Source of the DNA: a virus
Reading direction: 5' to 3' (one strand)
IMG/VR virus record: IMGVR_UViG_3300035015_000011
Location: 1-53,987 of that record
DNA length: 53,987 bases
Shown here: positions 1 to 53,987 of the stretch, in pieces
Position numbering within the stretch: position 1 is the stretch's first letter
Layout of the letters: the number at the start of each line of letters is the position of its first letter
Program-made: the position numbers and the translations under genes
The notes under the pieces: model-generated
Told to the model about the DNA's origin: nothing
The model's input: only the letters and a program-made list of their open reading frames with translations
The model's database searches: none

Positions 1-1086
1 CTAGTGGCCCTCTGACGACGTTCTCGTCTTCTTCCCCTTGAAGGCCTGGATCACCTTCGCCTCGTTCTCGACGTGGCGCGTATAGTGCGCGCCCATGCGC
101 TCGGACTTGTCGCCGAGCGCTGCTGCGACTTGGCCAGCGTCAGCGCCGGATCTCCTGAGGTCTGCGGCGTAGGTCACGCGAAGGCCGTGCAGCGTCGTCT
201 TGGCGCCTATCAATCCATCCTTCTCCAGCTTGCGAAGGAAGTGGCTGACCTCGGTCTGCATCTGGACTTCATTGTCCCAGGGCTGGCCGCTCGCCTTCGT
301 GGCGATGTGCAGCGCTGACCTGGTGCAGGCCTTCAGATAGTCTTGCAGCTCGATCGCTGCCGGCACCCAGAGGATCTCGCCGTTCTTGCGGGTGACGGTG
401 CGGAAGCATTTCCCATAGGATGCGTCGTCCTGATATTCGCGCCAGGTTAGCGTTGCGATCGTCTGGCCCCGGAATCCGGCGTAGCGGGCGAGATAGAGGA
501 TCCGCCTGATATGGTCAGGGGCGGCGTCCATTGCGGCCTTGACCTCGTCGGCCATCCATTCCCGGTTGGCCTGTTTCGAGGCTTTGTGAGCCTTGTCGAG
601 GCCCTTGGCCGGATTCATCGAAATCTTGCCGCGGCGTGCGGCCTGGCTGAACATCGAGGAAAGTGCTGCGACCATGTTGTCGGCGAAGCGCGGCCACTTC
701 TCCCGGGCGCAGCGATCGCGGATGTCGTAAATGTCGGCCTGGGTGATTTCGTTGACCGGATAGTCGAACTCCGGCTTGAGGTATTTGAAGGCGGACGAAT
801 AGCTCTTCTTGGTCGCCTCTGACAGCGTCTGGTATTTCGGGCAGTCGGTCTCGTACCATTGCACGATCGAGCCCAGCGTGCCCTCGGGGTAGATGCGGGT
901 GAGGTCGCGGATGCGGCGGGCGTTATACAGCGCGATCATGTCGGGCATCGCGAGGCGCTTCATCAGCTCGTCGCGCGTGCCGTCGAAGCCGCCGAGCAGC
1001 TTCTCCTTCGTGCCACGGATATAGACGTAGAAGCGGCCGCGCGCGCGGACAATGTTAAGCCCTTCGAGCTTCACCTTCACCACCAT
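1..1086 (-). CDS. int: Tyrosine site-specific integrase of the prophage
   Basis: 361-residue tyrosine recombinase that would integrate and excise the phage. The catalytic set is readable: Arg206 in GFRGQT, a candidate Lys234 in the beta-hairpin, His300-Gly-Leu-Arg303, and the nucleophile Tyr335 in GAHYTRH. Residues about 70-165 look like the SAM-like core-binding domain and the first 60 like an arm-type DNA-binding region. The usual second His/Trp position falls around GDKS and is not a clear match. The stop codon is the first base of the window, so the adjacent attachment site lies just outside. Its start overlaps the upstream excisionase-like gene by 32 bases, so it is the last gene of the leftward early operon. 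Confidence 0.95.
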   Translation of the reverse strand: MVVKVKLEGLNIVRARGRFYVYIRGTKEKLLGGFDGTRDELMKRLAMPDMIALYNARRIRDLTRIYPEGTLGSIVQWYETDCPKYQTLSEATKKSYSSAFKYLKPEFDYPVNEITQADIYDIRDRCAREKWPRFADNMVAALSSMFSQAARRGKISMNPAKGLDKAHKASKQANREWMADEVKAAMDAAPDHIRRILYLARYAGFRGQTIATLTWREYQDDASYGKCFRTVTRKNGEILWVPAAIELQDYLKACTRSALHIATKASGQPWDNEVQMQTEVSHFLRKLEKDGLIGAKTTLHGLRVTYAADLRRSGADAGQVAAALGDKSERMGAHYTRHVENEAKVIQAFKGKKTRTSSEGH

Positions 1087-1321
1087 TCAGTCGATCCCCG
1101 AATTTCCGACGGGGCATGTTATCCTGCTTGTTCGGATCAAGCGAGAGCATCCATTCGTCCAGGCGCTGGCGCAGATACCGCTCGCCGCGGGCGGAATCGG
1201 TGTAGCGCAGCGGCTTCACCGGGCAGACGGCGTCGAAGGTGTCGACGCATATGCCGCAATAGGCGGCGGCCATCTTGCGGTTCATTGCCGCCGGCCAATA
1301 GGGCAGATCGGTCCCGGTCAT
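1055..1321 (-). CDS. Putative excisionase / AlpA-like winged-helix DNA-binding protein
   Basis: 88-residue protein. Residues about 13-58 read as a small winged-helix DNA-binding domain of the excisionase/AlpA type: a helix beginning MNRKMAAAYCGI, followed by a wing around RYTDSARGERY. The start was chosen at the ATG preceded by GGGAGGA, rather than a longer frame without a ribosome site. It overlaps the integrase downstream by 32 bases and the upstream gene by ATGA. The position directly before int is the classic place for a recombination directionality factor. The excisionase role is inferred from size, fold and position. Confidence 0.7.
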   Translation of the reverse strand: MTGTDLPYWPAAMNRKMAAAYCGICVDTFDAVCPVKPLRYTDSARGERYLRQRLDEWMLSLDPNKQDNMPRRKFGDRLNGGEGEARRA

Positions 1322-1554
1322 GCCTTCCTCCCTTGCAGTTGCAGGTTCCAGAGATGGGCCGCCAGGATCGAGGCATCCTGGCAAGCGTTGCCGACGGTGA
1401 TGCGTCCGTTCGCTGTCAGAAAGCTCGCGCCGCATTCGAAGTCCGCACGGGCGTAGTGGGTCACGCCGTGGCGCCAGACGAGGTCAGTCCTCGGCGACTT
1501 GCAGCAAGGGCAGGCTTCGGTGGCAACGATCTTGTCGACGTGAGCGGCGGTCAT
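1318..1554 (-). CDS. Small zinc-ribbon-like protein, possibly related to restriction alleviation protein Lar
   Basis: 78-residue protein starting at an ATG with a strong GGAGGT site. It has a CPCC knuckle near residue 14, a single later Cys in FECGAS, and a C-terminal tail containing AAHLWN. This order (Cys pair, strand, Cys, then a helix ending in a Trp-Asn) resembles the Lar-like zinc-ribbon proteins of phages, but the second Cys pair is incomplete. It overlaps the excisionase-like gene by ATGA. Its ATG lies one base after the stop codon of the out-of-frame C-terminal segment of the gene upstream. An anti-restriction role is only a suggestion. Confidence 0.55.
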   Translation of the reverse strand: MTAAHVDKIVATEACPCCKSPRTDLVWRHGVTHYARADFECGASFLTANGRITVGNACQDASILAAHLWNLQLQGRKA

Positions 1555-1555
1555 T

Positions 1556-1783
1556 TCACCCCACCTCCCTCGGTTGGGGCGATGGGTTTGGAAGCCCCAG
1601 CAGATTAGCGGCATGTTCACGGCTGATCTCGCCGGTCGTCTGAAAATCAAGATGCAGTACATTGCAGAGCAGACCAGTTTCGACCCTGCTTTCGATCAAG
1701 GACAGTGCTTCGGACCATTGGCCACTGGAGAACTCTTCGCTCTCGACCAGATTTTGGTGGGCCTCGCCCCCCCCCCCAGACAT
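1556..1783 (-). pseudogene. Out-of-frame natural C-terminus of the mosaic repeat protein
   Basis: This frame reads 73-75 residues after the G tract, including SGQWSEALSLIESRVETGLL and REHAANLLGLP. That looks like ordinary protein, unlike the Arg/Ser-rich tail of the frame it should continue. Its stop codon is one base before the ATG of the next gene, as expected in this tightly packed operon. I read it as the true end of the 1647-3257 gene, separated by a one-base length change in the homopolymer. Whether that is a sequencing error, a real mutation, phase variation or transcriptional slippage cannot be told from one sequence. Confidence 0.65.
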
Positions 1784-3257
1784 CCACGCGGATTTTCCCT
1801 TCTCGCACTACTGGCGTGTCGCCAACCACATTCGGTTGAGGCGGTGGTGTCAGCGTGGAGAGGCGCTTAGCGAGCGCCGCCATGAAGCGCGCGAACTCTG
1901 GGTCGAGCTGTTCGCGTGACTGCATACGGCACTGAGCGGCAAAGTCTGCCAGCGACCATTCTTCAAACCGCCCGCCATCGATTTCCGGTGCCTCATGTTT
2001 CTCGGGCGCTGGTGTCTCGGCCTCCGAGGTGTCGATGGCATCGACAGCCGAGCGAAGCTCCTCGAAGGCATCGAACGGCACTATCCAGCACTTCTCGCCG
2101 CTACCGTCTTCGAAGCTCGCAAGGTGCCCGTTCCGTTTTTTGTAGGTGTCGAAAGCAGACGCAATTACATCACGAGCGGCTTGGACCAGCCCCCGCACAT
2201 TCGGTTGAGGCGGTGGTGTCAGCGTGGAGAGGCGCTTAGCGAGCGCCGCCATGAAGCGCGCGAACTCTGGGTCGAGCTGTTCGCGTGACTGCATACGGCA
2301 CTGAGCGGCAAAGTCTGCCAGCGACCATTCTTCAAACCGCCCGCCATCGATTTCCGGTGCCTCATGTCGAGAGGGCGGCGGCTCGATGGCTCTATCCCAG
2401 CACTCTGCGCTGCAGACCCAGCGGCCATCCTCAAGCTCGCATTCGGTCCCGCCGTCGCCTTCTACCGTCGAAAGCCCTTTCTTGCCGCACATGCAGCACT
2501 GCGGTGCCACAGGTTTCTCGGCTGCTGGGCTCGACTGAGTTAACTCTGCAAGACGGCCGCCTTTTGCGATGTCCCACCAAGGCAGCCAAGCGAGGGTGTC
2601 AGCGAATTCCGGCGACTGTTCGAGGGCGACTTCGTAAACCTCCTTGAGGTGCTGCAGGTTTCGCGCCTCGTGCTTACTGATTGTTGCAAGCCTGGTCGGC
2701 TTCCCGACTACATGGTCAAATGCCTGCCGGGCTGCGAGGGCAGATCGCTTGAACTCTTCGTGCGCGTTCCAGCCCCCCACAATCGGTTGAGGCGGTGGTG
2801 TCAGCGTGGAGAGGCGCTTAGCGAGCGCCGCCATGAAGCGCGCGAACTCTGGGTCGAGCTGTTCGCGTGACTGCATACGGCACTGAGCGGCAAAGTCTGC
2901 CAGCGACCATTCTTCAAACCGCCCGCCATCGATTTCCGGTGCCTCATGTTTCTCGGGCGCTGGTGTCCGCCCAGGCGGCAGCCCGCAGTGATCACATGCG
3001 ACGGTCTTTCCGCCGTACTTGATCATGGGAAATTCGCACTGGCAGCGCGGCTGCGAGAATGGCACCAAATGTGGTGAGGGCGGTGGGGTGGGCGCCCGGA
3101 GATCAAGGTTTCCAGAAAGCTCTTTGTGAATAGCCTGCGCCGTACGGCGGGTAACTTCGTACCCGACCTCGCGGCCATCTGCGGTCGCTATCAGGAACTC
3201 AAACTGATCCTCGCTGTCATGGAAGCGACTGAGGGACACTCCGATGATTTCTTTCAT
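1647..3257 (-). CDS. Mosaic early protein with three near-identical repeats; C-terminus thrown out of frame by a G11 tract
   Basis: No family recognised. From the ATG at 3257 the frame gives 536 residues. Three copies of one segment (residues about 97-160, 298-354 and 415-477) separate four unrelated modules: an N-terminal module ending in a zinc knuckle, a helical module followed by a CCMCGKKG zinc motif, a helical module around VQAARDVIASAF, and a C-terminal module. Each repeat starts near HEAPEIDGGRFEEW and ends in the proline linker LTPPPQP. An 11-base G run (1767-1777) near residue 495 switches to a poor-looking C-terminus. Removing one G would instead enter the frame ending at 1556. The start overlaps the HNH gene by ATGA. 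Confidence 0.6.
   Translation of the reverse strand: MKEIIGVSLSRFHDSEDQFEFLIATADGREVGYEVTRRTAQAIHKELSGNLDLRAPTPPPSPHLVPFSQPRCQCEFPMIKYGGKTVACDHCGLPPGRTPAPEKHEAPEIDGGRFEEWSLADFAAQCRMQSREQLDPEFARFMAALAKRLSTLTPPPQPIVGGWNAHEEFKRSALAARQAFDHVVGKPTRLATISKHEARNLQHLKEVYEVALEQSPEFADTLAWLPWWDIAKGGRLAELTQSSPAAEKPVAPQCCMCGKKGLSTVEGDGGTECELEDGRWVCSAECWDRAIEPPPSRHEAPEIDGGRFEEWSLADFAAQCRMQSREQLDPEFARFMAALAKRLSTLTPPPQPNVRGLVQAARDVIASAFDTYKKRNGHLASFEDGSGEKCWIVPFDAFEELRSAVDAIDTSEAETPAPEKHEAPEIDGGRFEEWSLADFAAQCRMQSREQLDPEFARFMAALAKRLSTLTPPPQPNVVGDTPVVREGKIRVDVWGGGRGPPKSGRERRVLQWPMVRSTVLDRKQGRNWSALQCTAS
1767..1777 (-). repeat. Eleven-base C/G homopolymer causing a frameshift
   Basis: Eleven consecutive C on the + strand (G on the coding strand). 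With 11 the upstream frame runs into a poor C-terminus; with 10 or 13 it would join the frame that ends at 1556. Confidence 0.9.
1827..2016 (-). repeat. Repeat copy A of the mosaic early gene
   Basis: The core 1827-1998 (172 bp) matches copy B at every base I compared. The extended 190-bp segment to 2016 matches copy C with one difference. Confidence 0.95.
2196..2367 (-). repeat. Repeat copy B of the mosaic early gene
   Basis: 172 bp, same sequence as the core of copy A. It lacks the 18-bp extension shared by copies A and C. The spacing from copy A is 369 bp, a multiple of three, so the copies stay in frame. Confidence 0.95.
2778..2967 (-). repeat. Repeat copy C of the mosaic early gene
   Basis: 190 bp, identical to copy A except one base near the left end (A instead of T at 2782). 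The spacing from copy B is 582 bp, also a multiple of three. Confidence 0.95.
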
Positions 3258-3556
3258 GAGAAAATCTCTCCGTTTCTGATGGTCTTCCAGGTCAACCAGT
3301 CGATCTCGCCGCGGTCGCGGTTGCAGGCAAAGCAAGCAAGCGCAATGTTATCTGGGCGGTTCGTCCCGCCCTCAGCCTTGCGGCGAAGATGCTCGATGGT
3401 TTCGGCGTCTTCAGGAATAGGACCCTCATCGGGATGCTTTTCCCACCGCGTCATTGGGCGCCCGCAGTAGCAGCAGGCTCCGCCCTGTGCCCGACGAAGC
3501 TTGGTTTTCAGGATGCCTCGGACCTTCGGAGACATCCTTGCGAGCCTCTTCGCCAT
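3254..3556 (-). CDS. HNH endonuclease domain protein
   Basis: 100-residue HNH-family protein. The signature is complete: Cys-x2-Cys in CCYCGRP (about residues 28-33), Glu-His in TIEHLRR (about 53-59), GG, then the Asn in RPDNIALAC followed by the second zinc pair in ACFACNRDRG. Such small proteins are metal-dependent DNA nickases or nucleases. Some help packaging when next to the terminase, but here the gene sits between the sliding clamp and the mosaic gene, so a replication or recombination role is more likely. The stop overlaps the next ATG by four bases. The gene begins seven bases after the clamp stop with no obvious ribosome site, suggesting coupling. An internal start at residue 8 is possible. 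Confidence 0.85.
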   Translation of the reverse strand: MAKRLARMSPKVRGILKTKLRRAQGGACCYCGRPMTRWEKHPDEGPIPEDAETIEHLRRKAEGGTNRPDNIALACFACNRDRGEIDWLTWKTIRNGEIFS

Positions 3557-3563
3557 GACGTTT

Positions 3564-4679
3564 TCAAACCCGCATCGGCATCAGCACGACGACGTTTTCC
3601 TTGTGATCTCCGTCGACGCGCAGGATGGCGGGTGAGCCGGCGTCGGTGACTTCCATCAGGAGCGGGCCGTCGGGGAGGGAGCCGATTGCTTCGAGCACGT
3701 ATTTCGCGTTGAAGCCTGTCTCCATCGCGGCGTTGCCGTCATAGGCCAAGGTCTCCTGGGCCGTGCCTGCGTCCGGATTGTTGACCTCAAGCGTGAGGGT
3801 CCCATCTTCGAAGCGGAATCGGGCGGCGCGGCCGCGCTCGCTGGAGATAACCGCGACGCGGTCGACCGCGGCTTTCAGGACCGCGCCGTCGAGCTCGGCC
3901 GTGCCGGTGTGGCTCTGCGGCACGACACGCTGATAATCCGGGAATGTACCGTCGATCAGCTTCGAGGTGATGGTGACCCCGGGCAGGCTGAACCGAACCT
4001 TCTGTGTCGAGGCTTCGACATGCACCTCGGCATCCTTGGCGCTCTTGTCGGACAGCAGCTTCAACAGGATGCCGACCGTCTTCCTGGGCAGGATGATGCC
4101 GGGAAGGTCGCCGGGGTCTGCCGAGACGAAACGCTTGGCGAGGCGGTGGCCATCGGTCGCCACCAGCATCATGCCGCCCTCGACCGGATGCAGGAAGATG
4201 CCGTTCAGGTAGTAGCGCGTCTCCTCGGTCGAGATGGCGAAGGCGACGGCGCCCATGGCCTTGGCGAGGTGTGCTGCGGGGACTGGGAAGCTCGCTGCGA
4301 AGCCGCCGGCCGTGAGGTCCGGGAAGTCGCTCGCGGGTAGGACCTGCAGCGCAAAGGTCGACCGACCCGCCGACAGCTTTACCTGGTTCAGATCCGGCCC
4401 CGCCGCCTTCACCGAAATCTCACATCCATCCGGCAGCTTGCCGACGATCTCGCGGAGCAGCCCGGCTGGCACGGTGAAGGGCTGGAAGCTCTGGTCGATA
4501 TCGGCCTCGAACAGAATGCGACCCTCGACGTCCATGTCGGTCATCCGGACCTCAAGCTCCGTCTTCGAGGCGCGCTCGATCAGCAGGTTCGACAGGATCG
4601 GAATGGTGTTGCGACGCTCGACGATGTCGCCAGACAGGGCGAGGGCTGATTTCAGGGCGGCTTTACTGGCCTTGAACAT
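3564..4679 (-). CDS. dnaN: Phage-encoded DNA polymerase III beta subunit (sliding clamp)
   Basis: 371 residues, full length for a bacterial beta clamp, with the three repeated clamp domains. The N-terminus MFKASKAALKSALAL, the segment ERRNTIPILSNLLI, ATDGHRLAKR in the middle domain, the linker segment GTFPDYQRVVP and the C-terminal MPMRV are all typical. The clamp would tether the host polymerase to phage DNA. The start was set at the ATG preceded by GGAG rather than the longer Ser/Arg-rich extension. The reading overlaps the end of the ASCH gene by 17 bases. Carriage of a complete clamp by a temperate phage of this size is unusual. Confidence 0.92.
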   Translation of the reverse strand: MFKASKAALKSALALSGDIVERRNTIPILSNLLIERASKTELEVRMTDMDVEGRILFEADIDQSFQPFTVPAGLLREIVGKLPDGCEISVKAAGPDLNQVKLSAGRSTFALQVLPASDFPDLTAGGFAASFPVPAAHLAKAMGAVAFAISTEETRYYLNGIFLHPVEGGMMLVATDGHRLAKRFVSADPGDLPGIILPRKTVGILLKLLSDKSAKDAEVHVEASTQKVRFSLPGVTITSKLIDGTFPDYQRVVPQSHTGTAELDGAVLKAAVDRVAVISSERGRAARFRFEDGTLTLEVNNPDAGTAQETLAYDGNAAMETGFNAKYVLEAIGSLPDGPLLMEVTDAGSPAILRVDGDHKENVVVLMPMRV

Positions 4680-5091
4680 GAGAGGTCTCCTGCAGGTGTC
4701 GGCGCCACTCGAAGAATCCGAGTGCGCCCTTGACGGCGATGAATGGGACGGGGCGCGGGTTGGCGAGGACGAAGCCATAGGGACCGAAAAACCACGGGCT
4801 CCCGTGATGCGTGACGCAGTCGACGATATCGACCACCCCCACGATGCCGCCGAGCTTCAGTTCGCTGCGTTCAGGGAAGGCGCGAAGGCGCTCGAAGCCC
4901 GCACCCGACATGCGGTATGTCTCAAGCCCATCGCGCCATTCGTTCAGGGTCATGCCCTTGGACGCATGGATGCAGACGGTCCCGCGCACCTTCGTCGACC
5001 AGCTGCGGTTTTCGACAGGCTTGCCGAAATGCAGGATGCAATGCGCCCAGGGCTGGCGGATCGATAGAGCGAGCTTTGGCAGCACTTCCAT
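4663..5091 (-). CDS. ASCH-domain protein
   Basis: 142-residue ASCH/PUA-like protein. The N-terminal block LALSIRQPWAHCI, then GKPVENRSW and GTVCIHASKG, is the ASCH signature (about residues 6-50). The later GGIVGVVDIVDC completes the beta-barrel. ASCH domains bind RNA or modified nucleosides and occur in many phage early regions, but the role is not established. The ATG follows the stop codon of the gene upstream by one base, and its end overlaps the clamp start. Confidence 0.85.
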   Translation of the reverse strand: MEVLPKLALSIRQPWAHCILHFGKPVENRSWSTKVRGTVCIHASKGMTLNEWRDGLETYRMSGAGFERLRAFPERSELKLGGIVGVVDIVDCVTHHGSPWFFGPYGFVLANPRPVPFIAVKGALGFFEWRRHLQETSHVQGQ

Positions 5092-5092
5092 G

Positions 5093-5350
5093 TCAGCGAC
5101 CTTTCAGGCGCGCGGCGGCGATCTGGCCGGCCTCGGTGAGGTTGAGATTGGGGATCTGCCCACGGACCAGGCCGAGGCGGCGGAGGCGCGTGATCGTGAG
5201 GTCGGCTGCCTTCACCGGGCCGAGCATGACGCCGGCCATCGTGGTGTACTGGCGCCGGTAGTCACGGATGGCGAGCAGGGCCCTGCGCTCGCTGACATTC
5301 AGCGACTTCTTTGGGTCGGTGACGGCAGGATTGTCAGCGAGGCAGGTCAT
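5093..5350 (-). CDS. Small winged-helix-like hypothetical protein
   Basis: 85 residues. After a short variable start, residues about 20-80 predict three helices and a wing (ERRALLAIRDYRRQ, then ADLTITRLRRLGLV, then LTEAGQIAAARL), like a MarR- or PadR-type DNA-binding module. No family assigned. The start is preceded by GGGAG. It lies between the DUF2303 gene (14 bases upstream) and the ASCH gene (one base downstream), inside the early operon. Confidence 0.7.
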   Translation of the reverse strand: MTCLADNPAVTDPKKSLNVSERRALLAIRDYRRQYTTMAGVMLGPVKAADLTITRLRRLGLVRGQIPNLNLTEAGQIAAARLKGR

Positions 5351-5364
5351 GGCGATCGCTCCCG

Positions 5365-6309
5365 TCAGGCCGACATTTCCGGCTTGCCACGGAAGTGCGG
5401 CAGGTCGGTCGCTTCGGCGGCGCGTGCGAGGTCAGCCTCGATCTGGGTCGTGATGTAGACATCCGGACGGAAGATCTTGAACATCCACTTCACCTGGCCG
5501 CTGTTCACGCGGTAGCGCAGGCGAACGGGCATGCGGACCGGCTCGCCCATGAAAAAGGGCGGGATGGCGAGGATGAAGAGGCCGGGGACGGAGAGCTTGT
5601 TGCCGGCGGCGTCACGATGCTCCTCCTCGAAGAGCAGCTCGCCTTCGCCGGACTGAAGCGTGGTCGAGTTCTTGACGCGGCTTTCAACATTCACCTGCAG
5701 GCCGCGCGACAGCATGACCATCTTGTTCGGGCTGGCGACCGTCATGTTGAAGGTCTTCTCCAGTTCGTCGACCTCGTCGGCGGTCGGTGCTGCCAGTTCC
5801 GGAAGGTGTTCCTCGATCCACTCGGCAAAGGCCTTCTGGTCCATCTGCTGGCCGTCGAGCTTGATCCAGGCATCCCACTCATCGGACAGGGGGAATTCGT
5901 AGTGGACGCGGTGCTTGCCATTGTCGGGAGGGCCTGCCGGATCCTTGGTGTGATAGTCGACGACGGTCGTCAAAGACGGCTGACGCCAGTTGGTATCCGC
6001 GAAGATGACGCTCTCGACCGTCTTGTGGCGGTTGGTCAGCGCGATGAAGCTGTCGAGCGTGAAGACCTTGGCGATGCCGCTCTTGCGGGCGGGCCGGTCG
6101 CGATATTCTTCGAACAGGGGCTTGAGGCTTTTCGCCTGGCCTGACTTCCGGTCGATCAGAATGGGGAAGGTGCCGTCGATACCCAGCGCCTTGATCGTCG
6201 CGGGTTCGACGCTGGTGCCGGCGTCGTCGGCCATGCGGCGGATCGCCTCGATGTCGAGCGGGCCCGAGGCGGCGATCAGTTCGCCTGTGACTTCTGTGGT
6301 GGTGGTCAT
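5365..6309 (-). CDS. DUF2303 (YfdQ-like) phage protein
   Basis: 314 residues. The segments VFTLDSFIALTNRHKT and ESVIFADTNW, followed by LTTVVDYH and HRVHYEFPLSDEW, match the DUF2303 family, whose E. coli member YfdQ sits in the CPS-53 prophage. The function is unknown. In this window it lies between the ssb gene and the clamp gene, which suggests DNA metabolism. The ATG has an AGAGGA site. In CPS-53 yfdQ is next to yfdR, an HD-domain nucleotidase; the counterpart here is about 1.8 kb upstream in the same operon. Confidence 0.88.
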   Translation of the reverse strand: MTTTTEVTGELIAASGPLDIEAIRRMADDAGTSVEPATIKALGIDGTFPILIDRKSGQAKSLKPLFEEYRDRPARKSGIAKVFTLDSFIALTNRHKTVESVIFADTNWRQPSLTTVVDYHTKDPAGPPDNGKHRVHYEFPLSDEWDAWIKLDGQQMDQKAFAEWIEEHLPELAAPTADEVDELEKTFNMTVASPNKMVMLSRGLQVNVESRVKNSTTLQSGEGELLFEEEHRDAAGNKLSVPGLFILAIPPFFMGEPVRMPVRLRYRVNSGQVKWMFKIFRPDVYITTQIEADLARAAEATDLPHFRGKPEMSA

Positions 6310-6334
6310 GCTGCTTTCCTCTTGGGGCTGGTGG

Positions 6335-6676
6335 TTACTGCTGACGGCCTTCGATCACGCGCGGACCGCCGAACATGTCGGTCTGTGCGGGATGTTCGGT
6401 GGAGAGCGCGCCTTCCTCGGTGGTCCAGAAGACGTCCAGGCGACGCGGGACCTTGGGCAGGGTCGATGCGATATCGTTGCTGATCGTGACCATGCCGTTC
6501 TCGACCGAGAGCTTCATTTTCAGGGTCAGCGATCCGGAGAACTTCTTCTTCGGATTGTCTTCCGACAGTTCGTGCAGGCGGGTGACGACCTTGGCGATCT
6601 CTCCGCTCAAGTCGACCTTCAGTTCGCCCTGTTCGAGAACGCCGATCAGGGTGTCGGCATCACGGATGAATTTCAT
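6335..6676 (-). CDS. Conserved early phage hypothetical protein
   Basis: 113 residues from the ATG preceded by AAGGAG; a start nine codons earlier has no site. It begins MKFIRDADTLIGVLEQGEL and has a basic middle (NPKKKFSGSLTLKMKLSVENG) that looks like a beta-sheet. The C-terminus is Pro/Gly rich and ends in QQ. Nothing identifies the function. The position between ssb and the DUF2303 gene suggests a replication or recombination accessory protein. Confidence 0.7.
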   Translation of the reverse strand: MKFIRDADTLIGVLEQGELKVDLSGEIAKVVTRLHELSEDNPKKKFSGSLTLKMKLSVENGMVTISNDIASTLPKVPRRLDVFWTTEEGALSTEHPAQTDMFGGPRVIEGRQQ

Positions 6677-6721
6677 GGTGTGGCTCCTTTCTTTGGTCTT
6701 CACGCTTGGCTCCAGACGGGG

Positions 6722-6737
6722 CGCGGGATGTCCCGCG
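6722..6737 (-). terminator. Hairpin between ssb and the next early gene
   Basis: Inverted repeat CGCGGGA-TG-TCCCGCG in the 105-bp gap after ssb. There is no T run, so it may attenuate transcription or protect the transcript end rather than terminate fully. Confidence 0.35.
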
Positions 6738-6781
6738 ACGGCCTACCGGCCTGTATGGGTGCCCGCCGCACCACCTCCTCG

Positions 6782-7270
6782 CTAAAAGGGGATGTCGTCG
6801 TCGAGGTCGCGGGAGAAGCTGCCGGTGGACTGGCCGCGCTGGGTGGACTGGCCGGTCTCGCGGGTGCGTTCCTGGCCGTAGTCGTCAGGACTGCCGGCCG
6901 CAGGCGGACGATTGCCGGAGGGCGAGCCGAGCATCACGAGCTGGCAGTTGAAGCCCTGCAGGATGATTTCGGTCGACCAGCGGTCGTTGCCGCTCTGATC
7001 CTGCCACTTGCGCGTGGCGAGCTGGCCTTGGATGAAGACGGACATTCCCTTCTTGAGGTACTGCTCGGCGACCTTGGCGAGGCCCTCGGTGAAGATGACG
7101 ACGGAGTGCCATTCGGTGCGCTCCTTCTTCTCGCCTGTGTTCCTGTCGCGCCAGCTTTCAGACGTGGCGATGCGCAGGTTCGCGATCGGGCTGCCGTCCT
7201 GCTTGCGCCGGATCTCGGGATCGGCGCCGAGATTGCCGATCAGCTGCACCTGGTTCAGATAGCCGGACAT
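6782..7270 (-). CDS. ssb: Single-stranded DNA-binding protein
   Basis: 162 residues. The OB fold begins [20 protein letters not shown] and continues with FRI-like strands, [16 protein letters not shown] and [14 protein letters not shown]. After a disordered Gly/Gln/Ser linker it ends with the acidic tip DLDDDIPF that recruits replication and repair partners. It coats phage single-stranded DNA during replication. The ATG shares one base with the stop codon of the MazG-like gene (TGATG), indicating coupling. A long in-frame upstream extension is Arg/Pro-rich and was rejected. Confidence 0.96.
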
Positions 7271-7602
7271 CAGGCTTCCTCTCGTTGGGGTGAGGTGGCG
7301 CGCTGAATCATGGCTTGCCATTCGCGGAAGCCGGTCATCTTGCGATCCATGCGGGCGTTGTGGGTTTCGACGTCGAGATCGAGCAGCTCGAACAGCCACG
7401 AGATCGCGGCGTCGATGTCCGCCAGTTCCTCGGCGAGGCGTCCGATATTCGGCTGGCCGGTTTTCGGATCTCGGGCTGCGAGGCCTTGGATCAGGCAGCG
7501 CGCCAGGATCTGGGATGCCTCTCCGCATTCTTCGGCGGCCTTGCCGAGCGCCTGGTGCGTGACCGGATCAGGCTCCGGCAGCCAGAGCGTGATTTCAGCC
7601 AT
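7270..7602 (-). CDS. MazG-like nucleotide pyrophosphohydrolase
   Basis: 110 residues, all helical. The paired acidic motifs of the MazG/dUTPase-like all-alpha fold are visible: [11 protein letters not shown] (about residues 21-31) and [15 protein letters not shown] (about 57-71). Members hydrolyse NTPs or dNTPs to monophosphates, and phage forms adjust the nucleotide pool or the (p)ppGpp response. The ATG at 7602 has an AGGAG site; a GTG two codons earlier is possible. It overlaps both neighbours by a few bases. Confidence 0.82.
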
Positions 7603-7780
7603 GGTCACCGCTCCTGTCGCGCTTCACCTTGTCGATGATGCCGGCGTGACGAGCCTTGGCCTGCTCGCGGGCGTCGTTGGGGTCGCTCGCGCGAACGCTC
7701 AGGATCTCGCCGTCCTCGAAATGGACGCGGAAGGTTATGAGCGGAGCGTCCGCTTCGGGCGTGCGATCAGGCCTGGACAT
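7595..7780 (-). CDS. Small hypothetical early protein
   Basis: 61 residues with a central beta segment LITFRVHFEDGEILSV and a basic C-terminal helix. The start has a GAGGAGG site, and it overlaps the genes on both sides by 14 and 8 bases. The family is not recognised. The sequence pattern resembles short host-takeover or accessory proteins found in phage early operons. Confidence 0.65.
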   Translation of the reverse strand: MSRPDRTPEADAPLITFRVHFEDGEILSVRASDPNDAREQAKARHAGIIDKVKRDRSGDHG

Positions 7781-8117
7781 GGCGCGCCTCCTCGGCGGTG
7801 GCGCGCGGCGTCAGATTGCCGATCAGAGCCAGCAGGGCGCTGGCTAGGCGCAGTTCGATGCCGGGGCTGGTCAGCACACGCGCATCGCCTTCGATGACGG
7901 CGACGGCCAAAGCCTCCGCGCCATCAAGATCAAGCGGGCCGGCCAGAAGCTCACCCGTCGGGCCCGCAAGCACGACGGCACCAGCACCATAGGCCAGCGT
8001 GCGCGGGCTGCCGTCCTTGGCAACACCGTCGGTGACAGTGTCGCCCGCCAGCGTCTGACGCAGGTTTCTTCCGTTGGCGAAAGTCTTGATAGGGCCTGAG
8101 GTCAGGATCTCGGTCAT
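7767..8117 (-). CDS. Hypothetical early phage protein
   Basis: 116 residues beginning MTEILTSGPIKTFANG, with AAGGAG upstream. The middle is rich in Ala, Leu and Gly (AYGAGAVVLAGPTGEL), followed by a helix RLASALLALIGNL that is amphipathic rather than clearly membrane-spanning. No family recognised. It overlaps the HD-like gene upstream by ATGA and the 61-residue gene downstream by 14 bases. Confidence 0.65.
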   Translation of the reverse strand: MTEILTSGPIKTFANGRNLRQTLAGDTVTDGVAKDGSPRTLAYGAGAVVLAGPTGELLAGPLDLDGAEALAVAVIEGDARVLTSPGIELRLASALLALIGNLTPRATAEEARHVQA

Positions 8118-8842
8118 CGGGTCTTCTCCTTTGCTGCAGGACCTGGCCGGTTGGCCGGGGCGAAGGCGCTGTAGTCGCGCTCCATCACGCCGGACGAGGC
8201 GACGCGTTCGCGGCCGATCAGCCGTTCCAGCAATTCGAGCCAGGCGAACTCGGCCTTGGCGGGCATCCATGGCTTGATGGTGCCGGCGATCGGCGGGCGG
8301 GTGAGACCGCGACGGAACCCCGGCCATTTCGCCGCCTCTTCGCCCAGCAGCTCGCGCGCCTCGGTGGCGGTGAGGCGATCGCCCATGCCGTTGATGACGG
8401 CGCTCCACGACCGCTTCCACGCCGTGGGCGCGGGCAGGCCTGCCGCCTCGTAGACAGCCTCGTCCCAGCCTGCGCGCATGTCGGCAATGGTTTCGAGGAA
8501 GCGCGTGGCCTCCTCGATGCCGTAGCGGGAGCCGAGCGTTACCTCGACGAGCTCGATGCTTGGCTGAGACAGATCGCCCAGGAAAGCGACATTGGCCGTG
8601 CGCAGCAGGAAGAGAGCCGCGATCATCTCGGGCGCGCCTTCGCGCAGGAGGGCGTCAGCGCCATGCACCGCATGCTGCGCAAAGGAATATGTGCCGGCGA
8701 AGGGAAGCCCATTGAAGCGCGGGATGCGCGACAGCTGCCCGGCCATGACGCGAAAGTTCACCTCGTCGACGACCGGGCGCGCAAGATCTAGGCCCGTGCC
8801 ATTGGCGCGAAAGGCAAAGACGGACGTGGCCAGCGGCTTCAT
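8114..8842 (-). CDS. Degenerate HD-domain (YfdR-like) protein lacking the HD dyad
   Basis: 242 residues. The N-terminal half follows the YfdR/YfbR-type HD fold: RIPRFNGLPF, then YSFAQHAVHGADALL (first His kept), then ALFLLRTANVAFLGDLSQP, which aligns with the usual LLHDAxEAYLGD block. At that place the metal-binding His-Asp is Arg-Thr and the following Glu is Val, although GD is kept. The protein is therefore unlikely to be an active 5'-nucleotidase, and may bind nucleotides or act structurally. It contains a C-terminal extension of about 100 residues. Preceded by GAGAGGTG; overlaps the upstream membrane gene by ATGA. Confidence 0.72.
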   Translation of the reverse strand: MKPLATSVFAFRANGTGLDLARPVVDEVNFRVMAGQLSRIPRFNGLPFAGTYSFAQHAVHGADALLREGAPEMIAALFLLRTANVAFLGDLSQPSIELVEVTLGSRYGIEEATRFLETIADMRAGWDEAVYEAAGLPAPTAWKRSWSAVINGMGDRLTATEARELLGEEAAKWPGFRRGLTRPPIAGTIKPWMPAKAEFAWLELLERLIGRERVASSGVMERDYSAFAPANRPGPAAKEKTR

Positions 8843-9006
8843 GCAGCACCTCTCAGGATGCCTGCGATGGCATAGTCGGCCACGTCCTCGCCTGTGTCGA
8901 TCGGCATCAGCGCCAGGACAAGGGACAGGACGCCAAAGAGTGCGGCGCCGCAGACAATGAGCACAAGCCAGATGACCAGCCGGGCAAAATCATGAGTATT
9001 CAGCAT
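8839..9006 (-). CDS. Very small single-pass membrane protein
   Basis: 55 residues: a short N-terminus MLNTHDFARL, one hydrophobic segment of about 22 residues (VIWLVLIVCGAALFGVLSLV), then an acidic tail. The ATG follows the stop of the upstream membrane gene by three bases, and the stop overlaps the next ATG by four. Tight packing and a clean membrane segment support a real gene. Function unknown; it may act with its neighbour, which is also a membrane protein. Confidence 0.6.
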   Translation of the reverse strand: MLNTHDFARLVIWLVLIVCGAALFGVLSLVLALMPIDTGEDVADYAIAGILRGAA

Positions 9007-9009
9007 GGA

Positions 9010-9306
9010 TCACACCCCCTCGGCATCGATCGAGGCCTGCTGGACCGCAGGCAGGCGGACGACGGCGGCGTAAAAGGCGCTGGCGCTCAGGACGGCCAGA
9101 AGGGCAATGGCGGCATAGCCAATCATCATCGAACGGGCATAGGCAAGCCGCGTCTCGCGGCTGGCTCCGAGGCGAATGTCGAGCCGCTGCAGATGGGGGT
9201 CGAGATCCGGCGGGGGGGAAGCCGTCGATGAGCCGATGTGATAAGCAGCGCCGGGCTCGTCGAGCGACCAGTCGTAGGGGCGCGACTGGTAGCAGGCTTG
9301 CGCCAC
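9010..9306 (-). CDS. Small membrane protein, likely first gene of the leftward operon
   Basis: 98 residues if it begins at the GTG at 9306. The N-terminal 55 residues are polar with a Pro-rich stretch (TASPPPDLDPHLQRLD). They are followed by one transmembrane segment (MMIGYAAIALLAVLSASAFYA) and a short tail. The frame is open for another 190 codons upstream, but that part is antisense to a secreted-protein gene and reads poorly. The start is uncertain because no strong ribosome site is visible. Confidence 0.5.
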   Translation of the reverse strand: MAQACYQSRPYDWSLDEPGAAYHIGSSTASPPPDLDPHLQRLDIRLGASRETRLAYARSMMIGYAAIALLAVLSASAFYAAVVRLPAVQQASIDAEGV

Positions 9307-9357
9307 GCGTGCAACGGCGGCATGATGCCCGTCAAGGTCGAAAGAGGAGGTCTGCCG

Positions 9358-9690
9358 ATGGGCAGGTTGTTCAGGCTCTGCGCCACACTGCTGGCGCTCA
9401 CCAACGGCACAGCGATTGCCGGTGAGCGGGAGAATGCGCTGTCCCACATTGCCCAGGCGCTGGCCGTCACCAGGCTCTGCCCAACTGCCGACGTCGTCCG
9501 GGGCGCAATGCTGACCGTGGCTGTCGCCAACGGGGTAGACTTCGAACGCGACGAGCACGAGCTCCTGTTCCAGGTTGCCGACCAGGCCAAAGCCTTCAAG
9601 GGGCTTGCGCCCGAGGCCGCCTGCGCGGCCGGGAAGGCGCTCTATGGCCCCGGCGGCGCAAATGTGCCGGGATTGCTGCAGTTTCGATGA
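9358..9690 (+). CDS. Small secreted or periplasmic protein, candidate lysogen-expressed gene
   Basis: 110 residues with a Sec-type signal peptide: MGRLFRL, a hydrophobic core CATLLALTNGTAIA, and cleavage expected after AIA. The mature part has two cysteines (LCPTAD and AACAAG) that could form a disulfide, and ends GGANVPGLLQFR. The start was chosen at the ATG with a strong GAGGAGG site. It is the only rightward gene left of the repressor and lies opposite the transcript expected from PL. That fits a gene expressed in the lysogen and silenced when the early operon fires. Family not recognised. Confidence 0.62.
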   Translation: MGRLFRLCATLLALTNGTAIAGERENALSHIAQALAVTRLCPTADVVRGAMLTVAVANGVDFERDEHELLFQVADQAKAFKGLAPEAACAAGKALYGPGGANVPGLLQFR

Positions 9691-9832
9691 TGCAAAAACA
9701 GGGGACATGTTGGCCTCGTGCCTCGCGTTGAAGGCCGGCTCCCGTCGCTGCTGTCCCGGTTGGAAGAGGATCGTTGCAGCGACGGGCTCACGGCATCCGA
9801 CGCCGGGAGGAGGAGGGCGCCGAATGCGGTCA

Positions 9833-9860
9833 AGTATGCGGACAAATGACCTCATGTCAA
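9833..9860 (-). promoter_or_regulatory. Leftward early promoter PL
   Basis: On the minus strand TTGACA (9855-9860) is followed after 16 bases by CATACT (9833-9838). Operator O1 fills the spacer, so repressor binding would block the polymerase. It would drive the leftward early operon after crossing 9358-9690 in antisense. Confidence 0.7.
9838..9853. promoter_or_regulatory. Repressor operator O1 (in PL)
   Basis: GCGGACAAATGACCTC, an imperfect dyad shared with O2-O5. It lies between the -35 and -10 of PL. Confidence 0.8.
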
Positions 9861-9867
9861 GTAGATG

Positions 9868-9883
9868 GAGGACAAATGACCTC
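9868..9883. promoter_or_regulatory. Repressor operator O2 (upstream of PL)
   Basis: GAGGACAAATGACCTC, 30 bp (about three helical turns) from O1. A 19-bp direct repeat covers both sites. Confidence 0.8.
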
Positions 9884-9924
9884 ATGTCGTCCCGCGTGCG
9901 GGCTTAAGCCGTTGCGCATGCGCC

Positions 9925-9963
9925 AGAATCAGAAATGCCGCCAGGCGCGGGGCCGGGCGGCAT
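9925..9963 (-). terminator. Probable terminator of the repressor transcript
   Basis: Stem ATGCCGCC / GGCGGCAT (9935-9942 and 9956-9963) with a 13-base loop. On the minus strand it is followed by TTTCTGATTC, just beyond the repressor stop codon. Confidence 0.5.
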
Positions 9964-9987
9964 GGTGTATGGTGTCAGTGGGTGATG

Positions 9988-10737
9988 TCAGACGCCGAAA
10001 AGTTCGTTGACCGTCAGGACCCGGTGGACCGAGGTCACGTGTTCGCGTGCTATTTCAATTTCAGCCGGCGGATTGCGCTTGCCAATGACAAAGGCTTTCT
10101 CCGTCTTCCGGCGATAAATTCCCAATGTCGCTTCACCCTGGGCGTGCTCCCCGTTCCTGCACTGAACCACGACGATGTCGCCGGTGCGAGGTGGTCGGTG
10201 CGGATGGACATAGATGAGGTCGCCCGGAAAATATTGCGGCTCCATGGATGAGCCCTCGACGTATAGACCGTAGATTTCCTTTGCTCCGACCAAGGCCGGA
10301 GGACGCCGCACATAATCCACAATGCCTCCCTCGAACTGAAATGCGCCTCTCAGGTGAGACCCAGCCGCTGTCCCCATCACCGGCACGTCGAGCGGCATCT
10401 CAGCACGCGCGGGGAGCAGTGGAGGTGTGTCGGCCGGCTGGCCATCGACAGCCGCCCCGCGACTGTAAGCTGAAAGCCATGGGCCCAGCAAGTTCTCCGT
10501 GTCTCCTGCCGTCAGTGGAGATGCTCCCGTCGTCAGCCACGCTACGTCTGCGCTCAGCGCTGCTGCAATGCGCTGCAGCGTGTCGATGCGCGGGTGAGAG
10601 TTGGGGCGTTCGAACAGCTTCCGGAAGTAGCTGCGATCCGTACCGACAAGCAGGGACGCGGCTTCCTCGGACAGGCCGAGCTCGTCAATTCGCTGCCTGA
10701 TGCGATCGTGCAGCCCGTTTTTCGCTTTCTGAACCAT
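9988..10737 (-). CDS. CI-like repressor with S24 (LexA-type) self-cleavage domain
   Basis: 249 residues. Residues about 15-62 form a helix-turn-helix (LGLSEEAASLLVGTDRSYFR). The C-terminal half is an S24 peptidase-like dimerisation domain with Ser164 in EGSSMEPQYFPGD and a basic segment near Lys211 that probably carries the catalytic lysine. Ala125-Gly126 is a plausible self-cleavage site. The protein should hold lysogeny and be inactivated by RecA during the SOS response. The start is the ATG at 10737, directly against operator O5. Its -10 box leaves essentially no leader, as in lambda cI from PRM. An upstream in-frame extension just translates operator DNA. Confidence 0.92.
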   Translation of the reverse strand: MVQKAKNGLHDRIRQRIDELGLSEEAASLLVGTDRSYFRKLFERPNSHPRIDTLQRIAAALSADVAWLTTGASPLTAGDTENLLGPWLSAYSRGAAVDGQPADTPPLLPARAEMPLDVPVMGTAAGSHLRGAFQFEGGIVDYVRRPPALVGAKEIYGLYVEGSSMEPQYFPGDLIYVHPHRPPRTGDIVVVQCRNGEHAQGEATLGIYRRKTEKAFVIGKRNPPAEIEIAREHVTSVHRVLTVNELFGV

Positions 10738-10753
10738 GGGGTCAATTATCCTC
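10738..10753. promoter_or_regulatory. Repressor operator O5 over the repressor promoter
   Basis: GGGGTCAATTATCCTC, 13 of 16 matches to the consensus. It abuts the repressor start codon and covers the -10 of its promoter, implying autorepression. Confidence 0.65.
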
Positions 10754-10773
10754 GCGGAATGTCCTGATGGAAA
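10745..10773 (-). promoter_or_regulatory. Repressor maintenance promoter (PRM-like)
   Basis: On the minus strand TTTCCA (10768-10773), 17 bases, then GATAAT (10745-10750). The transcription start would fall at about 10738, one base before the ATG, so the message is probably leaderless. Confidence 0.6.
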
Positions 10774-10774
10774 T

Positions 10775-10790
10775 GAGGACAATTGTCTCT
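10775..10790. promoter_or_regulatory. Repressor operator O3
   Basis: GAGGACAATTGTCTCT, containing the perfect dyad GACAATTGTC. It lies just upstream of the PR -35 box, equivalent to O2 at PL. Confidence 0.8.
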
Positions 10791-10818
10791 TGACTATGCG
10801 GACAAATGACCGCATAAA
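10790..10818 (+). promoter_or_regulatory. Rightward early promoter PR
   Basis: TTGACT (10790-10795), 17 bases, CATAAA (10813-10818). Operator O4 fills the spacer, as O1 does at PL. The expected start is at about 10825, next to the ATG at 10826. Confidence 0.7.
10798..10813. promoter_or_regulatory. Repressor operator O4 (in PR)
   Basis: GCGGACAAATGACCGC, a near-perfect dyad whose arms extend to ATGCGG and CCGCAT. It lies 23 bp from O3. Confidence 0.8.
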
Positions 10819-10825
10819 TCCCGAT

Positions 10826-11080
10826 ATGAAGATGCGAGATCAGATCCTTCTGACGGCTGACACCTATGCGCGGCATCGCGGCGTGGGGCGCAAGCGCGTC
10901 TCGAAACTGGTCCTGAACCGGGGCTCGAAGCTTGACGACATTGCCGGAGGAGGCGACCTGACTACCTCCATTTTCGAGCGTGCAATGCTGTGGTTCTCTG
11001 ACAACTGGCCGGCGGATCTTGCCTGGCCCGAAGGTGTATCGCGTCCTGTAGCGGACCTCTGCCGGGAGGCGGCTGAATGA
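10826..11080 (+). CDS. Cro-like first gene of the rightward operon
   Basis: 84 residues from the ATG at 10826 (or 82 from 10832). The N-terminal half (LLTADTYARHRGVGRKRVSKLVLNR as two helices around residues 7-31) could form a helix-turn-helix, and the C-terminal part is Trp-rich (ERAMLWFSDNWPADLAWP). It is divergent from the repressor across three operators, the classic place for cro. No ribosome site precedes it, and PR would start transcription at about the A of the ATG, so it may be translated from a leaderless message. The assignment rests on position and size. Confidence 0.65.
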   Translation: MKMRDQILLTADTYARHRGVGRKRVSKLVLNRGSKLDDIAGGGDLTTSIFERAMLWFSDNWPADLAWPEGVSRPVADLCREAAE

Positions 11081-11121
11081 GTGTGTTTCGATCTTCGTGT
11101 CCATGCTGCGGGCCGCCCTGA
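11077..11121 (+). other. Possible 14-residue leader or remnant ORF
   Basis: An ATG overlapping the stop of the Cro-like gene (ATGA) opens a 14-residue frame reading MSVFRSSCPCCGPP. The CPCCG knuckle looks like the start of a zinc protein cut short. It could be a translationally coupled mini-gene, a remnant, or chance. Confidence 0.2.
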
Positions 11122-11134
11122 CTCCGGTTTCGTG

Positions 11135-11151
11135 ATCGCCGTTTCGGCGAT
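11135..11151 (+). terminator. Hairpin after the Cro-like gene
   Basis: ATCGCCG-TTT-CGGCGAT, seven-base stem, between the Cro-like and CII-like genes, where lambda has tR1. There is no T run, so any termination would need Rho or be partial. Confidence 0.35.
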
Positions 11152-11176
11152 GAGCTGACCCTACGTACCCAAACCA

Positions 11177-11221
11177 TTTCCCACGACGGGAAACGACGCC
11201 GGGATTTCCCGGCGCGGGAAA
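11177..11221. promoter_or_regulatory. Two 17-bp dyads TTTCCC-N5-GGGAAA upstream of the CII-like gene
   Basis: Perfect six-base arms at 11177-11193 (spacer ACGAC) and 11205-11221 (spacer GGCGC), 28 bp apart, ending 22 bases before the CII-like start. The design (two spaced identical dyads) is that of a regulator binding site. The likely ligand is the CII-like or Cro-like product. It is unrelated in sequence to operators O1-O5. Confidence 0.6.
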
Positions 11222-11243
11222 CTCTTTGTCCTGAGGTGACCAG

Positions 11244-11747
11244 ATGAGTGTTTCGGAAAATTGGTTCTACAGCGTGAAGGCAGCCCAGCGCGACCTGGTG
11301 AAGCTTTGCGGCACCATCGAGCGCGCAGCGGTCGTCGCCAATATCTCTAAGACGCAGATGGGCCGCTTCGTCAACGCGACCGACCCGGAGCTGATGCCGC
11401 TGCATGTGATCGTCGTTCTTGAAAAGGAATGCGGCCAGCCGGTGGTCACGCAGGTGATGGCATCCGAGCAGGGCCGGCGGCTGACGGACCCGGACGAGGA
11501 GCGCCAGGTCGAGCGCGACGTCATGACGGGGTATGCGGCGCTGATGCAGCAGAGCGCGTCGGTGGTCAACGCGCTGGCCTCGGCCATGGCCGACGGGCAG
11601 GTGACTCCAGTGGAGGCTCAGGCGGTCGACCGTGCACTTTCGTCGATGCAGAACGCGACGCAGGACCTGCGTGCGGCTCTGGCCGGCGTCAAAGCTCGCG
11701 GCGGCGTCAAGGCATCGCTGTCCGTGGTTTCGGGAGAGGGTGCATGA
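11244..11747 (+). CDS. CII-like phage regulatory protein (CP76-type)
   Basis: 167 residues. The first 75 (KAAQRDLVKLCGTIERAAVV, then NISKTQMGRFVN, then LMPLHVIVVLEKECGQPVVT) have the layout of the phage regulatory protein CII/CP76 family: a helix-turn-helix followed by a helix that recognises poorly conserved sites. The C-terminal half is a long amphipathic helix, probably for oligomerisation. It lies third in the immunity region and first after the TTTCCC dyads, so it is placed to set the choice between lysis and lysogeny or to activate the replication genes. Preceded by GAGGTGA. Confidence 0.75.
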   Translation: MSVSENWFYSVKAAQRDLVKLCGTIERAAVVANISKTQMGRFVNATDPELMPLHVIVVLEKECGQPVVTQVMASEQGRRLTDPDEERQVERDVMTGYAALMQQSASVVNALASAMADGQVTPVEAQAVDRALSSMQNATQDLRAALAGVKARGGVKASLSVVSGEGA

Positions 11748-12007
11748 ACGCGCATCTGCCCATCGAGACGCTGGCCGCAGCCACTGCCGCTGTCGCCTGC
11801 GGCGCAAGCCGTCCGGACGACGTGGCACTCTTCGATGTCGACACGTTCGGCCTTGTGATCGTCGGTCGCGGCCATCCCACGGATCTTGCCTGTCAGCTCG
11901 TCATAAAAAACGACGCGACTGGCGCCGGCTGGAACGCATGGAGCGCCGCTACCTCGACAGTTTGCCGGGTCCTTCGCGCGCGCCGACCATCGCGCCTGTT
12001 CGTCTGA
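11744..12007 (+). CDS. Small hypothetical protein
   Basis: 87 residues starting at an ATG that overlaps the CII-like stop (ATGA). The first 60 residues look like normal protein (ALFDVDTFGLVIVGRGHPTD). The last 20 are Arg-rich, and the neighbouring frame from 11938 to 12021 reads better and ends where the next gene begins. Either two overlapping genes exist here or a one-base change has altered the end. Function unknown. Confidence 0.5.
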   Translation: MNAHLPIETLAAATAAVACGASRPDDVALFDVDTFGLVIVGRGHPTDLACQLVIKNDATGAGWNAWSAATSTVCRVLRARRPSRLFV

Positions 12008-12021
12008 GGGGGCGCCTGTGA
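11938..12021 (+). CDS. Possible 27-residue ORF or shifted end of the upstream gene
   Basis: Reads MERRYLDSLPGPSRAPTIAP followed by a basic tail. The stop overlaps the GTG start of the next gene (GTGA), which is the pattern seen at almost every boundary in this operon. That supports translation of this frame, either as a mini-gene or as the natural C-terminus of the 11744 gene after a shift. Confidence 0.3.
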   Translation: MERRYLDSLPGPSRAPTIAPVRLRGRL

Positions 12022-12494
12022 TTCTTGGCGCACCGAACCGCAGGCTGGAGACGCTTCAGGTCCACCATGGGGTGGTGGTGCCGGGGCTTGCCAAACACGT
12101 CAAGCGCTTTGGCTGCTCGCGGTCGGATCTCTGCACGGCCATTCTGCTGACCGTCTTTCAATCAGAGTTGGTTGACAGCATCCTTGACGGTGACGAGCCG
12201 CGCGGCATTGCTTCGGCTGCCGAGCGACTGAGTGTCGGCGAGGCAGGCCCGCGCCTGCGTTTGCCCTTGCGGGGGCGTTACCAGACCGTTTTTGACTGGC
12301 TTTGCCAGCAAGGCCAGGTCGGGTCGGTCGTCACCGTAGCCCATGCGGACATGGCAAAAGCCCTTGATATGCCGCTCGCGACGGCAAACTCGGCTCTGCA
12401 GACGCTGACCCGGCACGGACTGATCGAGCAGGTTCTGCGGGGCGTCCGCGCCAAGCCGGGCGCCTATCGCGTGCTGATGACGGGGGCTAAGTGA
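12018..12494 (+). CDS. Winged-helix DNA-binding protein
   Basis: 158 residues with a GTG start overlapping the stop of the frame before it. Residues about 88-155 form a winged helix: YQTVFDWLCQQGQVGSVVTV, then ADMAKALDMPLATANSALQTL as the helix-turn-helix, then GLIEQVLRG and AKPGAYRVL as the wing. The N-terminal half is helical with one cysteine pair. Such proteins in phage replication blocks act as regulators or initiator-like proteins. Its ending TGATG is shared with the methyltransferase gene. Confidence 0.75.
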   Translation: MILGAPNRRLETLQVHHGVVVPGLAKHVKRFGCSRSDLCTAILLTVFQSELVDSILDGDEPRGIASAAERLSVGEAGPRLRLPLRGRYQTVFDWLCQQGQVGSVVTVAHADMAKALDMPLATANSALQTLTRHGLIEQVLRGVRAKPGAYRVLMTGAK

Positions 12495-13207
12495 TGGGCC
12501 AGAACCGTTCTTCTGCCGTGATGGCGCAGCGCAAGGAAGCGCATGACAGCCTCGATGACTTCCCGACGCCGCCATGGGCAACACGAGGGTTCATCGAACA
12601 TGTGCTGATGCCGCGCATGATCAGCCGGGGCAAGATGCTGGCGCGATCGACCGCGTGGGACCCGGCCTGCAATCGCGGCTTCATGGCAAGGCCGCTCGGC
12701 GAGTATTTCGCCGACGTCAAGGCGACCGACATCCATGACTATGGCTATGCCGGCCACCAGAAGACGGCCGACTTCCTCTGGCCGGGGTCCGAGCAGGGTC
12801 TTGGTGACGTCGACTGGGTGATTACCAACCCGCCCTTCCGTCTCGCCGACCAGTTCATCGAGCGGGCCTTCGACCTCAACGTCGAAGGGTTCGCCTTCCT
12901 GATGCGCACGGCCTTCCTCGAAGGCGATGGCCGCCACACCCGCATCTTCTCGCGCTTTGCGCCGACCGTCGTTGCCCAGTTTTCGGAACGGGTGGTGATG
13001 CACAAGGGCAAGATCGTTGACCCGAACATCGCCGTGCCGGTCGAGGACAGGAAGTCCGGCGAGACCGTGATGCGCAAGCCGAGCACCGCGACCTCCTACA
13101 TGTGGTTCGCCTGGCTGAATGGCCGGAAGATCAACACCGCCTCGGAGCTGGTCTGGATCCCGCGCTGCCGGCAGGAGTTGGAACGGGAGGGCGACTATGC
13201 GCTCTGA
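12494..13207 (+). CDS. Phage DNA N6-adenine methyltransferase
   Basis: 237 residues. The AdoMet-binding motif DPACNRGFM (about residue 56) and the catalytic NPPF (about residue 112, in VDWVITNPPF) identify an amino-methyltransferase, probably modifying adenine. The N-terminal FPTPPWATRGFIEHVL block is typical of compact phage enzymes of this class. It would protect phage DNA from host restriction or act in regulation; no restriction nuclease partner is present. It begins at the ATG sharing a base with the previous stop. A GTG at 12491 is in frame. Confidence 0.88.
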   Translation: MGQNRSSAVMAQRKEAHDSLDDFPTPPWATRGFIEHVLMPRMISRGKMLARSTAWDPACNRGFMARPLGEYFADVKATDIHDYGYAGHQKTADFLWPGSEQGLGDVDWVITNPPFRLADQFIERAFDLNVEGFAFLMRTAFLEGDGRHTRIFSRFAPTVVAQFSERVVMHKGKIVDPNIAVPVEDRKSGETVMRKPSTATSYMWFAWLNGRKINTASELVWIPRCRQELEREGDYAL

Positions 13208-13616
13208 CCTGATCCGTCTCACCGTCGTCACCGATTCCGCCGAGCGCGCGAGCCTTGCGATCTTCGGCTTCCGTCTGCGGACCGCCGCGCTCGAGGCGCC
13301 CTGGTGCCGCTTCGTCGAGAAGGCAGACGATTTTGCGACGATCCCCGACGGTGCCTCCGTCATGGCGATCTGGTTCGACGTCGAGCCGCTTCTCGACATC
13401 CGCTGGTTCAACGAACGGCACAAGCGCCGCTTCAATGACGACTGGGGCATCCATGCTGCTCGTATCGACGCCTGGCTTGCCGAGCGCGAAGCGCGGGAGC
13501 TGGACCTGCTCGCCCGCGCTGGCTCCACCGATGAAGTCGTGGCCGACCGCCAGCCCTTCACGGTGCCGATGGCCGCCGCCATTCCCCAAACCCCGCCGAG
13601 GACGATGTGGTCATGA
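13197..13616 (+). CDS. Hypothetical phage protein
   Basis: 139 residues from the ATG at 13197, overlapping the adenine methyltransferase by 11 bases. Features include a beta-rich N-terminus (DLIRLTVVTDSAER), SVMAIWFDVEPLLDIRWF in the middle and an acidic helix. No domain recognised. Located between the methyltransferase and a winged-helix gene. Confidence 0.65.
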   Translation: MRSDLIRLTVVTDSAERASLAIFGFRLRTAALEAPWCRFVEKADDFATIPDGASVMAIWFDVEPLLDIRWFNERHKRRFNDDWGIHAARIDAWLAEREARELDLLARAGSTDEVVADRQPFTVPMAAAIPQTPPRTMWS

Positions 13617-14128
13617 GCGAAATCACCCTGTTCGGCCCTTGCGCCATCAGCGAGAGCGTCTTTGCCGCCATGGCGCCGCACCTGAAGACCGAGGCCCTGC
13701 GACTGATGGCCGAAAGGGGCATGCCCGCTGGCGCGATGTGTGATGCGACGGGCGCCACGGCTTGCGAGTTGAAGACGATCAGCGCGCAGTCTCACCGGAT
13801 CATCCTGAAGACGGGCGAGCGGGAGGCGTCTGCGACGCGCGGCAAGAAGTCGTTCGGGCTGTCCGATTCGGCGCGGCTGATCCTCCTGATGATGCGCGAC
13901 CAGGCCGGCACGCTCGCGGCCTCCGTCTTCTCGATCGGCTACGACATCGGCAAGTCGACCAGCAGCGTGCGCGACGCCCTGAGCCTTCTCGTTGGCCGCG
14001 GGCTGATCGTGCTCACCGCCCCGTCGGCCGGCAAGAACCAACCGGCGCAATACCGCATCACACGCGAGGGCGAGGCGCTTTGCGACACGCTGTCCGCCAT
14101 GCCCGAGGGGGAGAACGACGATGCGTGA
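13613..14128 (+). CDS. MarR-like winged-helix protein
   Basis: 171 residues from the ATG at 13613, overlapping the previous stop (ATGA). Residues about 80-155 read as a winged helix: LSDSARLILLMMRDQAG, SIGYDIGKSTSSVRDALSLLVGRGLI as the recognition part, then QPAQYRITREG as the wing. The N-terminus contains two conserved-looking cysteines around MCDATGATACELK. Probably a DNA-binding regulator or replication accessory protein. Confidence 0.7.
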   Translation: MSEITLFGPCAISESVFAAMAPHLKTEALRLMAERGMPAGAMCDATGATACELKTISAQSHRIILKTGEREASATRGKKSFGLSDSARLILLMMRDQAGTLAASVFSIGYDIGKSTSSVRDALSLLVGRGLIVLTAPSAGKNQPAQYRITREGEALCDTLSAMPEGENDDA

Positions 14129-14426
14129 CGCGCCGTCAAGGATTCTGCTCATCGTCGGACCTTATCCGGGTTTCGTGCGCGACTGGGCCCGACGCATGGG
14201 GCTTTCCGCAGCATTGGTGCGCGGCAGTGTGCGCATCGTCACCAAGCCCGGCCAATTGCGCGGCTGGCGCGCGGGCACGCTCTATCACGTCGTCGGTTCC
14301 GACCAGATGGACGGCGAGCAGAGGGGAGAGTTCGCCGCCGCGCTGAAGGTCTACGGCGAAAAGGGGCAGTTGCGATGTGCGACGCCTGATGATGTGCAAT
14401 CCGTTCTTGACGAGGTGACGGCATGA
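14121..14426 (+). CDS. Hypothetical phage protein
   Basis: 101 residues. It begins MRDAPSRILLIVGPYPGFVRDWARRMGL and contains VRIVTKPGQLRGWRAGTLYHVVGSD, so an alpha/beta fold is likely. It overlaps the upstream gene by eight bases and the cytosine methyltransferase by ATGA. The GPYPGF loop is not a clear Walker motif. Function unknown. Confidence 0.65.
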   Translation: MRDAPSRILLIVGPYPGFVRDWARRMGLSAALVRGSVRIVTKPGQLRGWRAGTLYHVVGSDQMDGEQRGEFAAALKVYGEKGQLRCATPDDVQSVLDEVTA

Positions 14427-16519
14427 ACATGCGCACGCTTTTCGACACGGCCTCGCCGGTTGCCATGCCAACGCTCTGGAAGGGGCGGCCGATGATCGTC
14501 GACAGCTTTGCCGGTGGTGGCGGGGCCTCGACCGGGATCGAGATGGCGCTGGGCCGCTCGCCCGATATCGCGATCAACCACAATCCGGCAGCGCTGGCGC
14601 TGCATGCGGCGAACCATCCCGAGACGCTTCACCTGTCGGAAAACGTGTATCACGTCGACCCGTTGGACCACATGCGCGGTCGCCATATCGGTCTTATGCA
14701 CTTCTCGCCTGACTGCAAGCACTTCTCCAAGGCGAAGGGCGGCAAGCCTGTCGAGCGCAATATCCGCGACCTTGCCTGGATCATTCCCGGCTGGATCGAG
14801 CGCATCCAGAAGAGCGGCGGCAAGGTCGACGTCGTCACCATGGAAAACGTCGAGGAATGGAAGGACTGGGGACCGCTGGTGCAAACCGAGCGGGGCCTGA
14901 TGCCTTGCCCCGACCGGCGCGGGCAGACCTTCGAGGCCTGGTGCAAGGCAATCCGCAAGCTGGGCGGCAAGATCGAATGGCGCGAACTGCGTGCCTGCGA
15001 CTATGGCGCGCCGACGATCCGCAAGCGGCTGTTTGTGGTGATCCGGTTCGACGGCAAGCCGATCGTCTGGCCTGAGCTGACGCATGGCGATCCGCGGAGC
15101 GAGGATGTCATCGCGGGCCGCAAACTGCCCTGGCGCTGTGCCGCCGAGATCATTGACTGGTCGCTGCCTTGTCCGTCGATCTTCGATACCAAGGCGGAGA
15201 TCTGGGAGAAGCACCATCTGCGGGCCGTGCGGCCGCTGGCCGACAATACCATGGCGCGGGTGGCGCGCGGCATGAAGCGTTATGTGCTCGATGCGGAGCG
15301 GCCGTTTCTGGTCAACATCACCCATGGCGGACGCGAGGAAGATCTTGCGGAGCCCATGCGGACGATCACTGGGGCGCACCGGGGCGAGAAGGCGGTGATT
15401 GTCCCTCACTGCATGACGATGCGCAACGCTCAGAAGCCATTCAACGGTGCTGATGAGCCGCTGCACACGATCACTGCAGGCGGGGCAGGCATGACCGTTG
15501 TCACGCCTGTCATCACCTACGCGCAGCAAGGCGGAGGGGTGCGCTCGGTCGAAGAGCCGCATCATACGATCACTGCAAGCGGCAAGGACCAGAACGCCGT
15601 GATCGTGCCGACGCTGATCCAGACGGGATATGGCGAACGGGAAGGCCAAGCGCCGCGGGCGCTCGATATCGAGCAGCCGTTGGGCACCGTCGTCGCCGGT
15701 GGCGTGAAACATGCTGTCGTCGTGCCGACCATCGTCGGCTGTGGCGGTCGCGCAGGGCAGAGCAGACCGCGGGGCGGGGATGAGCCGGTGGCCACACTGA
15801 CCACCAAGGCTGACGGTTGCGTGGCTACCGCCTTCGTTGCTCAACAAAACAATGACAGCCGCCGGATCGGAGGCGTCAATCCTGGCCGTGGCGCGGACGA
15901 GCCCTTGTCGACCGTGACGGCGACGGGTGCGCAGCAATCGCCCGTCACAGCCTTCATCGCGCGCCAGTTCGGCAACAGCACCGGGCACGCGATTGACGAG
16001 CCGCTGGGCACTGTCACAGCAGATGTGAACAAGTCGCAGCTCGTTGCACCGTTCTTCTCCAAGTATTACGGGACCGGCGATGGAGCCCGTCATGACGAGC
16101 CATGCCACACGATCACGGTCAATGACCGCTTCGGCCATGTCGAGACCTCGATCGAGGTGCCGCCTTTCCGGCCAGAGCAGGAGGCGCGGGCGCGCGAGGT
16201 GGCGGACTTCATGCGGGCGCACGGCTTCTGGGATGAGCGCGAGTTCGTGACGCTCCATATCGCTGGCCAGACTTTCGTGATCGTCGACATCGGCATGCGC
16301 ATGCTGTCGCCCCGCGAACTGTTCAACGCGCAAGGTTTCCCGCCAAACTACGTCATCGATGGCGTCTGGGAAGGCGAGGGCGAGGCTCGCCGTTTCGTCG
16401 AGTTTCCGAAGGATGTGCAGGTCAGCTGCTGCGGCAACAGCGTGTCGCCGTTCCCTTATGCCGCGCTCGTGGCGGCGAACTGCGGGGATCTCGTCGAGGT
16501 CCGGGAGGCGGCGGAATGA
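14423..16519 (+). CDS. C5-cytosine DNA methyltransferase with a repeat-filled variable region
   Basis: 698 residues. Motif I DSFAGGGGASTGIE (about residue 27), motif IV with the catalytic Cys98 in SPDCKHFSKAKGG, motif VI MENVEEW (about 140) and motif VIII around TIRKRLFVV identify a C5 methyltransferase of the phage type that has SPDC instead of PPCQ. The C-terminal motifs appear at FNAQGFPPNYVI and CGNSVSP. Between them, residues about 300-580 hold eight imperfect repeats of about 30 residues around DEPLxTITAxG, where the target-recognition domain normally sits. It likely protects phage DNA. It overlaps the genes on both sides by four bases. Confidence 0.93.
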   Translation: MNMRTLFDTASPVAMPTLWKGRPMIVDSFAGGGGASTGIEMALGRSPDIAINHNPAALALHAANHPETLHLSENVYHVDPLDHMRGRHIGLMHFSPDCKHFSKAKGGKPVERNIRDLAWIIPGWIERIQKSGGKVDVVTMENVEEWKDWGPLVQTERGLMPCPDRRGQTFEAWCKAIRKLGGKIEWRELRACDYGAPTIRKRLFVVIRFDGKPIVWPELTHGDPRSEDVIAGRKLPWRCAAEIIDWSLPCPSIFDTKAEIWEKHHLRAVRPLADNTMARVARGMKRYVLDAERPFLVNITHGGREEDLAEPMRTITGAHRGEKAVIVPHCMTMRNAQKPFNGADEPLHTITAGGAGMTVVTPVITYAQQGGGVRSVEEPHHTITASGKDQNAVIVPTLIQTGYGEREGQAPRALDIEQPLGTVVAGGVKHAVVVPTIVGCGGRAGQSRPRGGDEPVATLTTKADGCVATAFVAQQNNDSRRIGGVNPGRGADEPLSTVTATGAQQSPVTAFIARQFGNSTGHAIDEPLGTVTADVNKSQLVAPFFSKYYGTGDGARHDEPCHTITVNDRFGHVETSIEVPPFRPEQEARAREVADFMRAHGFWDEREFVTLHIAGQTFVIVDIGMRMLSPRELFNAQGFPPNYVIDGVWEGEGEARRFVEFPKDVQVSCCGNSVSPFPYAALVAANCGDLVEVREAAE

Positions 16520-17883
16520 GCAGGGATAACCCCGCCATAAAGGAATTCATCGAGCGTGCCCGCAATGTTGATTTCGACACGGCGATCGATCTCGTTGGAA
16601 TAAGGGTGCCCGCCGGTCTAGAGTATCAGGGGCCGTGTCCGAAGTGCCGCGACGGCAAGGACCGGTTTTCGATCAACCGTGCCAAGGGTGTCTGGAACTG
16701 CCGCCAGTGTGGTGGCGGGCGCGACGCGATATCGCTCGTCATTCATTGTCACGACCTGCCGAGCCACGGTTTTGGATTTCTCAAAGCCTGCTCGATGCTG
16801 CTGCGCGAAGCGATCCCGGAAGGGGGGGAGCGTGAGAGCGAGGAAGATCGCGCCGCAAGGCTCGCCCGGATTGCCGCGGCCGAAGCGAAGGCCTCACAGA
16901 ATCGGGAAGACAGAGAGAGAAACGACAATGCACACCGCCAGCGCGAGATCAGCCAAGCGCGGGGCCTTTGGCTGAATGCCGTTGATTGCCGGATGGCAAC
17001 GCCTGAGGCGACCGATGGCGCGCGGCTGATCTCGTCCTACGTCAAGGCGCGCACCGGCTTTGACCCGGCCGGCACGATCTTCGACCATATCCGCTATGCA
17101 CCCCGCGCCACCTACTGGCACGGCCAGGACGAGGCGGGCAGGGCCCTTGCGCTCTATTCCGGTCCGGCGCTGGTTGTGCCGATCGTCGATGTCGGTGCGC
17201 GCCAGATCACTGGCAGCCAGACGATCTGGCTCGACCTCTCGGTGAGGCCGAAGCGTCGGCCGGTGCTTTGGGGCCTGACCAAGGTGGGACGCGAGGCCGG
17301 TTTTTCCGAGCTCGAGGATGGTGGTGCGCACAAACCTCCGCGCGAGGACTGGGTCACTGCCGGATATTTCGAACGGATCTCCTCGAAGAAGATGCGCGGC
17401 CACAAGAAGGGCGGCGTGATCCCCGTTGCAGGCGATCCCGCAGCGTCTCGTTGGCTGGGCGGCGAGGGGATCGAGACGACGCTTGCAATAGCCGGACCCG
17501 AAGGGTTTCGCGACGACACCTTCTACTTCGCGGCGGGCGATATCGGCAACATGGCCGGGCCAGCCGACAAGGACAGCGACTTCAACCATCCCACACTGAC
17601 CGTCACCGACAGGCGCGACCGCGTGAAGCCCGTCCGCGTCAAGGGGCCGGTGCCCAAGCCTGACAGTGCGGGCGAGGCGATGGTGATCCCCGAGCATGTG
17701 ACCGAGGTTGTGCTGATCGCCGATGGCGACAGCGAAATCGTTGCAACTGCTTCGGCCATGGCGCGTGCCGCAGCACGGCACTCCATGGGAGGGAGCCGCA
17801 GGGTCGAGGTCGTCTGGCCGCCTGATGGCATGGATTTCGCCGATGCCATGGCGCTTGCGATGAACGGGGACGAACAGGCGTGA
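16516..17883 (+). CDS. DNA primase with CHC2 zinc finger and TOPRIM domain
   Basis: 455 residues. The N-terminal zinc finger has Cys41, Cys44, Cys62 and Cys65 (CPKCRDGKDRF, then VWNCRQCGGGRDAI). A coiled acidic/basic linker follows (residues 110-150), then the TOPRIM core with GEGIETTLA (about residue 316) and IADGDSE (about 403), and a final DGMDFAD. It synthesises primers for phage replication together with the helicase encoded next. The genes overlap by GTGA. Separate primase and helicase polypeptides contrast with the fused P4 alpha protein. Confidence 0.92.
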   Translation: MSRDNPAIKEFIERARNVDFDTAIDLVGIRVPAGLEYQGPCPKCRDGKDRFSINRAKGVWNCRQCGGGRDAISLVIHCHDLPSHGFGFLKACSMLLREAIPEGGERESEEDRAARLARIAAAEAKASQNREDRERNDNAHRQREISQARGLWLNAVDCRMATPEATDGARLISSYVKARTGFDPAGTIFDHIRYAPRATYWHGQDEAGRALALYSGPALVVPIVDVGARQITGSQTIWLDLSVRPKRRPVLWGLTKVGREAGFSELEDGGAHKPPREDWVTAGYFERISSKKMRGHKKGGVIPVAGDPAASRWLGGEGIETTLAIAGPEGFRDDTFYFAAGDIGNMAGPADKDSDFNHPTLTVTDRRDRVKPVRVKGPVPKPDSAGEAMVIPEHVTEVVLIADGDSEIVATASAMARAAARHSMGGSRRVEVVWPPDGMDFADAMALAMNGDEQA

Positions 17884-19703
17884 CAGACAAGAAGAATTCG
17901 ATACCGGATCTCGTTGCCGACATGATGGCCCAGGCGGTTGCCCATCGTGGCATCTATGCGGCAAACCCGGACCCTGTGACTGTATCCGAGCCGGAAGCGG
18001 AAGAACCGGCCCTTGAGTTGAGCGCCGAAGAGCTGACCGATGAATGCTCTGTCGAGCCCGAGACCGACATCGGCAATGCGCGTCGGTTTCTGGCTCGCTA
18101 TGGCGACCAGGTGCGCCATGTGACGCATGTCGGTTTCCACGGCTATATCGGCGGGCGCTGGCTAGAAGACGCGTCTGGTGCTGTCGTGCGGCAGCTGGCC
18201 CACAAGGCGGCCGAATGGATCGACGAAGAGGCGATCAAGCTCGATTGCTCTGACGAGGAACGGGCGGCGATCGAGGCCGGACGCATCGCGGCGGACGAGC
18301 AGAAGGCGCTGGGCAAGAAGGACAAGGACTGGGGTGCCGAAAAGCTCGTCGAGTTCGAAAAGCTCCAGACCGCGATCGACCGCATGGCCAAGGTGGAGAA
18401 GGACCGGTCCGGTCGTATGTCGTCGCGCCATGCCTGGGCGAAGCGCAGCGCCTCGACCAGCGCCATCAACAATATGCTGACCGAGGTCGCCCCCTATGTG
18501 TCCTGCGAGGTCAATGACCTCAACCGGGATCTCTATGCCTTCAACTGCCAGTCCGGCACACTGCGCTTCTTCGAGCAGGAGACCGACGGCAATCGCACAT
18601 GGCGGGTCAGGCTTGACCCACATCGCCCGCGTGACCTGATCTCGAAGCTTGCACCGGTCAAGTTCAATTCCTCTGCCTCGGCGCCGATGTTCATGCGCTT
18701 CCTGCAGAAGGTGATGCCGAATGTCGACCTGCGCGCCTTCCTGCAGCGCTATGCCGGCTATGCGCTTCTCGGCCTGACCGTCGAGCAGTGCCTCGTCTTC
18801 TTCTATGGCGCCGGGCGAAACGGCAAATCGACGTTTGTCGACGTGCTGATCGAGATCCTCGGTGACTATGCCATTGCCATGTCGATCGACAGCTTTGCAG
18901 GCGAGAGCCGTCGCGGTGGGGCCGAGGCGACGCCTGACCTTGCGCGTCTGCCCGGTGCGCGCCTTGTGGCGGCCTCAGAGCCGGAAATGGGCACCCATCT
19001 GAAGGACGCCCTGATCAAGACCCTCACGGGCGGTGAGCCGGTTGCCGTGCGTCGCCTGCATCAGGATTTCTTCGAGCTGATCCCGCAGTTCAAGATCATT
19101 CTTTCGGGCAACCACAAGCCGATCATCCGTGACGATTCGGACGGGATCTGGCGCCGCGTGCACCTGGTGCCGTGGGAGATCCAGATTGCCGAGGATGAGG
19201 TTGATCGCGACCTAAAACGAAAACTGCTCACCGAGCGCGAGGGCATCCTCGCCTGGATGGTCAAGGGCGCGCTCGACTACCTCGATGGGGGCTTGAGGGT
19301 CCCGGAGGGCGTGCGGGCTGCCACGCAGGAGTATCGCGAGGAAAGCGACCCGATCGGCGCCTTCATCCGCAATGGCTGCATTGTGACGGGCAAGGACGAG
19401 GACAGGTCGAGCCCCGAGGATCTCTTCATCGGCTACAGCAATTTCGCCAAGCGCGAGGGGCTGTCCGAGTTCAAGCAGCCGACCTTCTCCAAACGCCTGC
19501 CCGATCAGACCCGCAAGAGCTGGAGGGGGCCGGACAATCTCATGCACCAGTTCCGCAAGGGCAAGAGCGGAACGACGATCTATTACGGCATCACGGTGAA
19601 GCCGGCCTATCTGCGAATTCAGGGCATCGGGCAGGGCGAGGGTGACCCGCCGCCGCCTGACTGGCCGCCTTACGCCACGGACGACGGAGGCTTCCCCGTA
19701 TGA
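17880..19703 (+). CDS. D5/P4-type replicative helicase
   Basis: 607 residues, GTG start overlapping the primase stop. The SF3-like ATPase core has Walker A GAGRNGKST (about residue 310), then GARLVAASEPEMG, TGGEPVAVRRLHQDFFE, LSGNHKPIIRDDSDGIWRRV (sensor and arginine finger region) and PWEIQI. This is the phage/plasmid primase-helicase C-terminal family. The first 200 residues are acidic and helical. It would form a hexamer that unwinds DNA, and the adjacent iteron-like region is its likely origin. Confidence 0.93.
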   Translation: MTDKKNSIPDLVADMMAQAVAHRGIYAANPDPVTVSEPEAEEPALELSAEELTDECSVEPETDIGNARRFLARYGDQVRHVTHVGFHGYIGGRWLEDASGAVVRQLAHKAAEWIDEEAIKLDCSDEERAAIEAGRIAADEQKALGKKDKDWGAEKLVEFEKLQTAIDRMAKVEKDRSGRMSSRHAWAKRSASTSAINNMLTEVAPYVSCEVNDLNRDLYAFNCQSGTLRFFEQETDGNRTWRVRLDPHRPRDLISKLAPVKFNSSASAPMFMRFLQKVMPNVDLRAFLQRYAGYALLGLTVEQCLVFFYGAGRNGKSTFVDVLIEILGDYAIAMSIDSFAGESRRGGAEATPDLARLPGARLVAASEPEMGTHLKDALIKTLTGGEPVAVRRLHQDFFELIPQFKIILSGNHKPIIRDDSDGIWRRVHLVPWEIQIAEDEVDRDLKRKLLTEREGILAWMVKGALDYLDGGLRVPEGVRAATQEYREESDPIGAFIRNGCIVTGKDEDRSSPEDLFIGYSNFAKREGLSEFKQPTFSKRLPDQTRKSWRGPDNLMHQFRKGKSGTTIYYGITVKPAYLRIQGIGQGEGDPPPPDWPPYATDDGGFPV

Positions 19704-19806
19704 TGTCCTCGCGCTTTCCCGGACCCTTTGGGCAGGTGGGTCGCCTTGTCCTGAGCGCATCGCCCTGCCGTCCCCACGCCTCCCTTCGGAGGGTTTGGGG
19801 CGCAAA

Positions 19807-20139
19807 AAGGGACGCTAGGGACGGTGGCGGTGGGGCAATCCGGTTATCGACCCAATCGAAAGGTTTGGAGTTTCAACAGCTTGCGACGCTAGGGACGCTA
19901 GGGACGCAAATCTTCGGGTTCGCACTACGCGTGCATATCTCCGAGGGGTTTGGGTGCTCCATCACAACGGAGGAATGAACAGCAAAAGGGTCGCGCGTAT
20001 GTGTGTAGGTCGAATTTACCTTCCCTACCGTCCCTAGCGTCCCTTCCGTTTCTGATTGTCCAATGAATTCAACGAAAGGGTGTTTCTGGTTCGGGTCGAT
20101 AAATCTTGTTTTGGGACGGAAAGTCGAAATTTTGGGACG
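19807..20139. other. Candidate replication origin: iteron-like GGGACG array
   Basis: The 446-bp gap between the helicase stop (19703) and the next ATG (20149) has no convincing gene. It holds eight GGGACG motifs: + strand at 19809, 19818, 19892, 19901, 20113 and 20134; minus strand at 20029-20034 and 20038-20043. Paired motifs are spaced nine bases apart as GGGACGCTAGGGACG. A 19-bp segment at 19807-19825 occurs again in perfect inversion at 20027-20045. AT-rich stretches flank the array. Spaced, inverted short repeats beside a helicase gene are what an initiator-binding origin looks like; function is inferred. Confidence 0.6.
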
Positions 20140-20148
20140 CAAAGGGTG

Positions 20149-20949
20149 ATGAGCATGAAAACGACGACGATTGAGGCGCTTCTGGCCTGGGCCTTCTGCC
20201 AGGAGCTTTGCAAGGTGGGTTCTGGCGGCGATGGCCTGACGGCAGTTTCCATATCCAGCTGGAGCCTGACGCGGGACATGGCCGTCCTTGGCACGCTCAT
20301 CGATCGCAGCCCGAACATCTTCGGCGTGATCCCCGGCTTTATCGAGGATGGCGAGCCGCATCCGGACGCGCTGGCCGTCGGTCGCGCCGTCAAAGCGCTG
20401 GATGCTATCGGCTTCGAGATCCCTGATGGATGGATGCCGTTTCCGGAGCTGGACGATGCGCATGGGCTGATCGCCGCCGAAGTGGCCCGCGTGGTGGCCG
20501 AAGTGCGGCTGAAGGGTGACAGGCTCGGCGGTCGCCACCTGGTGACGCTCGTGACCGGCGCTGCCATTCTGGGCCGTGGGCCGGACTGGCGCTGCGATCA
20601 GCCGAAGGTGCGCATGGTCGAGATGCGCGGTGAGCCGCAATGGTTCGTGAAGCGCACGGCGACAGATGCTCTCGGCCGCGCCTATCAGTACGAGGCCAAT
20701 GGCTATGACCCGGTCAAGCATCGCCCGCGCAAGGGTGCTTATCGCAAGTATGAGCTTTCGCAGATGATGCGCGGCGACATCCTTTCCCGGCTGGACTGGC
20801 AGCTGTGGCAGGATGCCCTCGCTTTTCTCGCAGAACGGCTCTCTGGCGAGGTCTCTGGTCACCGAATCATGCCCTTCGTCCCTGATCGTCAGCCCTGGGC
20901 ACGTATAAAAATTTATGTGCCGCCCTCGCAAGCTGTTGAAAACGTTTGA
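20149..20949 (+). CDS. Hypothetical protein downstream of the candidate origin
   Basis: 266 residues from the ATG at 20149 with AAAGGG before it; a longer frame would cross the iterons. Helical N-terminus (TTTIEALLAWAFCQELCKV), middle segments MPFPELDDAHGLIAAEVARVV, and C-terminal YRKYELSQMMRGDILSRLDWQLW. No domain recognised. Being next to the helicase and candidate origin it may belong to replication or be the last early gene before the structural block. Confidence 0.75.
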   Translation: MSMKTTTIEALLAWAFCQELCKVGSGGDGLTAVSISSWSLTRDMAVLGTLIDRSPNIFGVIPGFIEDGEPHPDALAVGRAVKALDAIGFEIPDGWMPFPELDDAHGLIAAEVARVVAEVRLKGDRLGGRHLVTLVTGAAILGRGPDWRCDQPKVRMVEMRGEPQWFVKRTATDALGRAYQYEANGYDPVKHRPRKGAYRKYELSQMMRGDILSRLDWQLWQDALAFLAERLSGEVSGHRIMPFVPDRQPWARIKIYVPPSQAVENV

Positions 20950-21023
20950 TTGATGGTGTTGTTTTGACCTCTTCACATGCGGCGGTCGCTTGACTATCTT
21001 CAGGACAGTGAAAAAGGTTCGAA

Positions 21024-21053
21024 AAACCCGCTCGGCGAAAGCCAGGCGGGTTT
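21024..21053 (+). terminator. Hairpin between the early and late regions
   Basis: AAACCCGC and GCGGGTTT arms around a GC-rich loop, 75 bases after the stop of the preceding gene. A short T stretch is part of the right arm. It would separate replication from head-gene transcription. Confidence 0.5.
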
Positions 21054-21135
21054 GCCATTTCTGGCGATCATGCAGAGCCGATGGAGGCTGCTATGAACCC
21101 CGCCGCTGTAATGGCGGCATCCTGATGAGGGCGCG

Positions 21136-21699
21136 GTGACGGCCGATATTGTTTTTGACGCGGAAGACGTAAGGGTGCTTTCCAGCGCGATTGCTGGTTT
21201 ACCCGACCATATCCACGCTCGGGCTTTCAGCCGTGCCATGCGCCGCATCAATGAGATGGTTCGCACTCAGATAGTTGATAGAAGCGCCGAGCGCATCAAG
21301 GTGCAGAAGCGCGTCGTCAGGTCGCGGACCACAGCAACCTTCAACGCTGGCAGCAATACGATCGATGCTGTGGTCTATGCGGGTTGGATACCGCTGTATC
21401 AGCTTGGCGCACGTCAGACGGCGCGAGGTGTCTATGTTCGGACGCGCGGATCGTATCGATCGGCATTTATCGCGACCATGAAGAGCGGGCACACAGGCGT
21501 CTTCAAGAGAGCGCCTGGCACGATTATGCGGGGCAAGAACAAGCAGGCGATCAGAGAGTTGCATGGGCCTAACCCGGCAAACGACATCACGAACAATCCT
21601 GAAGTGTTTCTTCAGGTGCTCGCAAAGGTCATTGAAGATCATCTGGCTCCGCGCGTGCTCCACGAAATTGATCGACATCTCCGTCGGATGGACCGATAG
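21136..21699 (+). CDS. Minor tail protein Z-like
   Basis: 187 residues with a GTG start. Helical N-terminus (IHARAFSRAMRRINEMVRTQIVDR), then basic KVQKRVVRSRTT, a beta-rich middle (SNTIDAVVYAGWIPLYQLGA) and GVFKRAPGTI near residue 125. This resembles the prophage minor tail protein Z family, which completes tails in lambda. It stands alone upstream of the terminase, far from the tail genes, and the tail here is Mu-like, so it may have been acquired with the head module or serve as a connector. Confidence 0.65.
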   Translation: MTADIVFDAEDVRVLSSAIAGLPDHIHARAFSRAMRRINEMVRTQIVDRSAERIKVQKRVVRSRTTATFNAGSNTIDAVVYAGWIPLYQLGARQTARGVYVRTRGSYRSAFIATMKSGHTGVFKRAPGTIMRGKNKQAIRELHGPNPANDITNNPEVFLQVLAKVIEDHLAPRVLHEIDRHLRRMDR

Positions 21700-21843
21700 C
21701 CCCCCCTCTGGGTAAGGGACCGTATAAATCCGGGTTCACCTGCGGGCTCCGGGGGCACCCGACGTTCGGTAGTCTGAGGCTCAATTCGAAGCCTAAACTT
21801 CTAAAGAACGGCTAAAGACCTAAAGTGGATTGGTAAAGTCGCA

Positions 21844-22539
21844 ATGCAAGCCTCTGTCAGCAAGGGCGAATTTGCAGCGCTGATCGGCGTTTCACCTGGT
21901 CGGGTCAGCCAGTATCTGGCGGAAGGGAAAATTACGGCGGCGGCGCTCGAGGGTGTCGGGCGCAATGCGCGGATCATCGTCGAGCAGGCGAAGTCGGATC
22001 TCCGGCTGACGCTCGATGTCGGGCAGAGGCTTGGCAACGGGATCGATACGCGGCTTGATCCTTCCGCGCCGATCACGGCACCAGCCCAGGGGACGGCGAT
22101 CGGCGAGCGTCCGTCTGGGTTTGTTGATGCTGGTGGTACCATCCCCAGTGCCGCTGCTGGTACGCTCACGTCGTCGGGCATCGACTACCAGATCAAGCAG
22201 GAAAAGCTTGAACAGGCGCGTCGCGCAAACCGGAATGCTGCCATCAACGATGCGCGCGACCGGGGCCAGCTGATCGAGACGGAAGCGTCGCGGGCCGAGA
22301 TGACCCGCGTGGCGGCCGCCCTGATGGACGTCTTTGACGGTGGTTTGAATGACATGGCATCGGCCGTCGCCGCGGCCTTCCAGTTGCCGCAGCGTGACGT
22401 GAAGCACCTGATGCGGCGCGAGTTCCGTAAGCTGCGCGAGAAGGCGGCCGAGCAGATGCGGAAGAAGGCAATCGAGCTGCCGGCCTATGCGTCGGCTGTC
22501 GTCGAGGCCGAGGATCTCGAGGCCACGGATCTCGCATGA
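21844..22539 (+). CDS. Terminase small subunit (Nu1-like)
   Basis: 231 residues. The N-terminal DNA-binding helix-turn-helix is clear (SKGEFAALIGVSPGRVSQYL, residues 6-25). A flexible Gly/Ala/Pro segment follows, then a long helical part beginning YQIKQEKLEQARRANRNAAI and ending with basic helices. This is the Nu1 layout: DNA recognition at the pac/cos site followed by assembly with the large subunit. The stop overlaps the large-subunit ATG by four bases. The 144-bp gap upstream holds no gene and may contain packaging-site DNA. Confidence 0.87.
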   Translation: MQASVSKGEFAALIGVSPGRVSQYLAEGKITAAALEGVGRNARIIVEQAKSDLRLTLDVGQRLGNGIDTRLDPSAPITAPAQGTAIGERPSGFVDAGGTIPSAAAGTLTSSGIDYQIKQEKLEQARRANRNAAINDARDRGQLIETEASRAEMTRVAAALMDVFDGGLNDMASAVAAAFQLPQRDVKHLMRREFRKLREKAAEQMRKKAIELPAYASAVVEAEDLEATDLA

Positions 22540-24506
22540 ACCAGATCGTCGTTGAGACGGCCAATGCCGAGCGCATCGCCTACGAGATTCTGCACGATGT
22601 CCTGAAGCCCGCGGCCAATGTCGACTATCTCGCATGGGCCGAAAACAACATCGTGTTCTCCGAACTGGAAAGCCCCGATTATCCGGGACCGTACAATCGG
22701 AGCCTGTTTCGCTACTTCGACGAGGTGCTGCGGGCGCTTTCGCCTGACGATCTCTGCCGCATCGTAACGCTGGCCAAGTCGGCGCAGATCGGCGGCACGG
22801 TCATCGCCAACATCTATACCGGCGGATCGATGGACATGGACCCTTCGTGGTTCCTGTATGTCCACCCGACGGAAAACAATGCCGAGCGCTGGAGCAAGAT
22901 GAAGCTTGCGCCGATGCTGCGCAACACGACATCGCTGACCGCTCTCTTTCCGAAGAAGAGCCGGGATGGTCTCGACAGCCTGCTGTACAAGGAGCGGGCC
23001 GACGGGCGCGGTGCCATCCAGATCTCGGGCGCCAATTCGGCGGCGTCTCTGAGCCAGGTGACGATGAAGCGGCAGGTCCAGGATGACCTGTCGAAATGGG
23101 AGAACAATTCGGGCGGTGACCCGGAAACGCAGGCCGACAGTCGTTCGCGCGGCGTGGAAGAGGCGAAGATCTTCAAGATCTCGACGCCGCTCGTTATGCC
23201 AGGCTGCCGGATTACGGCGAATTTCGAGGCGGGAAGCCAGGAATACCCTTATGTGCCGTGCCCGCATTGCGAGCACCGCCAAGTACTCGAATGGGAAAAC
23301 ATGCTGGCGAACCTCGACGAGGCAAAGCCAGAGGATGCCCATTTCACCTGCATTGAATGCGGGACCGAGATCCGGGAATATCATCGCCAAGCGATGGTCG
23401 ACCAGATCGAGTGGCGGGCGCGTAACCCGGTCCAGAAGCGGTTCCATCGATCGTTCTATATCTGGTCTGCCTACAGCCCGTTGCAGAGCTGGGAGCGTAT
23501 TGCTCGCGAGTGGCTCAGCGCCAAGGGAGATCCTGCCTCCGAGCAGACCTTCCTGAACGACACGGTGGGCAAGGCCTATGTGACGCTGGGCGAGGCGCCG
23601 CCCTGGGAGACGCTGCGCGATCGCGGGGCCAATTCGGACTATCCGCGCGGTCGGATACCCGCCGGCGGGATCATCCTGACGATGGGGATCGACTGCCAGG
23701 ACGATCGCGTCGAGTGGCAGCTCGTCGCCTTTGGCCGGAACTTTCGGCGCTTTGTCGTCGACTATGGGGTGATCCCCGGTCACATCTCGGACCAGACCTG
23801 CCGCGACCGGCTCGACGCGCTGCTCGGACAGACCTGGCCGAACAGCTACGGGCGGCGGATCGGTCTCGATAAGGTCGGCATCGACGGCAACGCCTATACC
23901 GAGGATGTCTGGGACTGGGCCAAGCGGCATCCGGCGAGCAAACTCGTCATGGTGCGCGGTGGCAACAGTGACAATGCACCGCTGACCCAGCGGGTGAAGA
24001 AGGAACGCAACGTCAAGACCGGCAAGCTGCTGCGATATTCGAAGCGGTTCTACACCTTCAACGCCTCGGTACTGAAAATGGCACTCTATCGCAACGTCGC
24101 CAAACTCGATCCCCTCGAGCGCGGCTATGTGGCGTTTCCGACCGGGCTCGATGACGAATACTTCAGGCAGCTCACCTCCGAGCGCCGGGTGCCGAAGAAG
24201 CGCAAGGACGGCTTCACGGAATACAAATGGGAAAAGGAACCCAACCAGGCCAACGAAGGCCTGGATACGATGAACCAGGCGGAAGTCGCAGCCTTGCTGT
24301 TCGGGCTTCGTGGTCTTCCGGACAAGATCTGGGACCGCATGGAAGCCGAGCGGGAATCGGCGCCGACTGATGCGCAGCTCGATTTCGAGGACGGGCTTTT
24401 TGCCGTGGCCTTTCGGCCCGAGCAGCTTGCGAAACCGCCACAGACGACTGAACAGAAAACGGCACTCAAAGCGCCCAAAGAAAACAGGTGGAAGAAGCGG
24501 AAATGA
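22536..24506 (+). CDS. Terminase large subunit (lambda GpA family)
   Basis: 656 residues, normal for GpA. The N-terminus has the family block NIVFSELESPDYPGPYNRSLF, followed by the ATPase P-loop region VTLAKSAQIGGTV (about residue 80), a zinc motif CPHCEH plus CIECGTE (residues 244-275) and the nuclease domain with MGIDCQDDRVEW and DKVGIDGNAYTEDVW. It cuts concatemers and pumps DNA into the head. GpA-type terminases are commonly cos packagers, so a cohesive-end site is expected nearby. Overlaps the small subunit and portal genes by four bases each. Confidence 0.95.
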   Translation: MNQIVVETANAERIAYEILHDVLKPAANVDYLAWAENNIVFSELESPDYPGPYNRSLFRYFDEVLRALSPDDLCRIVTLAKSAQIGGTVIANIYTGGSMDMDPSWFLYVHPTENNAERWSKMKLAPMLRNTTSLTALFPKKSRDGLDSLLYKERADGRGAIQISGANSAASLSQVTMKRQVQDDLSKWENNSGGDPETQADSRSRGVEEAKIFKISTPLVMPGCRITANFEAGSQEYPYVPCPHCEHRQVLEWENMLANLDEAKPEDAHFTCIECGTEIREYHRQAMVDQIEWRARNPVQKRFHRSFYIWSAYSPLQSWERIAREWLSAKGDPASEQTFLNDTVGKAYVTLGEAPPWETLRDRGANSDYPRGRIPAGGIILTMGIDCQDDRVEWQLVAFGRNFRRFVVDYGVIPGHISDQTCRDRLDALLGQTWPNSYGRRIGLDKVGIDGNAYTEDVWDWAKRHPASKLVMVRGGNSDNAPLTQRVKKERNVKTGKLLRYSKRFYTFNASVLKMALYRNVAKLDPLERGYVAFPTGLDDEYFRQLTSERRVPKKRKDGFTEYKWEKEPNQANEGLDTMNQAEVAALLFGLRGLPDKIWDRMEAERESAPTDAQLDFEDGLFAVAFRPEQLAKPPQTTEQKTALKAPKENRWKKRK

Positions 24507-26134
24507 CCGAGAAGGTACGGATGAGGGTGCAGGCCGGCAGTCGACCGGCGCCCGAGGTCCGTCCCGTGGGCCAGCCGTCGACGCCGCGGCCACGCTCGGC
24601 TTACATGCGCGATACCCAGTCCGGTGTGATCGCTGCCCGGCCGGCCTCTCTTCGCGAGCATCGCGACGAGGTACGCCGGATCTGGACACGGGCTGCCGGG
24701 CTTACCATGGACCTGCTGCAGAACTCCGGCCGGCTGCGTGGTGCTGCCGACCAGATCCTGGCCGATACGGTGGGTGTCGAGCTGCAGCTCAATCCGAAGC
24801 CGCAGATCGCGGATCTCGGCTATTCGCCAGAAGAGATCACGGCGCTGTCGCGCCTGATGAAACAGGTCTGGAAGGTTCATTCCTGGAACCCGCTGGAATA
24901 CGATTTCCGTGCCAAGGCGAACAATGCGCAGCATGTAGACATCGGGCTGCGCAACTGGATGGCCTATGGCGAAAGTACAGGGATCAGCATCTATGTGCCT
25001 CGCGCCCAGAGGCTGCCTGGCACGAAGACCGGCTGGAAGTTCCTGCTGTCCTCGCCCTACAAGCTCACGCAAGACACGAGCGACGTCGAAGGTCTGTATC
25101 AGGGCGTCATTCATGACGCCTTCGGACGGCCTGTTGCCTACCGCTTCGAAGAGAAACGTGACGGCCTGACCCAGAAGGTGACCTATGCTGCGCGCGATGC
25201 CGATGGCCGGCAGCTTGTCATGCATGCATTCGACCCGTTTTCGGCTGAAGATGTGCGCGGCATCTCGCCGATGGTGCCGACCTTCCGCAAGTATCTGATG
25301 GCGGAGAATGTCGACGACGCCAATGCGCAGGTGCGATTCCTGCAGACCATCTACGCGGCCGTGCTGAAGAGCGACAAACCGAGTGCCGAGGCATTCGAAG
25401 CCTTCGAAGCGATGGCTCAGGCTAACGTAGATGGGGCGAGCGAGCTGACCGGCGACTTCGTCAACTACTTCAAGGCCCAGCTCGACAAGGCCGCCGAAAG
25501 CGAAATTCGTCTCGGCGCGGGGGCCGGCGTTTCTCATCTGGCGCCAGGCGAGGACCTGGAATTCAAGAACGTCACTGCGCCGGGCCCGGAGAACTCCGAG
25601 TTCATGGCCTCGCTACATCGCGAGACGGCTCGCGCGCTCGGCATGAGCTATGGCGGTTACACGCTCGACTACACCAAGGCGACCTATGCTAGCACCAACA
25701 TGGAGAATTCGGCCATCTGGCCGGTGACCCGTCGTCGCACCGATCGCATCGCTTCGCCGCATGTGCTGGTGCCCTATGCGAACGTGATGGACGAAGCGAT
25801 CGAGGAAGGCCGAATCCAGATCAAGGGCGGGCTCGACGTCTATCGCGCCCATCGCGAGCAGTTTCTTTGGGCGACCTGCAACGGTCCCGCCAAGCCGACG
25901 GCCGACGACGAGAAGCGGGCGCGCGCTGCCAGCGAGCGGATCGCCAACGGGACCGGCGACATCGAGGTAGAATGCGCAGAGCTCGGTCTCGATCCGGAAG
26001 AGGTCTTCGAAAGCCGCCAACGGTGGCACGAAAAATACAAGGATGCCGAGATGCCGTCGCCATTCGAGCGAGGGCAGGCATCCAAGTCGGCAACCGCAGC
26101 GGACGAAAACCAGAATCAGCGAGGCGCCGCGTGA
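24503..26134 (+). CDS. Portal protein (lambda gpB family)
   Basis: 543 residues from the ATG overlapping the terminase stop. Family blocks include LREHRDEVRRIWTRAAGLTMD near the N-terminus, ALSRLMKQVWKVHSWNPLEYD, TGWKFLLSSPYKLTQ, LHRETARALGMSYGGYTLDYTKATYAS (written here in part) and a C-terminal acidic helix. It forms the twelve-subunit ring through which DNA enters and to which the tail is joined. Confidence 0.93.
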   Translation: MTEKVRMRVQAGSRPAPEVRPVGQPSTPRPRSAYMRDTQSGVIAARPASLREHRDEVRRIWTRAAGLTMDLLQNSGRLRGAADQILADTVGVELQLNPKPQIADLGYSPEEITALSRLMKQVWKVHSWNPLEYDFRAKANNAQHVDIGLRNWMAYGESTGISIYVPRAQRLPGTKTGWKFLLSSPYKLTQDTSDVEGLYQGVIHDAFGRPVAYRFEEKRDGLTQKVTYAARDADGRQLVMHAFDPFSAEDVRGISPMVPTFRKYLMAENVDDANAQVRFLQTIYAAVLKSDKPSAEAFEAFEAMAQANVDGASELTGDFVNYFKAQLDKAAESEIRLGAGAGVSHLAPGEDLEFKNVTAPGPENSEFMASLHRETARALGMSYGGYTLDYTKATYASTNMENSAIWPVTRRRTDRIASPHVLVPYANVMDEAIEEGRIQIKGGLDVYRAHREQFLWATCNGPAKPTADDEKRARAASERIANGTGDIEVECAELGLDPEEVFESRQRWHEKYKDAEMPSPFERGQASKSATAADENQNQRGAA

Positions 26135-26400
26135 GCAACACGGTCAAGATTGGCGGCGTGCTCGTCGATATCGATGATCCCTGCGCTCTTTATGCGGCGC
26201 TTGCCGCGGCCAAGGCCAAACGCCTCGCGGGTGGCCAGGTCGAGGAAAGCGAGATCCGTTCTCCGGTCATGCACCAGCGCCTGAAGGTCGCTTCGTCCAC
26301 CATCGCCGAGATCGATAAGGAACTGGTGCGGCTTCAGGCCGCCTGCCAGGCCAAGACGACCGGATGCCGTCCGGGGCGGCGCTGGCCGCTGAGATACTGA
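26131..26400 (+). CDS. Small head-tail joining-like protein (gpW position)
   Basis: 89 residues, GTG start overlapping the portal stop (GTGA). Begins with a beta hairpin TVKIGGVLVDIDDPCALYAAL, then two helices including STIAEIDKELVRLQAACQ. Small size, fold pattern and position between portal and protease fit the gpW or gpW-like family, which stabilises packaged DNA and connects the tail, although lambda W lies before the portal. Similarity is weak. Confidence 0.6.
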   Translation: MSNTVKIGGVLVDIDDPCALYAALAAAKAKRLAGGQVEESEIRSPVMHQRLKVASSTIAEIDKELVRLQAACQAKTTGCRPGRRWPLRY

Positions 26401-26409
26401 GGACTTGCA

Positions 26410-27330
26410 ATGAGCTTTCGATTTGCCCAGATCGCACAGCGGCTGTTCGACACGCCGCTGATGTATGACGCGCGCAAGGCGGAAGCCTTCCTGCATGGAC
26501 TTGGCAGCCGCATTGCGGGCGACACCATCGTGATCGCCAACCCGGAAGGCGCGGTCGATCACGTCGCCGGGGCCAATGGCCGGCCGCTTGCCGGCAAGAT
26601 CGGTGGACGTATCGAGCGGGCCTATACGCGCGCCAACATGCTGCCGTTCGACATGGTCGACAATGTCGCGATCATTCCCGTGGAGGGGAGCCTCGTGCAC
26701 AAGGGTGCCTGGCTTGGCAACTCTTCGGGCGAGACATCCTATCAGGGGCTGCAGGCGCAGATCGCGGTGGCGCGCAAGTCGAACCAGGTGAAGGGCGTTG
26801 TCTTAGAATATGACAGCTATGGCGGCGAGGTGAATGGCGGCTTTGAGACCGCGCGCGACATTGCGCTGCTCTCGAAGGAAAAGCCGACGATCTCGATCCT
26901 GACCGACTGGGCCTATTCTGCCGGTTACCTTCTGGCGTCCCAGAGCCGGCAGATCGTCATGCCGCGATATGGCGGCACGGGTTCGATCGGCGTGATCATG
27001 ATCCATGCCGATTATTCGCAGCAGCTCGAAGACAACGGCATCAAGCTCACCATCATCCGCTCCGGCAAGAAGAAGGCCGATGGGAACCCCTTCGAACCGC
27101 TGAACTCGGAGGTGGCCGAGAAGTGGCAGGCCCAGGCCGATGTCATTCGGCAGGAGTTTGCTGCCGCCGTCGCGCAGGGTCGCAAAAACCGGATCACGAA
27201 GGCGAAAGCCCTTTCGACCGAGGCGGCCGTGTTCGATGCCGATGAGGCTATTGCCATGGGGCTTGCCGATGCAATCGGCGATCCGGTTGAGGCCTTCGAC
27301 ACCTTTGTCAGGGAAGTGAACCGGGGCTAA
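26410..27330 (+). CDS. S49-family head maturation protease (lambda gpC type)
   Basis: 306 residues. The S49/SppA-like core starts near MVDNVAIIPVEGSLVHKGAW. GVVLEYDSYGGEVNGGFE is the oxyanion strand. The nucleophile is probably the Ser in DWAYSAGYLLAS (about residue 172), and the general-base Lys is in IRSGKKKADGNPFEP (about 222). It processes the portal and scaffold during capsid assembly. The scaffold-like protein is encoded by the next gene rather than fused. Confidence 0.93.
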   Translation: MSFRFAQIAQRLFDTPLMYDARKAEAFLHGLGSRIAGDTIVIANPEGAVDHVAGANGRPLAGKIGGRIERAYTRANMLPFDMVDNVAIIPVEGSLVHKGAWLGNSSGETSYQGLQAQIAVARKSNQVKGVVLEYDSYGGEVNGGFETARDIALLSKEKPTISILTDWAYSAGYLLASQSRQIVMPRYGGTGSIGVIMIHADYSQQLEDNGIKLTIIRSGKKKADGNPFEPLNSEVAEKWQAQADVIRQEFAAAVAQGRKNRITKAKALSTEAAVFDADEAIAMGLADAIGDPVEAFDTFVREVNRG

Positions 27331-27347
27331 CCCCGAGGAGAAAAACC

Positions 27348-27953
27348 ATGACCAGTCTGTTCTCAGCCATCCGGAGCGCCGTGCGCTCGGGCACGGCGGA
27401 CCATGTCCTCGACCATGCCGAGGGTGAACCGGGTGCCACCGCACTCAATCCCGAAACGCCTCACCACGAGGCTACCACCGAAGGAGGCAACATGTCTGGA
27501 AACCAGACTGTAGCCGGTGCAGCGCAGGCTGCCACCGCAATCACCGCCGCCGTCGCCGCCGCCTCCGGTGGTGCCGACGGCTTCAAGACTGCCACGGAGC
27601 GCATGCAGGCGATCCTTGGCGCAGACGGCATCAAGGGCGATGGCAAACGCATGGCGGCTGCCCTCGACCTCGCCACCGCATCGCCGGACATGGCGGCAGA
27701 TGCCGTGGTCGCTTTCGTGACGGCGAATGTGCCGGCCAGCACGACGACGGCCTCTTCCGAACCCGCAGCAGCGGCTGCTGCGACCGCCCCAGCCGCTACC
27801 CAGCCGAAGCCCGCGGCCGGTGCCTACGAGGCATCGGTCCAGGCCGCCGCATCGCTCGCCATGCCGGGCGGTTCGTCCGCCCAGGCGAGCGGATCCCAGA
27901 TCAACCGTGACGCCATCTTCGCTGCGCGTCGCATCGCCCCGAAGGGAGTCTGA
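27348..27953 (+). CDS. Scaffold-like Ala-rich capsid assembly protein, with a nested internal start
   Basis: 201 residues. The first 48 are polar. The rest contains a helical block DGFKTATERMQAILGADGIK and a long Ala/Pro/Thr-rich disordered part ending INRDAIFAARRIAPKGV. Position after the protease and before gpD matches lambda Nu3, the scaffold. A second strong ribosome site (AGGAGG, 27482-27487) lies five bases before an in-frame ATG at 27492, so a 153-residue short form is likely, as with the nested C/Nu3 pair in lambda. The first start also has GAGGAG. Confidence 0.7.
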   Translation: MTSLFSAIRSAVRSGTADHVLDHAEGEPGATALNPETPHHEATTEGGNMSGNQTVAGAAQAATAITAAVAAASGGADGFKTATERMQAILGADGIKGDGKRMAAALDLATASPDMAADAVVAFVTANVPASTTTASSEPAAAAAATAPAATQPKPAAGAYEASVQAAASLAMPGGSSAQASGSQINRDAIFAARRIAPKGV

Positions 27954-27955
27954 TC

Positions 27956-28612
27956 ATGCCCACGACTTTCACCGAAACCCCGCGTGATCTGGCGTTCCTT
28001 CTTTCTGAAGCGAACGGCATGCTTTCGCGTGAAGCGATCACCATCCTGTCCGGCGAGGGCAAACTCTCCGCCGGGACCGTGCTTGGCAAGATCCTTTACG
28101 GTGCCGCCACCGCCGCTGCCAAGAGCGGCGGCAACACGGGCAACGGCACCATCAGTGCCGTCACCGTGATCGGCGGCTCCGGTGCCAAGACCGGTGTCTA
28201 CAAGCTGCGCTTCACGGCGGCCACGACGTGGAACCTCGTCGACCCTGATGGTTTCGAGGTTGGGTCCGGCGTCAATGGCGCGGCCAATGCCAATGATCTC
28301 GCTTTCACCACCACGGCAGGCGGTACCCCCTTCGTAGCCGGCGACGGCTTCGACATCACCGTGGCAGCCGGGAGCGGCAAGTATGTCGCCAGCCCGAATG
28401 CGCTCACCGCCGGCAAGGAAGGCGCGGAAATCGCCTGCGCTGTTCTCGCCTACGAGACCGATGCGACCTCGGCCGATGCCACGGCTGTGGCGATCACCAA
28501 CGACGCCGAAGTCAAGACGCTGATGCTGGTCTATGCGGCCAGCGTCAACGACTCCACGAAGAAGGCCGCGAAGCTGACCCAGCTCCGCGCCGTCACCATC
28601 AAGGCACGATAA
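27956..28612 (+). CDS. Head decoration protein (lambda gpD family) with an inserted domain
   Basis: 218 residues, about twice lambda gpD. The gpD core starts FTETPRDLAFLLSEANGMLS and ILSGEGKLSAGTVLGKI, and resumes around GKEGAEIACAVLAYETDATS to LTQLRAVTIKAR. Between them, residues about 45-135 hold a Gly/Thr/Ala-rich beta domain (GNTGNGTISAVTVIGG, then TAATTWNLVDPDGFEVG) found inserted in many decoration proteins. It trimerises on the capsid surface to stabilise the expanded shell. Ribosome site GGGAG in the short gap from the previous gene. Confidence 0.9.
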   Translation: MPTTFTETPRDLAFLLSEANGMLSREAITILSGEGKLSAGTVLGKILYGAATAAAKSGGNTGNGTISAVTVIGGSGAKTGVYKLRFTAATTWNLVDPDGFEVGSGVNGAANANDLAFTTTAGGTPFVAGDGFDITVAAGSGKYVASPNALTAGKEGAEIACAVLAYETDATSADATAVAITNDAEVKTLMLVYAASVNDSTKKAAKLTQLRAVTIKAR

Positions 28613-28623
28613 GGAGAACGATC

Positions 28624-29634
28624 ATGCCCGCACCGAATGTCCACGATGCCGATCCGTTCAGCCTTGAAAGCCTGACGGCGGCGATCAATGCCGTGCCCTA
28701 CCGGCCCGGTCAGGTCAGCGCTTCCGGGATTTTTCAGGAAGACAGTGTCTCGACGACCGTCATCTCGATCGAGCAGCGCGACGGCAAGCTGTCGCTGATC
28801 GAACCGTCGCCGCGCGGCGGCCCCGGCGAAACGACCGATGACGAGACCCGCAAGAAGATCCCGTTCAACGTCCCGCACTACCAGCGCGACGATACGGTCT
28901 ATGCCGACGAGGTCCAGGGTGTCCGCGAATTCGGCACCGAAAACGCTGCCGAAACGGTGATCAATCGCGTCAACCGCAAGGCCCAGCGCCATGCGCAGGA
29001 TCTGACGATGACGCTGGAACACCAGCGCGTCGGAGCGCTGAAGGGGATCGTCCTCTCCAAGTCCGGCGGCACGCTTCTCAATCTCTACAACGCCTTCGGC
29101 GTCGCAGTTCCGGCCGATGTTTCGCTGGAACTCGATGTGACCACGACCAACGTCATGTCCCTCTGGCAGGACGTGATCTATTCGATCGAGGATGCGCTCG
29201 ACGAAACCTATTCCGGCATCCATGTGTTCACGGGCCGTGACTTCCACAAGGCGCTCTGGCAGCACAAGTCAGTCACCGACACCTTCCTGTATCACAGTGG
29301 TGCCGAAGTTCTCCGCAGCGACGTCCCCGACACCTTCACCTGGGGCAATGCGACTTGGGAGCGGTATCGGACCGGGGCGAAGGCCACCGCCGATCTCGGC
29401 TCTCCCTACATCGCGGCCAACGAAGCCCGCGTTGCGATCCTGGGTGTCGATGACCTCTACATCACCCGGTTTGCGCCCGCCGACTACAACGAGACGGTTA
29501 ACACGCTGGGTCTCCCGTTCTACGCCAAGGCGATCGCGAAGTCGAACGACAAGGGTTACGACCTCGAAGTCCAGTCCAACCCGATCTCGATCTGCACCCG
29601 CCCGCAGGTCCTGCGCAAGCTGACGCTGACCTGA
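28624..29634 (+). CDS. Major capsid protein (lambda gpE family)
   Basis: 336 residues, as expected for gpE-type proteins. Recognisable blocks are DPFSLESLTAAINAVPYRPG, TTVISIEQRDGKLSLIEPSPRG, GTENAAETVINRVNRKAQRH, and the C-terminal DYNETVNTLGLPFYAKAI with VQSNPISICTRPQVL. It builds the icosahedral head (HK97 fold). Preceded by AAGGAG and followed by a 9-bp-stem hairpin, consistent with high expression. Confidence 0.95.
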   Translation: MPAPNVHDADPFSLESLTAAINAVPYRPGQVSASGIFQEDSVSTTVISIEQRDGKLSLIEPSPRGGPGETTDDETRKKIPFNVPHYQRDDTVYADEVQGVREFGTENAAETVINRVNRKAQRHAQDLTMTLEHQRVGALKGIVLSKSGGTLLNLYNAFGVAVPADVSLELDVTTTNVMSLWQDVIYSIEDALDETYSGIHVFTGRDFHKALWQHKSVTDTFLYHSGAEVLRSDVPDTFTWGNATWERYRTGAKATADLGSPYIAANEARVAILGVDDLYITRFAPADYNETVNTLGLPFYAKAIAKSNDKGYDLEVQSNPISICTRPQVLRKLTLT

Positions 29635-29659
29635 GGCCGCGTTCCCTCTGGTCGACGCC

Positions 29660-29694
29660 GGAAGCCGGTCGTTTCTTCGGAATGGCCGGCTTCC
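29660..29694 (+). terminator. Hairpin after the major capsid gene
   Basis: GGAAGCCGG and CCGGCTTCC with a 17-base loop and TGTTCT behind it. Partial termination or RNA protection would set the ratio of capsid to downstream products. Confidence 0.5.
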
Positions 29695-29747
29695 TGTTCT
29701 CCAGCCGGAGCCTTCCGCTCCCGCTCGGCAACAGGAAGGATTTCACG

Positions 29748-30188
29748 ATGTCCGACAAGACGATTTCCATCATCTTTCCGCAGGGCGGAATCATCCCGGC
29801 TTCCATCATGAAGGCGGACAAGGATGTTCATGTCGACGCGCATGTGCCTGTCACGGTGCCGGAGCGCTACGGCCGTCATTTGATCGACGATCGCTTCGCG
29901 GTTGAGGTGCCGGCTGCCAAGGCCGAAGAGCCGAAGCCGGTCAAGAAGACTGCTGCGGAGAAGGCCGCCGAGAAGGCGGCGGCGGAAGAAGCTGCGCGGC
30001 TGGCCGCCGAGCAGGCTGCTGCGGACAAGGTGGCGGCCGAGAAGGCTGCCCAGATCGCTGCGGCCGAGAAGGCACTCGACGAGGCCAAGGCGCTGCTCGC
30101 CACCAGTGGCGCCGACCTGGTGGCGAAGGGTGAGGCGGAGCAGATGGTGGCGGCTGCCGAGGCGGCGCTGGCTGCGCTGCAGGCCTGA
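29748..30188 (+). CDS. Ala/Lys/Glu-rich coiled-coil protein (gpFI position)
   Basis: 146 residues. Residues 1-60 form a beta-rich domain (KTISIIFPQGGIIPASIMKA, VHVDAHVPVTVPERYGRHLI). The rest is one long helix of repeated KAAEKAAAEEAA and AAEKAALD-like heptads. Position after gpE matches lambda FI, which aids packaging and head completion and is also charged and helical. The start is the ATG with AGGAAGG; a longer frame runs into the hairpin and was rejected. Confidence 0.65.
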   Translation: MSDKTISIIFPQGGIIPASIMKADKDVHVDAHVPVTVPERYGRHLIDDRFAVEVPAAKAEEPKPVKKTAAEKAAEKAAAEEAARLAAEQAAADKVAAEKAAQIAAAEKALDEAKALLATSGADLVAKGEAEQMVAAAEAALAALQA

Positions 30189-30191
30189 CCG

Positions 30192-30596
30192 ATGGTCGAC
30201 TGGGATGGCGCTCGGGCGCTGATGGAGGAGACGGTGGCCGGCGTGTTCGACACGACGGTACTCGATCTCATTCCGGTCACGCAGGGCGTCTCCGTCAATT
30301 CCCTGCGGCAGCAGGACCCATCGCGGCCAGTCCAGCGCGTGATGGGCAGCATCCATCTGGAGCCGCCCAGCGACCGCGTCAGCCGCTTCCCGCCGGGTGA
30401 TCCCGGTGCAGGACGCACCGTCAGCTACGAGGCCGTGATGACGGCACGGGTCACGGACTGGGTCTGGATCCCGAAAAAGGACGACAAGGTGATCGACGTG
30501 GCGAAGTCCGAGGCCTGGCAGGTCGAGGCGCGCGAAAGCGACGGATCGAGCCGGATCGCCTTCTATCTGTCGAGGGCTCGCCATGTTGGCGGCTGA
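30192..30596 (+). CDS. Head completion / head-tail joining-like protein
   Basis: 134 residues, four bases after the previous gene. It begins MVDWDGARALMEETVAGVFD, contains SYEAVMTARVTDWVWIPKKDD and ends HVGG. The size and place (directly after the capsid cluster, before tail genes) suggest a neck protein like lambda FII or Mu gp36/37. No firm family match. Overlaps the next gene by 14 bases. Confidence 0.6.
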   Translation: MVDWDGARALMEETVAGVFDTTVLDLIPVTQGVSVNSLRQQDPSRPVQRVMGSIHLEPPSDRVSRFPPGDPGAGRTVSYEAVMTARVTDWVWIPKKDDKVIDVAKSEAWQVEARESDGSSRIAFYLSRARHVGG

Positions 30597-31326
30597 AGCG
30601 GTCCGACTGGTCGCGATAGAGATCCTGTCGCCGACGGCGGCGAATCTTGCGGGCACCGGCTTTCCGACACTTGCGGGCCCGCGGGTGTTCGACAGCCGGG
30701 CCGCCTCGCTCGACGAGATCGACCGCTCGAAGGACTACACGCCGGTAATCTCGGTCTATACCCGGCGAAGCACGACCGCACCGCGCGGGCCGGCCAGCAG
30801 TTTCGTCGACTTCGAAGCCTCGACGGTCCTCGAAGTTGTAGCCGAGCTCGCCGTCGTGGCACGCGATGTCGATACGATCCCGGGGCAGAACCCGGAATAT
30901 GTCGATGCGATGGCCGACGGCGACCCGGCGGCGCGGCTGGTGCTCGGCGCGCTGGGTGGGCAGATACGTTTCCTCCTGACGCGCAGCGCCAAGGGGGCTC
31001 CCTGGCGGCAGCTGGTTCGGCAGGTCAACAGCTTCACGGTCGAGACTTTTGCTGTTCCGGAATTCGGTCTTCGCTTCCAGCGTCAGTCGCTCGTCTTCGA
31101 TCTTTCGATCCAGGACGATGATTTCCTCACCTCGTCCAACGGGCTTCCGGAGCCGCTGCGCTCGGTGGCCGCGAACCTGCCTGACGGCAGCTATGCCAAG
31201 GGCAAGCTCGCCGAGCTCGCCGGCCACTTCCTGGCGGAAACGCCGGATGCGCTCACCGAAATCGCCGGCACGATAGGTCTGCCGGGCTCCGAAGAGCTGA
31301 CCGGTGGCTGGTCGTCCGGCACCTGA
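30583..31326 (+). CDS. Structural protein of the neck or tail terminator region
   Basis: 247 residues. Segments include IDRSKDYTPVISVYTRRST, DFEASTVLEVVAELAVVARD, LVLGALGGQIRFLLTRS and LRFQRQSLVFDLSIQDDDFL, a beta-sandwich pattern seen in tail terminator or completion proteins. It lies just before the DUF2635 and sheath genes. Function assigned by position only. Mu-like phages usually have a smaller gp37 here. Confidence 0.6.
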   Translation: MLAAEAVRLVAIEILSPTAANLAGTGFPTLAGPRVFDSRAASLDEIDRSKDYTPVISVYTRRSTTAPRGPASSFVDFEASTVLEVVAELAVVARDVDTIPGQNPEYVDAMADGDPAARLVLGALGGQIRFLLTRSAKGAPWRQLVRQVNSFTVETFAVPEFGLRFQRQSLVFDLSIQDDDFLTSSNGLPEPLRSVAANLPDGSYAKGKLAELAGHFLAETPDALTEIAGTIGLPGSEELTGGWSSGT

Positions 31327-31339
31327 ACCAGAGGACAAG

Positions 31340-31540
31340 ATGTCAAAACTCTATGTGGCCGCTCCCGGCCGCACGATCCCCGGCGGCTGGCCGGAGGCGG
31401 GTCGCGCGATCGACGAGCTTTCCAGGATGCATCGCCGCTTCATTCAGGACGGCGACCTGATCGAAAAGCCGGACGCTCCGGCACGGACCAAACGGCCGGC
31501 GAGCCCGGACCTGAAGAAGGAGAATACCCATGGCGAGTAA
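31340..31540 (+). CDS. DUF2635-like protein preceding the tail sheath
   Basis: 66 residues. LYVAAPGRTIPGG, then a helix, then RRFIQDGDLIEKPD match the short DUF2635 family, which lies directly upstream of the sheath gene in Mu-like phages. A basic, disordered C-terminus follows. Preceded by GAGGACA, and overlaps the sheath start by 11 bases. Role unknown. Confidence 0.78.
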   Translation: MSKLYVAAPGRTIPGGWPEAGRAIDELSRMHRRFIQDGDLIEKPDAPARTKRPASPDLKKENTHGE

Positions 31541-33017
31541 CATTCCTTCCGGCGTCGTGGCGCCACTGCTGGCCTTCGACGTCGAGAGCGGCGGACAGTT
31601 CCAGTCCGAGACGCGCATGATCCTGCTCGGCCATGGCACCAGCGCCGGCACGCTCGCCGATGGTGCCATCGCGCTTTGCGGCTCCGTCTACCAGGCGCGG
31701 GCGCTGGCCGGGCGTGGCTCGATGCTGGAAAGCATGTTCATCCGGGCACGGCGCAACGCCTCGGCGCAGGAAATCTGGCTCGGGCGCGTTGCGGAAGCGG
31801 CCTCGGCGCAGATCCGCACCATCACCGTCGGCACGCCGCCGGCTGCCGGCGGGCAAGGGGTTCTCTCGATCGCCGGCGAAGACATCGCGGTCAACATTGC
31901 GGCGGGTGACAATGCCGCGACCGTGGCCGCTGCCCTTTCTGCTGCGATCAATGCCTATTTCAACCCGATCACCAAGATCTCGCTGCCGTTCACCGCGACG
32001 GTCGCCAGCAACGTCGTCTCGATTACCGCGCGCCACAAGGGCACCTATGCGGCGGGCATCGACGTGCATGTTCCGCTGCTGGAAGGATCGAACGCCTTTA
32101 CCGGTCTCTTCACCTTCGCAGTGGGGACGGCGGGCGCCGGCACGCCGGATGTCGCTGCCGTTCTCGCGTCCATGGGCGACGATGTCTTCGAGATCGTGGT
32201 CTCGGCCTTCGGTGACGATTCCAACCGGCTGAAGCTGGACACGCTGCACAGCAACACCTCCGGGCGCTGGTCCTACCTCGAGCAGCTCTATGGACATGTC
32301 TTCTATCCGCGGACGGATACGGTGGCGAACCTCGCCGTGGCGGGCCTGGCGCGCGACAGCTGGCATCTGACGCTCATGCCGCTGATGCCGGCGGCTGCCG
32401 GCATGGCACGCCCTGACTATGAGTTCGTGGCGGCCGTCGTCGCGCGTGTCGCACCGTTCTTCGACGGTGGGTCGAACGGCCTCGTCTCGGTCAACCAGTC
32501 CGGTCTCGATGTCGTCGACATGATCGCGCCGCGCGATCGGAACTACTGGCCCGACTATGCGACCCGCGACAGCCTGCTGAAGAATGGTGTTTCGACCTGG
32601 AAGGTGGACCGTTCCGGAAACATCCTGATCGACAAGATCATCACCCAGCAGCAGACGACGAACGGCGTGCCGGATACAGCGCTGCGCGACATCCAGGCGG
32701 TCTACCAGATCACCTATGCGCTGAAGTACTTCCGGGCCCAGCTTGCCTATGAGCACTCGAACAAGGCAATCGTCGACGACAACCCGGCGAACCTCGATGC
32801 GCTGCGCACGGTGAAGGACATCCGGGCGACGCTGGTCAATTCGACGATCGAGCTGCAGCAGCGCGGTGTGCTGGAGGCGTCCAACGCCGTGCTGGACGAG
32901 ATCTCGGTGACGCGCAACGCGGACAATCCCAACCGCGTCGACATCATCCTGCCGATGGACCGGGCGAACCCGCTCGACATCTTCGCCGGTCTCGCCCGCG
33001 TCTACGCCGAGACCTGA
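31530..33017 (+). CDS. Contractile tail sheath protein (Mu gpL family)
   Basis: 495 residues. The start MASNIPSGVVAPLLAFDVESG, the segment ILLGHGTSAGTLADG, the middle domain DVFEIVVSAFGDDSNRLKLD, the RDRNYWPDYATRDSLLKNGV block and TYALKYFRAQLAYEHSNKAI near the C-terminus match Mu-type sheaths. Its presence means a myovirus-like particle. Strong AAGGAG site. A 7-bp-stem hairpin follows the gene. Confidence 0.94.
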   Translation: MASNIPSGVVAPLLAFDVESGGQFQSETRMILLGHGTSAGTLADGAIALCGSVYQARALAGRGSMLESMFIRARRNASAQEIWLGRVAEAASAQIRTITVGTPPAAGGQGVLSIAGEDIAVNIAAGDNAATVAAALSAAINAYFNPITKISLPFTATVASNVVSITARHKGTYAAGIDVHVPLLEGSNAFTGLFTFAVGTAGAGTPDVAAVLASMGDDVFEIVVSAFGDDSNRLKLDTLHSNTSGRWSYLEQLYGHVFYPRTDTVANLAVAGLARDSWHLTLMPLMPAAAGMARPDYEFVAAVVARVAPFFDGGSNGLVSVNQSGLDVVDMIAPRDRNYWPDYATRDSLLKNGVSTWKVDRSGNILIDKIITQQQTTNGVPDTALRDIQAVYQITYALKYFRAQLAYEHSNKAIVDDNPANLDALRTVKDIRATLVNSTIELQQRGVLEASNAVLDEISVTRNADNPNRVDIILPMDRANPLDIFAGLARVYAET

Positions 33018-33034
33018 GGCATTCCGCTTCTCGT

Positions 33035-33052
33035 GACGGGCTGATGCCCGTC
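33035..33052 (+). terminator. Hairpin after the sheath gene
   Basis: GACGGGC-TGAT-GCCCGTC followed by a pyrimidine-rich stretch. A likely partial terminator or RNA-stabilising stem downstream of a highly expressed gene. Confidence 0.5.
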
Positions 33053-33086
33053 GCCTTCCTTTCCAGCCATCTCAGGAGCACCCATC

Positions 33087-33461
33087 ATGGCAGGCAATGA
33101 TTTCGGCGGGCGCATGTCTGTCCGCACGTCGAGCGGCTCGACGATCTCGTTTCGCGGCACCTTCAACGTCATGCCCTCCCGGCAGAGCGTTGAAGCCATC
33201 ACCAACCAGGACGGCTCGACCGATCGCGTTTCGACGCCGGTTTCGCCGAGCGCCGAGCTGACCTTCAAGGATGCGGGCGACAACCTTCCGGCGATCATGG
33301 AAGCCCCGCGGCAGAACGTGGTCGTGACCGAGGAGGCGACCGGTGTCCAGCACCATTTCATCAGCGCCTTCTTCTCCGGTCAGCCGAATATCAACCGGAT
33401 CAATGGTGAGGTCAGCGGTCTTTCGATCGTTGCTGAGACCTATCGCCGGACGGGTGGCTGA
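33087..33461 (+). CDS. Tail tube protein (Mu gpM family)
   Basis: 124 residues. VRTSSGSTISFRGTFNVMPS, then AELTFKDAGDNLPAIMEAP and the C-terminal INRINGEVSGLSIVAETYRR match the Mu-type tail tube family. It forms the inner tube within the sheath. AGGAG lies upstream, just after the sheath hairpin. Confidence 0.9.
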   Translation: MAGNDFGGRMSVRTSSGSTISFRGTFNVMPSRQSVEAITNQDGSTDRVSTPVSPSAELTFKDAGDNLPAIMEAPRQNVVVTEEATGVQHHFISAFFSGQPNINRINGEVSGLSIVAETYRRTGG

Positions 33462-33463
33462 TC

Positions 33464-33829
33464 GTGGCGAATACGGAAGTCACGCTGACCAAGACCTATG
33501 AGATGCCGGGCGCGGTCCTTTTCAGCAAAATCGTGCTGCGCGAGCCGCGCTATGAGGACATCTTTCCCTCGGGGCTCGGCATGCCGATGGAGGTGCAGCC
33601 GGGGCCGCAGGGGAGCCGTATGATCGTTGCCTATCCGGTCACGGTCGACGCCTATCTGCAGAAGCTTGTGGTGTCGCCCGGCTATGATGCGGTGCGCATG
33701 CTCGGCGCGCTCGATGCCATCCGGCTTGAAAAGGCCGTCTGCGGTTTTTTCATGGATGCGGCGGACTCGAGTTCGCCGCAGACCTCCTCGTCTTCCGCTT
33801 CGGATGGGACGCAACCCGCGTCCAGCTGA
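33464..33829 (+). CDS. Tail assembly chaperone, zero-frame product
   Basis: 121 residues from a GTG three bases after the tube gene. Begins VTLTKTYEMPGAVLFSKIVL and includes MIVAYPVTVDAYLQKLVVSP, matching the Mu gp41 place. At codons 95-96 it carries the heptamer T TTT TTC, and its C-terminus after that is a low-complexity Ser stretch. Chaperones of this kind bind the tape measure before tube polymerisation. Most ribosomes would finish here; a fraction would shift into the -1 frame. Confidence 0.85.
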   Translation: MANTEVTLTKTYEMPGAVLFSKIVLREPRYEDIFPSGLGMPMEVQPGPQGSRMIVAYPVTVDAYLQKLVVSPGYDAVRMLGALDAIRLEKAVCGFFMDAADSSSPQTSSSSASDGTQPASS

Positions 33830-33894
33830 TGACCATCAGTGAAATCGTTTGGTGGTATGGTCGCGCCATGGCGCTTCTCAAGGATAAGACATGA
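33464..33894 (+). CDS. Tail assembly chaperone, -1 frameshift fusion product
   Basis: If ribosomes slip at 33745-33751, the protein continues for 47 more codons in the -1 frame (143 residues in total). The extension reads FADLLVFRFGWDATRVQL, then MTISEIVWWYGRAMALLKDK, which resembles the second part of other phage G/GT and E/E' proteins. Its stop overlaps the tape-measure ATG by four bases. No independent start with a ribosome site was seen for the extension. Confidence 0.8.
33745..33751 (+). promoter_or_regulatory. Programmed -1 ribosomal frameshift site
   Basis: T TTT TTC in the X XXY YYZ arrangement relative to the zero frame, inside the tail chaperone gene. Confidence 0.82.
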
Positions 33895-35594
33895 CCCGTG
33901 AAGTCGAAGCCCGGCTGAAGATCTCGGCGCGTGATGCGACCGGGCGCACCTTTGGTGCGATCGCCGGGAAGCTCGGTGAGATCGACAAGCGGGCAGCAGC
34001 CTTCAATCGGCGCCAGAGCGTGATGGCGCGCCAGGCGCAGGAGATGTTTGGCGTGATCTCGCGCTATGCTGCGCCCGCTGTGCTGGCCTATGCAGCCAAG
34101 GAGGCTCTGCTCGACTTTGCGGCTCTTGAGCGTCAGATGACACGCATCGGGATCACTGCCGGTTCCAGTGCAGAGCAGACGGCGCAAGCCTTCGAGCAGG
34201 TGCAGCAGGTGTCGAAGGACATGAACTTCGACGGCGTGCAGCCGGCGATCGAGGCTCTCGACACGTTGGTCGCGTCGGGCAAAAGCCTTGAAGAGGCCAT
34301 GGCTTTCCTGCCTTCGGTGCTTGCTACTGCGCAGGCCTCGGGTGCTGCGACCGCAGACATTGCAAACACTGGCCTCAAGGCTGCCTCGGCGCTCAAGATC
34401 GAGACCAGCGAGCTGCAGCGCGCCTTTGATATCATGGTCACCGGCGGCAAGGCGGGCCAGTTCGAACTCAAGGACATGGCGCGGGAGATCCCGGGGCTTG
34501 CCAACAGTTTTGCGACACTCGGCTATGAGGGCGAGGAAGGGCTGAAACGTCTCGTCGCGATCCTGCAGACGATACGCGAAGACACTGGCGACGCGTCCTC
34601 GGCTGCGACACAGGCGCAGAACATTTTCGGCAAGATGCTGTCAGGCGACACCATCAGGAAGTTCTCCGATTTCGGCATCGATCTCCGCAAGGAAATGGAG
34701 GCGGCACGGAAAACCGGCGAAGATGCCGTGTCTGCTTTTGTCCGGCTGTCCAAAGAGGCCGTCGACGGTGACTACACAAAGCTGCCGCTGCTGTTTACCG
34801 ACCAGGAATTCCGGCTCGGCATGCAGTCGCTGATGACCAGCGCGGAAAGCCTGGAGAAGTTTCTCAAGGTCATGAACTCAGCCGAGGTGGACGGCACGGT
34901 TTTCCGTGACGTCAATCGTGTCATGTCGGATACGCAGGCCTCGATCGACCGAATGTCCAACAGCTGGGAAAGGCTGAAGACGTCGCTGGGCGGTGCAATT
35001 GCGCCGATTGCGGCGCCTGCCATGGATGCCGTGAGTTCTGACCTCGACAAGGGCGGCGCAATCCGCAGAGGCTTGCAAAAGCAGGGCATGAGCAGCTTCT
35101 TTGATCGTGAAGCGTGGATGCTCAGGGAAATGCCTTTAGGTGCCTTTTCCAGTTCGCGCGATGCCGATCGCATGGCCATGGCCGGCGGCTACCGGGATCG
35201 CGACTTTCTGCTGGATTACCGGGCGGGCACCGAAGCGAACAAGGACGACGCCTTCAATGTGCCTCAGACCCGGGCCCAGCGCCGCGCGCTGCTCAAGGCT
35301 GCGGATCCTGAAGCGATCGGCATGGCCGGCATGGGCGGCACGCTGATCGAGGATGCGAGCCGGGCGGGCGACGAAATCAAGACTCGCAGCGAAGAGGCCG
35401 GCAACAATCTGGCCAAGGGTGGCGAGCAGGCGGCATCTGCCATGGAGCGGGCGGCGCAGGCGATCCTCAGTGCCGCCACGGCGATCTCGCGGCTCGGCAA
35501 TTTCTCAGGCGGCGGTGGCACGGGCGTGAATGCCAATACGGGCCGCAGCATGCCGGCGGCTGCCGGTCGGCCTGCCGGGACCGGGCGGCAGTAA
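33891..35594 (+). CDS. Tail tape measure protein
   Basis: 567 residues, largely helical. The N-terminus ARLKISARDATGRTFGAIAG and LDFAALERQMTRIGITAGSS, then EIPGLANSFATLGYEGEEGL, are typical tape-measure blocks. The C-terminus is a Gly-rich tail. At about 0.15 nm per residue the predicted tail is near 85 nm (rule of thumb). It begins at the ATG overlapping the stop of the chaperone extension, the usual arrangement. Confidence 0.92.
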   Translation: MTREVEARLKISARDATGRTFGAIAGKLGEIDKRAAAFNRRQSVMARQAQEMFGVISRYAAPAVLAYAAKEALLDFAALERQMTRIGITAGSSAEQTAQAFEQVQQVSKDMNFDGVQPAIEALDTLVASGKSLEEAMAFLPSVLATAQASGAATADIANTGLKAASALKIETSELQRAFDIMVTGGKAGQFELKDMAREIPGLANSFATLGYEGEEGLKRLVAILQTIREDTGDASSAATQAQNIFGKMLSGDTIRKFSDFGIDLRKEMEAARKTGEDAVSAFVRLSKEAVDGDYTKLPLLFTDQEFRLGMQSLMTSAESLEKFLKVMNSAEVDGTVFRDVNRVMSDTQASIDRMSNSWERLKTSLGGAIAPIAAPAMDAVSSDLDKGGAIRRGLQKQGMSSFFDREAWMLREMPLGAFSSSRDADRMAMAGGYRDRDFLLDYRAGTEANKDDAFNVPQTRAQRRALLKAADPEAIGMAGMGGTLIEDASRAGDEIKTRSEEAGNNLAKGGEQAASAMERAAQAILSAATAISRLGNFSGGGGTGVNANTGRSMPAAAGRPAGTGRQ

Positions 35595-35603
35595 GGGGTT
35601 CAT

Positions 35604-36686
35604 ATGCGGAACTGGGCGGCGACGCTGCGCAAGGCGAGCTTTCGGGGCGTCGACTTCTATGTCGATGTCGACGATTTCGGCGGCGGCAAGCGGATTGCGC
35701 GGCATGAATATGCCGGGGGCGTGAACTACTATCTCGAAGAGATGGGCCACGCGATCCCGGCGATCAATGTCACGGCCTATCTGCTCGGCGACCAGAGCGA
35801 CGCTCAGGCGCTGTCTCTGCAGCGGGTATGTCTGGCGGCGGGGCCGGGGCGGCTGGTGCTGCCGATCGACAGCGGGCGGCTGGCGCGGATCGAGAATTTC
35901 AGCCGGGTGCGCGAGAAGGATCGCGCCGGCTTCATTGCCTTCGGCTTTACCGCCATTCCGGAATCGAGCCAGCCCGGCGGGGTGCTCGGCCTTGGTGACA
36001 TCAGGTCTGTTCTCACGGGCGGCATTGCTTCCGCCTTTCCGGCGCTGGCGTCGGTCTACGCCCAAATCGGCGATGTGATTGCGGTGGCGAACTGGATGTA
36101 TTCGGTGGGCTCGCTTGCCGTGTCCGATGCCATCGATCTTGCGCGGCTCGTCGACCTGACGCTCGCCTCGGGCGTCGATACCGTCGACAGCTTTTTCGGC
36201 ACGGCTCTGGAGGCCTCGCGGATCATCGGCGAAAGCGTCGTGACGCCTTCCGGCTTCGACAGCATCAAGCCGGCGCGCTTCGATGCCCGAGGCGCTGCCG
36301 ATCTGCATGCGCTGGTCGATGCCATCGTGACGGCTACGGCAGCGCCGCAGGTGGCCTGGATCTCCCGGCCGCAGGCGCGAGCAGCAAGGCAGGTAGTCGA
36401 GGGCAAGGGGGAAAAGGCGCTGGCCGTTCTCTCGGGCCTCGGGCCTGAGCATGTCGATCTCTATGTCGCGGTGTCGCGACTGGTCGAGACTTCGGTGCGC
36501 ATCGTTTCCGATCGGGCGGCGGATGCCGTTCCGGTGGTGCGGGTGGAAACGGGGATCTCGTTGCCGTCAACCGTGCTGGCCTACCAGCTCTATGGGGATG
36601 CAAAGCGCGCCGAGAGCCTGGTGGATATTGCCAGGGTCGGCGCGCCGATGCTGATGCCCGTTTCCTTCGAAGCTTTGGAAAGCTGA
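35604..36686 (+). CDS. Baseplate / DNA circularisation protein (Mu gpN family)
   Basis: 360 residues. The N-terminus WAATLRKASFRGVDFYVDVD, followed by GGKRIARHEYAGG and NVTAYLLGDQSDAQ, matches the DNA circulation N-terminal family of Mu gpN. The C-terminal part has LPSTVLAYQLYGDAKRAE. In Mu it is a baseplate component and joins the tail to the hub. The stop shares one base with the next ATG. Confidence 0.9.
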   Translation: MRNWAATLRKASFRGVDFYVDVDDFGGGKRIARHEYAGGVNYYLEEMGHAIPAINVTAYLLGDQSDAQALSLQRVCLAAGPGRLVLPIDSGRLARIENFSRVREKDRAGFIAFGFTAIPESSQPGGVLGLGDIRSVLTGGIASAFPALASVYAQIGDVIAVANWMYSVGSLAVSDAIDLARLVDLTLASGVDTVDSFFGTALEASRIIGESVVTPSGFDSIKPARFDARGAADLHALVDAIVTATAAPQVAWISRPQARAARQVVEGKGEKALAVLSGLGPEHVDLYVAVSRLVETSVRIVSDRAADAVPVVRVETGISLPSTVLAYQLYGDAKRAESLVDIARVGAPMLMPVSFEALES

Positions 36687-37753
36687 TGGTTCTTCCTCTG
36701 AGCACCGGGCCGCTGGAGCGGATTGTCTGTGACGGTCTGCCTGAGGTCAAAAGCTTCAGCATGTCCGTCTCGGCCGAAGAGGCGGCGCGGACGGCGAGCG
36801 GGGAATTCGTGATCATGGGGCCGGGGCTTCCGGCTTTTCCGGGGCTGGAGACGGCGGTCAGGGCGAGCGGCGATCTCATGCTCACCGGCTATGTGCGGGA
36901 CGTCAACACCGGCTACACCGAGCAGGATCGCACGCTCTCGCTCGGGATCGTCTCGCGGACCGTCGACATGATCGAGGCCTCGGCCATCCATCCGACCGGC
37001 GAAATCCTGAACAAGGACCTGGTCGCGATTGCCAAGGAGCTGGACAGCTACGGCGTCGGGATCGAGACGGATGGCTCCAGCTTCCCGGTCGAGATCCGGC
37101 ACAAGCTGATGCTGGGCGAGACAGGGTTTTCCTCGATCGAGCGGCGGGCAAGGGCGCGCGGGGCGCTGCTCTATGACACACCGAAAGGTCGGCTGAAGAT
37201 CGCGACAAAGCCTGAAGGCATTCATGCCGGCACGCTGAAGCGCGGCGTCAACATTCTTGGTGGCGCCAGTGCCAGCTTTACCGAGGAAGGTCGCTACAGC
37301 GAGACGCAGATCCGGGGGCAGCAAAGCGAGGGCAGCGAGAAACAGCACCTTCGCGCACAGACCAAGGTCAGCGACACCGGCGTGACGCGCAAGCGTGTCC
37401 TGATCCTGCCACAGGAGGGCGAGGGCACGATCGACCGGATGCGCAAGCGCGCGATCTGGCAGGCGCGGCGGGCAGCCGGCAACAGCGTGACGGCTTCCAT
37501 TCCTGTGAGTGGCTGGCGCGACGACAATGGTCGTCTCTATTCGCCGAACTGGCTGGTGGAGGTCGATGACGACTTTTTGGGTATCGAGGGGCTGATGATC
37601 ATCAAGAACGTCAGCCTTCAGCAGAGCGACCGGACCTTTGCGGTTCTATCGCTGGCGGACCCCCGAGCGCTGGGTGGCGAGAACCCGCGCGGCAAGACCA
37701 GCGCCGGCTATGGCGCGCCAGGCGTGATCGAAGCGGAGTATGAAGACGAATGA
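36686..37753 (+). CDS. Baseplate hub protein (Mu gpP family)
   Basis: 355 residues. The N-terminal block around FSMSVSAEEAARTASGEFVI, the barrel domain LMLTGYVRDVNTGYTEQDRT, and RKRVLILPQEGEGTIDRMRK with DFLGIEGLMIIKNVSLQQSD match gpP/gp44-type hub proteins, equivalent to T4 gp27. It starts directly on the gpN stop and ends overlapping the spike gene by four bases. Confidence 0.88.
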   Translation: MVLPLSTGPLERIVCDGLPEVKSFSMSVSAEEAARTASGEFVIMGPGLPAFPGLETAVRASGDLMLTGYVRDVNTGYTEQDRTLSLGIVSRTVDMIEASAIHPTGEILNKDLVAIAKELDSYGVGIETDGSSFPVEIRHKLMLGETGFSSIERRARARGALLYDTPKGRLKIATKPEGIHAGTLKRGVNILGGASASFTEEGRYSETQIRGQQSEGSEKQHLRAQTKVSDTGVTRKRVLILPQEGEGTIDRMRKRAIWQARRAAGNSVTASIPVSGWRDDNGRLYSPNWLVEVDDDFLGIEGLMIIKNVSLQQSDRTFAVLSLADPRALGGENPRGKTSAGYGAPGVIEAEYEDE

Positions 37754-38196
37754 TGCGGTTCGACTACGACGGGCGCGAAGAGGTCAGGAATGGCCAGCAG
37801 TTCGTCTCGGGCCGCGCTGCCTATGGTGACGGCTGGACGCGCATCCATAGGATCGAGAGCCATGGCTTTGCCTCCTCGCCCGTTAAGGGCGCCAAGGGGC
37901 TGATCCTGCCGTCGCGGTATGATCCAGAACTCGCCTTCGTGCTGGGGCTGGAAAGCCCGGGGCATCGGCCTGGCGATCTGCCGGCGGGCGGGACTGCCAT
38001 TTATGATTCGACCGGCAACATCATGAAATTCATCGGTGACGGCATCGTTGTCGACGTGGCCGGCCGGACGATTACGACGACAGCGGGCGACTGGGTCTTG
38101 AACGGCCCGGCGACGATCAACGGCGACCTGACCGTTAATGGCAACATCAACTGTTCCGGCTCCGTTGTCGACGGTGACGGAAACAACGGGGCGTGA
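37750..38196 (+). CDS. Baseplate spike protein (Mu gp45 / gpV type)
   Basis: 148 residues. An OB-like N-terminal part (GDGWTRIHRIESHGFASSP) is followed by beta-helix-like repeats of alternating hydrophobics: YDSTGNIMKFIGDGIVVDVA, RTITTTAGDWVLNGPATING, LTVNGNINCSG. This fits the trimeric membrane-piercing spike. Two adjacent ATGs are possible starts (37750 and 37753). Confidence 0.88.
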   Translation: MMRFDYDGREEVRNGQQFVSGRAAYGDGWTRIHRIESHGFASSPVKGAKGLILPSRYDPELAFVLGLESPGHRPGDLPAGGTAIYDSTGNIMKFIGDGIVVDVAGRTITTTAGDWVLNGPATINGDLTVNGNINCSGSVVDGDGNNGA

Positions 38197-38262
38197 GGCC
38201 TCGCAACGAGATCCGCCTCGCAGGTGGGCAAACGGCCAAGGGCCACAAAAAGGAGAAGACGC

Positions 38263-38508
38263 ATGAACGTCCGAGCAAAATTCCGCTGCATGTCCATTCA
38301 GCACATCCACACCGGCAGTGCCGATTGCAGTGTTGCAAACGTCGTTCTTGCCCCGGTCTGGGAGCAGGAGGGCGTAAACCGCAAGTGGTCGAAAGCGACT
38401 CCGCAGGGCAAGCTTGAAATGACGATCACCAATGCCGAGGCGATTAGCTCCTTCGAGCTTGGCCACGAATACTTTCTGGATATCAGCCCGGCAGTTGCTG
38501 AGGCCTGA
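38263..38508 (+). CDS. Hypothetical protein in the baseplate cluster
   Basis: 81 residues with a strong AAAAGGAG site. Begins MNVRAKFRCMSIQHIHTGSA and is beta-rich (SVANVVLAPVWEQEG, KLEMTITNAEAISSFELGHE). Two cysteines. No family recognised. It interrupts the otherwise Mu-like order gp45-gp46 and is followed by a rhizobial-type hairpin. Confidence 0.7.
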   Translation: MNVRAKFRCMSIQHIHTGSADCSVANVVLAPVWEQEGVNRKWSKATPQGKLEMTITNAEAISSFELGHEYFLDISPAVAEA

Positions 38509-38523
38509 GCCCCTCACCCTGAC

Positions 38524-38547
38524 CCTCTCCCCGCAAGCGGGGAGAGG
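38524..38547. repeat. Rhizobial-type palindromic intergenic repeat
   Basis: CCTCTCCCCGC-AA-GCGGGGAGAGG, a perfect 11-bp stem, preceded by CCCCTCACCCTGAC. This is the pattern of a palindromic element abundant between genes in Rhizobiales chromosomes. It sits between two baseplate genes, overlapping no start or stop codon. Confidence 0.7.
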
Positions 38548-38571
38548 AGATAATCCCGCTGAGAGGTTTCC

Positions 38572-39108
38572 ATGATCCGCATCGTTTCGATCGAAGATAC
38601 GGCTGAGCCGTATCGCGCGCCGGATCTCGGCTGGGATGGGGTCGTGGGGGATCTGATCCTCAATGCGCTGACGCATCCGACAGCGCCGGGGGACTTTCGC
38701 GCAGAGCAGGGGCTGGCAACGCAGATCCTGATCCATCTGATGACTGACCGGCGCGTCGAGGACAGCGAGCTGCGGCACGGCGAGGCCAATCGGGGCTGGC
38801 TGGGCGACAGCTTCGACATTCAGGACGGCGAGGGGCCGCTTGGTTCGCGGCTCTGGCTGCTGAGGCGCACGGCGATCACCGATCAGACGGCTGTGCTGGT
38901 CGAGGACTATGTGCGCGAGGCGCTGCAGCCGCTCATCGACCAGGAGGCAATTGCCTCGCTCGATGTGACCGTGACCGTCGACCGATCGGCCAACCGGGTC
39001 GACTACGTTGTGAATACCTATGGCCGCGATGGCGCGCGGTCCTTCGATGACAAATTCCAACTGTTCTGGGAGCAGATCAATGGCGTGGCAAATCCGCTCG
39101 CTCGATGA
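38572..39108 (+). CDS. Baseplate wedge protein (Mu gp46 family)
   Basis: 178 residues. The segments GWDGVVGDLILNALTHP, TQILIHLMTDRRVEDSELRH and SRLWLLRRTAITDQT match gp46-type baseplate proteins (T4 gp25-like). It lies directly before the J-like gene, overlapping it by 29 bases. Confidence 0.88.
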   Translation: MIRIVSIEDTAEPYRAPDLGWDGVVGDLILNALTHPTAPGDFRAEQGLATQILIHLMTDRRVEDSELRHGEANRGWLGDSFDIQDGEGPLGSRLWLLRRTAITDQTAVLVEDYVREALQPLIDQEAIASLDVTVTVDRSANRVDYVVNTYGRDGARSFDDKFQLFWEQINGVANPLAR

Positions 39109-40165
39109 CGCGTCGGCCGCGATCCGCGGTGCGTTCCGGCGCTTCCTTCCGGGCACGGATACGGCGCTCAAGAACAACTTCGTGACCGTCGTCGTGAAGG
39201 TTCTGGCGGGCTTGTCCCATGAGTTCGAGCTGCGCATGGGCTATCTCGCGCGGCAGCTCTTTGCCTCCACGGCAATGCTGGCTTTTCTCAGACTGCACGG
39301 GGCCGATGTCGCAATCTTCCAGAAGGGCGCGTCGGCGTCGTCGGGGTCTATCACGGGCGAGGGCGAGGCGAACCGGGTCTATCCTTCCGGCATACGCTTC
39401 GTGTCCGGCAACAACACCTATCTGTCGACGGCGCCCGCGCAGGCCTCGACGCTCGGCGTCGTCGTTTTCCCGGTCCAGTCGGAAGACAAGGGCGCATATA
39501 CCAATCGCGATGCGGGTGGCTTGCTGTCGCTCGCTGATCCCGCGCTCTACCCTACGCTCGGCACCAGTTTCACCGTTGGGGACGATGGACTGGGTGGCGG
39601 TGCCGATGTCGAAGATGTCGAGGATTTTCGAGCCCGCGTTCTGTTTCGCAAGGCAAATCCGCCGGGGGCTGGAAAGCTTTCCGACTATGAGCGCATCGTT
39701 CGCGAGGTGCCGGGGGTTCTCAAGGCATGGGCCTATCGCGACAGCCTGACGCCCAGCTTTCTCGTCGTGTACTTCCTGTTCGACGGACGCCCCAACCGGA
39801 TTCCAACCGAGGGCGACACGCTCGTCGTGCAGGCGGCGCTTGATGCGCAGCGGTTGATCCGGGTGAACGACAGCGTGGTGGAAGCGCCGACAGCGGTTGC
39901 CCTGAACCCCGTCATCGCCAACGTGACCAACGACACGGAAGCTGTACGCGCCGCGATCACAGCTGCAATCGAGGCAGTGCTGTACGAAAAGGCCAGGCCC
40001 GGCGTTGCCGGTGATGTCTTCGTCCTTTCGCGCAGCTGGATTGCCGAGGCGGTGAGCCAGGTGGTGGGCGAGGAGCGTCACACGCTGAACTGGCCCGCCG
40101 GGGACCTTCCCTACACGGGTGGGCAATATCCTGTCGTCGGAACGGTGAGCTTCGTGAATGAGTAG
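39080..40165 (+). CDS. Baseplate J-like protein (Mu gp47)
   Basis: 361 residues from the ATG at 39080. Blocks include FELRMGYLARQLFASTAMLA, LRLHGADVAIFQKGASASSG, VEDFRARVLFRKANPPGAGK, LSDYERIVREVPGVLKAWAY and a C-terminal VAGDVFVLSRSWIAEAVSQV. It forms the outer baseplate wedge that links hub and fibres. Ends eight bases inside the next gene. Confidence 0.92.
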   Translation: MAWQIRSLDDASAAIRGAFRRFLPGTDTALKNNFVTVVVKVLAGLSHEFELRMGYLARQLFASTAMLAFLRLHGADVAIFQKGASASSGSITGEGEANRVYPSGIRFVSGNNTYLSTAPAQASTLGVVVFPVQSEDKGAYTNRDAGGLLSLADPALYPTLGTSFTVGDDGLGGGADVEDVEDFRARVLFRKANPPGAGKLSDYERIVREVPGVLKAWAYRDSLTPSFLVVYFLFDGRPNRIPTEGDTLVVQAALDAQRLIRVNDSVVEAPTAVALNPVIANVTNDTEAVRAAITAAIEAVLYEKARPGVAGDVFVLSRSWIAEAVSQVVGEERHTLNWPAGDLPYTGGQYPVVGTVSFVNE

Positions 40166-40943
40166 GAAGAATTCATTTTCGCACACTGTGACCAACAGCT
40201 TTACGGCGGAGGTTTCCGCTTCGGTCGGCGTGCCCTCGGATGCGCTGGCTGCGCCGGATAGCGACAGCCTTGTTACGGCGGGCCTGACCTTGTGGCCGCC
40301 GGGTGCGGCATGGGGTTCTCCGGACGGGCAGGCGGTGTCGCTGTCGTCGACCCTGGCCAAGTTCACGCGGGTGCTGCTCTCGCCTTTCGAATGGCTCTAT
40401 GCGCGGGCCTTCCGGCTGGCGCTGGAGGCCAATACGCAGACCGTATCGGAACTGCTGGCGGACTGGGAAGCGGAGCACGGGCTCCCGGAGAATTGCTTCA
40501 TCGGTGAGCAGTCGGCGAGCCAGCGGCTGACGGCGCTTCGCCGCAAGGTGATGGCGAGGCCGCTCGCCCATCCACAGGATTTCGTGCGGGTCGCGGCGGA
40601 CTTCGGTTTCGAGATCGAGATCGAAGAGCCGAACATCTTCGGATGCGGGTTTTCCGAGTGTGGTGGCTATCACGAGGCCGGGGCTGCGGCGGAAGAGGCC
40701 TTCATCACAGTGCGCGTCAGGGGCAGCGCCGAAAGCTTTTTCGAGGCTGGCATCTCCGAATGCGGCGCCGACCGGCTGTACGACGTCGTCGGGTCTTCCG
40801 ACGTGTTGTGCTTTCTGCGGCAGGAACTGCCGGGCTGGGTGGTGGCTGTCCCCGAAGCGTGGATCAACCTGGCTTACTGGGTCACCGAAGAACCGGCCTT
40901 CATGGTCGACGAATATGGCAACCGGCTGATGTTCCGGATCTGA
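40158..40943 (+). CDS. Baseplate protein of the DUF2313 / Mu gp48 family
   Basis: 261 residues. LWPPGAAWGSPDGQAVSLSS, then ELLADWEAEHGLPENCFIGE, RLTALRRKVMARPLAHPQDF and the repeated FGCGFSECGG / GISECGADRLYD hairpins match the DUF2313 (YmfQ-like) family. It is the standard partner after gp47. The first 40 residues are an extra Ser/Thr-rich N-terminus. Confidence 0.9.
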   Translation: MSRKNSFSHTVTNSFTAEVSASVGVPSDALAAPDSDSLVTAGLTLWPPGAAWGSPDGQAVSLSSTLAKFTRVLLSPFEWLYARAFRLALEANTQTVSELLADWEAEHGLPENCFIGEQSASQRLTALRRKVMARPLAHPQDFVRVAADFGFEIEIEEPNIFGCGFSECGGYHEAGAAAEEAFITVRVRGSAESFFEAGISECGADRLYDVVGSSDVLCFLRQELPGWVVAVPEAWINLAYWVTEEPAFMVDEYGNRLMFRI

Positions 40944-40961
40944 CAACCAAGCGAGGAAATC

Positions 40962-41855
40962 ATGAGCGACTATGTCCAGCCCTATGGCGAGGGAGACCCG
41001 AACGCGCCCTACAAGGACAGGAACAGCGCGGCCGGAGAGCCTGGATCGCGTGTTCCGGCGCTGGCGATCGAGATGCCGCAGCGGGAAATCAAGACGGTGC
41101 TCCTGGCCGCCGGTCTGGTGCCAGACCGCACAGACCCGACGCAGCTCAATGCGGCTATCGATGCGAAGATTGCTCTGGCGACGGCCGGCGGAGAGAACCC
41201 GCTGAACGATCTGCTCGATCTCCTGCGGGCGCGCCTGCTCTTCTATCCCGAGATCGTCACCAGCGACGGGGCGTTCAACCTTTCCGTGCCGTCCACTGGA
41301 ACCGTGCGCATCCCTGCCGGTATCGTGATCAAGCATCGCGGCGTGTTTCCGATCACCACCCTGCAGCAGGATTTTGTCACTGTTGCCAACAAGACCTATC
41401 ACCTGCGCTACAGGTTCACTGGCACGCCCGGCTGGTCGCTGGTGGATGTTTCCGACAGCTCATACAACCCGTCCGCCCTGGCCGAGACCGACGCCAGCTT
41501 CGATACTGGTTATGACGACATGATCAGCCACAAGGTCGTGACCAGTCCGTCCAACGTGGCGACGATCACGCCGCTGGTGAACCTCGACCGCCTCATGGAT
41601 CGCCGCGACGTGACACTTTCCTACGGTTCGACGCCTGCGAATGGAATGACGGCAGCATTCACGGCCTCCTTCAACTGGGCTCGTACTCCGAAGGTTCCGC
41701 TGATCACCTGGACTTACCGCAGCCAGGTTGCGCCCATCAGCGACAATGACGAGCAGTTCACCCGGACGGTGTCCCGCTACGCAATCGCCGGCACGGCGAT
41801 GCTCGATTTTGCCGATGTCGCAGGGACCAACCTGCAGGTTTCGGCCTGGGCTTAA
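40962..41855 (+). CDS. Tail fibre protein, baseplate-attached
   Basis: 297 residues. The N-terminal part IEMPQREIKTVLLAAGL and DPTQLNAAIDAKIALA is the usual attachment module of Mu-like fibres (a helix preceding the shaft). The rest is beta-rich with TVRIPAGIVIKHRGVF and TYHLRYRFTGTPGWSLVD. AGGAAAT lies upstream. Probably works with the next gene. Confidence 0.75.
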   Translation: MSDYVQPYGEGDPNAPYKDRNSAAGEPGSRVPALAIEMPQREIKTVLLAAGLVPDRTDPTQLNAAIDAKIALATAGGENPLNDLLDLLRARLLFYPEIVTSDGAFNLSVPSTGTVRIPAGIVIKHRGVFPITTLQQDFVTVANKTYHLRYRFTGTPGWSLVDVSDSSYNPSALAETDASFDTGYDDMISHKVVTSPSNVATITPLVNLDRLMDRRDVTLSYGSTPANGMTAAFTASFNWARTPKVPLITWTYRSQVAPISDNDEQFTRTVSRYAIAGTAMLDFADVAGTNLQVSAWA

Positions 41856-41867
41856 GGGGCGTATCCG

Positions 41868-42560
41868 ATGGAAGAAGAAAGACTTATCAGCGGCCTGGAC
41901 CCATTGCCTGGCGGTGCTGCCGAAGCAGGGGATCTCATACCGGCGTCGCGCGGTGGAGTGACGGGTCTCCTGTCGGTCGCAAGGGTACTTACGGCCGCCC
42001 AGAACATAGGGCTGACGATTCTCGGGGCGGCAAGCAAGTCCAGTCTCGTCGATGCAGACCTTATCGGAGTGTCCGACAGCGCCGATTCAAATGCGCTGAA
42101 AAAGACAACGCTGGCGCAACTGATCTCCAGCGTTTTCACCACGGCAAGGACCATCGCCAATGCTCAGTTCGCGGCGGCGACATTCAAGCTGTTCAATGCT
42201 GCAGGGACGCCAAGGGCACTCACATTCAATGTCAGCGCTCTTACCGCTGATCGCGTGCTCAATCTTCCGGATGGGAACGTGACGCTGCCAAGCGGAACGG
42301 TGATCACGTCCGCCGATGTGTTGCCGACCATCGCGGCGACAACTCCGGGGGCTGTCGGAACCTATGTTCAGGCACGGCAGAGCGTTACATCGACGGCTCG
42401 CGCGCTCGGTGCCCTGGTGGCGGGCAGCAACCTCGTCCCGACAAATGCGGACGGGTCCGGAACCGGCGCTGCTCTGACCGGGATGTGGTCGCTTGCCGGA
42501 ACGATCCCAAGTGCGACCGGCGCTGCTGCAAACACAGGCAACTGGCTGAGGGTGTCCTGA
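41868..42560 (+). CDS. Second tail fibre or receptor-binding protein
   Basis: 230 residues. SGLDPLPGGAAEAGDLIPAS and DADLIGVSDSADSNALKKTT, then LTADRVLNLPDGNVTLP, are typical fibre shaft motifs. The C-terminus TGMWSLAGTIPSATG may be the tip. It ends overlapping the next gene (TGATG). Confidence 0.7.
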   Translation: MEEERLISGLDPLPGGAAEAGDLIPASRGGVTGLLSVARVLTAAQNIGLTILGAASKSSLVDADLIGVSDSADSNALKKTTLAQLISSVFTTARTIANAQFAAATFKLFNAAGTPRALTFNVSALTADRVLNLPDGNVTLPSGTVITSADVLPTIAATTPGAVGTYVQARQSVTSTARALGALVAGSNLVPTNADGSGTGAALTGMWSLAGTIPSATGAAANTGNWLRVS

Positions 42561-43036
42561 TGGATTTTCGAAACGCAGTCTATTCATCTGCTGACGGCCA
42601 GCAGATCGACATGGAAATTGACCATCCGGTTTTCGGGTGGGCGCCATTCACGGCGCGGCCTGACGATCCGGAGCCGCTGGGCCGCGATCTCTATGCCGCA
42701 GCCCTGCTGGGTTATGTCGCTGACTATGTGGAACCCGAGATCGAGCTGGAGACCCCGGCGGAAATATCGGACCGGCAGTTCTTCCACGTTCTTGCCCTGG
42801 ACGGGCTTATCAGCGAAGCCGAAGCGCTGGCCGCAGTCAAGACGGGAGACGCCCCGGCTGCGTTTGATGTGTTCATTGCCTCCTTGCCGGAAGCGGAGCG
42901 CTTCGGAGCCAGGATGCTGTTGGAGGGGGCGACAATGTTCCGCCGCGACCATCCGCTGACGAACGCCTTTGGCTCAATGTACGGCCTGTCGTCTGAAGAG
43001 ATCGATGATCTCTGGCGGCGAGCTTCAGATCTTTAG
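42560..43036 (+). CDS. Fibre-associated protein with a GWxPF-DPEPxGRxLY module
   Basis: 158 residues. Residues about 26-45 read GWAPFTARPDDPEPLGRDLY, like the N-terminal part of tail-fibre assembly proteins. The rest is helical with an acidic character. It directly follows the fibre genes, so a chaperone role is likely. The same GWxPF to GRxLY module is found at the N-terminus of the HEPN protein at 50513. Confidence 0.6.
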   Translation: MDFRNAVYSSADGQQIDMEIDHPVFGWAPFTARPDDPEPLGRDLYAAALLGYVADYVEPEIELETPAEISDRQFFHVLALDGLISEAEALAAVKTGDAPAAFDVFIASLPEAERFGARMLLEGATMFRRDHPLTNAFGSMYGLSSEEIDDLWRRASDL

Positions 43037-43076
43037 GCTCCAAGTCCCCTCAAAATTGAACATCAAGGACATCGTC

Positions 43077-43652
43077 ATGATTGCGAACCGCGCAGCGTTC
43101 TTCTCTGCCGTGCGCTCGTCGCTGTTTGGCGGCAAGCTCTCGGCAAGTCAGGTTGCCGGGATGGACGCCATCCTGGATGAATGGACGGTGCAGGGGCTCA
43201 CCGACCATCGCTGGCTTGCGTACATGCTGGCGACAACCATGCATGAAACGGCCGGCACAATGCAGCCGATCACCGAATACGGCGGCCGGAAGTACTTCGA
43301 CAAGTATGACACGGGAAGGCTCGCGAAAGAGCTTGGCAACACGCCCGAGGCTGATGGCGACGGTTTCCTCTATCGCGGCCGGGGCTTCGTGCAGATCACC
43401 GGGCGTGCCAACTACCGGAAGTTCGGTATCGAGGCAAATCCGGAAAAGGCGCTCGAACTTCCTACTGCCGTAAAGATCCTCTTCGAGGGAATGAAGAGCG
43501 GCGTTTTCACTGGTCGCAAGCTGTCAGACTATTTCAGTGGCCCGAAGGCTGACTGGATCAACGCGCGCCGCATCATCAACGGGACTGATCGCGCAGCTCA
43601 AATTGCGGATCTCGCCCAGCGTTTCCTGAAGGCGATCGAGGTTGCCCGATGA
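43077..43652 (+). CDS. GH19 (chitinase class I-like) endolysin
   Basis: 191 residues. TTMHETAGTMQPITEYGG contains the catalytic Glu (about residue 57), followed by KYFDKYDTGRLAKELGN, DGFLYRGRGFVQITGRANY and FSGPKADWINARRIINGTD. This is the lysozyme-like GH19 fold used by phages to cut peptidoglycan. No signal peptide, so a holin is needed for export. Overlaps the holin candidate by ATGA. The start may lie slightly upstream. Confidence 0.92.
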   Translation: MIANRAAFFSAVRSSLFGGKLSASQVAGMDAILDEWTVQGLTDHRWLAYMLATTMHETAGTMQPITEYGGRKYFDKYDTGRLAKELGNTPEADGDGFLYRGRGFVQITGRANYRKFGIEANPEKALELPTAVKILFEGMKSGVFTGRKLSDYFSGPKADWINARRIINGTDRAAQIADLAQRFLKAIEVAR

Positions 43653-43966
43653 AGAAGGCAACCGGTGAGCCGGGCTGGACCTGGCGACGGGCGATCATCT
43701 TTCCGGTGGTGATATATGCCTGCTGGCAGCTGAGGCTTCTGATTGACGCCCCGGACACGAGGGTGAATGAGCGATTAGCCGATGGCTGGATGATCCTGAT
43801 TGCGGTTCTGGTGCTCGGCTATACGGGCTTTGCCACCGTGCAGGACGTCGCGGCGATCTGGCGGACGGGCACCGGGCTTCCCTATGCGCCGCAGAATCCG
43901 AACATTGGCAATAGCTTGAGCGCGCCCGGCATAACCGATGCGCCCGGGCCCCACCTGCAGCCGTAA
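43649..43966 (+). CDS. Holin-like two-pass membrane protein
   Basis: 105 residues with two hydrophobic segments (AIIFPVVIYACWQLRLLI, about 15-32, and WMILIAVLVLGYTGFATVQ, about 47-65) and a Pro-rich tail. It overlaps the endolysin stop, the expected place for a holin. No holin family was matched. Confidence 0.62.
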   Translation: MKKATGEPGWTWRRAIIFPVVIYACWQLRLLIDAPDTRVNERLADGWMILIAVLVLGYTGFATVQDVAAIWRTGTGLPYAPQNPNIGNSLSAPGITDAPGPHLQP

Positions 43967-44034
43967 GGTTTGCCCTGCCGCCTTCGCCGTTCACATGAAA
44001 AATCGAGTTACCAGACAGAGAACAGGAGACTGTG

Positions 44035-44592
44035 ATGACCGATGCTATTTCCACTGCGCTCACGGCGGCCGATGCCAGCGTTCTGCGCGGGGGCGGGCTC
44101 ATGGAGCAGGCTGAAGCGCATGGCCGCTACGTCGTCGAGTGCATCGGCGCTGACGGCGAGGTCAAGTGGCGTGAGGAGATCGAGAACCTCGTAACCACTG
44201 CCGGCAAGAACGACGCGCTTGACAAGTATCTTTCAGGCTCTGCCTATACCGCCGCCTGGTTTCTCGGTCTCGTCGACGGTGCCACGACGCCGACCTATGC
44301 GGCGGCAGACACCGCCGCCAGCCATGCAGGCTGGACGGAAAACACGGCCTATTCGAACGCGACCCGCCCGGCGCCGACCTTCAATGCGGCGGCGTCCGGC
44401 GCCAAGGCGACGACGGGGACGGCATTCAGCATCAACGCGAATGGGCAGACCATTGCCGGCGTGTTCCTGATTTCCAACTCCACCAAGGCTGGCACGACGG
44501 GCGTGCTCTATTCGGTCGGCGCATTTACCGGCGGCAACAAGGCTGTGGGTAGCGGCGACACGCTGAACGTCACCTGGACCGGCTCGCTGTAA
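44035..44592 (+). CDS. Virion-associated beta-structured protein
   Basis: 185 residues. The N-terminal EAHGRYVVECIGADGEVKWR and EEIENLVTTAGKNDALDKYL, then AWFLGLVDGATTPTYAAADT, and a Gly/Thr-rich C-terminus. Similar proteins occur near fibre and lysis genes of rhizobial prophages. Function unknown; probably a surface or appendage protein. Strong AGGAG site. Confidence 0.6.
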   Translation: MTDAISTALTAADASVLRGGGLMEQAEAHGRYVVECIGADGEVKWREEIENLVTTAGKNDALDKYLSGSAYTAAWFLGLVDGATTPTYAAADTAASHAGWTENTAYSNATRPAPTFNAAASGAKATTGTAFSINANGQTIAGVFLISNSTKAGTTGVLYSVGAFTGGNKAVGSGDTLNVTWTGSL

Positions 44593-44612
44593 TCGAGACG
44601 GCGGATTAACCG

Positions 44613-46244
44613 ATGGCGATCACGCGGGTAGGGCAGAACACAGGCACGACGACGGCGTCGCTTCCGACGCTGGCAATCGGTGACCTGATCGTCGTTGCCG
44701 CCTATCGCGACGGCAGCGCCACGGCACCGACCGTTCCCTCTGCCTTTTCCGGCGGCGTCATCACCACAGGTGGCTCCAACACCAATTCCATGGTGTTGGC
44801 GGCGCTCGAGGTGGCGACCGGATCCGAGACTGTGGGCACGTGGACCAATGCCACGAGCTTGATCGCGGTTGTTTACCGTGGGGTCGACCTGACGGCGCCC
44901 GGCGGCACCGTGCAGACCGGCGGGTCATCGAATGCGATGCAGTATGGCACCATTACGGTGCAGGATACGACCGGTGGCAACTGCCTGGTTGCCTTTGGTG
45001 GCAATCGTTCCAACAGCGTCACCATCGAGACGCCACCCTCCGGCTTCTCGCTTGTTACCACTGTTTCTGACTCGACGGACGAGATGGGCTGCTTCGAGCG
45101 ATTTGGCGTCGCAGCCGGGTCTGTTGCTCTCGGCGGCGTTACAGTTGCGGTCGTGGCTTCCGGCTATCGCACTGCCGTGGTCGAATTGCTGCCTTTGGCT
45201 GGCGGCGGCACGACCTACAATGAAGCCGCCAGTGAAGCAGGGGCTGCGGCCGAGAGTGCATCACAGACCCTGACGGCCAACGGTGCGATTGCCGAGGCCG
45301 CAGCAGCGGGGCATTCCCAGACGGCAGCGCTGACCGGCGTTGTGACAGCGAGCGAGGCTGCAAGTGCTTCGGATCTATTTGCCGGGGCGGTTTCGACATC
45401 GGTCGGGCTGAGCGAGGCTGCGAGCGCCGGCAACGTCCAGGTGAGCGGGCTTGCGCTTTCGGCCTCTGTTGCGGAGTCGGTGAGCGCCGCTGACACATCG
45501 GTGCCGAGCACGAGCCCGACAGGGACCGCAAGCGCAACGGCGAATGCTACCGAGACGAGCGCAGCCGCGGCGACGCTTGCTGCCAGTTCAACCGATGCGG
45601 CTGTGGCTGTCGACGTTTCGACGCGAACGGTCGTCCTCAGCACGAGCCTCAGCGAGGCGGGGACGGCGGGCGAGATAACTTCCAGCGCTCGCACGACGAC
45701 GGCGGTTTCTGCCGAGGTGGCCAGCGCCACGGATAGTACAAGTCGGGCAGTTGCGACCTCCGCCACAGGTTCCGATGGGGTGACGGCGACGGATGCCAGT
45801 CTCGCGAGCCGCAGCACGGTGTCTGTGCTTGCAGAGCCCGCTGCAGCGACAGACCAGGGGCAGGCGGCCAAGGCAAGTGCGACTGGCGGCAGCGAGGCGG
45901 CTGAAGCTGGTGGTGCCGGCAGTGCATCGCTGCAGGCAGCGGGCACCAGCATCGAGGCTGCCGACGCCAGTGATGCGGCGATGGCAACGCGAGTTGTCGA
46001 CGCCGCCATAGTCGAGGCTGCTTCGGCGCTGGACAGCGCGGTTGTGGCCAGTGCGGAGGCAAACGCCCTGCGCATCGTCGTGAGAGCGCCGGCGCCGCTG
46101 CACCAGGTGGTGCGCGCGCCGGAGCAACAGAAAATTCAAGCTCGTTCGTTTCTGCTGTGCTGTATCGCGCGGGCGGCAGATCCGCCGAGATACATGGCGC
46201 GAGCGAGCGGGCCGCTGCGCCTGGTGGCGCGTGACGCATTTTAG
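44613..46244 (+). CDS. Structural protein with about twelve 20-residue EAASA repeats
   Basis: 543 residues. Residues 1-195 form a beta-sandwich-like domain (VGQNTGTTTASLPTLAIGD, VAAYRDGSATAPT). Residues about 200-480 consist of repeats of about 20 residues starting with E-A-x-x-A-x-D and otherwise Ala/Ser/Thr/Val. The C-terminal 60 residues are basic (RIVVRAPAPLHQVVRAPEQ). No signal peptide. Its place between lysis genes suggests a virion appendage or an ejected or surface protein. The repeats are diverged, so this is old. Confidence 0.65.
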   Translation: MAITRVGQNTGTTTASLPTLAIGDLIVVAAYRDGSATAPTVPSAFSGGVITTGGSNTNSMVLAALEVATGSETVGTWTNATSLIAVVYRGVDLTAPGGTVQTGGSSNAMQYGTITVQDTTGGNCLVAFGGNRSNSVTIETPPSGFSLVTTVSDSTDEMGCFERFGVAAGSVALGGVTVAVVASGYRTAVVELLPLAGGGTTYNEAASEAGAAAESASQTLTANGAIAEAAAAGHSQTAALTGVVTASEAASASDLFAGAVSTSVGLSEAASAGNVQVSGLALSASVAESVSAADTSVPSTSPTGTASATANATETSAAAATLAASSTDAAVAVDVSTRTVVLSTSLSEAGTAGEITSSARTTTAVSAEVASATDSTSRAVATSATGSDGVTATDASLASRSTVSVLAEPAAATDQGQAAKASATGGSEAAEAGGAGSASLQAAGTSIEAADASDAAMATRVVDAAIVEAASALDSAVVASAEANALRIVVRAPAPLHQVVRAPEQQKIQARSFLLCCIARAADPPRYMARASGPLRLVARDAF

Positions 46245-46253
46245 GAGGCAGGC

Positions 46254-46577
46254 GTGGATCCCAAGGTCATAAACCGAGGCTATGGCTTCAAGCTGGGGTT
46301 CAGCCTGGAGAAGGCGGACGGCACGGCGCAGGTGGTGTCCGGAACGACGGCGACTTGGAAGATTGCCGCCAGCCAGGCTGGGCCCGTGCTGATCGAGCGT
46401 GCCGGCATCACCCCGTCGACCGTGTCAGGGAAGACAATCGCCGCGCTGGCGCTGACGGCGCTTGAAACGAAAGCGCTTGTTCCGGGGCAATATTACCACC
46501 AGCTGGCGGTGACGCTTTCCGGCGGTGAGCCGGAAATCCATTTCAAGGGCTGGCTGGCCGTCGAAGAGCGGCTGTGA
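46254..46577 (+). CDS. Small Ig-like beta protein
   Basis: 107 residues with a GTG start and GGAGGCAGG upstream. Beta-rich: GYGFKLGFSLEKADGTAQVV, TATWKIAASQAGPVLIERA, GQYYHQLAVTLSGGEPEIHF. This pattern resembles the N-terminal domain of baseplate upper proteins (BppU), a common attachment domain. Overlaps the Rz-like start by four bases. Confidence 0.62.
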   Translation: MDPKVINRGYGFKLGFSLEKADGTAQVVSGTTATWKIAASQAGPVLIERAGITPSTVSGKTIAALALTALETKALVPGQYYHQLAVTLSGGEPEIHFKGWLAVEERL

Positions 46578-46969
46578 TGAACCCGTTTTCCCAGATCATC
46601 ATGGCGGCCGTCTTTGCCGCCGGGATTGCCGCAGGTTCTGCGGGCTATTCGCTATACGACCGGCTCATCGACGACCCTGCCGTGCGGCGGGCTGGCGTGG
46701 CCCATGGTGTGCAGGCCGAGCGGCTGGCCTGGCAGGAGGCGCGCAACCGGGCGGAGGTTGAAAAGGCGCAACGACTGGCGGAAGCGCAGGCAAAGATTAC
46801 GGCTGCTGACCGGGCGCTGCAGGACCAGAGGGCGAATGAGCGACGGCGAGCTGACGCGATCCGCCGCGCATACGAGGAGCGGAAGACTGATGACAAGGCT
46901 GATCCCGTGCCTGGTTGCGATTGCAGCCAGTACGCTCTTCCTGACTGGGTGCGGAAGGAGCTTGAATGA
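46574..46969 (+). CDS. Rz-like inner-membrane spanin
   Basis: 131 residues. One N-terminal membrane segment (IIMAAVFAAGIAAGSAGYSL), then a long coiled coil rich in Ala, Arg, Glu and Gln, and a cysteine pair near the end (PGCDCSQ). This is the i-spanin layout: it fuses inner and outer membranes at the last step of lysis, together with the overlapping lipoprotein. Confidence 0.8.
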   Translation: MMNPFSQIIMAAVFAAGIAAGSAGYSLYDRLIDDPAVRRAGVAHGVQAERLAWQEARNRAEVEKAQRLAEAQAKITAADRALQDQRANERRRADAIRRAYEERKTDDKADPVPGCDCSQYALPDWVRKELE

Positions 46970-47180
46970 ATTCCGTGCAGTTCAAGCACTGGTGCCGGAT
47001 CAGAAGCCGGTTGTCCCGGCGGCTGTTCTGGCCAAGCCGGAAGGCAAGACGCAGATTCCAGAGCGCGCGCCACTGGTGACGCAATGGGAACTCTGGGCTG
47101 AAGACCGCGACAGGCTGGATGCCTGCGTGATGCTGTCGACGGCGCAGCGCATGACGATCGAAGCCCTGCAGGAGCGATAG
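46890..47180 (+). CDS. Rz1-like outer-membrane lipoprotein spanin
   Basis: 96 residues in the +1 frame relative to Rz, starting inside it (80 bases of overlap). Preceded by GAGGAG. A type II signal peptide with lipobox LTGC (FLTGCGRS) and a Pro-rich mature part (VPDQKPVVPAAVLAKPEGKT). Overlapping Rz/Rz1 architecture is diagnostic for two-component spanins. Confidence 0.85.
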   Translation: MTRLIPCLVAIAASTLFLTGCGRSLNEFRAVQALVPDQKPVVPAAVLAKPEGKTQIPERAPLVTQWELWAEDRDRLDACVMLSTAQRMTIEALQER

Positions 47181-47181
47181 T

Positions 47182-47535
47182 ATGGATGGCACTGACCTCA
47201 TCATGAGGCAACTCGAGATGATGAACGGACGTCTCGATACGATCGCAGCGGATGGTTCGAAACGCGGGCATGATCTCTGGGAAAAGCTGAACGAGCAGGG
47301 CCGGGACCTCGCCGTCCTCACGCATCGATTTGGTAGCCTGGAAGAAAGCGTCAACGGCCAGGCCGTGACGCTGAGCGAGTATCAGGATCTCAAGAGACGA
47401 GCCGAGGGCGCCGGATGGCTCGGGCAAAGGCTTCTGCGGTTCGGCTGGATCATTCTCGCGGCTGCAGGCTGGGTCTATGCCAGCTGGACAAGCATCGTCA
47501 GCATGCTCAAGTGGTTGATCGGGAAGGTTCCATGA
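47182..47535 (+). CDS. DUF1515-like protein with a C-terminal membrane segment
   Basis: 117 residues. An N-terminal coiled coil (MDGTDLIMRQLEMMNGRLD), a middle GSLEESVNGQAVTLSEYQDL and one C-terminal membrane span (GWIILAAAGWVYASW). Such proteins are common in rhizobial prophages beside the spanins and may act as holin or antiholin. Starts one base after the Rz1 stop. Confidence 0.65.
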   Translation: MDGTDLIMRQLEMMNGRLDTIAADGSKRGHDLWEKLNEQGRDLAVLTHRFGSLEESVNGQAVTLSEYQDLKRRAEGAGWLGQRLLRFGWIILAAAGWVYASWTSIVSMLKWLIGKVP

Positions 47536-47759
47536 ACAAGATCGCTCTCATTCTGGCAGTTGTCCCATCGATTGCGCTCGCAGATCTGCCGCCTGACATC
47601 GATGATCGTCCGGCAGAACCGCCGGCCCTGTCCCAGGTGGCGGTGCCCTGTCTTCGCGAGAAGGACGAGCGGGGCTATGTCGTGACATGGGAGATCCGCA
47701 ACACGGTGACGGGCGAAAGAAAGAGTGTGGGAAGTCAAGAAGTCAGGCAGATATGCTAA
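47532..47759 (+). CDS. Small secreted protein after the spanins
   Basis: 75 residues. Signal peptide MNKIALILAVVPSIALA, then a Pro/Asp-rich section and VVTWEIRNTVTGERKSVGSQ, with two cysteines (PCLREK and RQIC) that could pair. Overlaps the previous stop by four bases and the acyltransferase start by seven. Function unknown; periplasmic. Confidence 0.62.
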   Translation: MNKIALILAVVPSIALADLPPDIDDRPAEPPALSQVAVPCLREKDERGYVVTWEIRNTVTGERKSVGSQEVRQIC

Positions 47760-49894
47760 CGCATGCAGGTGGCATCAGCTTGGTGGATTGCGGGAGGAGA
47801 CAGTTTCCGGTAGTGACCCACACAGCTACCCTCGACCAGGGTGCGCAGTTGCTTGACGACGGGGATTCCAGGGGCACTTCTTTGGCGACTTCAGCCTATC
47901 GGCCGGAAATTGATGGCCTACGCGCTATAGCGGTCATCTCGGTCGTCATCTACCATGCTGAACTGAGCCTGTTTGGATATAGTTTCCTGCCCGGCGGTTT
48001 TCTGGGCGTTGATGTTTTCTTTGTAATATCGGGCTACCTGATCGGCAGGATCGTCATCGGCGACGTGTCTGCCGGACGGTTCAGCTTCAGGGACTTTTAC
48101 GAGCGACGGGTTCGGCGGATAGCTCCCGCGTTGTTGTTGGTCATCGGGGCGACAATCCCGTTTGCGTGGTCACTGCTGACGATCGAACAGTTTCGAAGTT
48201 TCGGCTTGAGCATCATCTCATCGCTCACCTTTGTTTCCAACTTCCAGTTCTGGCTGGAGGATGGGTATGCATCGGAGGCCAGTTCGCTCAAGCCTCTGCT
48301 TCATACCTGGAGCCTGGCAATCGAAGAGCAGTTCTACCTCTTCTTCCCTGCCGCCGTGCTCCTGGCTTTCGCTCTCGGTCGCAGAGTGCTTACTGCGGCG
48401 CTGCTGATTGCGCTCGGCCTCTCGATCCTTGTTGCGGAATATCTGACTTATCGAGCGCCATCCGCATCTTTCTATCTTCTGCCAAGCCGTCTGTGGGAGC
48501 TTCTCGCGGGGACTGTGCTCGCATGGCTGGAGATCCGGGGTGTGCGCCGCGTCGGAGGACTTTCTGCCCGGCTCCTGATGATCGCAGCCCTGGCCGTCCT
48601 TGTCGCGTATGTCTGCTTTCCGCTGATAACGCTTGACCGGCATCCGGGATTTGAAACCGTGCCCGTCGTGATCGCCGTCATGGCCATGATCTGGGCAGAC
48701 GGGAAGGGCGGCCGGGCGTACGGGCTGCTCTCTGCTCGGCCTGTTGTTGGGTTGGGGTTGATTTCCTATTCGTTCTATCTCTGGCATCAGCCGGTGTTTG
48801 CTCTCGCGCGAAACGCAAATGTCGACGAATTGTCGTCGTTTCTGAAAATCCTGCTGGTATTTCTATCCGGGGCTCTGGCATGGGCCAGCTGGAAGTTTGT
48901 GGAGACACCCTTCAGGAGCAAGGCAAAGGTACCAAGCCGGGTCCTCTGGTCGGCTTCCGGCTGCGGTCTTGGGCTGATGATCGTCTGCGGGGCCTATTTC
49001 GCCAAGGATGGCCTTCCAATGCGGTATCCTGAATCCGTCCGCTACCAGCCTGTCCAAGAGTGGAAGATCCTCAAGCAGGGTGGACAGCCGTGCCACACCG
49101 AACTTGCGAGTTTTTCCTGTCAGTTCGATCTTTCTGGAGCGGGACGCCCGTGGATGCTCGTCGGTGACAGCCATGCAAGCGTCTTGGGGCCTGCTCTCCT
49201 CGATGGCCTGAAGCAAAAGGCCAGCCGCCTGACGACGTGGACCTGGGGTGGCTGCCCGGTCATCTTCGATGTCGATTATGCGGTCTACAATTATGAAGGC
49301 GAACAGTGCGCCGCGCGCAACATCGAGGTCAGAAAGGCATTGGAAGCGGCGCCGCCCAGTGTTGTCGTCTATGCGGCCCGTATGCCTCTTTGGCTGTCAG
49401 CGGAAAGATTCAACAACGAAGAAGGCGGTGTCGAGGCCGGAACAGCTTTGAAGCTTGCCGTCAAAAACTCGGACGGGGCGACTGTGCCACAGGCCGTGAC
49501 GGAGACGCTTCAATCCATCATAGAGATGGGCCACGAGTTGATTGTGGTCTATCCTGTTCCTGAGGTTGGATGGAGCGTGCCGCGCGCGCTCAACCGTCTC
49601 ACCCCTAAAACTCCGAAATTGGCAGAGGAATGGCTGGCTCGCCAAGGCGTGACCACCTCGCTGGAGGTTTTCCGGCGCCGTAGTGCCGTGGCGTATGACG
49701 CATATGACGCGATCGGTGCCTTGCCGAACGTTCACCGGGTCTACCCGGAGCATGTTTTTTGCAGCGAGGTTTCCATGCGCTGTAAAACGCACGACGTCCG
49801 GTCTGTCTGGTACTCCGATGATGACCACCTTTCACGAGCTGGCGCAGACAAGGTCGTTTCCCAAATTTTTCGTGTGATTTCGAATTCGCTCTAG
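47753..49894 (+). CDS. OafA/YrhL-type O-antigen acyltransferase with SGNH domain
   Basis: 713 residues from the ATG at 47753; a GTG at 47813 with GGGAGGAG upstream is an alternative. The membrane acyltransferase-3 domain begins YRPEIDGLRAIAVISVVIYH and continues with GGFLGVDVFFVISGYLIGR and LKPLLHTWSLAIEEQFYLFF; about ten membrane spans. The C-terminal SGNH hydrolase-like domain has GDSHAS (about residue 470) and a final DDDHLSRAG (about 690). It transfers acetyl or other acyl groups to surface polysaccharide, altering serotype and phage receptors, so lysogenic conversion is likely. Confidence 0.92.
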   Translation: MLTHAGGISLVDCGRRQFPVVTHTATLDQGAQLLDDGDSRGTSLATSAYRPEIDGLRAIAVISVVIYHAELSLFGYSFLPGGFLGVDVFFVISGYLIGRIVIGDVSAGRFSFRDFYERRVRRIAPALLLVIGATIPFAWSLLTIEQFRSFGLSIISSLTFVSNFQFWLEDGYASEASSLKPLLHTWSLAIEEQFYLFFPAAVLLAFALGRRVLTAALLIALGLSILVAEYLTYRAPSASFYLLPSRLWELLAGTVLAWLEIRGVRRVGGLSARLLMIAALAVLVAYVCFPLITLDRHPGFETVPVVIAVMAMIWADGKGGRAYGLLSARPVVGLGLISYSFYLWHQPVFALARNANVDELSSFLKILLVFLSGALAWASWKFVETPFRSKAKVPSRVLWSASGCGLGLMIVCGAYFAKDGLPMRYPESVRYQPVQEWKILKQGGQPCHTELASFSCQFDLSGAGRPWMLVGDSHASVLGPALLDGLKQKASRLTTWTWGGCPVIFDVDYAVYNYEGEQCAARNIEVRKALEAAPPSVVVYAARMPLWLSAERFNNEEGGVEAGTALKLAVKNSDGATVPQAVTETLQSIIEMGHELIVVYPVPEVGWSVPRALNRLTPKTPKLAEEWLARQGVTTSLEVFRRRSAVAYDAYDAIGALPNVHRVYPEHVFCSEVSMRCKTHDVRSVWYSDDDHLSRAGADKVVSQIFRVISNSL

Positions 49895-49901
49895 GTGGAC
49901 T

Positions 49902-50183
49902 TCAGGTGCCAGGTTCGCGCCCGAGCTTCCACCTGATCAAGTCGGGAAAGCCGACGCCGCAGACCTCATTGAGCCGCGTGACATCGTTCGATTTTTCGCA
50001 GGTCGATTCGAAGGCCTTGCGCAGCTGCATGAAGGTGAAGTCCGGGCCGTGCCGCTCGATCAGGCCCTTGATGCCGTAGCGGCCGACGCGTCCGCATTTG
50101 CTGCAGGCGACCTCAACCGTCGGATAGGGATAGTCGCAGAGCCTCGAATGATTGCTGTCGGGCAGGGGGATCTGGCGGGTCAT
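49902..50183 (-). CDS. Zinc-ribbon-like hypothetical protein
   Basis: 93 residues. A Cys-x2-Cys pair in VACSKCGRVGRYGI, then IERHGPDFTFMQLRKAFEST and two later cysteines (CEKS, NEVCGVGFPDL). A similar layout is frequent in small Rhizobiales proteins of unknown role. On the minus strand, convergent with the acyltransferase and overlapping the next upstream gene by ATGA. May be host DNA or phage cargo. Confidence 0.65.
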   Translation of the reverse strand: MTRQIPLPDSNHSRLCDYPYPTVEVACSKCGRVGRYGIKGLIERHGPDFTFMQLRKAFESTCEKSNDVTRLNEVCGVGFPDLIRWKLGREPGT

Positions 50184-50434
50184 CGCCGGAATTGCTCCCG
50201 GATCTTTGCCAGCATGCGGTCGTTCTCGCCGATCGCCAGCATGCGATTTTCCGCAATGCTGATGGCCGCCTCCAGCGCTTCAATCTCTCCCCATCCAGCC
50301 GCTACGGCATTCTCGATGATCTGGAGCACGGCCGCCTCCAAGGCCTCCTGTGCGTCCAGGAAACGATCCGGGTGTTCGGGCGGGCGTGGTGGCGGGGTGA
50401 TGGGCATGAGCGAAGATATGGGTCGCGAGATCAT
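50180..50434 (-). CDS. Small acidic helical hypothetical protein
   Basis: 84 residues from 50434, or 75 from the ATG at 50407. Pro-rich N-terminus (MPITPPPRPPEHPDRF), then one long acidic helix (AQEALEAAVLQIIENAVAAG). Overlaps the downstream zinc-ribbon gene by four bases. No clear ribosome site for either start. Unknown function. Confidence 0.5.
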   Translation of the reverse strand: MISRPISSLMPITPPPRPPEHPDRFLDAQEALEAAVLQIIENAVAAGWGEIEALEAAISIAENRMLAIGENDRMLAKIREQFRR

Positions 50435-50512
50435 CGTGGCAAGGTATTCGCTCTTCGATTGAAAAATGACAGGCTACACGCTAAGGCTACTATCTATACT
50501 CTTGGAGGCTGA

Positions 50513-51238
50513 GTGCTAGTGGACATAAAGATTCTCGGTGTACGGAATCCAAGGTGGGAGAATGCGACCAGTATCTACTGTGAAGTTATTGCAGCGCACT
50601 GGAACGGCTGGTTGCCCTTCTCGGCTTCCTTGAATGACCCTGAGCCTCATGGCCGACAACTGTACGAAGATCTTGTTTCCGGTGTGCACGGACCCATAGC
50701 CACTGCCTTGGCAGTGGAGACGCCGGAACGGCTTGAAGATGATGCTGGTGGAGGTCTTGCTAAGTTCTGGCCCGACGCTGATGAATTTCTTCGCGAGGCG
50801 AATGCCGAAAATGCGAGGGGGACCAGCCGCGGTATGTGTCTCGTCTGGACTGCCATGGTTGAAATCGCGCTGAGAGAGAAGTTGCCCGCTTATCTGGCGG
50901 AGCGCGGGAAGAAGTTTAGTGACTTTAGAAAACCTGATGGGAAAAAGTACGGAACGGGCTTCTATGACGTTATTGAGGTTGCAGAGGCTTGTGAACTGAT
51001 AAACGCCGATACTGCTCGGCATCTGCATATACTTCGAGACGTGAGAAACGTTTGTGCGCATCAATGGCGGCTGGATTTTTCAAACCCGGAAGTAGCAAAG
51101 CTGCTGCCCAAATTTGAGGTTCTCCGCGACGAACTCTTCCCGAGCCTGATCATTTCACATGATTTCGAGTTTCTAATCCGGATGCTCGTAACCTCGACGT
51201 CCGCGAAAATTGTGGGTGAGTTGCTATATTCATCCTGA
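50513..51238 (+). CDS. HEPN-domain (MltR-like) protein fused to a fibre-type N-terminal module
   Basis: 241 residues from the GTG at 50513 with TTGGAGG upstream (GTG at 50519 also possible). Residues about 20-51 contain GWLPFSASLNDPEPHGRQLY, the module found in the fibre-associated protein at 42560. The C-terminal half is helical (TAMVEIALREKLPAYLAERG, VIEVAEACELINADTARHLH) and carries R178-N-V-C-A-H183, the R-x4-H signature of HEPN ribonucleases. The DNA is visibly AT-richer than the phage genes. A toxin or phage-defence role is a reasonable inference, unproven. Confidence 0.65.
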   Translation: MLVDIKILGVRNPRWENATSIYCEVIAAHWNGWLPFSASLNDPEPHGRQLYEDLVSGVHGPIATALAVETPERLEDDAGGGLAKFWPDADEFLREANAENARGTSRGMCLVWTAMVEIALREKLPAYLAERGKKFSDFRKPDGKKYGTGFYDVIEVAEACELINADTARHLHILRDVRNVCAHQWRLDFSNPEVAKLLPKFEVLRDELFPSLIISHDFEFLIRMLVTSTSAKIVGELLYSS

Positions 51239-51248
51239 AGAGGGAAGG

Positions 51249-51647
51249 TCAGTCACACCACGGGCGGCGTTTGCCTGTCCATGGGCGTGCAAGTCCCTCG
51301 GCGATCAATAGCTCGCCGAGATCGACGCCATCGATGCCGACCACTGCCAAGGTTCTTCCGTATTTGTCTTTCAGCCTGCCCCTATCGCCCCGGAGAATAT
51401 TGATTGTTCCGGCCGCAAGGAGGTTCGCAACACGCTGCTTAGCAATTTGACCAAGCCTACGTTCTGCATCGCACTGGGCATGGCGGATCTCGGGGGTGTC
51501 GATGTTTAGTATGCGGATGGTCTCGCCGTTGACCTCGATCGTGTCGCCATCAATGACGCGCATGGCAGCAGCCGGGGCGTGGGTGGCCGCCAAGGCGGAA
51601 AGCAGCGCGGCGAATAGGGCGGAGCGAATTGTCTGTCGTGTTCTCAT
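51249..51647 (-). CDS. Secreted thermonuclease (SNase-like)
   Basis: 132 residues. Signal peptide MRTRQTIRSALFAALLSALA ending APAAA. The SNase core starts MRVIDGDTIEVNGETIRIL, with NIDTPEIRH, a catalytic Arg around DRGRLKDKYGRTLA, and LGELLIAEGLARPW. It degrades nucleic acid outside the cytoplasm. Rhizobial prophages often carry such genes near their ends. Start set at the ATG giving a good signal peptide. Convergent with the HEPN gene and 96 bases from the tRNA. Confidence 0.88.
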   Translation of the reverse strand: MRTRQTIRSALFAALLSALAATHAPAAAMRVIDGDTIEVNGETIRILNIDTPEIRHAQCDAERRLGQIAKQRVANLLAAGTINILRGDRGRLKDKYGRTLAVVGIDGVDLGELLIAEGLARPWTGKRRPWCD

Positions 51648-51742
51648 GAGAACGTCTTGCGAACCCGATTTGCAAAACACAAGAGTGAACCTGCAAAACA
51701 TGGCCTTGATTTTCTCCGCCAAACCATTGAGAACGCTGGCAT

Positions 51743-51828
51743 GCGGACGTGGCGAAACTGGTAGACGCAAGAGACTTAAAATCTCTCGGCCTCAGGTCAT
51801 GCGGGTTCGATCCCCGCCGTCCGCACCA
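51743..51828 (+). tRNA. tRNA-Leu (anticodon UAA)
   Basis: Complete 86-base tRNA with encoded CCA. The acceptor stem GCGGACG pairs with CGTCCGC, and the anticodon loop reads CTTAAAA (anticodon TAA). A long variable arm (CGGCCTCAGGTCATG) and the T loop GTTCGATCC follow. All these fit class II leucine tRNA. It may mark the host boundary of the prophage. Confidence 0.97.
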
Positions 51829-51952
51829 GTGTTGCGCGTGGCGCGCGCAGCTGAGTGTCTTATCCGGACTTTCGCTCGTGTACGGTGATAGATATCGATG
51901 CTTGAGATTTTGCGTGCTGGTGTTCCGAATGGAGGGCTGAAGAGGAGATGCC

Positions 51953-52342
51953 ATGCGGTTGACGGATCGAGCCTTCTTATCGGCCATCGTCTTGGCCGGT
52001 GTGGTCTTTCTGCTGTGTGTCTGGCATTTCTCATCGCGTATGGTCGATGAGCTTTCGGGCCGTTGGGTCGTTGAACAGGTCTGGAGTGAGAAAGACAATC
52101 TGGCGCGCTCTAACATCGTGCAAGGCACCGAGTTGAGAATCGATCGCGAGGGTTACGTGCAACTGGGCCGCCTTGGTCTCGATGGCATGATCGGCAGCGG
52201 GTTTTGCGGACTGAAATGCGGGAAATTCGTCGTGAACGGTTCTGGCGATGCCTACCGTCTGACGGTTGGCGGAAAGTTGAACCTGATGATCCTGACTTCG
52301 ACGAGCCCGGCCAGTGTCATCGTTGCGCGCCGTCAGCGCTGA
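51953..52342 (+). CDS. Membrane-anchored small hypothetical protein, chromosomal side
   Basis: 129 residues. One N-terminal membrane segment (FLSAIVLAGVVFLLCVWHF), then a beta-rich extracytoplasmic part with a cysteine pair (GFCGLKCGK) and hydrophobic strands (YRLTVGGKLNLMILTST). No family recognised. Right of the tRNA, so probably host genome. Convergent with the transferase gene, with one base between stops. Confidence 0.6.
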   Translation: MRLTDRAFLSAIVLAGVVFLLCVWHFSSRMVDELSGRWVVEQVWSEKDNLARSNIVQGTELRIDREGYVQLGRLGLDGMIGSGFCGLKCGKFVVNGSGDAYRLTVGGKLNLMILTSTSPASVIVARRQR

Positions 52343-52343
52343 G

Positions 52344-53987
52344 CTAGCGGCTCAGGTTTACCGATCGCAGGAAGCTCTGCGCCTGCATTGAGCAGAGACG
52401 CTGATCGCCACCGCATCGCGCTTGCACCTTTTCGATCTGCTTCAGCCTCCCGCTGGGTTTCACGCCTGCGAACTTCGTCAGAAGAGAGGCCGCCTCTTCC
52501 ACCGTCACTCGCACTTTGGGCTTGACCGAAGGGCCTTCGAAATTCCTCCACATCAGCAATGGTGTGATGAAATCCGGCTCATCGATCGTTTCCAGCACTC
52601 TCTGAGCGTAGTGCTTCGCAAAGGCGGGATGGTGATCACCATAGGCAAGGATAGTGATTGGATAGGGGGCGGAACGGGCGAAGTTGAGGACGGCTGTCAG
52701 CGCTGTCACGCTGTCGTTCAGCCGGTTCACGTAATCAGCAAGAGCTGGACGGTCGGCCTTCGCAAGGTCGTAGGGACCCGGATACCTTACGGATAGGCGG
52801 CTGAGACCATGCGGGCCATGATTCCAATTGGTGGAGACGAAATAGGCGCGGGGCCCGGTTCTTGGGCTTTTAAGCGCTTCGAGAAGTTTCCTGTAGATCA
52901 GGAGATCGTGCAGTTCTTCCCATTTGTCGGGAAGCTCGAGTGAAGAAAAGTCACGGAAGTCGTCGAACCCGTATCTGCGGAAGGCGGTCCTCACGCCCGA
53001 GAAATCTCCGTTCAGGGAATAGAACACATGATTTTCGTATCCTAGAGATTTGAGGTCGTTGCCGAGGCAGCTTTTGAAATGAGGGGCGACATTGACGTGC
53101 GGCTGAAGGCCTCCCCAGCCGAATAGCTGATGATTGACGGAGCAGAGAAGTTCGAATTCCGTCACGACGCTGTTGCCTCCCCAGGTGTGGACCTGCATCT
53201 GCGTGCTCCAGCTCTCAAGCGGCGATGCTATCACCTTGGCAAGCGGCGGCATGTCAGCGAAAGCCGCTTCGAACTGCGGGTCGAAAACCGATTCGAGATG
53301 GACGATGATAATGTCAGGGCAGTTCCCGCAAGATCTAGCAGCCGGACCGATGGGCGCTGGCGGCCAATTCGCCGCATCGGCCGAGAGAGTGTGGGTCAAG
53401 CTGATACTTGCAGAAAGCCCGGCGACCATAGCCGAGACCCGCAAAGGGCCGCGGTCTGCGGTGACACGAGCGGGCATCTGGCGCCTTATCGCATCCATGT
53501 AGCCGCTCGACATGAAGATCTCAGTTGCTGCGATCGAAAGGCACAAAAGCGTCACCCCGACGAAAGCCCTGATGCGAACCGGAGCGGCAGGACGCTCCAA
53601 ACGCCAGGAAACACCGCTCGACAGCATAAGCACTACAAGGAAGCCGGCCGCGGTGGAGGCCGCCGCCGAATAGGTAAAGAAGATGCCGAATTCGAGGTCC
53701 TGTATGAATTGCAGGATGATGTCGAGATCATGCTGATGAAGATGCTGGCGGAGTTCGGCAAACTTGAAGCGGTCGGCCTGGTCGATCCCGACTAGAAGCC
53801 CGGTGATGACGAGCGATGTGCCAAGGGGGCGCCCAGATATACCGAGCAACGTCAGTTGCCATAAAGACAGAAGACTGAAGACGGAAAGCAACCCATCCCA
53901 TGTGTATTCCCGGCTTGATGCAACTGCATTTACCACGCCGAAGATCAGGCAGGCCACAACCAGACCTGCGAGTTTACTGCGCCCCAT
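52344..53987 (-). CDS. Alkaline-phosphatase-superfamily sulfatase / phosphoglycerol transferase
   Basis: 547 residues; the start codon is the last base of the window, so a longer N-terminus cannot be excluded. Four or five membrane spans in the first 180 residues are followed by a periplasmic catalytic domain: DIIIVHLESVFDPQFEAAFA, HTWGGNSVVTEFELLC (candidate nucleophile region), TNWNHGPHG and ITILAYGDHHPAF (metal-binding His). The pattern matches the LtaS/phosphoglycerol transferase and sulfatase family, which modifies membrane-linked glycans. Probably chromosomal. Confidence 0.85.
   Translation of the reverse strand: MGRSKLAGLVVACLIFGVVNAVASSREYTWDGLLSVFSLLSLWQLTLLGISGRPLGTSLVITGLLVGIDQADRFKFAELRQHLHQHDLDIILQFIQDLEFGIFFTYSAAASTAAGFLVVLMLSSGVSWRLERPAAPVRIRAFVGVTLLCLSIAATEIFMSSGYMDAIRRQMPARVTADRGPLRVSAMVAGLSASISLTHTLSADAANWPPAPIGPAARSCGNCPDIIIVHLESVFDPQFEAAFADMPPLAKVIASPLESWSTQMQVHTWGGNSVVTEFELLCSVNHQLFGWGGLQPHVNVAPHFKSCLGNDLKSLGYENHVFYSLNGDFSGVRTAFRRYGFDDFRDFSSLELPDKWEELHDLLIYRKLLEALKSPRTGPRAYFVSTNWNHGPHGLSRLSVRYPGPYDLAKADRPALADYVNRLNDSVTALTAVLNFARSAPYPITILAYGDHHPAFAKHYAQRVLETIDEPDFITPLLMWRNFEGPSVKPKVRVTVEEAASLLTKFAGVKPSGRLKQIEKVQARCGGDQRLCSMQAQSFLRSVNLSR

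Follow-up and report, generated by a model that had tools for sequence, protein, structure and literature searches.

Ea22 of lambda and Stx phages has been described as a mosaic protein, and DUF551 as a portable domain (PMC10834534). Ead/Ea22-like proteins (PF13935), which favor lysogeny, are encoded by accessory genes that lie between the early recombination/replication genes and xis/int and that are mosaic inside the gene, with short in-frame DNA blocks around unrelated domains (PMC10834534, PMC8614690). Proteins with DUF551 include YfdS, from the yfdQRST cluster of the E. coli prophage CPS-53, and supplying yfdQRS or yfdQRT in extra copies inhibits the initiation of replication in E. coli (PMC4776307). 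On a broader scale, Smug et al. 2023 (PMC10684548) reported fragments common to otherwise unrelated phage proteins, together with evidence of recent exchange, with emphasis on receptor-binding proteins, endolysins and polymerases, the main text being without ea22/ead. Here we compare these systems with a gene found in a 53,987-bp stretch of viral DNA (the window), which derives from a temperate phage, probably one of a Rhizobium-type bacterium.

The gene belongs to a leftward early operon that comprises, from the repressor side, genes for 5'-nucleotidase/YfdR-like, MazG-like, ssb, DUF2303/YfdQ, ASCH-like, dnaN and HNH proteins, followed by the mosaic gene, a small CxxC protein, an AlpA-like regulator and the integrase (Table 1). 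Its position corresponds to the Ead/Ea22 slot (compare ST104 and HK620), and the operon shares YfdQ and YfdR-like genes with the CPS-53 cluster. The same ssb-DUF2303-dnaN block is found in a phage among the relative loci described below (L023/L054), where a different, C-bearing mosaic gene stands directly after dnaN, and the Mesorhizobium plasmid NZ_AP023261 has the DUF2303-dnaN-ssb block. By terminase or primase, Sinorhizobium phage phi2LM21 and Rhizobium phage RR1-A are the nearest isolated phages, and from these and the Mesorhizobium block we infer a Hyphomicrobiales host. Elsewhere in the window, an O-antigen acetylase-like gene (47687-49894; PHROG 6705, E 3e-129) is a likely lysogenic conversion gene. 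A tRNA-Leu (TAA; 51743-51828) near the right end and a membrane phosphotransferase-like gene without a PHROG match (52344-53987) are probably host DNA past the prophage end.

Table 1. Early operon and internal parts of the mosaic gene, in window coordinates (L-numbers are labels of relative loci)
Feature	Position	Strand	Remarks
Tyrosine integrase	1-1086	-	named from sequence
AlpA-like regulator	1088-1321	-	
Small CxxC protein	1318-1554	-	downstream neighbor, one base past mosaic stop
Mosaic early gene	1556-3257	-	~566 aa if G tract is off by one base, otherwise frameshifted near end
Module D	1556-1826	-	linker-like end PSPQPREVG; relatives not found
Homopolymer of 11	1767-1777		inside module D
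R copy 1	1827-1998	-	last in gene
Module C	2013-2195	-	motif RNG..SGEKCWIVPFD
R copy 2	2196-2367	-	identical to copy 1
Module Z, zinc knuckle	2373-2510	-	six cysteines invariant in eight proteins
B1-Z linker	2502-2528		85% identity (27 nt) with linker preceding R copies 1 and 3
Module B1	2523-2774	-	predicted helical; relatives not found
R copy 3	2778-2949	-	first in gene
Module A2, cysteine knuckle	2970-3062	-	CQC..CDHC
A1-A2 linker	about 3060-3092	-	TPPPSPHLV; 27 nt at 93% also in unrelated context in L030
Module A1, N-terminal	3093-3257	-	predicted beta-beta-beta-alpha; best-predicted part of full-length model
HNH endonuclease	3254-3556	-	upstream neighbor; ATGA overlap with mosaic gene
dnaN clamp (DNA polymerase III beta)	3564-4676	-	phage's own copy, near DUF2303 gene
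ASCH-like	4663-5091	-	
DUF2303/YfdQ	5365-6309	-	
ssb	about 6782-7270	-	
MazG-like	7270-7608	-	
5'-nucleotidase/YfdR-like	8114-8842	-	

Read mechanically, the open reading frame (ORF) that starts at 3257 stops at 1647, short of 1556, and a run of 11 C's (G on the coding strand; G11) shifts the frame before most of module D. Codon bias changes frame exactly at this tract, and the other frame ends at a stop that sits one base before the ATG of the next gene. Spacing is tight on both sides of the gene, with an ATGA overlap upstream and TGA-A-ATG downstream. Codon bias and gene spacing both point to an end at 1556, which makes 3257-1556 the most likely extent of the true gene; the tract would then be one base off or vary in length. 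No other C/G run in the window exceeds 7, against 0.06 runs of that size expected under a first-order model, and G11 is either a sequencing error or a slippage site. Coding bias persists throughout the whole stretch between the HNH gene and the downstream gene and is normal in all three copies of the internal repeat. An earlier claim of one reading frame across this interval thus stands for the repeat copies, all of which are in frame, but not for the frame as written, which is not open to 1556.

As the gene lies on the minus strand, its modules run in the order A-R-B-R-C-R-D. The preliminary description had counted four modules joined by three copies of a repeat, R; the R copies are as described, but A and B each consist of two parts, A1 plus the cysteine knuckle A2 and B1 plus the zinc knuckle Z, each pair being connected by a linker in the style of the others. 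With its linkers, the protein reads A1 - TPPPSPHLV - A2 - TPAPEKHEAPE - R - TPPPQPIV - B1 - SPAAEKPVAP - Z - PPPSRHEAPE - R - TPPPQPNV - C - TPAPEKHEAPE - R - TPPPQPNV - D - PSPQPREVG. Relatives of A1, B1 and D were not detected in the module searches, and the full-length fold, predicted without an alignment, is of low confidence for the most part.

Three in-frame copies of the 172-bp unit differing by at most one base had been reported, and this was borne out: copies 1 and 2 are identical and copy 3 is one base off, with spacings of 369 and 582, each divisible by three, as had also been noted. R is the sole direct repeat of at least 40 bp in the window, so a chance origin of the copies is not an issue. 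Similarity around the copies is uneven, in that copies 1 and 3 are alike over 191 nt at 99.5%, the added part lying upstream, and copies 2 and 3 are alike over 182 nt at 98.9%, the added part lying downstream. This pattern would fit, without proving, a recombination at R that brought in a segment with R on it. The spacers, said to share nothing obvious, do have common sequence, since the linker between B1 and Z resembles the linker that precedes two of the R copies.

R is predicted to be an uncatalogued three-helix mini-domain that is encoded with proline-rich linkers; in the model the three helices are compact, with a pLDDT of about 93 in the core and about 60 at the linker ends. Searches with R gave no significant match in Pfam, PHROGs, NCBIfam, PDB or fold libraries, and none of R, C and Z significantly matched a solved structure. 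Whole-protein Pfam matches to DUF2894 and HTH_AraC were rejected as inflated by the triplication, a single R falling below the cut-offs, and PADLOC matches to ZorF3/DUF2894 and Cas6 were rejected on account of the same inflation. Among named phages and plasmids R is absent, and the whole mosaic protein matched nothing there apart from a weak module C match in Pseudanabaena phage Pan3 (ON968454, 28694-28837). Pan3 is named for a cyanobacterium; phages with names of this type also match the window primase, and their host assignment may deserve a check.

Searches with R, C and Z retrieved loci from many phages and a few bacterial genomes. After removal of duplicates, R, C or Z was found in 44 other proteins, and two further R proteins were found afterwards; L006 was left out as an R relative, its weak match lying inside a different kind of protein. 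None of the 44 combines two of the three kinds of module, and no other R protein has a second R copy. R and Z are single in every other bearer, and one protein (L025) has two diverged copies of C. Against these 44, only the window protein has all of R, C and Z, and only it has long, nearly identical internal DNA repeats. The preliminary description had expected homologues to lack a fixed module order, and the modules do occur in differing architectures: R is C-terminal in some proteins and central or close to the N-terminus in others, its neighbors being unrelated (among them a MazG-like part in L019), and Z stands together with DUF551 in L034 (26.2 bits, cut-off 22). The nearest R elsewhere is about 78-79% identical in DNA to that of the window, and the window Z is 87% identical over 131 nt to that of L030, with different flanks. 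Presence in many otherwise unrelated proteins is the pattern described by Smug et al. 2023 (PMC10684548), and the Z of the window gene and L030 also agrees with recent exchange as defined there (identity of at least 70%, the rest unrelated).

Chromosomal copies are rare, at 1 of 397 genomes of the order for R (3 of 63 and 1 of 58 in two genera) and 1 of 397 for Z (1 of 75 in a further sample), rates that are not unbiased because the samples were centered on genomes already known to match; C gave no match in the same 397 genomes, a sample without a positive control for C. No close relative of the window phage, whatever its number of R copies, is among the loci retrieved, and by this comparison the tripled R is peculiar to the window phage.

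Comparisons of related phages show in-frame exchange of modules at linkers, and to this extent the module gain, loss and swapping proposed in the preliminary description are borne out. L021 and L028 have module C and its linker in common (207 nt at 97%), a recent exchange in the sense of PMC10684548, and their N-terminal halves are unrelated. L019 and L027 have blocks of 23-50 nt in common, exact or nearly so, that translate as AASPEPVPATNQAGEV, ATQPATSQE, AATPTPPTLSEDLRE and RAALAQVKAS; the third of these is preceded by R in L019 and by another module in L027, and is followed by C in L027 and by another module in L019. L012 and L013 have R in common, followed by isolated shared blocks, e.g., ATPPTAEEIARRAREE and ALAKPPGETGA, between which the sequence differs, and L031, L032 and L034 have isolated 23-50 nt blocks around different modules.

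Taken across close phage pairs, the in-frame linkers are 23-50 bp long and 97-100% identical in DNA, with unrelated modules around them. The same frame is kept in 68 of 81 isolated blocks within ORFs on both sides, a total that also counts conserved module cores. Exact blocks of at least 20 nt, some of which are long shared stretches rather than linkers, number 12, 9 and 7 in three pairs, compared to 0 in each of 200 shuffles per pair. Proline makes up 17% of selected linker peptides and 6% overall, a figure that is descriptive only because the linkers were picked by eye. A linker repeated within one phage gave one clear case in the five phages tested (L031, 33 nt at 91%); linkers are therefore common between phages more than they are repeated within one.

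The proposal that the 172-bp repeat serves as a general homology patch is thus not upheld, as R is elsewhere single-copy, occurs with many partners and is itself swapped, and the DNA-conserved junctions are the 23-50 bp linkers instead. Work by Susskind and Botstein and on HK620 reportedly placed short conserved boundary or linker sequences at the junctions of exchangeable phage segments; those lie mostly between genes, whereas the present linkers lie inside one reading frame. Two further observations concern the early regions more widely. In L012 and L013 (about 4700-6760) these regions are a patchwork of 30-50 bp identical blocks with unrelated sequence between them, reaching beyond single genes, and a recurrent SLDAAMTLVP-type motif in L005, L017, L018, L064 and L066 marks another portable early-region element.

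The same block analysis was applied, as a control, to ea22/ead of lambda, HK140, HK620, mEpX1, CUS-3, P22, SE1, ST104 and D2. These genes, from nine enteric phages, show many short in-frame blocks joining unrelated domains, e.g., LLDERERNQQYIKRRDQENE and AGIRIKGE, so the behavior of the mosaic gene is of a known kind. However, the window connectors are rich in proline and alanine whereas those of Ea22 are coiled coil, and the window gene has different modules, one of them present three times. The window protein has no match to the Pfam Ead_Ea22 signature at E<=1 and lacks the DUF551 signature (PF04448), and for this reason we do not file it as an Ead/Ea22 member; DUF551 is joined to Z in L034. 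Matches to a query resembling DUF551 were confined to distant ones in coliphages, and it was set aside. The remark that this layout belongs to no named family accordingly needs qualification, since Ea22, Ead and DUF551 proteins behave alike, but none of those examined repeats a domain. Ea22-type mosaic early proteins are known; new here are the modules R, C and Z and the tripled domain. What is added to the survey of Smug et al. 2023 is the role of linkers as junctions at the DNA level and the triplication of a domain inside one gene. With regard to integrons, shufflons and diversity-generating retroelements, the window-wide search for direct repeats gave R only, and no dedicated recombinase apart from the phage integrase was recognized beside the mosaic gene.

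We consider it quite probable that this is an Ea22-type mosaic accessory gene whose modules were exchanged at linkers, in which R was then tripled, and which encodes a flexible string of binding domains. Short-homology recombination at the linkers would exchange modules with the frame kept, for example between a superinfecting phage and a prophage, a route we infer, and the annealing enzymes could be of host or phage origin; no phage annealase was recognized among the early genes scanned, a part of the ORFs. R may have been copied twice more within the gene by unequal recombination, or its copies may be kept alike by gene conversion. Recombination between the resulting three long direct repeats could delete 369, 582 or 951 bp without loss of frame, and none of the correspondingly shortened products was seen.

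Several features of the repeat would also be expected from faulty assembly, in which R served as a bridge between several genes or strain variants that carry it and no single molecule has three copies. The R copies are DNA-identical to a degree far from the nearest R elsewhere, a second copy is absent from every other protein, R is found in a variety of contexts, and the frameshift at the homopolymer suggests that the sequence is imperfect. Since every source gene has R in frame, a false join there would also preserve the frame. Nevertheless, each of the three copies is flanked by different sequence on either side, and the interval as a whole, with its coding bias, fits between its two neighboring genes. 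Most assemblers, when faced with an unresolved 172-bp repeat, break rather than walk through it three times, and we regard such an artefact as unlikely.

The proline-rich linkers between small predicted folds give the protein a beads-on-a-string look that, with normal codon bias in every R copy, would suit a stable multi-domain protein in which R is repeated for avidity, gene conversion keeps the copies alike and R has no special part in module swapping. We give this little credence, as the single-copy state of R elsewhere argues against a conserved need for repetition, and both R and C are among the modules that relatives exchange at linkers. At the other extreme, R could anchor frequent loss and gain of modules in a dedicated diversification device, with G11 as an on/off switch for the last module. 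The in-frame spacing of the copies and the singular G11 tract, with its frame switch, are consistent with such a device, but no variants were seen, the tract length may be a sequencing error, and the integrase is the only dedicated recombinase recognized next to the gene; we find it very improbable.

Under the favored reading, a mosaic gene assembled at linkers with R tripled afterwards, the gene product probably consists of small binding domains strung together flexibly, which would act early on host replication or on the lysis-lysogeny decision. This functional assignment is drawn only from operon position and analogy, and an early role of either kind is plausible given the relatives of YfdQ and YfdR in the operon. 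It is an unlikely extension of this picture that the gene is an active in-frame cassette array, with R-mediated deletion and acquisition of modules at appreciable frequency and G11 slippage toggling the last module; if true, one phage lineage would make many versions of an early protein. These results extend Ea22-type mosaic early proteins from the lambda-like phages of enteric bacteria to alphaproteobacterial phages and name three portable, uncatalogued domains, R, C and Z. The DNA-level pairs show exchange inside genes at short conserved linkers, and the tripled R offers a case in which module turnover inside one gene could be measured directly.

Follow-up and report, generated by a model that had tools for sequence, protein, structure and literature searches.

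Does the region between the leftward and rightward gene sets of this viral genome hold a complete lambda-style switch with an operator sequence of its own, as a sequence-only reading of it proposed? We examined it within the whole 53,987-base stretch (the window), an IMG/VR virus contig, and against immunity regions with related repressors. The region is very probably a temperate-phage immunity region that would work like the lambda switch and, as judged by comparison among loci, the switch belongs to an alphaproteobacterial phage family with dozens of members, mostly from rhizobia and their relatives.

Genes of the window

The genes that frame the immunity region are as follows.

3-1086, minus strand: tyrosine integrase, the outermost of the minus-strand genes on the PL side
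9988-10737, minus strand: CI-type repressor of 249 amino acids with HTH_3 and Peptidase_S24 domains; ATG at 10737-10735
10826-11080, plus strand: small protein of 84 amino acids in the Cro position (PHROG 7669), predicted to be all-helical
11244-11747, plus strand: CII-like regulator (Phage_CP76, E 3e-6; PHROG 101, E 1.1e-22)

The minus-strand genes also encode SSB and a DNA polymerase processivity factor, and those on the plus strand include methylase, primase, terminase, portal and baseplate genes. With an integrase, leftward early and integration genes, and rightward replication and structural genes, the window thus looks like a temperate phage. A minus-strand frame opposite 9358-9690 was considered as the first PL gene and set aside, because its identity to the nearest relative, L004, is 52% compared with 66% for the plus-strand frame.

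The repressor matches Peptidase_S24 (E 1.7e-10) and, just under the cut-off of that family, HTH_3 (E 2.8e-4). Its predicted helix-turn-helix resembles that of 434 Cro (TM 0.86 by target length), and its predicted C-terminal domain resembles that of lambda CI (TM 0.64-0.65). The gene at PR had been described as Cro-like, which holds for its position but not evidently for its product: PHROG 7669 is of unknown function, and the predicted fold matches XRE/HTH structures weakly, the best match (E 0.18) being to a CUT domain.

Operators and promoters

The sites and promoters of the region are listed from left to right, with the -10 and -35 elements given where they bear on the operators.

9832-9860, minus strand: PL core promoter; TTGACA (9860-9855), 17-bp spacer, ATACTT; predicted start about 9825
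9838-9853: OL1, GCGGACAAATGACCTC; fills the 17-bp PL spacer
9868-9883: OL2, GAGGACAAATGACCTC; second left operator, 30 bp from OL1
10738-10753: OR3, GGGGTCAATTATCCTC; on the PRM -10 and adjoining the repressor ATG; putative autorepression site
10745-10773, minus strand: PRM; -35 TTTCCA (4/6), 17-bp spacer, -10 GATAAT at 10750-10745 inside OR3; predicted start 10738
10775-10790: OR2, GAGGACAATTGTCTCT; 35 bp between its centre and that of the PRM -10, an activator position like that of lambda OR2
10790-10818, plus strand: PR; TTGACT (10790-10795), 17-bp spacer, CATAAA; predicted start 10825
10798-10813: OR1, GCGGACAAATGACCGC; fills the 17-bp PR spacer
11177-11221: second operator type, ahead of the CII-like gene; two TTTCCC-N5-GGGAAA dyads with a spacing of 28 bp

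Several patterns emerge from this arrangement. First, five 16-bp dyads had been proposed, two of them 30 bp apart at PL and three between the repressor gene and the gene at PR, and both the sequence and a matrix scan of the window place them exactly so. The 16-bp consensus offered for them is exact in three of the five sites and is 2-3 bases off in the other two, and each dyad is symmetric at 5-6 of its 8 base pairs. Secondly, the relations of sites to promoters were read correctly, with one operator in the spacer of each outward-facing promoter and another on the repressor -10, but the labels O4 and O5 misfit the left-to-right order, in which the PR site is the fifth and the PRM -10 site the third. 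Thirdly, the predicted starts lie one base ahead of the start codons of the repressor and of the Cro-position gene, so that both mRNAs would be leaderless. The leaderless transcripts, the activator-like place of OR2, a PL leader RNA and the operators of the second type ahead of the CII-like gene were not part of the sequence-only reading.

The five operators have the five highest matrix scores of the window (18.6-22.9), and when each is omitted in turn from the matrix it still ranks in the top six, the lowest such score being 13.88. In 100 surrogates of the window generated by a first-order Markov model, matches averaged 0.03 at 18.6 or above and 0.4 at 13.88 or above; one surrogate reached 21.4, so that a lone site could be chance, but five within 1 kb are not. 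No further exact copy of the 14-base core GNGGACAAWTGNCC occurs elsewhere in the window. Allowing at most one mismatch to a relaxed 14-base pattern gave 34 matches in the window, compared with 14 for a reversed control, and 27 compared with 12 in the record of L004, the palindromic true sites being counted on both strands; neither record has a cluster beyond the true sites. One candidate for a sixth operator, at 1547-1562 (score 15.3), scores above the chance level but overlaps an apparent minus-strand start codon and the bases upstream of it, and we counted it as chance because 0.15 matches are expected at 15.28 or above in the Markov surrogates and because of the coding start.

Comparison of immunity regions

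Relatives of the repressor were drawn from viral contigs and bacterial genomes, and most of the full-length relatives from bacterial genomes are from the Hyphomicrobiales (Rhizobium, Sinorhizobium, Agrobacterium, Mesorhizobium, Brucella, Hoeflea). Eighty-three loci had a match reaching the N-terminal part of the repressor; one was short of upstream sequence, and merging of identical upstream regions left 72, which together with the window make 73 immunity regions. The layout was first noticed in L004-L010 and then tested on the remaining loci, of which 53 were held out.

The motif GTCA[A/T], the complement of the PR -35, is found upstream in 61 of the 73 loci, with none at the scanned place in the other 12. 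L025, which is close to the window by its repressor, belongs to the latter and has TGGGA-type repeats visible by eye, showing that an operator finder anchored on GTCAA misses some members. Among the held-out loci, OR1 and OR2 are 22-23 bp apart in 44 of 53. A left pair at 28-30 bp, defined as the two best OR1 matches (both at least 12/16) up to 1.5 kb downstream of the repressor gene, is present in 29 of 53; shuffled-operator controls gave 0 of 1060 at 29/30 bp. Fifty of the 73 loci pass all criteria of the full OR layout and 23 fail. Within the 50, an OR2 at 22/23 bp with at least 10/16 matches is present in 46 (shuffled controls, 16/2500), although OR1 was chosen by proximity to GTCA[A/T] and dyad score, and OR2 and OR3 as the best OR1 matches within set ranges, so that the places of these sites are partly built into the test. 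At a threshold of 11/16 or more, 38 of the 50 have a left pair 28-30 bp apart and 12 have none by this test; L081, L082 and L091, which are near relatives of one another, apparently have a single left site. In 47 of 50 PL regions only 0-2 bases separate the PL site from a preceding TTGAC, and the PR -10 elements are weak across the loci, often CATTTT (3/6 matches). L004, with about 70% repressor identity, has the same sites and spacings as the window.

The proposed lambda-style switch with an operator sequence of its own thus stands in its architecture, which relatives with other operators keep, as well as in its HTH_3 and Peptidase_S24 repressor; the operators number two plus three, and that the switch is complete is something we infer.

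OR2, PRM and positive autoregulation

The place of OR2 bears on whether the repressor activates its own gene. The distance between the centres of OR2 and the PRM -10 is 34 bp in 44 of the 50 loci with the OR layout, 35 bp in five (including the window) and 28 bp in one, while the OR2-OR3 spacing is 33, 34 or 37 bp (27 once) and tracks the place of the -10 inside OR3; it is 37 bp in the window, compared with the 33/34 bp usual in its relatives. With the former distance constant and the latter shifting, OR2 is pegged to the promoter and not to OR3. In lambda, OR2 sits at about -42, which is 1-2 bp closer than here. The PRM -35 is poor, matching 2-5 of the six TTGACA positions, and the repressor ATG lies 0-1 base from the predicted PRM start in all 50 loci, predicting a leaderless mRNA throughout. 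There is therefore good but indirect evidence that repressor bound at OR2 would activate PRM.

A simpler arrangement would have OR2 merely helping binding at OR1, with PRM unactivated and the repressor regulating itself only negatively. The PRM -10 is often good (TATAAT, TAGAAT, GATAAT), and the OR2-OR1 distance of 22-23 bp suits pairwise cooperativity and is just as constant as that from OR2 to PRM. We nonetheless regard repression alone as somewhat unlikely, as the 34-35 bp between OR2 and the PRM -10 is kept in 49 of 50 loci despite the varying OR2-OR3 spacing, and the -35 is poor in nearly all of them.

Operator classes and the recognition helix

One chassis carries many SPECIFICITIES, with the operator half-sites falling into several classes across the loci. 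GCGGAA is the commonest; a GAGGAC/GCGGAC/GCGGTC class is found in the window, L004, L006, L042, L045 and others; GGGGAC in L081, L082 and L091 (Brucella/Ochrobactrum); and further classes are GCGTAT/GCGTAA, and GCGGCC in AmM-1 and L057. The recognition helix of the repressor varies with them: 'RSY.RK' goes with GG(A/T)C half-sites, mostly 'K(D/E)(T/M).RK' with GGAA, and 'TGA(K/R)(D/E)T.RK' with CGTA. For example, Tyr37 accompanies GGAC/GGTC and Gly33 accompanies GCGT. Mutual information with the operator is high at repressor residues 33, 34, 37 and 44, among others, in 37 distinct pairs uncorrected for phylogeny, so that part of this signal is clade structure. On this comparison of helices and sites, the operator sequence of the window would give one of several immunity specificities that share a conserved chassis.

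In lambda, CI and Cro read the same sites, and with a PHROG 7669 gene sitting at PR this precedent could mean that the Cro-position protein is the main reader of the dyads, or reads them alongside the repressor, and that the operator classes reflect PHROG 7669 as much as the repressor. We consider this distinctly improbable, given that operator class tracks the recognition helix of the repressor and that the PHROG 7669 relatives are weakly HTH-like.

The PL leader RNA

Transcripts from PL would begin with a structured leader, hairpins being present just after PL in most members. This leader may act in cis, in trans or on RNA polymerase.

9726-9829, minus strand: PL leader RNA; two hairpins, the first (9827-9793) closing a loop CUCCUCCUCCC and the second spanning 9786-9741

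The window leader has one perfect anti-Shine-Dalgarno (anti-SD) loop and a degenerate loop on its second hairpin, and several relatives have two such loops. Across 50 leaders, an unbroken stem of at least 10 pairs occurs in 30 (32 of 1000 shuffles), the loops of the best stems are pyrimidine-rich (76% compared with 51%), and UCCUCC or CUCCC is present in the best-stem loop of 13 (33 of 1000 shuffles). A plain minimum-free-energy count finds at least one anti-SD loop in 18 of 50 leaders and two in 2 of 50 (shuffles, 16/500 and 0/500), and is too low, probably because the loops pair with a downstream GGAGG. In an alignment of 17 leaders, 95% of cells pair and 29 cells have two-sided changes, compared with 9.9 in shuffles (0/500 as high) and at most 8 in slid structures; the 17 rows had been selected on a motif seen in them, and the structure comes from the same rows, so that the pair count leans towards the structure.

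The model built from these rows (R1) gave 24 matches at E of 0.1 or less in 74 sources, 17 of them its own training rows; the window leader (E 1.7e-7) is one of the 17. The other matches are to L076 (E 1.9e-7), L050, L071, two AmM-1 copies (0.001-0.005), L060 and L027 (likely chance). Searching with R1 in six whole genomes, each containing one of the compared loci (L064, L067, L071, L073, L077, L081), gave two matches, of which that in G006 scores the same as the L077 leader and is probably that leader, and that in G007 is weak (E 0.004); this gives no evidence that R1 reaches host sRNAs.

At gathering thresholds Rfam finds only a tRNA, and not the leader RNA. The best Rfam match of the window leader region is to ar14 at 9736-9854 (E 0.021, below the gathering score), and in a permissive search of five chosen loci all seven matches at E of 1 or less are to ar14 or CcsR1, again below gathering, the best being L045 to ar14 and L052 to CcsR1 (both E 5e-4). 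These are families of host anti-SD sRNAs of the 'cuckoo' type, which by definition have between two and four neighbouring hairpins with a CCUCCUCCC loop on each. The phage leaders differ from them in scoring below gathering, in forming the 5' leader of an operon with at most two such hairpins, and in that the phage RNA would be under repressor control. Alpha-r14 (NfeR1) and CcsR1 have adjacent hairpins with anti-SD loops of this sequence and variable stems (PMC3927594, PMC10746234), and NfeR1 silences mRNAs via these loops (PMC10746234).

The repressor active site

The window repressor has Ser164 and Ala125-Gly126, which are kept in nearly all of the repressors aligned, but has glycine (Gly206) at the usual position of the catalytic lysine, and a lysine at 220 that is invariant in its clade. 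Column 206 we take, from our own alignment, to be the position of lambda CI K192 and LexA K156. These two columns could be scored in 84 of 85 repressors (L109 has a gap there): 59 are Gly/Lys, two Ala/Lys and 23 Lys/Gln, the last being also the state of the phage 16-3 C repressor. In the predicted hairpin formed by 201-211 and 215-221, residues 206 and 220 are cross-strand neighbours. Lys220 may have taken over as general base, substituting for the lysine at 206; if so, this would be a relocation of a protease active-site residue within a clean two-state family.

The Gly/Lys rows form one side of a branch with support of 88 in a tree of 72 rows, the other 13 of the 85 having been excluded as partial or odd. 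The OR layout is present in 48 of 56 Gly/Lys loci and in 0 of 14 Lys/Gln loci (the failures being eight Gly/Lys, 14 Lys/Gln and one Ala/Lys); with a single origin, this is one coincidence and not repeated evidence.

A larger proposal, which we put forward as doubtful, joins the leader and the active site: that derepression launches a phage-borne anti-SD RNA, in the form of the PL leader itself or of a processed fragment, which silences host or phage mRNAs in trans early in induction in the manner of NfeR1 and CcsR1, and that the repressor clade has moved its catalytic lysine from 206 to 220.

A model for the switch

In the lambda-like reading that we favour, repressor dimers at OL1 (aided by OL2) and at OR1 (aided by OR2) would block RNA polymerase and shut PL and PR, while the dimer at OR2 would touch polymerase at the weak PRM and keep the repressor gene on. 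At high repressor concentrations OR3 would fill and PRM would be shut. The decision would be tilted by the Cro-position protein made from PR and by the CII-like protein and, after derepression, PL would drive the leftward genes (SSB, processivity factor, and the integrase end) through the structured leader RNA. That the window is a decayed prophage with a real architecture but a nonfunctional switch, as its OR2-OR3 spacing of 37 and degenerate second leader loop might hint, is very unlikely, for it has open frames for repressor, integrase, primase, terminase, portal and baseplate, and L004 keeps the same sites and spacings.

Relationship to known systems

Lambda has operators inside its promoters, OR1 and OR2 about 23 bp apart, OR3 on PRM, and a leaderless repressor mRNA. 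The window shares with it a repressor of the HTH and S24 kind encoded between PL and PR, operators inside promoters, the OR1-OR2 distance, an OR2 close to the place from which PRM would be activated, an OR3 on PRM, a repressor mRNA predicted to be leaderless, and a CII-like gene downstream of PR. It differs in having two left operators, 29-30 bp apart, and three right, compared with three and three in lambda; in operators of 16 bp and unrelated sequence; in an OR3 that covers the -10 and adjoins the start codon; in the distance of about 0.96 kb between OL and OR; in the changed position of the catalytic lysine; in having no recognizable Cro family; and in a PL leader with anti-SD-type hairpins.

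Rhizobium phage 16-3 is likewise a rhizobial temperate phage, and its immC region places the repressor between two divergent promoters and has operators on both the left and the right side. Its C repressor is 37% identical to that of the window over about 124 C-terminal residues, and is Lys/Gln at the active-site pair where the window is Gly/Lys. Its annotated operators (oL1, oL2, oR1 and oR2) are 12-14 bp long and unlike those of the window in sequence and position: OR2 sits on the -10 of Pr, OR1 lies between Pr and Pc, and OL1 and OL2 are beside the PL -35. Aurantimonas phage AmM-1 and Rhizobium phage RR1-A have the same kind of repressor as the window, in the Gly/Lys state. In AmM-1 (L058) the OR layout is built from GCGGCC-type sites, and there is at least one PL site but no left pair at 28-30 bp by our test; RR1-A has GCGTAT-type sites by eye. 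Both operator classes differ from that of the window. The records of both annotate genes, and no operators in the stretches examined.

A 2025 survey of phiLM21-like Sinorhizobium prophages searched for operators like those of lambda and 16-3, and reported none (PMC12429752). We found no earlier description of the present operators in open-access full text, PMC12429752 and PMC10460002 included.

Implications

For prophages of rhizobia and other Alphaproteobacteria, these immunity regions would mean a defined switch of five sites, in which a single chassis bears many natural operator specificities, and the operator classes would provide a data set for a repressor-operator code, for predicting shared prophage immunity, and for building orthogonal repressors for use in such bacteria. 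The leader RNA raises the testable question of whether phages deploy host-like anti-SD RNAs, and the lysine swap that of whether a Ser-Lys protease can relocate its lysine.

Small genes, putative RNA elements and other features of the window

The features described here are as follows, with coordinates in the window and strand in brackets where assigned.

9358-9690 (+): small protein of 110 aa with a signal-peptide-like start, antisense to the PL transcript
9726-9829 (-): PL leader RNA with two hairpins
9988-10737 (-): repressor gene, residues 206 and 220 of its product being discussed below
11177-11221: pair of TTTCCC-N5-GGGAAA dyads with a spacing of 28 bp, preceding the CII-like gene
47687-49894 (+): protein resembling O-antigen acetylases (PHROG 6705, E 3e-129)
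51743-51825 (+): tRNA gene near the right end

The two-hairpin PL leader RNA resembles ar14/CcsR1, the host anti-Shine-Dalgarno sRNAs, and its stems covary among the relatives. Many related loci have a small ORF of about 60 aa after the leader, where it is the first gene in L009, L007, L045, L056, L077 and L054; none was recognised at the equivalent place in the window or in L004, its nearest relative. The opposing 110-aa protein shares 66% identity with its L004 counterpart, the same orientation is seen for the counterparts in loci L042 and L076, and this gene is possibly expressed from the prophage.

A slightly looser form of the TTTCCC-N5-GGGAAA pattern is present in 32 of 116 loci (several of which are overlapping or redundant), mostly as pairs spaced by about 28 bp and irrespective of the OR/OL operator class of the locus. 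These dyads could form a pair of RNA hairpins, as an alternative to protein-bound sites.

Repressor active site and right end of the window

Repressor column 206, the catalytic-lysine position, and column 220, its cross-strand neighbour, are reciprocally occupied: among the 84 scored proteins (window and relatives), residues 206/220 are Gly/Lys in 59, Ala/Lys in two and Lys/Gln in 23. The catalytic lysine may have been relocated to the cross-strand neighbour.

The tRNA gene is a possible attachment site. It is close to the right end of the window, whereas the integrase is at the left end. The O-antigen acetylase-like gene is likely a lysogenic conversion gene.
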